Source: Flavobacteriales bacterium
Lineage (GTDB): Bacteria; Bacteroidota; Bacteroidia; Flavobacteriales; Flavobacteriaceae
Assembly: GCA_024229195.1 (NCBI GenBank)
Contig: JAAESS010000183.1
Coordinates: 1-38,761, forward strand
Length of the DNA stretch: 38,761 nt
Reading direction: 5' to 3'
Of the stretch, positions 1-38,761 are shown piece after piece. The translations under genes and the position numbers were made by a program. Below the pieces are notes generated by a model. It was not told the origin of the DNA and searched no databases. It worked only from the letters and a program-made list of their open reading frames with translations. Within the stretch, counting starts at the first letter, position 1; each line of letters starts with the position of its first letter.

Positions 1-21
1 GGTATACTTTTCTGTATTCAT
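1..21 (-). CDS. ilvN: Acetolactate synthase small subunit, first 7 codons only (partial)
   Basis: Seven codons of an open frame, ATG then N-T-E-K-Y-T, run off the left edge of the window on the minus strand. The ATG lies 6 bp after the ilvB stop. The small regulatory subunit of acetolactate synthase normally follows ilvB, and in Bacteroidota it starts with a short N-terminus leading into an ACT domain, so ilvN is the natural reading. Only the start is visible, so the call rests on position and spacing rather than on domain content. If right, the product binds the IlvB catalytic subunit and gives valine feedback control. Confidence 0.6.
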
Positions 22-27
22 GTTTTT

Positions 28-1761
28 TTATTTTAATCTGATGTCAGATACACTGGAACCTGTTGGAATCATAGGAAATACATTGTCTTCCATTTCTACG
101 CAAACTTCAAGAAAATAAGATTCTTTTGAAGCTACCATTTCCTTTACTGCTTGTGTAAGATCCTTTCTTTCAGTTACCTTCCTTGCCTTGATACTATACC
201 CTTCCACAATCTTTACAAAATCCGGGTTTGTCATAACAGTAGAAGCATAACGCCCATCAAAAAATAATTCCTGCCACTGCCTTACCATTCCAAGGAACTG
301 ATTGTTCAGTACGACAATTTTTACCGGTGCCTTGGTTTGTAAAATTGTCCCTAATTCCTGGATATTCATTTGAAATCCTCCATCTCCAATAATAGCAATA
401 ACTTCTCTTTCTGGAGCTCCCATCTTTGCACCAATCGCTGCCGGCAATGCAAATCCCATAGTTCCGAGACCACCTGAGGTGACCTTACTTTTGCCTTGTT
501 TGAATTTACTAAATCGACTTGCTATCATTTGATGTTGTCCAACGTCAGAAACGATAACAGCTTCGCCGTCGGTAGCTTTATTGATCGCTACTATGGTTTC
601 AGCCATTGTTAAGCCATCAGCCTTAACATTGATCTGTCCATCAATTACTTCTTTGTATTCTATGTCATATAAGTCATGAAATTCCTGCATCCATTCCTTG
701 TATTGTTTTTTCTCTATCAATGGTAAAATAGCAGAAAGGGTGTCCTTTACGTTCCCTAAAACTGCCACATCAGTTTTTACATTCTTATCTACTTCGGCTG
801 GATCGATCTCAAAATGAACAATCTTAGCTTGTTTTGCATAGGTCTCCAGATTACCGGTAACCCTGTCATCAAATCGCATACCTACTGCAATTAATACATC
901 ACAAGAATTGGTAAGCACATTCGGGGCATAATTACCATGCATACCGACCATACCCACATGGAGTTCGTGGTCAGATGGCAAAGCTGATAAACCTAATAAG
1001 GTTGAAGCAGAAGGAATACCTGCCTTCTCAATAAAATCTTGAAATTCTTTCTCGGCCTTTCCTAAAGTCAATCCTTGACCCCAAACGATAAATGGTTTTT
1101 TTGCTTCATTGATCACTTTCGCTGCCGCAGCAATACTCGTAGGATCCATTTCAGGTATCGGCTTATAACTCCTCACCTCTTTGCAAGTTTCATAAGTAAA
1201 ATCAAGTTCTCCGAATTGGGCATCTTTAGTGATATCAATCAATACCGGACCTGGCCTACCTGACTTGGCAATATAAAATGCTCTTGCCATAACTTCAGGA
1301 ATTTCCGAAGCTTTAGTGATCTGATAATTCCATTTGGTAACCGGAGTAGAAATACTGATGATATCTGTTTCCTGAAAGGCATCACTACCTAAAAGGTGAG
1401 AACCTACTTGTCCTGTAATACATACTAAAGGAGTTGAATCAATTTGCGCATCAGCGATACCGGTAATCAGATTTGTTGCTCCCGGGCCAGAGGTAGCCAC
1501 AGCAACACCAACTTTATCGGTTACTCGGGCATAGCCCTGGGCTGCATGCACAGCTCCTTGTTCATGCCTGGTGAGCACATGATGCAATTCCTTTTCATAT
1601 TTGTAAAATTCATCATAGACAGGCATAATAGCTCCACCTGGATATCCATAAATCAAATCTACACCTTCTTCTAACAAGCATTTTACAACAGCTTCTGCTC
1701 CTGTAATTTTAACACTTTTTGAATTTGTCACTTTATCTGTTGATTTTGTTATTGTTTCCAT
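28..1761 (-). CDS. ilvB: Acetolactate synthase, large catalytic subunit
   Basis: Catalyses the ThDP-dependent condensation of two pyruvates to acetolactate (valine/leucine branch), or of pyruvate with 2-oxobutyrate (isoleucine branch), in the cytoplasm. The 577-residue product has the three-domain layout of the family. The N-terminal PYR domain carries the catalytic Glu67 (in HEQGAVHAAQGYAR) and the GPGATNLITGIADAQ stretch. A central FAD/transhydrogenase-like domain follows. The C-terminal PP domain has the ThDP motif GDGGFQMN ... LNN. I chose the ATG at 1759-1761 (METITK); a TTG three codons upstream keeps the frame open but is less likely. It lies 28 bp after the ilvD stop and 6 bp before the presumed ilvN, so it is co-transcribed with ilvD and should share the leader-peptide attenuator upstream of ilvD. 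Confidence 0.96.
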   Translation of the reverse strand: METITKSTDKVTNSKSVKITGAEAVVKCLLEEGVDLIYGYPGGAIMPVYDEFYKYEKELHHVLTRHEQGAVHAAQGYARVTDKVGVAVATSGPGATNLITGIADAQIDSTPLVCITGQVGSHLLGSDAFQETDIISISTPVTKWNYQITKASEIPEVMARAFYIAKSGRPGPVLIDITKDAQFGELDFTYETCKEVRSYKPIPEMDPTSIAAAAKVINEAKKPFIVWGQGLTLGKAEKEFQDFIEKAGIPSASTLLGLSALPSDHELHVGMVGMHGNYAPNVLTNSCDVLIAVGMRFDDRVTGNLETYAKQAKIVHFEIDPAEVDKNVKTDVAVLGNVKDTLSAILPLIEKKQYKEWMQEFHDLYDIEYKEVIDGQINVKADGLTMAETIVAINKATDGEAVIVSDVGQHQMIASRFSKFKQGKSKVTSGGLGTMGFALPAAIGAKMGAPEREVIAIIGDGGFQMNIQELGTILQTKAPVKIVVLNNQFLGMVRQWQELFFDGRYASTVMTNPDFVKIVEGYSIKARKVTERKDLTQAVKEMVASKESYFLEVCVEMEDNVFPMIPTGSSVSDIRLK

Positions 1762-1789
1762 AAATAACAATTTTAATGTTTATTATCGC

Positions 1790-3475
1790 TTAAAACTTGT
1801 CGGTTACGCAACCTTCGGATGCGGATGAAACAGTTTTTGCATATTTATATAATATTCCCTTTGAATGTTTGGGAGCCGGCTCCTTCCATAGGGCTCTTCT
1901 ATTCTTAATTTCTTCTTCAGAAAGCTCCGCATTAATTGAATTGTTTGCAGCATCAATCGTGATCATATCGCCATCTTTTAACAGTCCTATCAATCCACCT
2001 GACTGAGCTTCTGGAGTGATATGGCCCACTACAAATCCGTGTGTACCACCTGAGAAACGCCCATCTGTGATCAAGGCAACTGTCTTACCAAGACCCGCTC
2101 CCATAATCATAGAAGTTGGCTTTAACATTTCAGGCATTCCAGGACCTCCTCTTGGTCCAACATAACGGATCACAACTACATCTCCTTTAGAAACCTTGCC
2201 TGCTCCTATACCGTCATTGGCTTCTTGCTCTCCATCAAAAACTACTGCCTTTCCTTTAAAGAGATTTCCCTCCTTGCCGCTTATTTTAGCAACGCCGCCT
2301 TCAGCAGCGAGGTTTCCAAAAAGAATCTGCAAATTACCAGAAGACTTTAGTGGATGATCCGTGCTGTGAATCACCTGTTGATCATCTTCAAAACTCAGAG
2401 GTTTCACATCTTTTAAATTTTCAGCCAAAGTTTTTCCGGTTACTGTCATGCAATCGCCATGCAGGTAACCACCTTCCAGTAAATATTTCATAACAGCTGG
2501 AGTTCCTCCAACACCATGAACATCTTCCATCAAGTATTCACCACTTGGCTTAAGATCAGCGATCAAGGGTGTTCTGTCACTTACTCTTTGAAAATCATCT
2601 AGTGTAAAATCAATACCCGCAGCATGCGCTATAGCCAGATAATGTAGTACGGCATTAGTCGATCCTCCTAGGGCATTCACCAAGGCAACGGCATTCTCCA
2701 AGGATTTTTTTGTGATGATATCTAAAGGTTTTAAATCAAGCTCAAGTAAATTTCTTACTGCCGCAGCAATTCTTTCACTTTCATTACCCTTGTGAGGGTT
2801 TTCAGCTGGTATAGAAGAATTGTATGGTAGGGCAAAACCAAGTGCCTCAATAGAAGACGCCATAGTATTTGCCGTGTACATTCCTCCGCAAGCACCTGCT
2901 CCCGGAATTGCACGTTTGATGATTTCCTTATATTCCTCATCTGAGATATCTCCTGAAATTTTTTGGCCCAAGGCCTCAAAGGCTGAAACAATATTTAATT
3001 TCTTTCCCTTGTAATTTCCTGAGGCTATTGTTCCTCCATAAACCATCAACGAAGGTCGATTCAATCGAAGCATGGCCATTATAGCTCCTGGCATATTCTT
3101 ATCACACCCAACAACTGACACAAGTGCATCATAACTTTGGGCATTCATCACTACTTCTATGGAATCTGCAATAATATCTCTTGACGGTAATGAATAATTC
3201 ATTCCGCTGGTCCCCATTGATATACCATCACTCACGCCAATCGTATTGAAGATCAGACCAACCTGTCCTTTCTTATTTACCTCCTCTTTGATACCTGCAG
3301 CCAAATGGTTCAAATGCATATTACAGGGATTACCATCATAGCCTGTACTTGCAATACCTACCTGTGGTTTCTGCATATCCTCATCATTCAAACCTACTGC
3401 GTAAAGCATGGCCTGAGCCGCTGGTTGGGTTGCATCCTGTGTTAATCTTTGACTGTACTTATTTAAACGCTTCAT
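1790..3475 (-). CDS. ilvD: Dihydroxy-acid dehydratase
   Basis: Dehydrates 2,3-dihydroxy-isovalerate and 2,3-dihydroxy-3-methylvalerate to the keto acids that precede valine/leucine and isoleucine. At 561 residues it has the usual IlvD/Edd length. Three cysteines fit iron-sulfur ligands: Cys51 (GNPCNMH), Cys124 (GCDKNMPG) and Cys196 ([14 protein letters not shown]). The spacing with Cys51 present resembles the [2Fe-2S] class more than the oxygen-labile [4Fe-4S] E. coli type, which is an inference from family knowledge. The C-terminal signature [19 protein letters not shown] is present. The ATG at 3473-3475 has no clear Shine-Dalgarno sequence, as is usual in Bacteroidota. It is the first structural gene of the ilvD-ilvB-ilvN operon, about 200 nt downstream of an Ile/Val leader-peptide attenuator. 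Confidence 0.97.
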
Positions 3476-3672
3476 TAAGAGAAAAGATAAATTTTAACGT
3501 GTTGATATTCTTTTAGAGAATATTCTTATTTCTTACATATTCTACAAAAATAAACAGGCTTTCTCCTACTAGCGGATTCTTATTTATTTTATTACAACAT
3601 TCAAGTGTGCCTGAAATTCACTTAAGTACTGATTATTAGATTTTTAAACACTCTAATTTACAAGGTTTAAAC
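3476..3672 (-). other. ilvD 5' untranslated region downstream of the attenuator
   Basis: About 200 bases between the attenuator U-tract and the ilvD ATG with no plausible reading frame. On the minus strand it contains one perfect Bacteroidota -7 box, TATTTTTG (plus-strand CAAAAATA at 3545-3552), about 70 bp before ilvD. No TTG sits at the expected -33 distance, so this is only a possible secondary promoter that would bypass the attenuator. The region is otherwise AT-rich and without strong hairpins. Confidence 0.4.
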
Positions 3673-3699
3673 AAAAAAAAACCTCCCGAATGGAAGGTT
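3673..3699 (-). terminator. Rho-independent attenuator terminator in the ilvD leader
   Basis: On the minus strand, AACCTTCC (3699-3692), a 4-nt loop ATTC, then GGGAGGTT (3687-3680) form an 8-bp stem with one G-T wobble, followed directly by a run of T down to 3673. It lies between the leader peptide and ilvD, so it would end transcription before the operon. Its 3' arm (CGGGAGGT, 3688-3681) can instead pair with ATCTCCCG inside the leader peptide gene (3745-3738), giving the mutually exclusive antiterminator expected of a translation-coupled attenuator. Confidence 0.85.
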
Positions 3700-3726
3700 C
3701 ACATGTTTATACAGCATTAGTTCTTC

Positions 3727-3792
3727 CTAATCAATCGCGGGAGATGTAAAAATAATAATGACTGCTGATATGTTAGATTGTTTTTGTTGCAT
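3727..3792 (-). CDS. Ile/Val-rich leader peptide of the ilvDBN operon
   Basis: A 21-codon frame begins with ATG at 3790-3792 (MQQK...) and stops at TAG 3727-3729. It contains the run I-S-A-V-I-I-I-F, with codons ATA, GTC, ATT, ATT, ATT, and one more ATT before the end: five Ile and one Val in 21 residues, no Leu. It sits 27 nt upstream of a terminator hairpin and upstream of ilvD, the arrangement of ribosome-mediated attenuators such as ilvL. The bases ATCTCCCG, which can pair with the terminator 3' arm, start 6 nt after the last ATT of the run. A ribosome stalled on the first Ile codon would just leave them free, while a ribosome finishing at TAG would cover them. The function of the peptide is regulatory; its sequence beyond the control codons probably does not matter. 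Confidence 0.85.
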   Translation of the reverse strand: MQQKQSNISAVIIIFTSPAID

Positions 3793-3821
3793 TGTGAGTC
3801 TAATAAGTAAAACTAATAATT

Positions 3822-5366
3822 TTATTTGTACTGAATACTTGATTTTTTTCTAATTATTGATTCAACTGATACATTATCAATTTTACTCTCTAACCATGAA
3901 ATTATATCCAGATACATAAAGGATCTTTTTTCATATGGATGATTTTCAAAAACTTTTAATTCACTGTGCAATTCTTTAAAAGCATTTTTTAATTCATGAG
4001 GGTAAATATTGCTCAGATTCCTTAAAAAGGTGATGATTCTTTGCTGCACCAAATGAAGTTCGTTCATTTTGATCAAAAATTTATAGGTCGATTTGATCAA
4101 AGCTTCGAGATTCTGATCCAAGCCTGCCTCGTAATGGGCAATAAGGTTCAAAATTCTGGTAAAACAAAGCAAGTCTTCCCGCATCCCTAATTGTTTGTTT
4201 TTTATGATCTTTTCAAGATAAAAAATACTCTTTTCATAATTTGATGCTCCAAAATACAAGCTGGCAAATTTATAATAGAAAACCATGACATGATGTTCAT
4301 CGATTTTTGATCGATGACTTTCAATCTCCTCCAGAACTTCAGGAATTATGCTAATGCCAAGGTTAAAATCACCTTCTAAAAAATACAAGTTGATTTTATT
4401 GAGATAGAGATATAAAAATGCCAATGACTCTGTATTCTCATTGATCAGAAAATTTTGATTGTTCAGTTCTTCCTCAAAAAAATTCAAAGTAGATCTGAAT
4501 TTTGTCAAATGTTGAACCAAAAACAATGATTCCAGCAAATAATTGATCCCTTTTAAATAAAAAACAGGATTACTTTTTTTCATTTGAGGGTTGTAATAGA
4601 ACAAGTCGACCCATTTCTGAGCATAGCGATATCCGGAAACAAAATCTTGGGTAATAAAACTGTACCATAGATAAGCCTTGTACAAATAAAGCCTTTCGAT
4701 TACCCCTAAGTTCTTGATATTATATTCGGGTAACAATTTCTTAAAACAGGAACGAACCTCATCAAAATCCTTGTCATTACTTACATATCCTTTTTTAAGA
4801 AGCATACTGTATAGTTGTATGGAGAGATTTGATAACTTACTCAGCATTAACGTCTTTTCTCCCAAATCTTTAGACTGAAGAATCAAATCATCTGCCCTAC
4901 TGCTTAAGCTTCTGGTAATGTATTGCGATTCTACTACTTTTTCCAATTCAACAATGCTAAAAGCCAGCGTTGAATCTTCATTGTTCAATGCAATTCCTTT
5001 GGCTTTATCCAAAATCTTAAGGCTCTGTTTGTGAAGACCTTTATTAAATAAAATTGTCGCAAAATCCAACTGTTCTCTCACCTGCATCTTTGCATTCTGA
5101 TGGATTGGATTTAGTTTCAGACTAACCAGAATTTGTCTGTATAAATGGGCTTTTGAATTTGAAAGTTGCTGCTTCTTGATATTTGTTTTTAATAGAATCT
5201 GCTTTTCATCGAATTCATCAAGTTTATCCAACACAGAAAACAGCGCAATAAAATTCTTTTCAGAATTTCCGCCCAGTCTTCCTGCGTACAATTTAAACTG
5301 TCTTTTTTCGGATTTGGTCAAGGATTTTACCAATAAAAAAAGAGCGTCTGTTTTCTCCATAGACAT
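3822..5366 (-). CDS. Conserved helical (TPR-like) protein of unknown function
   Basis: The 514-residue product has no signal peptide, no membrane segment and no catalytic motif I recognise. It opens with a Lys-rich segment around LVKSLTKSEKRQFKLY, which resembles the start of uncharacterised Bacteroidota proteins. The rest is almost wholly predicted helix rich in Leu, Tyr, Lys and Asn, with repeat-like stretches such as FNKGLHKQSLKILDKAKGIA and ASNYEKSIFYLEKII that resemble degenerate tetratricopeptide units. A protein-protein scaffold is an inference. Two starts are possible, ATG at 5364-5366 or ATG two codons later (MEKTDALF), with no ribosome site to decide. It is divergent from leuA and stands upstream of the ilv leader on the same strand, 29 bp from the leader ATG, so read-through into the ilv operon is possible. 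Confidence 0.8.
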   Translation of the reverse strand: MSMEKTDALFLLVKSLTKSEKRQFKLYAGRLGGNSEKNFIALFSVLDKLDEFDEKQILLKTNIKKQQLSNSKAHLYRQILVSLKLNPIHQNAKMQVREQLDFATILFNKGLHKQSLKILDKAKGIALNNEDSTLAFSIVELEKVVESQYITRSLSSRADDLILQSKDLGEKTLMLSKLSNLSIQLYSMLLKKGYVSNDKDFDEVRSCFKKLLPEYNIKNLGVIERLYLYKAYLWYSFITQDFVSGYRYAQKWVDLFYYNPQMKKSNPVFYLKGINYLLESLFLVQHLTKFRSTLNFFEEELNNQNFLINENTESLAFLYLYLNKINLYFLEGDFNLGISIIPEVLEEIESHRSKIDEHHVMVFYYKFASLYFGASNYEKSIFYLEKIIKNKQLGMREDLLCFTRILNLIAHYEAGLDQNLEALIKSTYKFLIKMNELHLVQQRIITFLRNLSNIYPHELKNAFKELHSELKVFENHPYEKRSFMYLDIISWLESKIDNVSVESIIRKKSSIQYK

Positions 5367-5386
5367 CGTAATAAAATGGTGTTAAC

Positions 5387-5414
5387 TATCTGTAAGCATG
5401 CATTTTAACAGATA
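5387..5414. repeat. Inverted repeat in the divergent leuA / unknown-gene intergenic region
   Basis: TATCTGT (5387-5393) and ACAGATA (5408-5414) form perfect 7-bp arms around a 14-bp spacer that includes the palindrome GCATGC. The repeat lies just upstream of the 514-residue gene and about 100 bp upstream of leuA, a position that could serve as an operator for either. There is no T-tract, so it is not a terminator. Chance occurrence in AT-rich DNA is possible. Confidence 0.3.
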
Positions 5415-5476
5415 TGGAAATAATTTGAATGTAGTAAACATCTCAAAGAAAATCCACAACTTTATTGATTTCCATT

Positions 5477-5484
5477 TAATTTTG
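5477..5484 (+). promoter_or_regulatory. Candidate -7 box of the leuAB promoter
   Basis: TAATTTTG matches the Bacteroidota -7 consensus TAnnTTTG exactly and lies 31 bp before the leuA ATG. No TTG is found at the usual -33 spacing, so the match is supported by position only. No leader peptide with Leu codons and no terminator hairpin were found between it and leuA, so unlike ilvD this operon shows no attenuator. Confidence 0.4.
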
Positions 5485-5515
5485 ATTATTCAAAAGTGAT
5501 AAAAATAATTTAATA

Positions 5516-6691
5516 ATGAGCAAAAATCAAGTCCAAATATTCGACACAACCCTTAGAGATGGAGAGCAAGTGCCTGGTTGTAAGTTAAATACGCCAGAAA
5601 AACTAATCATAGCAGAGCGATTAGATGAACTGGGTGTGGATATTATAGAAGCTGGATTTCCAATATCAAGTCCTGGTGATTTTAACTCTGTTGTTGAGAT
5701 TTCCAAATTGGTCAAAAATGCTACCGTTTGTGGCTTGACCCGAGCAAATATGAAAGACATTGATGCGGCCGGAGAAGCTTTAAAGCACGCTATCCGTCCA
5801 AGAATTCATACAGGTATTGGTACTTCTGCATCTCATATCAAATACAAATTCAACTCTACACCCGAGAAGATCATCGAAAGAGCCGTAGATGCTGTAAAAT
5901 ATGCCAAAACATATGTTGAGGATATCGAATTTTATGCGGAAGACGCAGGAAGAACAGATAATGTTTTTCTCGCAAAAATCTGTGAGGAAGTGATTAAAGT
6001 TGGGGCAACAGTTTTAAACATTCCCGATACAACCGGTTATTGTTTACCGGAAGAGTATGGAGCCAAAATGAAATATTTGATGGAAAACGTCAAAGGCATA
6101 GAAAATGTAACATTATCATGTCACTGTCACAATGATCTCGGATTGGCAACTGCAAATTCTATAGCCGGTGTACAAAATGGAGCACGACAGATTGAATGTA
6201 CGATCAATGGATTGGGTGAAAGAGCCGGTAATACCGCTTTAGAGGAAGTAGTGATGATATTAAAACAACATCCCTACCTAGATCTTGACACGAATATCAA
6301 TACGCAATTATTGTACAGCACCTCTCAAATGGTACAGCACCATATGGGAATTCTGGTACAACCGAATAAGGCTGTGGTAGGAGAAAATGCCTTTGCCCAC
6401 AGTTCTGGGATACATCAGGACGGAGTTATCAAAAACAGAGCAACTTATGAGATCATGGATCCTGCTGATGTTGGAGTCAATGAGTCTTCAATTGTCTTGA
6501 CGGCCAGAAGTGGAAGAGCTGCATTGGCCTACAGAGCAAAAAAAATAGGTTTTGATCTGACTAAAATTGAACTTGACCAAGTTTATCCTGAATTCTTAAA
6601 AACCGCTGACAGCATGAAAGAAGTTGGAGATCAGGATATAGAAATAATTATAAAGAACGTAAGAGTGAAAACTAATAAAATAGCTTCTTAA
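5516..6691 (+). CDS. leuA: 2-isopropylmalate synthase, short form without C-terminal regulatory domain
   Basis: Condenses acetyl-CoA with 2-oxoisovalerate, the first step committed to leucine. The TIM-barrel HMGL-like domain is complete: [10 protein letters not shown] (residues 9-18, metal and substrate site), the metal-binding pair HCH at 203-205 in [15 protein letters not shown], and [15 protein letters not shown] subdomain with [13 protein letters not shown] follows. The chain ends at 391 residues, about 110-130 short of the common bacterial LeuA, so the C-terminal leucine-binding dimer domain is absent. That suggests it is not inhibited by leucine in the usual way, though short forms occur in Flavobacteriia. 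Homocitrate or citramalate synthase are alternatives in the same family; leuB 11 bp downstream favours LeuA. First gene of a leuAB pair. Confidence 0.88.
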
Positions 6692-6702
6692 TAACTATAG
6701 GA

Positions 6703-7821
6703 ATGAAATTAAAGATCGCTGTTTTATCTGGAGATGGTATCGGACCTGAGGTCTGTGAACAAGGTGTCAAAGTACTCAAAGCAATTGAAAAAAAATTTAA
6801 GCATCAATTCACTTTTGTAGATGGACATGTAGGAGGTGCTGCTCTCGATACCAAAGGTGTTCCCTTGCCTGATGAGACGCTGGATATTTGTTTAAACGCC
6901 GATGCGATTCTATTTGGTGCTATTGGTGATCCCAAATTCGAAAATAGTCCGGATGTAAAAATAAGGCCTGAAGAAGGTTTACTCAAACTGAGAAAAGAAT
7001 TGGGCTTATTTGCTAATATAAGACCCTTAAAGGTTTTCGAACCTTTAGTTCATAAGTCACCTATCAAAGAAAAGGTGATCAAGAATACTGATTTTATTAT
7101 TTTCAGAGAATTAACCGGTGGTATTTATTACGGAGAAAAAAGTACTAGTTCCGATGGTAATTCAGCTATGGATACTTCTCATTACAGCATTGAAGAAATT
7201 GATCGTGTCGCTCATATGGCTTTTAAATCGGCTAAAAGCAGACGAAAAAAATTAACCTTGATCGATAAGGCCAATGTACTTGAAACATCAAGGCTTTGGA
7301 GAAAGAGAGTTAAAGAACTTGCAAAACAGTATCCTGATGTAGACGTAAATTATCTTTATGTCGACAATGCTGCCATGAAGATCATCGTTAACCCCAGACA
7401 GTTTGATGTTATACTGACAGAAAATTTATTCGGTGATATCATTTCAGATGAAGCCAGCGTAATTTCTGGATCAATAGGTCTGCTTGCTTCTACTTCTATT
7501 GGTGAAAAATCTGTACTTTTTGAACCCATTCACGGTTCATTTCCTGAAATGAAAGGAAAGAACTTAGCCAATCCATTGGCCACTATTTTATCAACTGCCC
7601 TCCTACTCGAGCACTTTAAATTATATGAGGAGGCTGATGCGATTAAGAATGCTGTTGAAAAATCAATTGAACATCATATCACAACACCTGATATCAATTC
7701 CACAAAGAAATTTGCACACACTTCATCTGTGGGAGATTTTATATCTGAATACATCAATGATAAAAAAAATATACTCTATTATATGGAGAATATTTCACTC
7801 GGACAATCTACGATCATTTAG
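6703..7821 (+). CDS. leuB: 3-isopropylmalate dehydrogenase
   Basis: NAD-dependent oxidative decarboxylation of 3-isopropylmalate to 2-oxoisocaproate, the third leucine step. The 372-residue product has the iso-dehydrogenase fold: N-terminal LSGDGIGPEV, the substrate-binding arginines around RPEEGLLKLRKELGLFANIRP, catalytic Tyr in GGIYYGEK, catalytic Lys in LIDKANVLETSRLW, and the metal-binding signature NLFGDIISDEASVISGSIG. The NAD site GSFPEMKGKNLANP is NAD-type. A short tail of about 16 residues after SEYINDKK has no obvious role. It starts 11 bp after leuA, clearly in one operon. The isomerase subunits leuC and leuD, which usually sit with these genes, are not in the window. Confidence 0.96.
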   Translation: MKLKIAVLSGDGIGPEVCEQGVKVLKAIEKKFKHQFTFVDGHVGGAALDTKGVPLPDETLDICLNADAILFGAIGDPKFENSPDVKIRPEEGLLKLRKELGLFANIRPLKVFEPLVHKSPIKEKVIKNTDFIIFRELTGGIYYGEKSTSSDGNSAMDTSHYSIEEIDRVAHMAFKSAKSRRKKLTLIDKANVLETSRLWRKRVKELAKQYPDVDVNYLYVDNAAMKIIVNPRQFDVILTENLFGDIISDEASVISGSIGLLASTSIGEKSVLFEPIHGSFPEMKGKNLANPLATILSTALLLEHFKLYEEADAIKNAVEKSIEHHITTPDINSTKKFAHTSSVGDFISEYINDKKNILYYMENISLGQSTII

Positions 7822-7835
7822 TTATCTTTAAAGCC

Positions 7836-7857
7836 GCAATCTCATCTTGAGACTTGC
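7836..7857 (+). other. Intercistronic stem-loop between leuB and the nitroreductase gene
   Basis: GCAATCTCA, loop TCT, TGAGACTTGC pair over nine positions with a single bulged C. It starts 14 bp after the leuB stop and ends 24 bp before the next ATG. No T-tract follows on either strand, so a classical terminator is unlikely; it could stabilise the leuAB message or separate the two genes. Confidence 0.35.
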
Positions 7858-7881
7858 AAGAAAAATTGAAAAATCACAGAT

Positions 7882-8604
7882 ATGGAATTTACCGAAGCGG
7901 TCAACAGAAGAAGATCTGTACGAAAATATGATCCTAATGATCCTATTGATCCGGACAAGGTAAAAGAATGTATTGAGTTATCTACACTGGCACCAAACAG
8001 CAGTAATATGCAGCTTTGGGAATTCTATCATATTACTTCCAAAGATATGTTGAAAAAAATGTCAAGCTATTGCTTTGATCAAAGTGCTGCAAGAACAGCC
8101 CAGCAGATGGTTGTAATTGTCGTTAGAAAAGATTTATGGAAGCGAAGAGCCAAAGCACAGGTTAAAAATCTAAAAGAAGTTTTTGGAGATAAACCAAAAA
8201 ACGAACAATCAAAAAGAGCAAAATTTGCATTTACATATTACCAAAAAATCATTCCACTTGCATATGGTGATTTCTTCGGAATCTTTGGTTATATAAAATA
8301 TGCCATTTATTGGCTGATTGGTCTTTTTAGACCAATTTTTAGACAGGCTAGAAAAAGTGATATGAGAATAGTTGCTCATAAAAGTGCCGGACTTGCAGCA
8401 CAGACTTTTATGTTAGCTATGTCTGACATAAAATACGACACATGTCCTATGGAAGGAATAGATTCCCTTCGGATAAAAAAATTATTGAAACTTCCTTATG
8501 GAGCTGAGATCAATATGGTCATCAGTTGTGGCGTAAGGTTACCTGAGGGGGTTTATGGAGAACGATTCAGAATTCCTTTTGAAGAAGTGTATAAAGTTGT
8601 TTAA
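7882..8604 (+). CDS. Nitroreductase-family protein with a hydrophobic insertion
   Basis: A 240-residue member of the FMN-dependent nitroreductase superfamily. The N-terminal FMN-phosphate motif RRRSVRKYD (residues 9-17), the PNSSNMQLWEF stretch at 38-48 and a PMEG motif near 189-192 are in the right order. Between about residues 84 and 160 there is a Lys/Arg-rich segment followed by a strongly hydrophobic one (YGDFFGIFGYIKYAIYWLIG) that the minimal fold does not need. It may be a membrane-touching or substrate-lid element. The substrate cannot be named: members reduce nitroaromatics, quinones, flavins or enones. It lies 60 bp after leuB and 74 bp before cysE, in the same direction, without a clear promoter. 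Confidence 0.85.
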   Translation: MEFTEAVNRRRSVRKYDPNDPIDPDKVKECIELSTLAPNSSNMQLWEFYHITSKDMLKKMSSYCFDQSAARTAQQMVVIVVRKDLWKRRAKAQVKNLKEVFGDKPKNEQSKRAKFAFTYYQKIIPLAYGDFFGIFGYIKYAIYWLIGLFRPIFRQARKSDMRIVAHKSAGLAAQTFMLAMSDIKYDTCPMEGIDSLRIKKLLKLPYGAEINMVISCGVRLPEGVYGERFRIPFEEVYKVV

Positions 8605-8678
8605 ATAACCGAATAATTGTAATCTTATCCAATTACTATCGTCTTTTTAAACACTCGTTTGACAATTAATAAAGTCCT

Positions 8679-9479
8679 ATGCCAATAGATAAAATCATAC
8701 AAAGTATCAGAAATAATAAACAAAATCATTTGGTTGATTTTAGATTGAAATCAAAAACGGAAGATTTCACTGATTCCTTATTTCATATTTTATTTGATTC
8801 AAAAATATCTGTATCGGAAAATATTAATGCTTTGGCTGATTCTTTTCATGACATATCCAAGATGCTTAAGGAACCAAAGGATATTCGTTTTGAATTGATC
8901 TGGAAAAAATTCCTTGTTCATCTTCCTGACCTTTTACAAAGTCTAAATCAGGACGCCAAATGCATATATCTTCATGACCCTGCCGCTAAAAGCGTAGAGG
9001 AAGTAATTCTTGCCTATCCGGGTTTTTTTGCTATTGCTGTTTACAGATTAAGTCGTGAGTTTCATTTACAAAAAATGCCATTAATACCTAGGATGATGAG
9101 TGAATATGCCCATAGGCTTACAGGTATCGACATCCATCCCGGTGCCAGTATTGGCTCACCTTTTTTTATGGATCACGGAACGGGAGTTGTAATCGGTGAA
9201 AGTGCCATCATTAAAAACAAAGTCAAAATATATCAAGGAGTTACTTTAGGTGCTCTTCAGGTATCCAAAGACATGAAAGATCAGAAAAGGCATCCTACCG
9301 TTCAAGACAATGTAACCATTTATGCCGGTTCTACGATTTTAGGAGGTGATACAGTCATTGGTAAAAACAGTACCATTGGGGGAAATGTATGGCTTACAAA
9401 GTCAGTTCCTGAAAATTCAATTGTGTATCAGGTAACGGATACCAAACTCAAAACAAAAAAAAACCATGAAGACAAGTAG
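8679..9479 (+). CDS. cysE: Serine O-acetyltransferase
   Basis: Makes O-acetylserine from serine and acetyl-CoA, the precursor for cysteine. The 266-residue product has an N-terminal helical region (about 1-140, with YPGFFAIAVYRLSREF near 110), then left-handed beta-helix hexapeptide repeats. The active-site region IHPGASIGSPFFMDHGTGVVIGE holds the catalytic His in MDHG, followed by KIYQGVTLGALQ and the late coils TVIGKNSTIGGNVWLTKSVP. The architecture fits the EpsC/SrpH-type acetyltransferases of Bacteroidota. Its last 14 bases overlap the start of cysM, so the two enzymes of the pathway are translationally coupled. Confidence 0.93.
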   Translation: MPIDKIIQSIRNNKQNHLVDFRLKSKTEDFTDSLFHILFDSKISVSENINALADSFHDISKMLKEPKDIRFELIWKKFLVHLPDLLQSLNQDAKCIYLHDPAAKSVEEVILAYPGFFAIAVYRLSREFHLQKMPLIPRMMSEYAHRLTGIDIHPGASIGSPFFMDHGTGVVIGESAIIKNKVKIYQGVTLGALQVSKDMKDQKRHPTVQDNVTIYAGSTILGGDTVIGKNSTIGGNVWLTKSVPENSIVYQVTDTKLKTKKNHEDK

Positions 9480-10359
9480 TATTCTTGATCTAATAGGAAA
9501 TACACCTCTTGTTGAAGCAAGAGGTCTCATCAAAAATAAAAATGTCAGATTACTTCTAAAAATGGAGGGTAACAATCCGGGCGGAAGCGTAAAGGACAGA
9601 CCTGCCTATAATATGATCAGATCTGCTTTAGAAAGAAAGGAAATTGATCAGCATACCCGACTTATTGAGGCCACCAGCGGAAATACAGGTATCGCATTGG
9701 CGATGATTGCCGGATTCTATAAACTAAATATAGAATTGGTAATGCCTGAAAATTCAACCAAAGAAAGGGTACAGACAATGCGTGCTTTTGGGGCAACAGT
9801 GACGCTCACTTCGGCTGATAAAGGAATTGAGGGATCAAGAGATTATGCCGAAATGAAAGTAAAAAAAGAAGGTTGCCTTATGCTGAATCAATTTGCCAAT
9901 GAAGACAACTGGAAAGCACATTACAAAACTACAGGTCCGGAAATTTGGAGGGATACAGACCATAATGTCACACATTTTGTTTCTGCGATGGGAACGACAG
10001 GTACCATCATGGGTGTCTCTACATTTTTAAAAGAAAAGGATCCATCCATTCAGATCATTGGTGCTCAACCAACTGATCAATCCAAAATTCCGGGTATCCG
10101 TAAATGGCCTGAAGCCTACTTGCCTAAAATTTTTGACCGGTCAAAAGTTGATCGTATTTTAGAAGTCAGTGAAACTGAAGCTCGGGAAATGAGTATAAGA
10201 CTTGCGAGAGAAGAAGGGGTCTTTTCGGGAATGAGTAGTGGCGGATCTGTTACTACTGCCCTTAAAATTGCAAATGAAATAGAGAGTGGTGTGATCGTTT
10301 GCATTATTTGCGACAGAGGAGACCGTTACTTATCATCTGATCTTTTTAATTTTTCATGA
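9466..10359 (+). CDS. cysM: Cysteine synthase (O-acetylserine sulfhydrylase), CysM-like
   Basis: PLP enzyme that replaces the acetyl group of O-acetylserine with sulfide or thiosulfate to give cysteine. The 297-residue chain has the PLP lysine in GGSVKDRPAYNMI (about residue 43), the substrate loop EATSGNTGIALAM, the phosphate-binding GTTGTIMGVS, and a C-terminal CIICDRGDRYLSS with the family's terminal Asp-Arg-Gly-Asp. The short GNTPLVEARGLI start and the length near 300 favour the CysM rather than the CysK branch. ATG 9466-9468 lies within cysE, with a 14-bp overlap. The gene ends 30 bp from the convergent acylase gene; that gap holds a short GAAAAT/ATTTTC inverted repeat without a T-tract. 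Confidence 0.93.
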   Translation: MKTSSILDLIGNTPLVEARGLIKNKNVRLLLKMEGNNPGGSVKDRPAYNMIRSALERKEIDQHTRLIEATSGNTGIALAMIAGFYKLNIELVMPENSTKERVQTMRAFGATVTLTSADKGIEGSRDYAEMKVKKEGCLMLNQFANEDNWKAHYKTTGPEIWRDTDHNVTHFVSAMGTTGTIMGVSTFLKEKDPSIQIIGAQPTDQSKIPGIRKWPEAYLPKIFDRSKVDRILEVSETEAREMSIRLAREEGVFSGMSSGGSVTTALKIANEIESGVIVCIICDRGDRYLSSDLFNFS

Positions 10360-10389
10360 AGAATCCCGAAAATGAATTTTCATCAGTAG

Positions 10390-12744
10390 CTAATTGACAC
10401 TATCCTTTGACGGAAGCAGTACTAAAATATCTTTTGAAGACTTGATCTCATCTTTATTCAGCATCATCTTGATATATTCACCTTTGAGATACTTATCTGC
10501 CTGGTCTTTATAATGTTTACTAAAAACATTTCCTGACTGTCCTGTTGGTAAAATTGCTTTCCCGTTTTCAACATCACTAAAATCAATGATTCTTCTTGTA
10601 GATGGACCAGCCACCACCTCGTACTGACCACTACCATTCAATTTGAACAATTGGTTATTGATTACTTCAATACCTCCATCAGTTTTAAAAGGGCCCACAT
10701 TGAAGAAACCTCTTAGAAGTGAATTTTGATCAAAGGCATGCTTGTGGTTCACTTCCAAAGAAGATGACCACAGCCAATCATCGATATCATCTCCATATTG
10801 ATCTTCTAGCTCTTTTATTGCCTCGTGAAAAGATCTGGTAATGATCTCGTCCTTTAACTCCTTCACCTCTTTTGTTTCAATATCATCCCACCATTTAGAC
10901 CTATTCAATCTCATTTGTTTTGCAATTTGTCTTTTGTACAAATGCGTTTGCAAAAACTGTTCAAATTTCTCTTGGCCCATTTCATCAGCGAAAGTATTTT
11001 CTAAAAAATTATAGATGAATTTAAAATAGATTGTTGGCGCCACTAATTCTTTTTTATAGTCTCCTTTCCATGATTTTAAAATTGCTATAGCTTCTTTTTC
11101 TGTTTCAGATAAATTTACTTTAGAAATATTTTCCAGAATGATTTTAACAAGCATAGGACTGACTGACGATTGCACATCATTGAGCATTTTCTCGACATCA
11201 GCGCTTGTAAAAGCATCATTACTTTCCAAAAGTTCAACAATGCGTTTTGCCCGATCCTCAGGTAGATAATACCCTGGATAGAGTTTCCCATTCACCTCTT
11301 CAGGTTGGTTATTTGCCGAATACACATAATGCCATGATGGATTGATGGCTTGGGGGTTTTGTTCAAAATCCAAATAGCTTATTTTTTCATCAATCTCATT
11401 TGATCCATTTAAGATAAATTTTGTGTGAACTCCTTCCTCTCTTTCGTATAATTTTCCTGTACCAAACCATGCAATATTTCCTTTCGCATCACCGTACATC
11501 ATATTTAATCCAGGGGCATTAATCTTTGAAACAGCATCTCTGAATTCAATCAATGAAGTGGCATGAGATGCCTTATATGTTATATCGAGGAGATCTGTAG
11601 GCTTTTTCAAATAAATCCAGTCCATAGAGATTTTTCTTTCCTCAACCAAACCCTCTAAAAATCCATTCATAAGTGGACCATGCGGACCGGTTTTGACTTC
11701 AAAAACCACATCTTCACTATTTTTCACTTTAATAATTTCTTCACGAACTTTATATTGCTGATTTATATCTTCCTCAAAGAAATCAACATCGTCATTCTCA
11801 AACATTGTAATCCCAATAGCAATATCATGGTTATGACCCAGAACAGGAAAAGGGCTCAATGCCAAATGGAAACCATACATTTCAGTTTTAGGTGTAATTA
11901 AATGTGCTTGATACCAAACTGAGGGCTGTGAGAATCCAATATGCGGATCATTGGCAAAAATTACCTTTCCGTTTTTTGTCTTTTGGGGTCCGATGACCCA
12001 ACTATTACTTCCAACAAAAGGAGAAACAGGTAAACTATCCACGATATTATTGATTGATTTTCCTGTTTGTGCCATCATTCTTTTTACACCTCTTGAATTC
12101 TTTATTAAGGTAGATCTCGGGCTAATATCAAGATCCAGATCCAGTAGGTAATTTTTACCTAATGCTTCCTTCAAATCAGTCAGTAAAAGATCCGTTTTAT
12201 GGGCTTGGGCAAAACTAAAAGCCATATACCCATAAACATTATAGATATCCTTAATTGAAAAATGTTCCTTCTCAACTCCGATCAATTGATACTCTATTGG
12301 AGTTTTTCCTTCATCAATGAAATTATTGATACCATCTAAATATGCCTGCGACAATAAAAAAGATTGTGAAGAGCTATCGATCTGCTCTATGAAATTCTTA
12401 GCAGCATACTCAACCCCCATACCCCGGAAGAGCTTATCAGTTTTCACCAATTGTTCACCAAATATTTCAGCAAGTCTACCTGCTGCTATCCTCCTAATAA
12501 GCTCCATTTGCCAAAGGCGATCCTGAGCATGAACATAACCAAGGGCTTGATAAGCATCTGCTTCACTATTTGCAAAAATATGAGGAACACCATAAGTGTC
12601 AAAGTAAACACTCACCTCTTCCTGGAGTCCTTCAATGGTTTTACTTCCATTGTAAACGGGTTTGTTATTTTGAACAAAAATAAAAGCAACAACTGCCAAT
12701 AATATGGCAATAGTTAATAGAAAATAAGCAACTTTTTTGAGCAT
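10390..12744 (-). CDS. Penicillin acylase-family Ntn-hydrolase, exported
   Basis: Hydrolyses an amide bond; family members act on penicillins, acyl-homoserine lactones, cyclic lipopeptides or other acyl-amides, and the substrate here cannot be told. Residues 1-26 form a signal or anchor helix (KKVAYFLLTIAILLAVVAFIF), so the enzyme is periplasmic or membrane-tethered. An alpha region follows with the YGVPHIFANSEADAYQALGY motif (51-70). The self-cleavage site is Gly245|Ser246 in VGSNSWV, Ser246 becoming the N-terminal nucleophile of the beta chain. ANDPHIG and a later YSANNQP with the conserved Asn complete the active site. At 784 residues it is full length. It has its own promoter-like box at 12762-12769 and is separated from coxA by a terminator. 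Confidence 0.92.
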   Translation of the reverse strand: MLKKVAYFLLTIAILLAVVAFIFVQNNKPVYNGSKTIEGLQEEVSVYFDTYGVPHIFANSEADAYQALGYVHAQDRLWQMELIRRIAAGRLAEIFGEQLVKTDKLFRGMGVEYAAKNFIEQIDSSSQSFLLSQAYLDGINNFIDEGKTPIEYQLIGVEKEHFSIKDIYNVYGYMAFSFAQAHKTDLLLTDLKEALGKNYLLDLDLDISPRSTLIKNSRGVKRMMAQTGKSINNIVDSLPVSPFVGSNSWVIGPQKTKNGKVIFANDPHIGFSQPSVWYQAHLITPKTEMYGFHLALSPFPVLGHNHDIAIGITMFENDDVDFFEEDINQQYKVREEIIKVKNSEDVVFEVKTGPHGPLMNGFLEGLVEERKISMDWIYLKKPTDLLDITYKASHATSLIEFRDAVSKINAPGLNMMYGDAKGNIAWFGTGKLYEREEGVHTKFILNGSNEIDEKISYLDFEQNPQAINPSWHYVYSANNQPEEVNGKLYPGYYLPEDRAKRIVELLESNDAFTSADVEKMLNDVQSSVSPMLVKIILENISKVNLSETEKEAIAILKSWKGDYKKELVAPTIYFKFIYNFLENTFADEMGQEKFEQFLQTHLYKRQIAKQMRLNRSKWWDDIETKEVKELKDEIITRSFHEAIKELEDQYGDDIDDWLWSSSLEVNHKHAFDQNSLLRGFFNVGPFKTDGGIEVINNQLFKLNGSGQYEVVAGPSTRRIIDFSDVENGKAILPTGQSGNVFSKHYKDQADKYLKGEYIKMMLNKDEIKSSKDILVLLPSKDSVN

Positions 12745-12761
12745 TTTAAACTGAATTTAGT

Positions 12762-12769
12762 CAAATATA
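12762..12769 (-). promoter_or_regulatory. Candidate -7 box for the penicillin acylase gene
   Basis: The minus strand reads TATATTTG (plus CAAATATA), an exact match to TAnnTTTG, 17 bp before the acylase ATG. A TTG lies 15 bp further upstream (plus CAA, 12785-12787), slightly closer than the usual -33 spacing and inside the coxA terminator. The predicted leader would be only about a dozen bases. Confidence 0.45.
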
Positions 12770-12772
12770 GGC

Positions 12773-12800
12773 AAAAAAAAACCTCAATAAAATTGAGGTT
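12773..12800 (-). terminator. Rho-independent terminator after coxA
   Basis: A perfect 9-bp stem AACCTCAAT / ATTGAGGTT (12800-12780) with a 3-nt loop is followed on the minus strand by seven or more T (12779-12773). It starts 32 bp after the coxA stop codon and ends the cox transcript before the acylase gene. Confidence 0.88.
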
Positions 12801-12832
12801 CAAAAAATGTGATTTTTAATTAGTAGTAGCTT

Positions 12833-14605
12833 TTAAAACTCCTCTTCACCTTCTCTGATCGGTACGATCTGAGGTGTAAAATCTTGTCCGCCCCATAATT
12901 CACCATTCTCATCTGTCTTACTGTAATCGTAAGCCCAGCGATGTACTTCTGGAATCTCTCCAGGCCAGTTTCCATGCATGTGTTCGACTGGTGTAGTCCA
13001 TTCGAGTGAATTTCCTTTCCAGGGATTCTGAACAGCTTTCTTTCCTTTTGCGATGCTAAAGAAGAAATTGGCAAGAAAAATCAATTGTGCCAAACCACCA
13101 ATTAAAGCAAAAACCGTAATTACTTTATTGATATGTAAAAGATCTTCGAACATTGGGAATGCAGAATTACTGTAATATCTTCTCGGTAAACCAGCGAGTC
13201 CTATAAAGTGCATCGGGAAGAATACCCCGTAAGCAGAAATTGCAGTGATCCAGAAATGGAGATATCCCATATCCTTATTCATCATCTTTCCGTACATCTT
13301 CGGGAACCAATGGTAAACTCCGGCAAACATTCCAAACAAGGCAGAAATACCCATTACAAGATGGAAATGCGCCACAACAAACATGGTATCATGAACATTT
13401 ATATCCAAGGCACTATCTCCCAGAATCAATCCGGTAAGTCCTCCTGTAATAAAGGTAGAGACCATCCCAATTGAAAACAGCATTGCTGGATTCAATTGCA
13501 AATTACCCTTCCACAAGGTTGTGATATAATTAAATGCCTTCACTGCAGAAGGAATTGCGATCAACAAAGTTGTAAACGTAAAAACGGAACCTAAGAAAGG
13601 ATTCATTCCAGTCACAAACATGTGGTGCCCCCATACGATTGTTGACAGAAAAGCGATTGCCATGATAGATCCTATCATAGCCCGATAACCAAATATCGGT
13701 TTACGCGCATTCGTAGAAACTACCTCTGAGGTAATTCCAAGTGCTGGTAATAAAATAATGTATACTTCAGGATGTCCTAAAAACCAGAACAGGTGTTCAA
13801 ATAAAATAGGCGACCCTCCTTTATAATGTAAAACTTCTCCTTGAATAAAAATATCTGATAGATAGAAGGAAGTTCCAAAACTTCTGTCAAATATCAATAG
13901 TAAGGCAGCAGACAATAAAACCGGGAACGAGATTACCCCGATAATTGCCGTCACAAAGAATGCCCATATAGTTAGAGGCAAACGTGTCATTTTCATTCCT
14001 TTTGTTCGAAGGTTCAATACCGTAACGATGTAATTCAATGAACCCATCAGCGATGAAGCGATAAAGATCGCCATAGAAACCAACCAAAGTGTCATACCAA
14101 GTCCTGAACCGGCCATAGCCTGAGGTAAAGCACTCAATGGTGGATAGATTGTCCATCCTGCTGAAGCCATTCCTGTGTGTACAAAAATTGAAAGGAACAT
14201 GATCAAACTTGATATAAAGAATAACCAGTAGGAGATCATATTCAAAAATCCTGAAGCCATATCTCTAGCCCCTATTTGCAATGGAATCAGTAAATTACTG
14301 AAGGTTCCACTCAATCCAGCAGTAAGAACAAAGAATACCATAATGGTTCCGTGTATTGTAACTAGTCCCATATACATATCCGGTGTCATCTGACCTCCTT
14401 CTCCTCCCTTTCCTAGGAATGCTTCTATAATACTAAAACTTTGATCCGGATAGGCTAATTGTAAACGGAACAACATAGACATAAATACCCCAACTACACC
14501 CATAAACATACCGGTGATCAGGTATTGTTTAGCGATCATTTTATGATCTTGACTAAAAATGTATTTGGTTATAAATGTTTCTTTATGATGATGATGATCT
14601 GACAT
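12833..14605 (-). CDS. coxA: Cytochrome c oxidase subunit I (A1-type haem-copper oxidase)
   Basis: Catalytic subunit that reduces oxygen to water and pumps protons in the inner membrane. The 590-residue protein shows the 12-helix pattern and all metal ligands: His85 (low-spin haem), CuB ligands His278 with cross-linked Tyr282 in GHPEVYI, His327-His328, and His413/His415 in AHFHLVMG. Proton channels look intact: Asn104/Asp115 (D channel entry), Glu280 (A1-type glutamate) and Lys356 in AIPSAVKAF (K channel). A His-rich N-terminus (HHHH at 4-7) precedes the first helix. It follows coxB by 29 bp. Subunits III and IV and the haem and copper insertion genes are not in the window. Confidence 0.97.
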   Translation of the reverse strand: MSDHHHHKETFITKYIFSQDHKMIAKQYLITGMFMGVVGVFMSMLFRLQLAYPDQSFSIIEAFLGKGGEGGQMTPDMYMGLVTIHGTIMVFFVLTAGLSGTFSNLLIPLQIGARDMASGFLNMISYWLFFISSLIMFLSIFVHTGMASAGWTIYPPLSALPQAMAGSGLGMTLWLVSMAIFIASSLMGSLNYIVTVLNLRTKGMKMTRLPLTIWAFFVTAIIGVISFPVLLSAALLLIFDRSFGTSFYLSDIFIQGEVLHYKGGSPILFEHLFWFLGHPEVYIILLPALGITSEVVSTNARKPIFGYRAMIGSIMAIAFLSTIVWGHHMFVTGMNPFLGSVFTFTTLLIAIPSAVKAFNYITTLWKGNLQLNPAMLFSIGMVSTFITGGLTGLILGDSALDINVHDTMFVVAHFHLVMGISALFGMFAGVYHWFPKMYGKMMNKDMGYLHFWITAISAYGVFFPMHFIGLAGLPRRYYSNSAFPMFEDLLHINKVITVFALIGGLAQLIFLANFFFSIAKGKKAVQNPWKGNSLEWTTPVEHMHGNWPGEIPEVHRWAYDYSKTDENGELWGGQDFTPQIVPIREGEEEF

Positions 14606-14634
14606 TTTCCTTAAATAAGTTTTTAGATTAATGC

Positions 14635-15660
14635 TTAGTTATTAATAACCTCTGCTAAAGTTTTTTGCTCTTTTAACCATTTGTTGAAATCTTCCTCTTC
14701 TTCAACTACAACTTTCATTTGCATGTTGTAATGAGAAGCTCCACATATTTTATTACAAAGCAATAAGTAATCAAATTCAACGATCTCCTCATTTCCATTT
14801 GAGCGTCTTAATTCATTAATTGCATCGAATTTCGCTTTTGTATCTTCATCTAACCTCATATCTTCAGTTGTCACTGTAGGCGTAAAACCAAACGAAGTTA
14901 TCATTCCCGGAACACAATTTATCTGAGCTCTAAAATGTGGCATATAAGCTGAGTGTAAAACATCCTGGGATCTAAATTTAAAGATCACTTTTCTGCCTTT
15001 CGGTAAGTGCAGTTCTCTAACAGGAATATCATCAGCAGAATTTTTGTCTGTCATATCAACACCCATGGTATTGATACCTTTGATAAAGTTGACATGCCCT
15101 ACGCCTAACTCATTATCATCTCCTGCATATCTTGCTTCCCAAACAAATTGTTTGGCATAAACCTCAATGATTAATGGATTTTCTGAATCAGACAGGTCTT
15201 GAACATTATTCCAGGTCCACAAACCGTAAATAATTAATACTGATAGTACGATTGTTGGTGCCACTGTCCACCACATTTCCAGTTTATGACTATCTGCATA
15301 AAAAAGGGCTTTGCGCCCCTTGATTCCACGATATTTAAATGTAAAGTAGTAGATTAAAAACTGAGTGATAAATTGGACTACGAGGATCAAACCCATGGTA
15401 ATCACAAAAAGCTTATCAATATCCTCGCCTTCAAGTGATGCTGATTGACGCGGTAAAAGCACCACTCTGCCTTGAAACATAGAGTAGAGCATCAATCCAT
15501 ATACAAAGCCTCCTAATCCCAACATCAACCACCCGTTGATATTGTTTTCCTTTTCCGTTGCGACCTGATCCTTCTTTGTTAAACCTAATAATTTAAAAAA
15601 CTGCCAAAACGCCGTCGCAATTACAAAAAATATAAGAATATAAAATAGTGCTTTCATCAA
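14635..15660 (-). CDS. coxB: Cytochrome c oxidase subunit II, CuA-containing
   Basis: Accepts electrons from a c-type cytochrome and passes them through CuA to subunit I. The 341-residue product begins with two extra hydrophobic segments (about 3-25 and 43-68). Then come the two canonical membrane helices (KLFVITMGLILVVQFITQF and WWTVAPTIVLSVLIIYGLW). A periplasmic cupredoxin domain follows. CuA ligands: His in DVLHSAYMP, then Cys302, Cys306, His310 and Met313 in CNKICGASHYNM. The usual Glu between the cysteines (C-x-E-x-C) is Lys304 here; that residue binds copper through its backbone, so activity is plausible. No haem c domain is fused. It has its own -7 box upstream, after a terminator behind actF. 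Confidence 0.95.
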   Translation of the reverse strand: MMKALFYILIFFVIATAFWQFFKLLGLTKKDQVATEKENNINGWLMLGLGGFVYGLMLYSMFQGRVVLLPRQSASLEGEDIDKLFVITMGLILVVQFITQFLIYYFTFKYRGIKGRKALFYADSHKLEMWWTVAPTIVLSVLIIYGLWTWNNVQDLSDSENPLIIEVYAKQFVWEARYAGDDNELGVGHVNFIKGINTMGVDMTDKNSADDIPVRELHLPKGRKVIFKFRSQDVLHSAYMPHFRAQINCVPGMITSFGFTPTVTTEDMRLDEDTKAKFDAINELRRSNGNEEIVEFDYLLLCNKICGASHYNMQMKVVVEEEEDFNKWLKEQKTLAEVINN

Positions 15661-15695
15661 TAATATATAAGTTTATAAGCGGATTTTCTGTGCCG

Positions 15696-15703
15696 CAAAT
15701 ATA
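15696..15703 (-). promoter_or_regulatory. Candidate -7 box for coxBA
   Basis: The minus strand reads TATATTTG (plus CAAATATA), a perfect TAnnTTTG match, 35 bp before the coxB ATG and downstream of the hairpin behind actF. The same 8-mer precedes the acylase gene. A TTG at -33 was not found, so confidence is moderate. Confidence 0.45.
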
Positions 15704-15769
15704 AAGAAAAATATTAATTTTTATGATTTATATCAGCTTTAAGCCAAAAAAAAATCAATAAATTATCCG

Positions 15770-15805
15770 GGTAAAAATTAAGGTTGTCAAATCAATGACA
15801 ACCTT
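15770..15805 (-). terminator. Hairpin terminator between actF and coxB
   Basis: TGACAACCTT / AAGGTTGTCA form a perfect 10-bp stem (15780-15789 with 15796-15805) and a 6-nt loop, 20 bp after the actF stop. On the minus strand AATTTTT follows at once and a run of nine T comes 25 bp later. On the plus strand TTGTTTTTT follows, so it may work both ways. It probably limits read-through from the act genes into coxBA. Confidence 0.7.
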
Positions 15806-15825
15806 TTGTTTTTTATATGGTTAGC

Positions 15826-17172
15826 TTAGTAATGGTAAATCTCGCTTTCCTTCATAAATGGATTGCCTTTTGCATGTAATGGTGCCTTGGAAATGGCAGT
15901 AAATACTACAAAAATAAACAAGCCTAAAAAGAATGCCAGAGCACCTAATTCCGGAATACCTATACCCCAACTATCACCAACCGTTGCTGGCATGATCAAT
16001 TGAAATATATCAATATAATGTCCGGTTAAGATCACAAACCCTGCTGCAACCACGAACCATGGAACTCTTTTAAAGTCACTATCCATTAAAATCAGGATTG
16101 GAAACACAAAGTTCATAACCAGCATAGAAATAAATGGCAATTGGTAAGAACCGATTAGTCTTGGGAAGAAATAAGCGGCTTCCTCAGGAATATTGGCATA
16201 CCATTGTAACATAAATTGATCAAAAAAGAAATAAGTCCAGAAAATACTAAATCCAAACATATATTTTGCCAAATCATGGATATGGCTATTATTAACAAAA
16301 GGTAAAACTCCTTTGTTTTTTAGATAGATCGTCACTAAAGCGATAGTTGTAATAGCGGATACCAAAACACTTGCAAATACATAAAATGAATATAACTGAC
16401 TGTACCAGTGAGGATCCAATGACATCAACCAGTCAAAAGACATAAATAATTCAAGGATACCGAACATTACGATAAATGCTACAGACAGGTTAAAATTTCT
16501 TTTGTAGATTTTAACATCTCCTGAATTATCCAATGCAAGAGAATTCTTTCTTAGCATGTATCTAAAGATGTTATAAACAAATAAATAGATAAAAGATCTT
16601 ATCAACCATCCCGGCGTATTTAACCACCAACTTTTTTCAGCGATGATCGCATCGTAATTTTCACTTGCAGGATCAAATGTTCCATCGGCCATCCACACAT
16701 AAATGTGATTCATATGAAATCCGGAGGCAAGCAAGAACAAAAATAACAAAATAGAACCTGGTAAAATATAGGCTGAAATCCCTTCCATGATCCTAAACAA
16801 CACAATTGACCAACCGGCTTGTGCTGCCCATTGAATAGCATAGAAAACCAACACACAAACTGAAATCATCAAAAAGAAAAAAGCGGCAATGAAAAAGGCT
16901 GCCCAAGGTCTGTTTTGTCCCTGATGTAATAAATGCTCTAAATGGCTTTGTGCTTCTTCTGCACTGTGTTCTTCTCCTTCGTGTGATTCACCTTGTGCAG
17001 CAACTTCCGAATGTGACTCGGCTTCTTCATGATGTCCGTCGTCATGAGCCATTGCCTGCTCCACATCTTCGGTGGTTTTTGGGGCAGTAAAGAACCCATA
17101 ACCGATACCTAAGGCACCTATGATCATTAGTACAAGTGAAACCGTTTTTAATCTACCTGAAAATGTATACAT
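15826..17172 (-). CDS. actF: Alternative complex III subunit ActF (quinol-oxidising membrane subunit)
   Basis: One of two NrfD-like integral membrane subunits of alternative complex III, which oxidises menaquinol and passes electrons on to an oxidase or soluble acceptor. The 448-residue chain has about ten hydrophobic helices. After the first helix (residues 11-29) there is a hydrophilic loop at 43-84 very rich in His, Glu and Ser (HDDGHHEEAESHSE ... HSAEEAQSHLEHLLHQGQ). Such a loop is often seen in Bacteroidota ActF; metal binding is only a guess. It follows actE by 29 bp and is the last act gene before the hairpin at 15770-15805. Confidence 0.9.
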   Translation of the reverse strand: MYTFSGRLKTVSLVLMIIGALGIGYGFFTAPKTTEDVEQAMAHDDGHHEEAESHSEVAAQGESHEGEEHSAEEAQSHLEHLLHQGQNRPWAAFFIAAFFFLMISVCVLVFYAIQWAAQAGWSIVLFRIMEGISAYILPGSILLFLFLLASGFHMNHIYVWMADGTFDPASENYDAIIAEKSWWLNTPGWLIRSFIYLFVYNIFRYMLRKNSLALDNSGDVKIYKRNFNLSVAFIVMFGILELFMSFDWLMSLDPHWYSQLYSFYVFASVLVSAITTIALVTIYLKNKGVLPFVNNSHIHDLAKYMFGFSIFWTYFFFDQFMLQWYANIPEEAAYFFPRLIGSYQLPFISMLVMNFVFPILILMDSDFKRVPWFVVAAGFVILTGHYIDIFQLIMPATVGDSWGIGIPELGALAFFLGLFIFVVFTAISKAPLHAKGNPFMKESEIYHY

Positions 17173-17201
17173 TATATTCTGTATTAATTTTTTTACTTAT
17201 T

Positions 17202-17765
17202 TTATTTTAATAGGTCTGCTCTCAGTTGTTCTACGTAATGAATCACGTTCCAACGTTCAGCTTCTGTTAATTGACCTGAATGCGATCCCATTAGGTTTCT
17301 ACCATACATAATTACATGATAGATCGTTCCCTGATTGATATCCCTGTCTTTGTAATTTGGTACACCTAAAAACTTTTCATTTTTTACCAGTGTACCCATT
17401 CCATCTCCTTTATCTCCGTGACAGGCGGTGCAATATATTTGATAAGTCACCTTACCTTTTGCAAGAACTGCTTCATCAGCCCCGTAAGGTGCTCTCAAAG
17501 AATCTTTAGCCATTTGATATCCTACTTCAGAATCAGGATATTCATATACAGTCGCTCCTCTGGCAATAGTTCCCTCTACCGGCAGTTGGGCGTTGATCCC
17601 GTTCGAAAAATATGGATTCTCTCCATATGTTTCATAAGGTACTGCATTATACATATCAGTATCACCCATAAATTGTACATTTCTTTCCGTGGGTCTTTCA
17701 TCACCACAAGAAACCAATAATAGGATCATTAGACCCGTTAACGCCAAATTGAATATATTCTTCAT
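17202..17765 (-). CDS. actE: Alternative complex III subunit ActE, monohaem cytochrome c lipoprotein
   Basis: A 187-residue periplasmic c-type cytochrome. Residues 1-20 are a lipoprotein signal with lipobox LVSC, Cys20 being the acylated residue. A single haem site, CTACH, lies at 112-116 in a class I fold. A Met ligand is expected from the YGRNLMGSHSG region (Met154 or Met159). In the complex it docks to ActA and provides an exit for electrons to the oxidase or a carrier. It starts 10 bp after the actD stop and precedes actF by 29 bp, so it belongs to the act operon. Confidence 0.92.
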   Translation of the reverse strand: MKNIFNLALTGLMILLLVSCGDERPTERNVQFMGDTDMYNAVPYETYGENPYFSNGINAQLPVEGTIARGATVYEYPDSEVGYQMAKDSLRAPYGADEAVLAKGKVTYQIYCTACHGDKGDGMGTLVKNEKFLGVPNYKDRDINQGTIYHVIMYGRNLMGSHSGQLTEAERWNVIHYVEQLRADLLK

Positions 17766-17775
17766 TCCAAATATT

Positions 17776-18300
17776 TTAGTGCTTATCTACGATTTTAGTT
17801 TCAATAGCTCCGGTCTTGGTCAAAAATGCTTCCAATTCCTTTTCATCTCCTGTTACTGGTACCTCCATCAAAAATTTGTCATCTGTTGTACGTGGGTCAG
17901 GATTTGATGCCTTTACAAAAGGTCCAATCTTACTTCTCATATAAAAAGTTAGTACCATTAAATGAGCTGCAAAGAAAACAGTCATTTCAAACATTATAGG
18001 AACAAAAGCCGGCATATTTTCAGCATAACTAAAGCTTGGCTTACCCCCGATATTCTGAGGCCAGTCCTCAATCATCATATAATTCATCATCCATATCGAA
18101 AAACCAAGACCTGTAATTCCATAAAGAAAAGCTGTAATCGCTATCCTGGTATTGGCAAGTCCCATGGCTTTTTCCAATCCATGTACAGGAAATGGAGTAT
18201 AAACCTCTTCAATATGATGATTCGCTTCACGAACTTCTTTAACAGCTGTTAAAAGAACATCGTCATCGTCGTATATGGCATGTATAACTTTATCGCTCAT
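17776..18300 (-). CDS. actD: Alternative complex III subunit ActD (DUF3341)
   Basis: A 174-residue protein with a cytoplasmic N-terminal domain (VIHAIYDDDDVLLTAVKEVR; a short ferredoxin-like fold in the family). Then come two membrane helices, about 52-76 (ITAFLYGITGLGFSIWMM) and 96-118 (AFVPIMFEMTVFFAAHLMVLTF). A soluble tail follows. No cofactor motif is visible, which agrees with its known structural role beside ActC in alternative complex III. Position between actC (35 bp) and actE (10 bp) fixes the assignment. Confidence 0.9.
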   Translation of the reverse strand: MSDKVIHAIYDDDDVLLTAVKEVREANHHIEEVYTPFPVHGLEKAMGLANTRIAITAFLYGITGLGFSIWMMNYMMIEDWPQNIGGKPSFSYAENMPAFVPIMFEMTVFFAAHLMVLTFYMRSKIGPFVKASNPDPRTTDDKFLMEVPVTGDEKELEAFLTKTGAIETKIVDKH

Positions 18301-18335
18301 CTTTTTTATTTTATCAATTTTATCAATTGTCTCTT

Positions 18336-19724
18336 TTATTTAGTATCTCTAGCTCTTTTGAAATTATCTCCAGATGATTTCAAAATTGATTTCACTTCAG
18401 CTTGCGCAACTGCTGGGAAGGTTCTCGCATATAATAAGAACAGTACAAAGAAGAATCCTATCGTACCCATAAATATACCGATGTCAACAAAAGTAGGTTC
18501 AAATTGCGTCCAGGTTGATGGAAGGTGACCTCTACTTAAGTTAATTACAATAATATCAAAACGCTCAAACCACATACCAATGTTGATGATCAGTGCCATA
18601 ATGAAAGAAACCGTATAATTTGTTCTCAATTTCTTGATCCACAGTAATTGTGGGAAAACTCCATTACATAATATCAAGGCCCAGAATGCCCACCAGTAAG
18701 GTCCGGTAGCTGCACCAACAGATAAGTAGGTGAAATCCTCATAAGAACTTCCTGAATACCATCCTACAAAGAATTCTGACAAATAGGCGACCATAACAAT
18801 ACCTCCTGTTACAAGGATCACTTTGTTCATATTCTCTATATGACCTCTTGTGATATAAGCTTCAAGATTTGATACTTTTCTCATCACAATTAACAAAGTC
18901 TGAACCATTGCAAAACCTGAAAATACCGCTCCGGCAACAAAATAAGGTGGATACACAGTACTGTGCCATCCCGGAATAACCGATGTAGCAAAGTCAAACG
19001 ATACAATCGTATGCACTGATAATACAAGAGGAGTAGCCAAACCAGCTAACACAAGTGAAACCTCTTCAAATCGTTGCCAGTCTTTAGCTCTACCTGTCCA
19101 TCCAAAACTTAAGAGGCTGTATATTTTCTTTTGAAAAGGTTTTGTGGCCCTGTCGCGAATCATCGCAAAATCAGGTAACAATCCTGTATACCAAAAAACT
19201 ACTGAAACAGTCAAATAAGTTGATATCGCAAATACATCCCATAATAATGGTGAATTAAAATTCGTCCAAAGATTACCAAATTGATTTGGGATAGGCATTG
19301 TCCAGTAACCATTCCAAACACGTCCCATGTGAATCACCGGGAATAAACCAGCTTGAAATACAGCGAAAATTGTCATCGCTTCTGCTGAACGGTTGATACC
19401 CATTCTCCATTTCTGACGGAATAATAAAAGTACTGCCGAAATCAGAGTTCCTGCGTGACCAATACCAACCCACCATACAAAGTTTGTGATATCCCACGCC
19501 CAGTTGATCTTGTTGTTTAGTCCCCAAACCCCAATACCAGTTCCAATGGTATAGGCGATGGCTCCAATTCCCCATAAAAAGGCAATAAGTGCAAGACTGA
19601 AAACAGCCCACCACCATTTGTTGGCTTTTCCTTCGATGGGTGCCGCTATATCATTAGAAATGTCGTGATAACTCTTATCTCCTATAATTAACGGTTCTCT
19701 AATAGGTGCTTCGTAATGAGACAT
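18336..19724 (-). CDS. actC: Alternative complex III subunit ActC (NrfD/PsrC-like quinol site)
   Basis: A 462-residue polytopic membrane protein of the NrfD/PsrC family with about ten helices; no cofactor is expected. The family forms the quinol-binding site that delivers electrons to the Fe-S clusters of ActB. Characteristic stretches include NKINWAWDITNFVWWVGIGHAGT and NGVFPQLLWIKKLRTN. The start ATG gives the soluble N-terminus MSHYEAPIREPLI common in ActC. It lies 53 bp after actB and 35 bp before actD. Fixed Asp and His residues in the early helices (WDITNF, GHAGT) are where the quinol site is seen in relatives. Confidence 0.93.
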   Translation of the reverse strand: MSHYEAPIREPLIIGDKSYHDISNDIAAPIEGKANKWWWAVFSLALIAFLWGIGAIAYTIGTGIGVWGLNNKINWAWDITNFVWWVGIGHAGTLISAVLLLFRQKWRMGINRSAEAMTIFAVFQAGLFPVIHMGRVWNGYWTMPIPNQFGNLWTNFNSPLLWDVFAISTYLTVSVVFWYTGLLPDFAMIRDRATKPFQKKIYSLLSFGWTGRAKDWQRFEEVSLVLAGLATPLVLSVHTIVSFDFATSVIPGWHSTVYPPYFVAGAVFSGFAMVQTLLIVMRKVSNLEAYITRGHIENMNKVILVTGGIVMVAYLSEFFVGWYSGSSYEDFTYLSVGAATGPYWWAFWALILCNGVFPQLLWIKKLRTNYTVSFIMALIINIGMWFERFDIIVINLSRGHLPSTWTQFEPTFVDIGIFMGTIGFFFVLFLLYARTFPAVAQAEVKSILKSSGDNFKRARDTK

Positions 19725-19777
19725 AGTATAGTGTAATATTAATTTATTTCTATTTTATATAAAATGACCAATTCAGC

Positions 19778-22700
19778 TTACGCCTCGTTGGTATTCTTAA
19801 CCTTTAACTGATAAAATACATTTGGCTTAGTACCGACAAAATCCAATAATTTGAAACTTCGATCATCTTCACTCATATGAGCTACTGCACTTTCATTATC
19901 GTTGATGTCTCCAAATACCAAGGATCCGTTAGGACAAGCATCTGAACAAGCCGTAGAAAATTCTCCTTCTTTAACTGCTCTGCCTTCTTTTTTAGCATTG
20001 AGAATAGTGAACTGTGTTTTCTGTATACAGAAAGAACATTTTTCCATCACCCCTCTTGATCTAACCACAACATCCGGATTCAATACCATTCTTCCAAGTT
20101 CGTTGTTCATATTGAAATCGAACTCATTGTTATTGGCATATTTGAACCAGTTGAATCTTCTTACCCTGTAAGGACAGTTATTTGCACAATAACGAGTACC
20201 TATACATCTGTTATATGCCATTTGATTCTGACCCTGACGACCGTGAGAAGTGGCTGCCACCGGACAAACTGTTTCACAAGGTGCATGGTTACAATGCTGA
20301 CACATCACAGGCTGAAAAGAAACTTCTGGTGCATCTGAAGGTTCTCCCTGAGCTTTAAAGAAATCTCCGGTTCCAAACGTCCCATCTTCTTTTCCTTGAG
20401 CAACTGTCATGTCACTTGAGTAATATCTGTCAATTCTCAACCAGTGCATATCTCTACTTACCCTGATTTCATGTTTCCCTACAACAGGAACATTGTTCTC
20501 AGCATGACAAGAAACAACACAGGCCGCACAACCGGTACAGGTTGCAAGATCAATAGAAAGATTGAATTTTGTACCCAAACTATCGTCAAACTTTTCCCAT
20601 AAATCAACCTTATCCTGAGTAACCTCTTGATGATTTAATGAAAATACAGGAGCCTGATTCCAATCTTCTTTTGGATTATTTACAAACTCTTCTAGAGTCG
20701 TTTCTTTTGTGATCTCACCTTCTCTACCCATGATAGTATGGTGAAGCTGTACACAAGCAAATTTATGTTCTCCCTCTGTTTTTTCTATGGTAACACTTTG
20801 AAAAGCGCCATTTGAAAGAGGATAGGCATTGACACCTACATTCATATCTTTTTTCAGGTCCGTTCTACCGTAACCTACAGCAACTGAAACAGATCCTGCA
20901 GCTTGTCCCGGCTGGATATAAGCAGGAACATTATTTAAGGTAACTCCGTTGGCTGAGATGTTTACCAAATCACCATCAAGAGCACCATTGTCAGCAGTTC
21001 TATTGGTTAGTCCTAAATTTTCTGCATCAATTCTCGAAATCAACAGATAATTATCCCATGATGTTCTCGTAATAGGATCTGGCAACTCTTGCAACCAAGG
21101 GTTGTTAGCTTGTTGACCATCACCTAAACCAGTTTTCACATATACAGTTAATTCCATATCTGCTCCTGCTGTTTTTGAGAGAGCAGCGCTTGCCGCAGCA
21201 AGATCAATCTCATTTGCAACTGGAGTTTCACTTTCCGCTGACGAGGCAAAAGTACCTGATTGAAGTGTTTTATTCCATGATTTACCTCCCAGCAAATTAG
21301 ATTGCCAGTGATTTTTAAGGTAATCGTAGTAATTGGTGTCATTATCCATCCAAGTCAACAAACTGTCTTCGACTTGTCTTGAATCGAATAAAGGATTAAT
21401 TGTAGGTTGTATCAAACCGTGATGACCTCTCTTGATTTCAACATCTCCCCAAGCTTCTAAATAATGAGGACTTGCATGAACAAACTGAGATACATTCGTT
21501 GTCTGATTTGCAGCTGTACTAAAAGCAACTGAGAGTGAAACTTTTTTCAATGCCTCAGCAAACTTTTCTCCTTCCGCAAGAGAATAAACAGGATTGGTAT
21601 TTGCAATAATAACTGCATCAACGCTTCCAGCATTCATGTCAGCCATCAGTTGAGTCACTTTCGCTGTATTACCTTGTCTTGTATTTTTTGTGGCAGATAC
21701 ATCAATAACTGTACTTTGTAAGAAAGCATTGATAGCCAAAGCAAGCAATTGGGCATTTTCATCTTGAATCCCAGTTACTACAACAGCCTTACTTCCTGCC
21801 TTTTTGATCTGTGCCACAGCCTTATTGACTGCTTCATCAATCGGTGTTCCGGATCCATTTGATCCATTAACAATTGCCTCATACAACTTACTCATCACCT
21901 GAAGTTGCTCTGAAGGCTTTACAACAACCCTTTTATCAGCGTTACCACCTGTAAGAGTCATGTTAGATTCAAATTGAATATGACGAGACATTTTCCCGTT
22001 CTTCGGTTTTCTGCCGGCTGCATAGCCAGGACTAAAATTCCCACCTTGCCAGTCTGAAAGAAAATCAGCACCTACAGAAACAATGACATCTGCTTTTGAG
22101 AAATCATAATCAGGCAGACTTCGATTTCCATACATTTTTTCAAATGCATTCAATGCGGCATCTTCAGAAACAGCATCGTAAATAACGTGCTCTACATTAC
22201 CATATGCCTCAGTGAAATCTCCAACTAATTTATGAAATGAAGGACTGGCTGTAGTTCCACTCAATAAAACTATTTTACCACCATCTGCTTTAATATCCTG
22301 CAGCTTTGATTTAATCACTTTGTCCAGCGTAGCGTAATTGGTCTCTTCACCTTTGGCCATTGGGCCTCGTAACCTATTGTTATCGTATAGAGAAAGAACT
22401 GAAGCCTGAACTCTGGCATTGGTCATTCCATTTTTTGAATCCTTGTTAGGTTCAATTTTTATTGGTCTACCTTCTCTTACTTTGACAATTACGTTTGCAA
22501 AATCAAATCCATCTGCAATTGAAGATGCATAGTAATCAGGAATTCCCGGTATTACATCATCCGGCTTTATTACGTAAGGTATTGAATTAACAACTGGTCC
22601 TTCACAAGCCGCCAATGAGGCAACAGCAGTAGAAAATCCTACATACTTTAAAAAATCCCTTCTTGAAGTATCACTGGCTTCAAGGCTCTCTTTGTCACCA

Positions 22701-22816
22701 AGAAACTGATCAGTTGGAATATCTTCAATAAATTCACTTTTCTGCAGCTTTTCAACAATAGAACTATTTGCTTTTAGTTCTTCAACACTTTTCCAGTATT
22801 TCTTGTTAGATGCCAT
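19778..22816 (-). CDS. actB: Alternative complex III subunit ActB: molybdopterin oxidoreductase-like plus iron-sulfur domain
   Basis: A 1012-residue fusion. Residues 1-71 match the extended Tat translocation domain typical of ActB: YWKSVEEL near the start, Tat motif SRRDFLK at 51-57, then a hydrophobic stretch ending LAAC with Cys71, a likely lipobox. Residues about 75-740 resemble the molybdopterin oxidoreductase fold, which in ActB is known to lack the cofactor. From about 757 a ferredoxin-type domain holds four Cys groups: CTGCAACVVSCH, CQHCNHAPCETVCP, CIGTRYCANNCP, and CSFC (927) ... CSDACP. These match three [4Fe-4S] and one [3Fe-4S] cluster in known complexes. It carries electrons from ActC towards the ActA haems. 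Confidence 0.95.
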   Translation of the reverse strand: MASNKKYWKSVEELKANSSIVEKLQKSEFIEDIPTDQFLGDKESLEASDTSRRDFLKYVGFSTAVASLAACEGPVVNSIPYVIKPDDVIPGIPDYYASSIADGFDFANVIVKVREGRPIKIEPNKDSKNGMTNARVQASVLSLYDNNRLRGPMAKGEETNYATLDKVIKSKLQDIKADGGKIVLLSGTTASPSFHKLVGDFTEAYGNVEHVIYDAVSEDAALNAFEKMYGNRSLPDYDFSKADVIVSVGADFLSDWQGGNFSPGYAAGRKPKNGKMSRHIQFESNMTLTGGNADKRVVVKPSEQLQVMSKLYEAIVNGSNGSGTPIDEAVNKAVAQIKKAGSKAVVVTGIQDENAQLLALAINAFLQSTVIDVSATKNTRQGNTAKVTQLMADMNAGSVDAVIIANTNPVYSLAEGEKFAEALKKVSLSVAFSTAANQTTNVSQFVHASPHYLEAWGDVEIKRGHHGLIQPTINPLFDSRQVEDSLLTWMDNDTNYYDYLKNHWQSNLLGGKSWNKTLQSGTFASSAESETPVANEIDLAAASAALSKTAGADMELTVYVKTGLGDGQQANNPWLQELPDPITRTSWDNYLLISRIDAENLGLTNRTADNGALDGDLVNISANGVTLNNVPAYIQPGQAAGSVSVAVGYGRTDLKKDMNVGVNAYPLSNGAFQSVTIEKTEGEHKFACVQLHHTIMGREGEITKETTLEEFVNNPKEDWNQAPVFSLNHQEVTQDKVDLWEKFDDSLGTKFNLSIDLATCTGCAACVVSCHAENNVPVVGKHEIRVSRDMHWLRIDRYYSSDMTVAQGKEDGTFGTGDFFKAQGEPSDAPEVSFQPVMCQHCNHAPCETVCPVAATSHGRQGQNQMAYNRCIGTRYCANNCPYRVRRFNWFKYANNNEFDFNMNNELGRMVLNPDVVVRSRGVMEKCSFCIQKTQFTILNAKKEGRAVKEGEFSTACSDACPNGSLVFGDINDNESAVAHMSEDDRSFKLLDFVGTKPNVFYQLKVKNTNEA

Positions 22817-22876
22817 ATTTGTTATATTGTTTATTTTTTAAAATGAACCGATAAAAGCTCAATAAATTTCATTTTA

Positions 22877-24385
22877 CTAGTAGTGACATTTACCACATTC
22901 TTTTCCTCCAAGCTGAGCTATGGTCACACTTTCCACACCAAACTTATCAGCAAGTTCTTCATGGATCTTTGCATAATAGTCATTACCCTTTAAATCAACA
23001 GCAGTCTCTTTATGACAGTCCATACACCAACCCATCGTAAGCGGTGAATATTGATACACTTCTTCCATTTCTTCAACAGGTCCGTGACATTTTTGACACG
23101 CCACCTTTCCGGCAGTAACATGCTGGGCATGATTGAAATAAGCAAAATCAGGTAGCTTATGAATCTGAACCCATTTGATCGGCTTTTGCTCGTAACCTTC
23201 TATATAAGTTAGCGTTTCAGGATCCCATCCAATGGCGTCATATATTTTTTGGATTTCTCCATCATAAAATTCTTTTGTTCTATCGGATGTTGTAGGGCCC
23301 GTATATTCAGCAATACTTTTGTGACAATTCATACAAACATTCACAGAAGGAATACCTGAATGTTTACTGTGTTTTGCCGAAGAGTGACAATACTGACAGT
23401 CAACCTTGTTCTGACCTGCATGAATCTCATGTGAAAATGCAATCGGTTGAATTGGCTGATAATCCTGATCTATACCTATACCCATCAGGGCATCAAACAT
23501 GATATAACCAGTTAATATCAAAACAAATATCGTTGCTGCTATTTTCAGGAATCCGTTATTGCTGGCTACATAAATCCATATGATCAATCCTAAAAGTACA
23601 GCTACAACAATATAACTCATCCAAGCTGTTGACTTTTTAGGTGTTGCAAGCACTTCTCCTTCAGCGGCTGCAACTACTTTCTGCACATCACCTGCTGTGG
23701 TATAAGCAATGATAGCTTCGATATCTTCGTCTGACAATTGCGGAAATGCAGTCATCGGCATCCCGTTGTATTCGTTGAAAATATCAATTGCGTCCTGATC
23801 ACCGCTTGCTCTTAGGGCATTGTTATCCTTGATCCAGGCCTTTAGCCATTCCATGCTCCTTCTGTCGGCAATACCACCAAGGGCAGGACCAATCAATTTT
23901 TTATCTAGTTTGTGACAAGAGGCACAGTTGGTTTGATAGAGCTTTTTCCCTACTGCTACAAGCGGATCGACCTCCTGAGCAGCTACCGCAGTTGACTTTG
24001 CTTCAACCGGTTCTCCATCTGTGTATGCCAAAATATCATTGATATCCTGCTCAGAAAACTGAGGATAAGCAATCATTGGCATTCCATTGTACTCATTAAA
24101 AATATCAATCGCATCCTGGTCACCACTTGCTCTCAAAGCGTTATTGTCTTTGATCCAAGCTTGTAACCACTCATTTGTTCTTCTTTCGGTAACCCCACCT
24201 AAAGCAGGTCCGATCAACTTTTTATCCATCTTGTGACATGCAGCACAATTAGTATTAAAAAGCTTTTTCCCGTTTACCGGATCTCCTTCCTGAGCACTAA
24301 GACCGGAAGTAAGTAAAAAAAGAAAAGAAAGGATGATTGATAATTTCTTAAATGTATTGCTGGGCATTACAATTTTCATTTGCAT
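22877..24385 (-). CDS. actA: Alternative complex III subunit ActA with two extra N-terminal cytochrome c domains (seven haems)
   Basis: Multihaem c-type cytochrome of alternative complex III. The 502-residue chain has a signal peptide (about 1-31, ending LSAQ). Two class I cytochrome domains carry CAACH at 47-51 and CASCH at 154-158. Two hydrophobic helices follow (about 256-273 and 280-300). The pentahaem domain has CXXCH motifs at 330, 351, 430, 454 and 497. The first two domains are a tandem duplication offset by 107 residues and identical over DNNALRASGDQDAIDIFNEY and its flanks; at the DNA level many synonymous changes separate them. Core ActA is pentahaem, so this form has two additional haems. 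Start ATG 24383-24385 is chosen; ATGs at codons 3 and 7 are alternatives. First gene of the operon, with a good promoter upstream. Confidence 0.93.
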   Translation of the reverse strand: MQMKIVMPSNTFKKLSIILSFLFLLTSGLSAQEGDPVNGKKLFNTNCAACHKMDKKLIGPALGGVTERRTNEWLQAWIKDNNALRASGDQDAIDIFNEYNGMPMIAYPQFSEQDINDILAYTDGEPVEAKSTAVAAQEVDPLVAVGKKLYQTNCASCHKLDKKLIGPALGGIADRRSMEWLKAWIKDNNALRASGDQDAIDIFNEYNGMPMTAFPQLSDEDIEAIIAYTTAGDVQKVVAAAEGEVLATPKKSTAWMSYIVVAVLLGLIIWIYVASNNGFLKIAATIFVLILTGYIMFDALMGIGIDQDYQPIQPIAFSHEIHAGQNKVDCQYCHSSAKHSKHSGIPSVNVCMNCHKSIAEYTGPTTSDRTKEFYDGEIQKIYDAIGWDPETLTYIEGYEQKPIKWVQIHKLPDFAYFNHAQHVTAGKVACQKCHGPVEEMEEVYQYSPLTMGWCMDCHKETAVDLKGNDYYAKIHEELADKFGVESVTIAQLGGKECGKCHY

Positions 24386-24479
24386 ATTTTACGTTATTTT
24401 AAAAACACTAATTAGCGCACAAAATATTCAAGGTTTGATATCTTTATGACATAAATTATATTAAATCAAAAAGATTGTG

Positions 24480-24509
24480 CAAAAATACATTTTCTTACGT
24501 TTAGTCAAA
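24480..24509 (-). promoter_or_regulatory. Bacteroidota-type promoter of the act operon
   Basis: On the minus strand TTTG (24509-24506), an 18-bp spacer and TATTTTTG (24487-24480) match the Bacteroidota -33/-7 consensus (TTTG and TAnnTTTG) in both boxes and spacing. It lies about 95 bp upstream of the actA ATG, in the 222-bp gap shared with the divergent SPOR gene. This is the clearest promoter in the window. Confidence 0.65.
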
Positions 24510-24584
24510 GTATTAAATATATGTTAATATTAATTTATAATGATTCTAAATAAGAAAAAAAAGACCTTTCTAAAAATATTCTTT

Positions 24585-24592
24585 TAGATTTG
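24585..24592 (+). promoter_or_regulatory. Candidate -7 box for the SPOR-protein gene
   Basis: TAGATTTG matches TAnnTTTG exactly and ends 15 bp before the ATG at 24608, which would give a very short leader of roughly ten bases. The -33 element is weak (TTTC at 24567-24570, spacing 14). Confidence 0.4.
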
Positions 24593-24607
24593 TAAAAAAT
24601 AAATTTT

Positions 24608-25012
24608 ATGCAGGATTTTCAGAAAACCAAATTGTTTTTTTTATTCGCTTTTATCTGCCTGATTCATTGGCAAATGCAAGCTCAAAATGAGGATGGAACA
24701 GTTCGAATAGAATCAAGTGCACATATTGATGAAATGGTGGCCCAGAAAAAAGACTACAACAAAACCATAAAATCTTTCCAAGGATATAAAATACAAATCT
24801 ATTACGGCAGTGAAAAGGAGTGTTATGAAGTCAAAGATGAATTCTCTTCTTTATTTCCTGACATTGACACCTCTATCATATTTAGCACACCTCAGTGGAA
24901 GCTTCAAATAGGAAACTATCGAACTCGTCTGGACGCAGATCGTGCCTTGGTAAATATAAAAAAGGAATATGCCGCTGCAATTGTGCTGGCAACAGAGATA
25001 GACCTTAAATAA
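24608..25012 (+). CDS. Exported SPOR-domain protein
   Basis: A small 134-residue protein with an N-terminal signal peptide (residues about 7-25, KLFFLFAFICLIHWQMQAQ) and a C-terminal SPOR-like domain at roughly 58-130. The domain shows the two typical parts, GYKIQIYYGS and PQWKLQIGNYRTRLDADRALVNIKKEY. SPOR domains bind peptidoglycan stripped of stem peptides, often at septa. The role is inferred from the domain. There is no lipobox. ruvB follows 30 bp later in the same direction, and actA diverges on the other side. Confidence 0.82.
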   Translation: MQDFQKTKLFFLFAFICLIHWQMQAQNEDGTVRIESSAHIDEMVAQKKDYNKTIKSFQGYKIQIYYGSEKECYEVKDEFSSLFPDIDTSIIFSTPQWKLQIGNYRTRLDADRALVNIKKEYAAAIVLATEIDLK

Positions 25013-25042
25013 AAAGACAACTGTGAAATATAATTCTCTCGC

Positions 25043-26065
25043 ATGAACGAATATTTAGATGCCTCCAATAAAGATATGAATTCGGAAGAATTCGATCTTG
25101 AGAAAAAGCTCCGACCCCTATCATTTGATGATTTTGCGGGTCAGGATCAGATTTTGGAGAATCTAAAAATTTTTGTCGAAGCTGCGAATCAAAGAGATGA
25201 GGCACTTGACCACACTCTATTTCACGGACCTCCTGGTTTAGGAAAAACAACATTAGCGCATATCATTGCCAATGAATTGCAAGCGAATATCAAAGTGACT
25301 TCAGGCCCTGTACTGGATAAGCCCGGAGATCTTGCCGGCCTATTGACAAATCTTGGAGAAAGAGACGTGTTGTTTATAGATGAGATCCACCGACTCAGCC
25401 CTGTCATTGAAGAATATTTGTATTCTGCCATGGAAGATTATAAAATTGATATTATGATCGAATCAGGACCAAACGCAAGAAGTGTGCAGATCAATCTTGA
25501 ACCTTTTACCCTAATAGGTGCGACAACGAGATCCGGTTTGCTAACTGCTCCAATGAGAGCTCGATTTGGTATTAGCAGTCGATTGCAATACTACAGCACA
25601 GAATTACTTACACATATTATACAGCGAAGTTCAAAAATACTTAAAGTTCCCAATTCAATGGAAGCTTCCATTGAAATTGCAGGAAGAAGCAGAGGAACAC
25701 CAAGAATTGCAAATGCATTATTAAGACGTGTTCGAGATTTTGCACAGATAAAAGGTGATGGTAATATCGATATTAATATCGCCAAGTATGCACTGAATGC
25801 CCTTAACGTAGACCAGCACGGACTTGATGAGATGGACAATAAAATACTGACTACGATCATCGATAAATTTAAAGGAGGACCGGTTGGAATCAGTACCCTT
25901 GCTACTGCGGTAGGAGAAAATGCTGAAACCATTGAAGAAGTATACGAACCATTTTTAATTCAGGAAGGATTTATCATGAGAACCCCTCGAGGTAGAGAAG
26001 TGACTGAATTAGCCTACAAACACCTTGGAAGGATTAAAGGCTCCTCGCAGTCAGAACTATTTTAA
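25043..26065 (+). CDS. ruvB: Holliday junction branch migration ATPase RuvB
   Basis: Hexameric AAA+ motor that, with RuvA, drives branch migration of Holliday junctions. At 340 residues it is standard length. Walker A GPPGLGKT lies at 62-69, Walker B with Asp113-Glu114 in FIDEIHRL, the sensor/beta-hairpin region [16 protein letters not shown] and [18 protein letters not shown] follow, and a C-terminal winged-helix DNA-binding domain ends with [12 protein letters not shown]. The start ATG 25043 gives a short acidic lead ([17 protein letters not shown]). The gene for its partner RuvA is 3.5 kb downstream rather than adjacent. Confidence 0.97.
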
Positions 26066-26125
26066 TTTTACCTACAGGGTTTTTTCAAAAATAACTTGAT
26101 CCCAAAAGAGGGGATATTCAATTAA

Positions 26126-27052
26126 TTGACAAAAAAAGAGAATCATACCAACTGGATAAAAGAAGAAGCCACCAGACTTGGTTTTGATGCCTGTGGAATT
26201 TCCAAAGCAGAATTTCTTGAAAAAGAAGCGCCAAGATTAGAATCATGGTTGAATAACAATTTTCATGGAAAGATGCACTATATGGAAAATCATTTTGACA
26301 AACGTCTTGACCCCACCCTACTCGTCCCTGGTTCTAAAAGTGTTATTTCTTTGTTGTACAATTATTATCCTCAAGAAAATCAGAAAGCAAACAGTTATCA
26401 TATATCCAAATATGCCTATGGTGAAGACTATCATCATGTCATTAAGAAAAAATTAAATGAATTGGTTGCATCGATGCAAGAGGTCATGGGTAACTTCAAT
26501 GCCCGGGTATTTACTGATTCTGCTCCCATCATGGAAAGGGCATGGGCCCAAAAAAGTGGCTTGGGATGGACGGGTAAACATTCCTTATTGATCAGCAAAT
26601 ATCGAGGCTCATTCTTTTTTCTGGCTGAAATTATTCTTGACATCGAGCTAGATTATGACTCCCCATTTAAAACGGATCATTGTGGCACCTGTACCCAATG
26701 TATCGACGCCTGCCCCACTGAAGCCATATTACCCAACAACACCGTCGACGGCAGCAAATGCATCTCCTATTTTACCATTGAACTAAAGGAAGAAATACCT
26801 AAGGAGTATAAAAACAGTTTTGATAATTGGGCTTTTGGCTGTGATATCTGTCAGGATGTCTGCCCATGGAATAGATTTTCTAAACCGCATCAAGAGGAAA
26901 AATTCAAGCCCGATGACAGATTACTTCAGTTTGAAAAAAATGAGTGGGACGAAATTACTGAGGACGTTTTTAAAGAAATATTTAAAAGATCTGCTGTCAA
27001 ACGGACAAAATTTGATGGATTCAAGCGGAATATCCGTTTTCTAAAAAAATAG
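26126..27052 (+). CDS. queG: Epoxyqueuosine reductase
   Basis: Reduces epoxyqueuosine to queuosine in tRNA anticodons (last step of Q synthesis), using cobalamin and two [4Fe-4S] clusters. The 308-residue product has the N-terminal domain [13 protein letters not shown], the catalytic-region [13 protein letters not shown] (Asp131), and ferredoxin motifs Cys186-x2-Cys-x2-Cys-x3-Cys ([16 protein letters not shown]) and Cys239-x2-Cys-x3-Cys ([14 protein letters not shown]). The start must be TTG at 26126-26128: the codon just before is an in-frame TAA and the next Met is residue 50, inside the conserved domain. A weak ATCCC/GGGAT hairpin lies 12-30 bp upstream of the start. It follows ruvB by 60 bp. 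Confidence 0.94.
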
Positions 27053-27082
27053 AATTCCCTCCACTTCTATTGTCAAATAAAT

Positions 27083-27090
27083 TAACTTTG
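27083..27090 (+). promoter_or_regulatory. Candidate -7 box for maeB
   Basis: TAACTTTG matches TAnnTTTG exactly and lies 24 bp before the maeB ATG, in a 62-bp gap after queG. The nearest upstream TTG (27070-27072) is only 10 bp away, too close for a standard -33 element. Confidence 0.4.
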
Positions 27091-27114
27091 CGGACTTAGT
27101 CAAAAAATCAATAG

Positions 27115-29385
27115 ATGGGATCCAAAATTAAAAAAACAGACGCCTTAGCTTATCATGAATTTCCTACACCAGGTAAAATTCAAATAGTTCCAACAAAAAA
27201 GCATGCGACTCAAAGAGACCTATCACTTGCTTATTCCCCCGGAGTTGCAGAGCCTTGTTTGGAAATTGAGAAAGAATCGCAAAAAGTTTACAACTATACT
27301 TCTAAAGGTAATTTGGTTGCTGTCATCTCAAATGGAACCGCCGTATTAGGTTTAGGCGATATTGGCCCATTGGCCTCTAAACCGGTAATGGAAGGAAAGG
27401 CCTTATTGTTTAAAATTTTTGCGGATATAGATGTTTTTGATATTGAAGTAGATACAAAGGATATTGATAAATTCGTTGAAACAGTTAAAGCGATCGCACC
27501 AACGTTTGGAGGAATCAATTTGGAGGATATTAAGGCCCCTGAAGCTTTTGAGATCGAGAGAAGACTCAAAGAAGAGTTAGATATTCCGGTTATGCATGAT
27601 GACCAGCATGGAACTGCCATCATTTCTGCTGCAGCTTTAAAAAATGCTTTGGAAATAGCTGAAAAAAAGGCCTCAGAAGTCAAAATTGTCATCAATGGAG
27701 CCGGTGCTGCAGCCATATCTTGTACTCTTTTGTATAAAAAACTAGGCGTACTCAAAGAAAATATTGTGATGTGCGACAGCAAAGGTGTTTTGCGAAGTGA
27801 CCGTCAAGACCTCAACGCGCAAAAAAAAGAATTTACAACCGAAAGAGATCTGCATACGCTGGAAGATGCTATGAAAAATGCAGATGTATTAATTGGTCTT
27901 TCTATAGGAAATATAGTAAGTCCGGAGATGCTTTTAACCATGGCGGCTAAACCGATTGTTTTTGCCCTTGCCAATCCTGATCCTGAAATTGCATATCAAC
28001 TGGCCGTTGATACAAGAGATGACATTATCATGGCAACAGGAAGATCCGACCATCCCAACCAGGTAAATAACGTTTTAGGCTTTCCCTTTATCTTTAGAGG
28101 AGCCCTTGATGTGAGAGCAACAAAGATAAATGAAGAAATGAAAATGGCCGCTGTTCATGCCCTTGCTGACCTATCAAAACAAAGTGTTCCTGAGCAGGTA
28201 AATATCACCTACAACAAAAAAAATATCACTTTTGGAAAAGATTATATCATACCTAAACCATTTGACCTAAGATTGATCAGTGAGATTCCTCCTGCTGTGG
28301 CCAAGGCCGCTATGGATTCTGGTGTGGCTCAGTTACCGATCAAAAACTGGGACAGTTATCGGGAACAGCTGGTAGAGAGATTAGGAACCGGAAGTAAGCT
28401 GATGCGACTCGTTACCAGTAGAGCAAAATCAGAACCTAAGAGAGTGGTTTTTGCTGAAGCCGATCAGCTGAGCGTTTTAAAAGCAGCTCAAATAGCTTTT
28501 GACGAAGGAATGGCTATCCCTATTCTTTTAGGAGATAAAATAGCCATTGAAAGTTTGATGAAAGAAATCCAGTTTGACGAAGATATTTCTATCATTGATC
28601 CAAAATCAAAAGCAGAAGAAAAAAGAAGAAATGAGTTTGCTGAGATTTATTGGAAGAAAAAACAGCGAAATGGAATGACCCTTCTCGAGGCGCAAAAATG
28701 GATGCGGGAGCGGAATTACTTTGCAGCTATGATGGTGAATGAAAATCATGCTGATGCCCTGGTAACAGGATTTACCAGAAGTTATCCTACCGTTGCCAAA
28801 CCCATGATAGACTTAATTGGTAAAATCAAAGGGATCAGAAAAATAGCAGCTACCAATCTTATGTTAACCGAGAGAGGGCCATTATTCCTTTCCGATACTG
28901 CCATGAATATCAATCCCGATGCAATGGAATTGGCAGAAATTACAAGAATGACTGATAAGACAATGAAGATGTTTGGTCTTACGCCGAATTTAGCCATGAT
29001 ATCTTATTCGAATTTTGGTTCTTCCAGATCAGATTCTGCCACAAAAATGTCTGAAGCAGTTAAGTATCTTCATAAATTTTTTCCTAAAATAAATGTCGAT
29101 GGAGAAATTCAGGCTGATTTTGCGCTCAATATGGAAATGAGAAACGAAAAATTTCCTTTTTCCAAATTACAGGGAAAAAAAGTGAATGCACTGATCTATC
29201 CAAATCTTGAATCTGCAAACATCAGCTATAAATTGTTGAAAGAGATTCATGCCGCCGAATCTATAGGACCGATTATCATGGGCTTAAAAAAGCCGGCTCA
29301 CTTAATTCAACTTGGTGCAAGTGTAGATGAGATTGTCAATATGGTTTGCATTGCAGTTGTGGATGCCCAAAGCAGAAAGAAATAA
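27115..29385 (+). CDS. maeB: NADP-dependent malic enzyme with C-terminal phosphotransacetylase-like domain
   Basis: Decarboxylates malate to pyruvate with reduction of NADP. The 756-residue hybrid form has the malic enzyme part at about 1-430: SLAYSPGVAEPCLEIE, the metal and substrate region HDDQHGTA, the nucleotide site INGAGAAAISC, and FALANPDPE. A phosphotransacetylase-like part follows from KRVVFAEADQLSVLKAAQ to the end, with ALVTGFTRSYPT and MNINPDAMELAEIT. In studied MaeB proteins the second domain is regulatory (acetyl-CoA inhibition) and not a transacetylase. It has its own -7 box and is separated from ruvA by 158 bp. Confidence 0.96.
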   Translation: MGSKIKKTDALAYHEFPTPGKIQIVPTKKHATQRDLSLAYSPGVAEPCLEIEKESQKVYNYTSKGNLVAVISNGTAVLGLGDIGPLASKPVMEGKALLFKIFADIDVFDIEVDTKDIDKFVETVKAIAPTFGGINLEDIKAPEAFEIERRLKEELDIPVMHDDQHGTAIISAAALKNALEIAEKKASEVKIVINGAGAAAISCTLLYKKLGVLKENIVMCDSKGVLRSDRQDLNAQKKEFTTERDLHTLEDAMKNADVLIGLSIGNIVSPEMLLTMAAKPIVFALANPDPEIAYQLAVDTRDDIIMATGRSDHPNQVNNVLGFPFIFRGALDVRATKINEEMKMAAVHALADLSKQSVPEQVNITYNKKNITFGKDYIIPKPFDLRLISEIPPAVAKAAMDSGVAQLPIKNWDSYREQLVERLGTGSKLMRLVTSRAKSEPKRVVFAEADQLSVLKAAQIAFDEGMAIPILLGDKIAIESLMKEIQFDEDISIIDPKSKAEEKRRNEFAEIYWKKKQRNGMTLLEAQKWMRERNYFAAMMVNENHADALVTGFTRSYPTVAKPMIDLIGKIKGIRKIAATNLMLTERGPLFLSDTAMNINPDAMELAEITRMTDKTMKMFGLTPNLAMISYSNFGSSRSDSATKMSEAVKYLHKFFPKINVDGEIQADFALNMEMRNEKFPFSKLQGKKVNALIYPNLESANISYKLLKEIHAAESIGPIIMGLKKPAHLIQLGASVDEIVNMVCIAVVDAQSRKK

Positions 29386-29485
29386 TCTAATTCCTGAATA
29401 TGATATAGAACTACTTATCTATCTATTGTAATACTTTTTATAACCGCTTAGAAATCTGTGGTTAAATGTTATTAAATAAGGATAA

Positions 29486-29521
29486 CATTTTCATTTAAAA
29501 TGCATAAAATTATTACATTTG
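29486..29521 (+). promoter_or_regulatory. Candidate promoter of the ruvA-sprA-gcvH-vanZ group
   Basis: TACATTTG at 29514-29521 is an exact TAnnTTTG match, 22 bp before the ruvA ATG. Just upstream, CATTTT (29486-29491) and AAAATG (29497-29502) form a small inverted repeat where a -33 TTG would be expected, and no TTG is present there. The rest of the 158-bp gap after maeB shows no terminator with a T-tract. Confidence 0.4.
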
Positions 29522-29543
29522 ACTCTATCACGATTCAAAATTT

Positions 29544-30125
29544 ATGATTACACATATCCAAGGAAAAATGGTTGAGAAAAATCCTGACCATGTTGTTGTT
29601 GAATGCAATGGTTTGGGATACCATGTCAATATTTCTCTTCAAACTTTTGCAAACATACCCGATCAAGAAAACCTCAAATTATACACCTATTTAGTCATCA
29701 GAGAAGATGCTCATATTCTTTTTGGCTTTTACAGCAAAACTGAAAGAGAAATTTTTAAAATGCTTATTTCAGTTTCAGGGGTAGGACCCAGTATTGGTAT
29801 GACGATGTTATCTTCGATGGACACCGAAGAAATTCAACATGCAATTGCTAATGAAGATGTGTCAAAAATACAATCTGTTAAAGGAATTGGTCTTAAAACA
29901 GCTCAACGAGTTATCGTTGATTTGAAGGACAAAATATTAAAATCTTATGAAATTTCAGAAGATTTACCAAGTTCGAACAATACTATTAAAATTGAAGCGT
30001 TATCAGCTTTAGAAGTCTTAGGATTTTCCAGAAAAAAAATTGAAAAAGTTATACAAGTTATTTTACAAAATTCTCCCGACATAAGTCTTGAAGAATTAAT
30101 TAAACAAGCGCTTAAAAACTTGTAA
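29544..30125 (+). CDS. ruvA: Holliday junction DNA-binding protein RuvA
   Basis: Tetrameric protein that binds four-way junctions and loads RuvB. The 193-residue protein shows domain I (beta barrel, MITHIQGKMVEKNPDHVVVECNGLGYHV), the acidic-pin region, domain II helix-hairpin-helix motifs (LISVSGVGPSIGMTML and IQSVKGIGLKTAQRVIVDLKDK), and the flexible-linked domain III (ALSALEVLGFSRKKIEKVI) that contacts RuvB. Its stop codon is followed by a single codon and then the TTG start of sprA in the same frame, so the two are translationally coupled. Confidence 0.96.
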   Translation: MITHIQGKMVEKNPDHVVVECNGLGYHVNISLQTFANIPDQENLKLYTYLVIREDAHILFGFYSKTEREIFKMLISVSGVGPSIGMTMLSSMDTEEIQHAIANEDVSKIQSVKGIGLKTAQRVIVDLKDKILKSYEISEDLPSSNNTIKIEALSALEVLGFSRKKIEKVIQVILQNSPDISLEELIKQALKNL

Positions 30126-30128
30126 CGT

Positions 30129-33100
30129 TTGATCCGAATAAAACGATTTAAATATAATCTCCCTATTATATTAATTGTACTTTTATTGAGTACGACCTTT
30201 GTTTCGGCTCAAATAAATTCTGGAGACAATTCTATAACCAGCAATCAATCAACTACTTCCACTCAAAATGACACGATTGCACCCCTACCCTATTCCTTTA
30301 CAACCAATCAAAGTGGAAGCTTATTTTTAAACGATAATAAAGAGCTTGAGACCATCTATGATCCCCAGACAGGGAATTATATTTTGATGGAAAAAATCGG
30401 TGATTATTATATCAAATATCCCACCCAAATGACTCCGCAAGAATACAAGGAGTATCGTTTGCAACGGGATATGTTGGAATATTCAAAAGATAAGATCAAC
30501 GCGATAAGTGGAAAAACCAAGGCAGCTTCTGATGTCCAAAAAAATTTACTGCCAACTTATTATGTAAATTCTAATTTTTTTGAAAGTGTATTTGGAGGAA
30601 ATCAAATTGATGTGAATGTTCAGGGATCGATACTCATCAAAATGGGATTGATCTATCAGCGTGTTGAAAACCCTCAATTATCAGAAAATAACCGTCAGAA
30701 CACAACTTTTGATTTTGATCAGGAAATCAATGCAAGTTTAAACGCACGAATTGGAACCCGATTAAGGGTATTGGCGAATTTTGACACTCAATCTACCTTC
30801 AACTTTCAGAATATGGTAAAGTTGGAGTATACACCTACCGAAGATGACATCATCAGAAAGATTGAAGTAGGTAATGTTTCAATGCCTATTCGAAATTCTT
30901 TGGTCACGGGGGCACAGAACCTGTTTGGAGCAAAAATGGAGCTTCAATTCGGTAAAACAACCGTTACCGGTATATTTTCTCAACAACGATCTCAAACCAG
31001 ATCTGTATCTGCTCAAGGAGGATCCATTTTAAACGAGTTTGATTTTAAGGCCAGTAATTATGACAATAACCGTCACTTCTTTATTGCCCATGAATTTCGG
31101 GATAAATACAATGATGCCCTTTCAAATTTTCCATTGATCAATAGCTCAATAAATATTACCAGAATTGAAATTTGGGTAACAAACAGGAATGCCACAACCA
31201 CAGGCACAAGAAATATAGTGACGCTTTCAGATCTTGGAGAAAATAATGCCAACAATATTGGTCCTGCAAATGTAAGCCCTGTTCCCGGTGGGCAAGACCC
31301 TTCGAATGAGGCGAATGACCTGAATAATTTACTGACACTGAATGGTCCAATCAGAAAAATCTCTTCAGTGAGTCAGGCATTAACTCCATACAATATGGCG
31401 CAAGGGAGAGATTACACCATAATGGAAAATGCGATAAAACTTGTTCAGGGAGTAGATTTCACCATGAATGCCCAATTAGGTTTTATTACTTTGAACCGAC
31501 GATTGGTGGATAGTGATGTTCTCGGAGTCGCCTATGAGTATTCTGATGGATCGGAAGTTTATCGTGTTGGAGAATTTACAGATGCGGGAGTTATTGCTCC
31601 TGACAATCTGGTTGTAAAAATGCTTCGCAGTGAAATTATCAACCCAAATATTCCCATGTTTGATCTGTTGATGAAAAACGTTTATGAAATTCCGGGTGCT
31701 TTTCAATTGCAGAAAGACGGTTTTAGGTTAGAACTCTTGTATTACGATGATAGCACGGGTGAACCTGTTAATATTTTACAAAATGCGCAGACGCCTGGTG
31801 TCAATGACAGGACGATTATGAATCTGTTGCGACTTGACCGTCTGGATCAAAACAATAACTTCAAACCTGAAGGAGATGGTTTTTTCGATTATGTCGAAGG
31901 GATCACTATAGATTCTCCAAACGGCTATTTTATTTTTCCAACCGTGGAACCATTTGGGGAAGACTTAGATGATCAACTTGTTCCCGAGGATGACATTTAT
32001 ATATTCAGGGAGCTTTATGATAGAACTCAGGCTGAGGCCCAAAACGACTTCCAGCAAAAAGACAAATATTCATTTAAGGGATACTTCAAATCTGACGGAG
32101 AAAGTGGAATTCCTCTCGGCGCTTTTAATGTTCCCCGAGGATCCGTAAAGGTTACTTCAGGAGGAAGAGAATTGGTTGAAGGCGTTGATTATGTGGTTGA
32201 TTATAATATTGGAAATGTACAGATCATAAATCCTACTTTGATAGCATCTGATGCACCAATACAGGTCGATGTTGAAAATAATATCGGATTTAATCAACAA
32301 CGTAGAAGGTATATGGGAGTTGATGTACTTCATGTTTTTAATGAAAAACTGGCAGTTGGAGGGAATATCATTAATCTGAATGAAAGGCCTCTGACCCAAA
32401 AAGCACAATTCGGTTCAGAACCGGTTAATAATACAATATTAGGTGCCTATGTGACCTACCGAACTGAAGTTCCTAAATTGACAAAATGGGCCAATGCGCT
32501 TCCCAATATAGATACTGATGTTCCTTCTTATGTATCTGTTAGATCAGAGCTTGCCTATTTAGCACCTGGAACACCTTCAGGAATTGATCTTGATGGGGCA
32601 GCAACCTCTTATATTGATGATTTTGAAGGGGCTCAGATTCCACTTGACATCAAATCACCAAGACAATGGTTTACGGCCAGTACACCTTTGGGTCAAAATG
32701 GAGATCTTGATTTTACCAATGGAAATATAGCTGCTGGTTTACCATCGGAATTGAGGTATGGTGCGAAAAGATCAAAGTTATCCTGGTATAATATTGATCA
32801 GATCTTTTATGGATCGAGTCTTCGCCCCTCAAATATTGATAGCGAAGAGTTATCCAGAGCAGAGGTGAGACAAGTAAATTACAGTGAATTATTTCCACAA
32901 GTTGACCTTGATGTTACCCAATCGAGTATCATAAGAACCTTTGATATGGCTTATTATCCTGGAGAACGTGGCACAAATAATTACGATGATAGTTTTACAG
33001 GTGACGGAAAGTATATCAATCCGGAAGACCGATGGGCAGGTATTACACGTGCACTGACTACAACGAACTTTCAACAGGCCAATATCGAGTATGTACAATT

Positions 33101-36100
33101 TTGGTTGATGGATCCATACGAGAACTATTCCATCAATCAAGAAGAAGGGGGAACAGGATCGCCACCAAGTCTGCAGGAAATGCAAGGAGATCTTTATTTC
33201 AACTTTGGTAGTATTTCAGAAGATATTTTAAAGGATGATCGTAAAATGTTTGAAAATGGTCTTCCAATAGATGGAGTGCAAGTTCCTGGATCGAATATTG
33301 AATCAACTCCTTGGTCATCTATTCCAACGGACCAGTCTCTCTTATATGCATTTCCTGAAAGTGATGAGGCTCGTTTGAATCAGGATCTTGGTCTTGATGG
33401 TGTTAATGATTCGGATGAGACAACAAAGTATGGAGCTGTCTTTGGTGAGGATCCATCTGCTGATAACTTTCATTATTTCAGAGGTTCTGACCTGGATGCT
33501 GAAGATGCATCAATTCTTACTCGATACAAGGAATTTAGTTTGACTGAAGGAAATTCTCCTACAATTAATAATTCTGCTGAGAACTATCCAACCTCCTCTA
33601 CCACCTATCCTGATGTGGAAGACATCAACAAGGATCAAACAATGAGTGCCATTGAAAGTTATTATCAATACAAGGTATCACTGAATAAAACTGATTTAGT
33701 TGTGGGTCAGAATTATATTGTAGACAGCAGGGTTACAACGGTTCAACTGGCGAATAATACAACTCAAACAACAACCTGGTATCAATTTAGAATTCCAATC
33801 ACTACGCCAGAGGATCCCAATAACATCATAAACGATATGGCTGGTTTTACATCAATTCGTTTTATGAGAATGTTCCTGACAAAATTCAAGATTCCTGTGG
33901 TACTAAGGTTTGGTGAATTACAATTAGTAAGGGGTGATTGGAGAAGATACACCAAAACTCTTGATGAAAATATCAATCCTCCTGAAGAAATCACACCGGA
34001 TGAAAATCAGAAATTTGAGGTTGGGGTTGTAAATATTGAAGAAAATGAAGACAGGCAGCCCATTCCATATGTGTTACCGCCGGGAATTAAAAGAGAAAGA
34101 CTTCAGGGAACCACAACAATTCAGCAACAGAATGAACAATCAGTAACGGTAAAAGTCGATGACTTGCAACCTGGTGATACAAGAGCTATTTTTAAAAATA
34201 CAACTTTTGATCTTCGGATGTACAAGCGCTTAAAAATGTTTATACATGCTGAAAGTAAGGTGGGACAACTCGAAGTAAAGGATGACGAATTATTAGGTGT
34301 CATCCGATTGGGAAGTGACGCCGAAGACAATTATTACCAAATTGAAATTCCATTAAAAATATCAAGCTTTAGCTCAGTAACCCCGGAAGAAATCTGGCCC
34401 GAAGAGAATAATATCAACGCTGCCATAGAATCTTTTGGACAACTTAAATTAGAGAGACTTGAAGTTGGAGGACCGGTAAACGAACTTTTTCCACAACCTG
34501 TTCTTGGGGAAACGCCTGAATACAGAATCAGGGTAAAAGGAAATCCTAATCTTTCTAACATTCGAACCTTTATGCTTGGGGTTAAAAACGCTTCAATCGC
34601 TCCAAAGAGCATGGAGTTATGGTTCAATGAATTACGAGTATCAGATTTTGATAATAAATCAAGCTGGGCAGCCATCGTAAATGCCGATGCAAATTTGGCT
34701 GATTTTGCTGATATATCACTCTCAGGAAGTATGCATACCATTGGTTTCGGAAGTCTTGATCAAATGGTGAATGAAAGAAGTCAGGATGAAATGAAGCAAT
34801 ATGGGCTGGTATCAAATATTAATATTGGTCAGTTATTACCTAGAAGAGCCAATGTCAGTATCCCGATCAATTTCAGTTTTGGCGAAGAATTCAGAGACCC
34901 TAAATACGATCCAAGGTTTCAGGACGTACTGTTTAAAAATGGTACAACAGATAGTGAACAGGCAAGAGATTATACCCAAAGAAAAAGTCTTAATTTCATC
35001 AATGTCAGAAAGAACAGAACCTCCCAAAGTGGTAAACCCCGTTTTTACGATGTTGAAAATTTATCCGTTTCGTATTTGTACAATGAAACTTATCACAGGG
35101 ATTATAATATTCAAAAGTTTATAGATCAAAAAGTACGGGCTTCAGCCAATTATACCCATAGTTTCGAACCGAAAATAATTGAACCCTTTAAGGCCTGGGG
35201 CTTGGTTAGTGATAAAGCGTATTTGCAATTTATCAAAGATTTTAATATCAGTTTGTTGCCGACCTCATTTGCGATCAATTCCAATATCATAAGATCCTAT
35301 AATGAACAACTCTCAAGATCATTAGTAGCCGGTCTTCCCGACCTACCATTATTACAACAGAGAAACTTTATGTTTGACTGGGATTATCTTGTGGCTTATA
35401 ATCTGACCAAATCACTTCAGTTCTCCTTAAGAGCACTAAATAATTATGTGTATGATGAATTCGAAGATGATCAGAACATTCAGCTCTATGATAATTTCTT
35501 TAGAATCGGACGCCCTGAACACTATCATCAAACTTTTAACCTGACCTATAAAATTCCTTTTGATAAATTTCCTGTTTTGAGTTTTATCAATGGAACTTAT
35601 AACTATACTGCTGATTATGACTGGCAGGCACCGGCCTACACCATTATAGATGCCGTGGGCAACACCATACAAAATGCCAATACGCACAATTTCACAGCAG
35701 ATATGAGTATGGATCGGCTTTATGATTATATCGGATTGTCAAAATTATTTACCAAAAGGAAAACAGTTGATGTTAAACAAGATCCTAAAACGGGCCAACA
35801 ACTCAAGAGCAAGAAAAGTCTTTCCACCGGTCAAAAAATTGGAAGAATTGGAGTTGATATCCTGACCTCTGTCAAAAACATCAGGCTGTCTTACACAGAA
35901 AATAATGGAACTTTTTTACCTGGATATATTCCAGAATTTGGATTCCTTGGCCAAAGCAAATACTCCGGCACTTTTGCACCTACACTGGGCTTTGTATTTG
36001 GTAGTCAAATCGACATTCTGGACAAAGCGCTGCGCAATGGCTGGATCGTTTCGAGAGATCCTAATGAGAATTTCTACGCCAGAAATTACAGCAGATCTCA

Positions 36101-37196
36101 TTTTGATAAATTTGACTATTCGGCAAATGTTAAACTGACGAGAGATCTCGACATTGAGCTATTTGGAAACAGAACCTATACAGAGAGCTTCAACCAGCAA
36201 CTGGACGTTGTGAACGGTACACTTGATGCCACACCGAAAAACGGAGTGGGAAATTTCAGTATCTCGCAGGTCATGATTGGTAGTTCATTTAAAAATGAAA
36301 GTGACCTTTTTCAACAATTTAAAGACAATCGGTCTGTGATTTCACAACGCCTTGCAGATAATACAGGAGGTAATATCAATGGTTTTGGAGATACGAATCA
36401 AGATGTAGTGCTTCCTGCCTTTCTAGCGGCATATACAGGTAAAAATGCGAACTCAGTATCTTTATCGGCATTTAAGAAAACACCTGTTCCAAATTGGAGA
36501 GTCACCTTCAAGGGTCTGATGTCAATTCCTTGGGTAAGATCCAATTTTAGGAGTTTTACCTTAGAGCACAGCTACCGATCGGTCTATTCTATCCTCTCAT
36601 TTACCAATAATCTCAGGTATGATGAAAGCAATCCCTATGAAGACGTAAACAGGGATATTGCCGGGAATTTCAATCCGGAAAAACTCTACAATGGAGTCAA
36701 CCTCATTGAAGAATTTTCACCATTACTCAGGGTTGATTTTAAGTTGAAAAACTCTCTTTCAATGAGAGCGGCTTTTAACAAAGACAAGGCGCTTAACCTT
36801 AATTTTACAAATAATACGGTAACTGAAGTTTCCGGTGAGGAATTAGTTTTGGGTATGGGATACAGAATTCAAAACGTTAAAATGAAGTTCAAAACAGGAA
36901 GCGGTGGTGGATCGACAACTTTTCAGGGTGATATCAATCTAAAACTCGATGTTGGAATTCGTGAAAATTTAACCGTGGTCAGGGCCTACGGAATTGGGGA
37001 TGATATTGATAATGACCAGATCACAGGTGGTCAAAATCTTATTTCTTTTAAATTCCTTGCAGATTATTCATTGAATAAAAATTTGCTCACCTCCTTTTTC
37101 CTTGACTATAATAATTCTAAATTTGCAATATCAACCACTTATCCCCGAACTTCCATTAACGGCGGAATTAGTGTTCGATACATTATAGGTAATTAA
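30129..37196 (+). CDS. sprA: Type IX secretion outer-membrane translocon / gliding motility protein SprA
   Basis: Giant outer-membrane beta barrel that is the translocon of the type IX secretion system and is needed for gliding. The 2355-residue product has a signal peptide (about 1-28, LPIILIVLLLSTTFVSAQ), then the SprA N-terminal repeats (NQIDVNVQGSILIKMGLIYQR). Characteristic central segments include AYLAPGTPSGIDLDGAA and SYIDDFEGAQIPLDI. A long strand-rich C-terminus ends in GGISVRYIIGN. Length is close to other SprA proteins (about 2300-2500). The start is TTG at 30129-30131: the ruvA stop is in the same frame two codons earlier and no ATG precedes the signal peptide. gcvH follows by 15 bp. 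Other gld, por or spr genes are not in the window. Confidence 0.95.
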   Translation: MIRIKRFKYNLPIILIVLLLSTTFVSAQINSGDNSITSNQSTTSTQNDTIAPLPYSFTTNQSGSLFLNDNKELETIYDPQTGNYILMEKIGDYYIKYPTQMTPQEYKEYRLQRDMLEYSKDKINAISGKTKAASDVQKNLLPTYYVNSNFFESVFGGNQIDVNVQGSILIKMGLIYQRVENPQLSENNRQNTTFDFDQEINASLNARIGTRLRVLANFDTQSTFNFQNMVKLEYTPTEDDIIRKIEVGNVSMPIRNSLVTGAQNLFGAKMELQFGKTTVTGIFSQQRSQTRSVSAQGGSILNEFDFKASNYDNNRHFFIAHEFRDKYNDALSNFPLINSSINITRIEIWVTNRNATTTGTRNIVTLSDLGENNANNIGPANVSPVPGGQDPSNEANDLNNLLTLNGPIRKISSVSQALTPYNMAQGRDYTIMENAIKLVQGVDFTMNAQLGFITLNRRLVDSDVLGVAYEYSDGSEVYRVGEFTDAGVIAPDNLVVKMLRSEIINPNIPMFDLLMKNVYEIPGAFQLQKDGFRLELLYYDDSTGEPVNILQNAQTPGVNDRTIMNLLRLDRLDQNNNFKPEGDGFFDYVEGITIDSPNGYFIFPTVEPFGEDLDDQLVPEDDIYIFRELYDRTQAEAQNDFQQKDKYSFKGYFKSDGESGIPLGAFNVPRGSVKVTSGGRELVEGVDYVVDYNIGNVQIINPTLIASDAPIQVDVENNIGFNQQRRRYMGVDVLHVFNEKLAVGGNIINLNERPLTQKAQFGSEPVNNTILGAYVTYRTEVPKLTKWANALPNIDTDVPSYVSVRSELAYLAPGTPSGIDLDGAATSYIDDFEGAQIPLDIKSPRQWFTASTPLGQNGDLDFTNGNIAAGLPSELRYGAKRSKLSWYNIDQIFYGSSLRPSNIDSEELSRAEVRQVNYSELFPQVDLDVTQSSIIRTFDMAYYPGERGTNNYDDSFTGDGKYINPEDRWAGITRALTTTNFQQANIEYVQFWLMDPYENYSINQEEGGTGSPPSLQEMQGDLYFNFGSISEDILKDDRKMFENGLPIDGVQVPGSNIESTPWSSIPTDQSLLYAFPESDEARLNQDLGLDGVNDSDETTKYGAVFGEDPSADNFHYFRGSDLDAEDASILTRYKEFSLTEGNSPTINNSAENYPTSSTTYPDVEDINKDQTMSAIESYYQYKVSLNKTDLVVGQNYIVDSRVTTVQLANNTTQTTTWYQFRIPITTPEDPNNIINDMAGFTSIRFMRMFLTKFKIPVVLRFGELQLVRGDWRRYTKTLDENINPPEEITPDENQKFEVGVVNIEENEDRQPIPYVLPPGIKRERLQGTTTIQQQNEQSVTVKVDDLQPGDTRAIFKNTTFDLRMYKRLKMFIHAESKVGQLEVKDDELLGVIRLGSDAEDNYYQIEIPLKISSFSSVTPEEIWPEENNINAAIESFGQLKLERLEVGGPVNELFPQPVLGETPEYRIRVKGNPNLSNIRTFMLGVKNASIAPKSMELWFNELRVSDFDNKSSWAAIVNADANLADFADISLSGSMHTIGFGSLDQMVNERSQDEMKQYGLVSNINIGQLLPRRANVSIPINFSFGEEFRDPKYDPRFQDVLFKNGTTDSEQARDYTQRKSLNFINVRKNRTSQSGKPRFYDVENLSVSYLYNETYHRDYNIQKFIDQKVRASANYTHSFEPKIIEPFKAWGLVSDKAYLQFIKDFNISLLPTSFAINSNIIRSYNEQLSRSLVAGLPDLPLLQQRNFMFDWDYLVAYNLTKSLQFSLRALNNYVYDEFEDDQNIQLYDNFFRIGRPEHYHQTFNLTYKIPFDKFPVLSFINGTYNYTADYDWQAPAYTIIDAVGNTIQNANTHNFTADMSMDRLYDYIGLSKLFTKRKTVDVKQDPKTGQQLKSKKSLSTGQKIGRIGVDILTSVKNIRLSYTENNGTFLPGYIPEFGFLGQSKYSGTFAPTLGFVFGSQIDILDKALRNGWIVSRDPNENFYARNYSRSHFDKFDYSANVKLTRDLDIELFGNRTYTESFNQQLDVVNGTLDATPKNGVGNFSISQVMIGSSFKNESDLFQQFKDNRSVISQRLADNTGGNINGFGDTNQDVVLPAFLAAYTGKNANSVSLSAFKKTPVPNWRVTFKGLMSIPWVRSNFRSFTLEHSYRSVYSILSFTNNLRYDESNPYEDVNRDIAGNFNPEKLYNGVNLIEEFSPLLRVDFKLKNSLSMRAAFNKDKALNLNFTNNTVTEVSGEELVLGMGYRIQNVKMKFKTGSGGGSTTFQGDINLKLDVGIRENLTVVRAYGIGDDIDNDQITGGQNLISFKFLADYSLNKNLLTSFFLDYNNSKFAISTTYPRTSINGGISVRYIIGN

Positions 37197-37211
37197 CTTA
37201 AAGTTTTAAAA

Positions 37212-37592
37212 ATGAACATACCTGAAGAATTAAAATACACCAAAGACCACGAATGGGTCAAAATCGAAGGAGACATTGCCACAATTGGAATTACTGATTT
37301 TGCTCAGGGAGAACTCGGAGACATTGTTTATGTGGATATCGAAACTGTTGATGAAACCATAGAGCAAAATGAAGTTTTTGGCAGCGTAGAAGCCGTAAAG
37401 ACAGTTTCTGACCTCTTTATGCCTTTAAGTGGTGAAATCACTGAATTTAATGAATCATTAGAAGATGCTCCTGAAAAAGTTAATTCAGACGCTTACGGAG
37501 ACGGATGGATGATCAAAATGAAAATCACTAACACTGCTGAGATTGACAGTTTATTAGATGCTTCGGGATATAAAGAAATTATTGGAGGATAA
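37212..37592 (+). CDS. gcvH: Glycine cleavage system H protein
   Basis: Lipoylated carrier that shuttles the aminomethyl group between the P, T and L proteins of glycine cleavage. At 126 residues it has the complete fold, with lipoyl-lysine Lys63 in [12 protein letters not shown], the LGDIVYVD strand, and the C-terminal GDGWMIKM. The other gcv genes are elsewhere. It lies 15 bp after sprA, and its last 35 bases overlap the next gene in another frame, so it is part of the ruvA-sprA-gcvH-vanZ group. Confidence 0.96.
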
Positions 37593-37950
37593 TGCTTTAA
37601 TACTTGCAATACTTGCAAGCATCATAATAGCAGTATTGAGTCTCACCTCGGTCCCAAAATTAAATCTTGGTCTTGACATCAAATCCGGCGACAAATATTT
37701 GCATTTTATCGCCTACTTCGGTTTAAGTGTGATCTGGTATTTTGCACTCAAGGATCGAATTCCCAAAAGGGTGTTTAAAATTAATGTAACTTTAGGTTTG
37801 ATCATTTATGGCATCATTCTTGAAGGTTTACAGAGTGGTCTAACGACCTATAGAACAGGAGATCTTTATGATGCTTTAGCTAACACAGCTGGTGTTATTG
37901 TAGGTTTGATATTTTTTAACACAATTATCAAATGGTATCGGACAATTTAA
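37558..37950 (+). CDS. VanZ-like membrane protein
   Basis: A 130-residue protein with four hydrophobic helices (about 13-31, 46-63, 72-90 and 107-125) and the VanZ-family signatures [13 protein letters not shown] and [28 protein letters not shown]. The family is named for a teicoplanin-resistance accessory protein, but most members have no known role and drug resistance should not be assumed. The ATG at 37558 gives a 35-bp overlap with gcvH; a TTG at 37582 is an alternative start that would shorten the protein by eight residues. A GGAGG at 37585-37589 lies too far downstream for either. Confidence 0.82.
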
Positions 37951-38014
37951 AATTAACTTGTTTTTGTCCACATTATTTCATTAAATTAGCGCAGTATAAA
38001 AATTTTAAGAGAAC

Positions 38015-38734
38015 ATGGAAGTAAAAAAGAACCCCAAAGCTAACCTGGAAAAGCACAACAAACAGTTTATGCTATTAGGATTAGCCCTTGCCCTTATTCT
38101 TATATATATAGGAATTGAGTGGAAAACTTTTGAGAGAAGCATTTCTGACCTGGGTATGGCCAATATTGAGGCAGAAGAGGAAATTGATATACCAATCACA
38201 GAAAGAATTCAAGAAATTAAACCTCCACCACCTCCACCACCTGCACCTGAGAAAATCGAGATCGTAGAAGATGAGGAAGACATTGAAGAAACAGTTCTTG
38301 AATCGACAGAAACCGATGAGAATGATGCCGTTGAGATTGAAGAAATAGAGGAAATCGTTGAAACAGAGGAAGTCATTGATGATGTGCCTTTCGCCATCAT
38401 TGAAAATGTACCGGTTTATCCTGGTTGTAAAGGAACTAATGATCAAAAGAAAAAGTGCATGGTCGAAAAGATCACTAAACATGTAAATAGAAAATACAAT
38501 ACAGGTTTGGCTGGTGATTTGGGTTTAAGTCCCGGAAAGAAAAGAGTTTATGTACAATTTAAAATTGATAAAACAGGTAAGATTACAAATGTACGTGCCA
38601 GAGGCCCACATGCCCGTCTTGAAAAAGAAGCCGTAAGAGTAGTTTCCTTGTTACCTGATATGACTCCTGGAAAACAACGTGGTAGAGCAGTAGGTGTAAA
38701 ATACACACTCCCAATCACACTGATTGTGGAATAG
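38015..38734 (+). CDS. TonB-family energy transducer
   Basis: A 239-residue protein with one N-terminal membrane helix (about 19-35), a seven-proline tract (69-75) and a long acidic linker (about 84-123, mainly Glu, Asp, Ile, Val, Thr). The TonB C-terminal domain (about 127-239) starts with the flavobacterial VPFAIIENVPVYPGC and ends in GVKYTLPITLIVE. It should couple the ExbBD proton motor to outer-membrane TonB-dependent receptors. No exbB, exbD or receptor gene is near, and Bacteroidota carry several TonB paralogues, so no number is given. Upstream, TTTG (37963-37966) and TAAATTAG (37982-37989) are a weak promoter candidate with 15-bp spacing. Confidence 0.88.
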   Translation: MEVKKNPKANLEKHNKQFMLLGLALALILIYIGIEWKTFERSISDLGMANIEAEEEIDIPITERIQEIKPPPPPPPAPEKIEIVEDEEDIEETVLESTETDENDAVEIEEIEEIVETEEVIDDVPFAIIENVPVYPGCKGTNDQKKKCMVEKITKHVNRKYNTGLAGDLGLSPGKKRVYVQFKIDKTGKITNVRARGPHARLEKEAVRVVSLLPDMTPGKQRGRAVGVKYTLPITLIVE

Positions 38735-38761
38735 ACTAAAATAAAATTTAAAAAAAAACCA

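Follow-up and report, generated by a model that had tools for sequence, protein, structure and literature searches.

A predicted isoleucine/valine leader-peptide attenuator upstream of ilvD in Flavobacteriaceae, with candidate serial versions in some relatives

Background

Attenuation in the enterobacterial trp, his, thr and ilv leaders combines a leader open reading frame (ORF) carrying regulatory codons with the pairings 1:2, 2:3 and 3:4, an intrinsic terminator and an operon that makes the sensed amino acids. These leaders, which include the leader-peptide attenuator ilvL preceding ilvGMEDA in Escherichia coli, are among the closest known systems to the one described here. Such attenuators have reportedly also been predicted in some Bacteroidetes/Chlorobi (by Vitreschak et al. 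in 2004).

The ilvD-led operon of Staphylococcus aureus is reported to have a leucine-rich attenuator peptide (PMC5794164), and ilv leader-peptide attenuation is reported before the ilvD-led operon of Listeria (PMC5864092); unlike our locus, both belong to Firmicutes, and the S. aureus peptide is rich in leucine. Actinobacterial ilvB genes are preceded by terminators and by short ORFs containing runs of Ile, Val and Leu; these ORFs overlap the hairpin of the terminator, and how regulation works there is described as unclear (PMC1262725), whereas classical alternative stems are supported here. Leader-like short ORFs lie within long 5′ UTRs in Bacteroides thetaiotaomicron (PMC7366714). For Flavobacterium psychrophilum, a member of the same family as our genome, strong clues for leader-peptide attenuation before amino-acid biosynthesis operons have been reported; pheA and hisG are two of the structured 5′ elements named there, and 'ilv' is absent from the main text (PMC9723704). 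Judged by titles and abstract starts among the open-licence PMC matches listed, no ilvD attenuator of Bacteroidota has been described.

Here we analyse a stretch of 38,761 nucleotides from a bacterium of the Flavobacteriaceae (contig JAAESS010000183.1), referred to below as the window. Judging from sequence comparison, the element preceding its ilvD gene is very probably a classical four-segment, ribosome-mediated (leader-peptide) transcription attenuator for Ile and Val. It differs from the enterobacterial leaders in having no Rfam match, in the predominance of Ile and Val with Leu not prominent, in a segment 2 that overlaps the stop codon and in the gene order. The mechanism, as read from the sequences, is an ordinary and classical one in a new place; the unexpected element is its serial version in relatives. 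Permutation tests and further loci from a second set support an Ile/Val attenuator that appears widespread before Bacteroidota ilvD operons and has no Rfam match in the window and 10 relatives; we give a better supported wiring for it.

Results and discussion

The ilvD locus of the window

The whole attenuator, ilvD and ilvB are located on the minus strand of the window, and comprise the following features:

3792-3727, minus strand: leader ORF of 21 codons, MQQKQSNISAVIIIFTSPAID, with stop codon TAG
3762-3751, minus strand: putative regulatory codons GTC ATT ATT ATT (Val-Ile-Ile-Ile), inside the leader ORF
3756-3767, minus strand: segment 1 (protector), CAGCAGTCATTA in the leader, predicted by folding to pair with TAATGCTG (3719-3712)
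3712-3727, minus strand: segment 2, comprising GGAAG (3727-3723) and TAATGCTG (3719-3712)
3692-3700, minus strand: segment 3, terminator 5′ arm, GAACCTTCC, whose CTTCC (3696-3692) is predicted to pair with GGAAG of segment 2 (antiterminator)
3679-3687, minus strand: segment 4, terminator 3′ arm, pairing with segment 3
3700-3679, minus strand: stem of the terminator hairpin (arms 3700-3692 and 3687-3679), extending to 3673 with the T tract
3681-3673, minus strand: T tract of nine T at the terminator end
3745-3738, minus strand: ATCTCCCG, the antiterminator arm proposed earlier, complementary to CGGGAGGT at 3688-3681
3475-1790, minus strand: ilvD, dihydroxy-acid dehydratase (TIGR00110, 735.8 bits)
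1770-28, minus strand: ilvB, acetolactate synthase large subunit (TIGR00118, 698.4 bits)

The original prediction, made from the letters of the window alone, had described a 21-codon frame with Val-Ile-Ile-Ile codons, a terminator with a T tract and then ilvD, without naming a strand. We find all of these in place, and all on the minus strand: the leader ORF abounds in codons for the end products of the pathway, and an intrinsic terminator separates it from the first structural gene. The operon had been named ilvDBN; the TIGR models bear out ilvD and ilvB, and ilvN would lie beyond the window edge, which cuts off the stretch after ilvB. In the two nearest relatives that we looked at, out of three fetched, two ORFs come after ilvD-ilvB, the first of 174 aa and the second longer (491 aa in L284; only partly within the stretch in L283); we take them to be ilvN and ilvC. 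The final base of the stop codon is also the first of GGAAG in segment 2, and an alignment of 17 rows (A1) has TAGGAAG as its consensus. Between the hairpin stem and the start of ilvD lie 203 nt. A scan of 3200-4200 returned three terminator-like sites, two of which are the same hairpin, compared with an average of 0.3 in shuffles. Folded in isolation, the 120 nt of the element are only moderately better than shuffled sequences (z of -1.67; 12 of 200 shuffles as good), and the case therefore rests on comparison rather than on a single fold.

Directly upstream of the leader, a 514-aa ORF on the minus strand (3822-5366) has its stop 30 nt before the leader. It matches a BT2802 family ribose utilization model below threshold (124.6 bits against a cutoff of 550) and a TPR model weakly, and its coding end aligns, by eye, beside the ilvD region in 17 of the 18 genus loci. 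Further away, leuA (5516) and leuB (6703) form a separate plus-strand group (5516-7821) directed away from ilvD. The leuA ORF (391 aa) covers only the first ~383-388 positions of the longer LeuA models (494 and 516), and a reading of the 150 bases preceding it, without the detector described below, revealed no leader ORF.

Leader-terminator units upstream of ilvD in relatives

The regions preceding ilvD, each of at most 650 nt, were collected from 160 distinct loci, namely the window, the best 80 of 594 confirmed candidates, 20 loci from the genus and 60 from the family, minus one duplicate (L144, identical to L034). The detector calls a unit where an intrinsic terminator follows an ORF that has five or more Ile/Val codons within a stretch of nine. 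Such a unit was detected in 80 of the 160 regions, compared with 0, 0, 0, 1 and 2 of 160 in five dinucleotide shuffles and 1 of 160 in the reverse complements. With the same settings, 24 of 57 loci in a later set carried a unit; for this set 60 family loci were fetched and three duplicates dropped (L213, L216 and L233, identical to L012, L015 and L014). Both batches of 60 family loci were taken in listing order, leaving out G035 and G095. The second terminator of L140 was dropped on account of its shared leader; the later script skipped shared leaders automatically, and this was its sole difference. Three distant ilvD relatives (L099-L101, 45-46% identity) were kept among the 160 as misses, and L191 was kept in the later set though apparently a false positive. 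Over both sets, the detector found no unit in 113 of 217 loci.

Within the genus, 13 of the 18 orthologous loci carry the unit, window included. The five others (L085, L088, L089, L090 and L096) have an orthologous ilvD with no unit detected; a terminator-like stem is still visible in the genus alignment in L085, L088 and L096, which suggests decay of the attenuator. Conversely, the unit is present where the upstream sequence differs: L091 has no aligned upstream coding end, and L008 likewise differs, its upstream sequence being read as the end of leuB.

The 86 units of the first set and 31 of the later one, 117 in all, were classified by terminator stem: 79 belong to class A (GGAAGG stems), 22 to class B (TGATACAGG stems) and 6 to class C, with 10 others. 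In the window genome, the single match to the class A pattern is the window's own unit, and the class B stem pattern has none. Consistent with the earlier claim that the sequence is unrelated to known attenuators, the window has no Rfam match for the attenuator at the gathering threshold or at permissive thresholds, its best sub-threshold score being Phe_leader with 22.2 bits against 55; the 10 relatives gave only tmRNA and SAM-II matches at the gathering threshold and none for the attenuator. The SAM-II riboswitch matches (L029:1842-1901 and L118:146-227) lie near the region upstream of ilvD, on the other strand.

Covariation of the classical pairings

Fixed-column covariation was scored on MAFFT alignments A1 (17 sequences) and A2 (34 first-set units, the others having been left out by leader length or by hand). 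In A1, the cells of 3:4 are 100% paired in the 17 sequences, a value reached by 2 of 500 shuffles; in A2, 3:4 was not above shuffles and 1:2 was in part supported. For 2:3, pairing in fixed columns was high and double changes showed no excess. We think that slippage of the stems in register, and the low variation among close relatives, lie behind this weak fixed-column result, and for these reasons we used an alignment-free permutation test, which compares the RNA duplex energy of each unit's own segments with that of segments permuted among units (5000 permutations) and removes shared ancestry only partly.

In the 86 units, the pairing of the post-stop stretch with the terminator 5′ arm (2:3) has an energy of -9.84 for own segments and -7.47 for permuted ones, and that of the leader-coding stretch with the post-stop stretch (1:2) has -10.33 compared with -8.77; in both cases 0 of 5000 permutations did as well. 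The later 31 units gave -11.92 against -8.09 for 2:3 and -12.68 against -9.56 for 1:2, again with 0 of 5000 each. Both pairings likewise stand at 0 of 5000 in all 117 units, in class A units and in a set thinned to 38 dissimilar units, while in class B units 2:3 gave 16 and 1:2 gave 0 of 5000. Two control pairings yielded 369 and 4541 of 5000 in the first set and 2569 and 4704 in the later one. Within the genus alone (13 units), 2:3 was not significant (1278 of 5000). By reading the sequences we also observed pairs for 2:3 that have changed and still match: GGAAG with CTTCC in the window corresponds to AATGATACGG with CCTGTATCATT in L016, AAAGGGAT with ATCCCTTT in L026, TTAGGAA with TTCCTAA in L003 and AAGGGA with TCCCTT in L093.

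Modelled ribosome states and proposed mechanism

To model the ribosome, we masked its footprint and folded each transcript through the last base of the terminator loop; this treats equilibrium rather than kinetics, with a footprint size set by us. Averaged over the 86 units, 2:3 has a probability of 0.65 when the ribosome sits on the Ile/Val run and of 0.07 when it sits on the stop codon; of the 86 units, 76 shift by at least 0.2 as expected and 0 shift by that much the other way. In the later set the values are 0.69 when stalled and 0.08 at the stop, with 29 of 31 units shifting as expected and 0 in the opposite direction. In the window itself, whose 2:3 helix is short (5 bp, -7.6 kcal/mol), the probability is 0.34 when stalled and 0.03 at the stop; once the full hairpin is included, the terminator has a probability of 0.97 for a ribosome at the stop codon, against 0.57 for a stalled one.

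The pairing and masking tests support a 2:3 exclusive of the terminator, which a ribosome halted at the stop codon would prevent, and a 1:2 that stalling would disrupt. For the window we envisage a transcription start a short way upstream of 3792. As long as charged tRNA-Ile and tRNA-Val are plentiful, the ribosome would reach the stop codon and, since segment 2 overlaps that codon, cover segment 2; the terminator 3:4 would then form and transcription would end before ilvD. If Ile or Val were short, the ribosome would stall at GTC-ATT-ATT-ATT and cover segment 1; segment 2, left exposed, could then form 2:3 with the 5′ arm of the terminator, allowing RNA polymerase to read into ilvD, ilvB and later genes. 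We infer the start site, the translation of the leader, stalling, the efficiency of termination and the response to amino acids.

Amino-acid input

Detector counts and permutation tests support the original proposal of leader-peptide attenuation by way of Ile and Val codons. Over 86 leaders, Ile accounts for 30%, Val for 13.5% and Leu for 6.1%, and Ile is encoded by ATT (401), ATC (74) and ATA (39). We stress that the argument for an absence of Leu sensing is partly circular, because the detector picks Ile/Val-rich ORFs: richness in these two residues is its criterion, and Leu is not selected against. Leu occurs in the densest nine codons of 22 of the 86 leaders. The position of leuA-leuB apart from ilvD, together with the ilvN/ilvC-like ORFs after ilvD-ilvB in relatives, fits an input of Ile and Val without Leu.

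Promoter-like sites around the attenuator

The genus alignment reveals three further features around the attenuator:

3808-3815, minus strand: P1, candidate -7 element, TAGTTTTA, one mismatch to TANNTTTG, close behind the end of the upstream ORF (stop at 3822)
3656-3670, minus strand: conserved block TTAAACCTTGTAAAT, after the terminator and before P2
3545-3552, minus strand: P2, promoter-like -7 element, TATTTTTG, between the attenuator and ilvD

The motif TANNTTTG is what we take to be the flavobacterial -7 consensus. At the aligned place of P1 it is exact in 10 of the 13 genus loci with a leader, and one base off in the window and in its nearest relative (TAACTTCG). At most 70 nt upstream of the first leader it occurs in 30 of 104 loci, compared with 2 for a control stretch and 18 for the reversed pattern, and a TTG lies 14-28 nt before the site in only 6 of these 30. 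The region from terminator to ilvD (3670-3545 in the window) is conserved across the 18 genus loci, and in all 18, including those with no leader detected, TANNTTTG is found 41-78 nt before the ilvD match. That five of these 18 loci keep P2 although no leader is detected indicates that the attenuator is dispensable for ilvD; a real P2 would let some ilvD transcription escape attenuation.

The block TTAAACCTTGTAAAT was considered as a possible regulon motif and rejected (22 genome matches with at most 2 mismatches, against 27 for the reversed control). One other exact copy, in L162, lies among what we read as unrelated small ORFs.

Alternative explanations

The original prediction had placed the antiterminator elsewhere, in a two-state design in which ATCTCCCG in the coding part of the leader, with its CTCCCG, pairs with the terminator 3′ arm and is masked by a ribosome at the stop codon. 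The complementarity over 8 positions lies where it had been placed, and in the window it is strong: its 8 uninterrupted pairs reach -12.9 kcal/mol, ranking third among the 117 units. With a stalled ribosome the model gives it a probability of 0.28, which accounts for part of the decrease of the terminator to 0.57, and the 194 of 5000 obtained for the 38 thinned units is one weak hint of covariation. However, the larger sets give no covariation: own and permuted energies are -5.57 and -5.44 in the 86 units (1082 of 5000), and the counts are 2887 for the later 31, 1845 for all 117, 971 for class A and 1058 for class B. In the aligned columns 57% of cells are paired, with shuffles equally good, and the probability exceeds 0.2 in only 6 of 86 units. 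In the nearest relative, L082, whose ilvD is 95% identical, the GGGAGG arm is kept and ATCTATTTGG stands instead of ATCTCCCGCG, with no CTCCC, so that the pairing is lost; we judge the arm, from these sequences, to be peculiar to the window genome. A purely two-state attenuator is accordingly most improbable, and of the pairings expected to recur in an alignment of relatives, 1:2 and 2:3 covary while this one does not, the Ile/Val leaders themselves recurring in 80 of 160 and 24 of 57 loci. Taken together, the sequences indicate that the wiring of the family is the classical one of 1:2, 2:3 and 3:4. The coding/3′-arm pairing might still, according to the model, contribute locally and recently in the window genome, where a conserved and weak 2:3 helix would be reinforced by a newly gained, strong one; we consider it unlikely that both act there, as the idea is based on a single sequence and L226 and L037 reach equal values.

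A further reading is that the attenuator is largely bypassed, with ilvD transcribed mainly from P2 and the leader a fading relic in the window species. In its favour, P2 is retained in all 18 genus loci, P1 departs from the motif by one base in the window as well as in L082, and no leader is detected at five of the 18. But TANNTTTG is a loose motif, occurring downstream of terminators in 40 of 94 loci compared with 17 for the reversed pattern, no -33 element was identified for P2, and the leader and stems of the window are intact; we find this reading somewhat less probable still than a joint action of the two pairings. That an AT-rich ORF merely happens to lie before an ordinary terminator of the upstream gene, which stops 30 nt short of the leader and would require one, would agree with a single-sequence fold of only -1.67 in z, but the detector controls, the covariation and the occurrence of the unit beside different upstream sequence (L091, L008) speak otherwise, and we give this explanation hardly any weight.

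Serial units in relatives

Two units in series were found in 13 of the 104 unit-bearing loci: ten in the order A-B (L002, L029, L102, L194, L206, L210, L214, L225, L226 and L235), two C-C (L026 and L155), one other-A (L030) and none B-A. Between the first terminator and the second leader lie 5-45 nt, and TANNTTTG is absent from this spacer at all 13 loci. The window has a single unit. We put at even odds the hypothesis that at least two classes of Ile/Val attenuator exist in Flavobacteriaceae and beyond and that some lineages stack A and then B on one transcript, with ilv passing two ribosome gates of the same input; the window would represent the class A gate without a second. If true, such gates in series would reduce leakage and make the response steeper, and the natural single and serial versions make testable what a second such attenuator adds.

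Among the open-licence PMC matches listed, titles and abstract starts describe no serial leader-peptide attenuators with the same input. Salmonella mgtCBR has two leader ORFs with attenuators in one leader RNA (PMC3641672). This resembles the tandem arrangement of some relatives, and not the single unit of the window; as described there, the mgtCBR attenuators respond to two signals (ATP and proline) and are unlike intrinsic terminators, whereas in the flavobacterial pairs both leaders are Ile/Val-rich and have intrinsic terminators.

On an ilvD tree (quick method, 72 chosen rows), the A-B arrangement needs at least six changes, five of them forced by well-supported branches, so that either ancestry with losses or repeated assembly may account for it. 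In class B the stop codon is TGA in 21 of 22 units and the listed stretch begins TGATA or TGATG in 18 of 22, so that the pairing motif begins with the stop codon itself.
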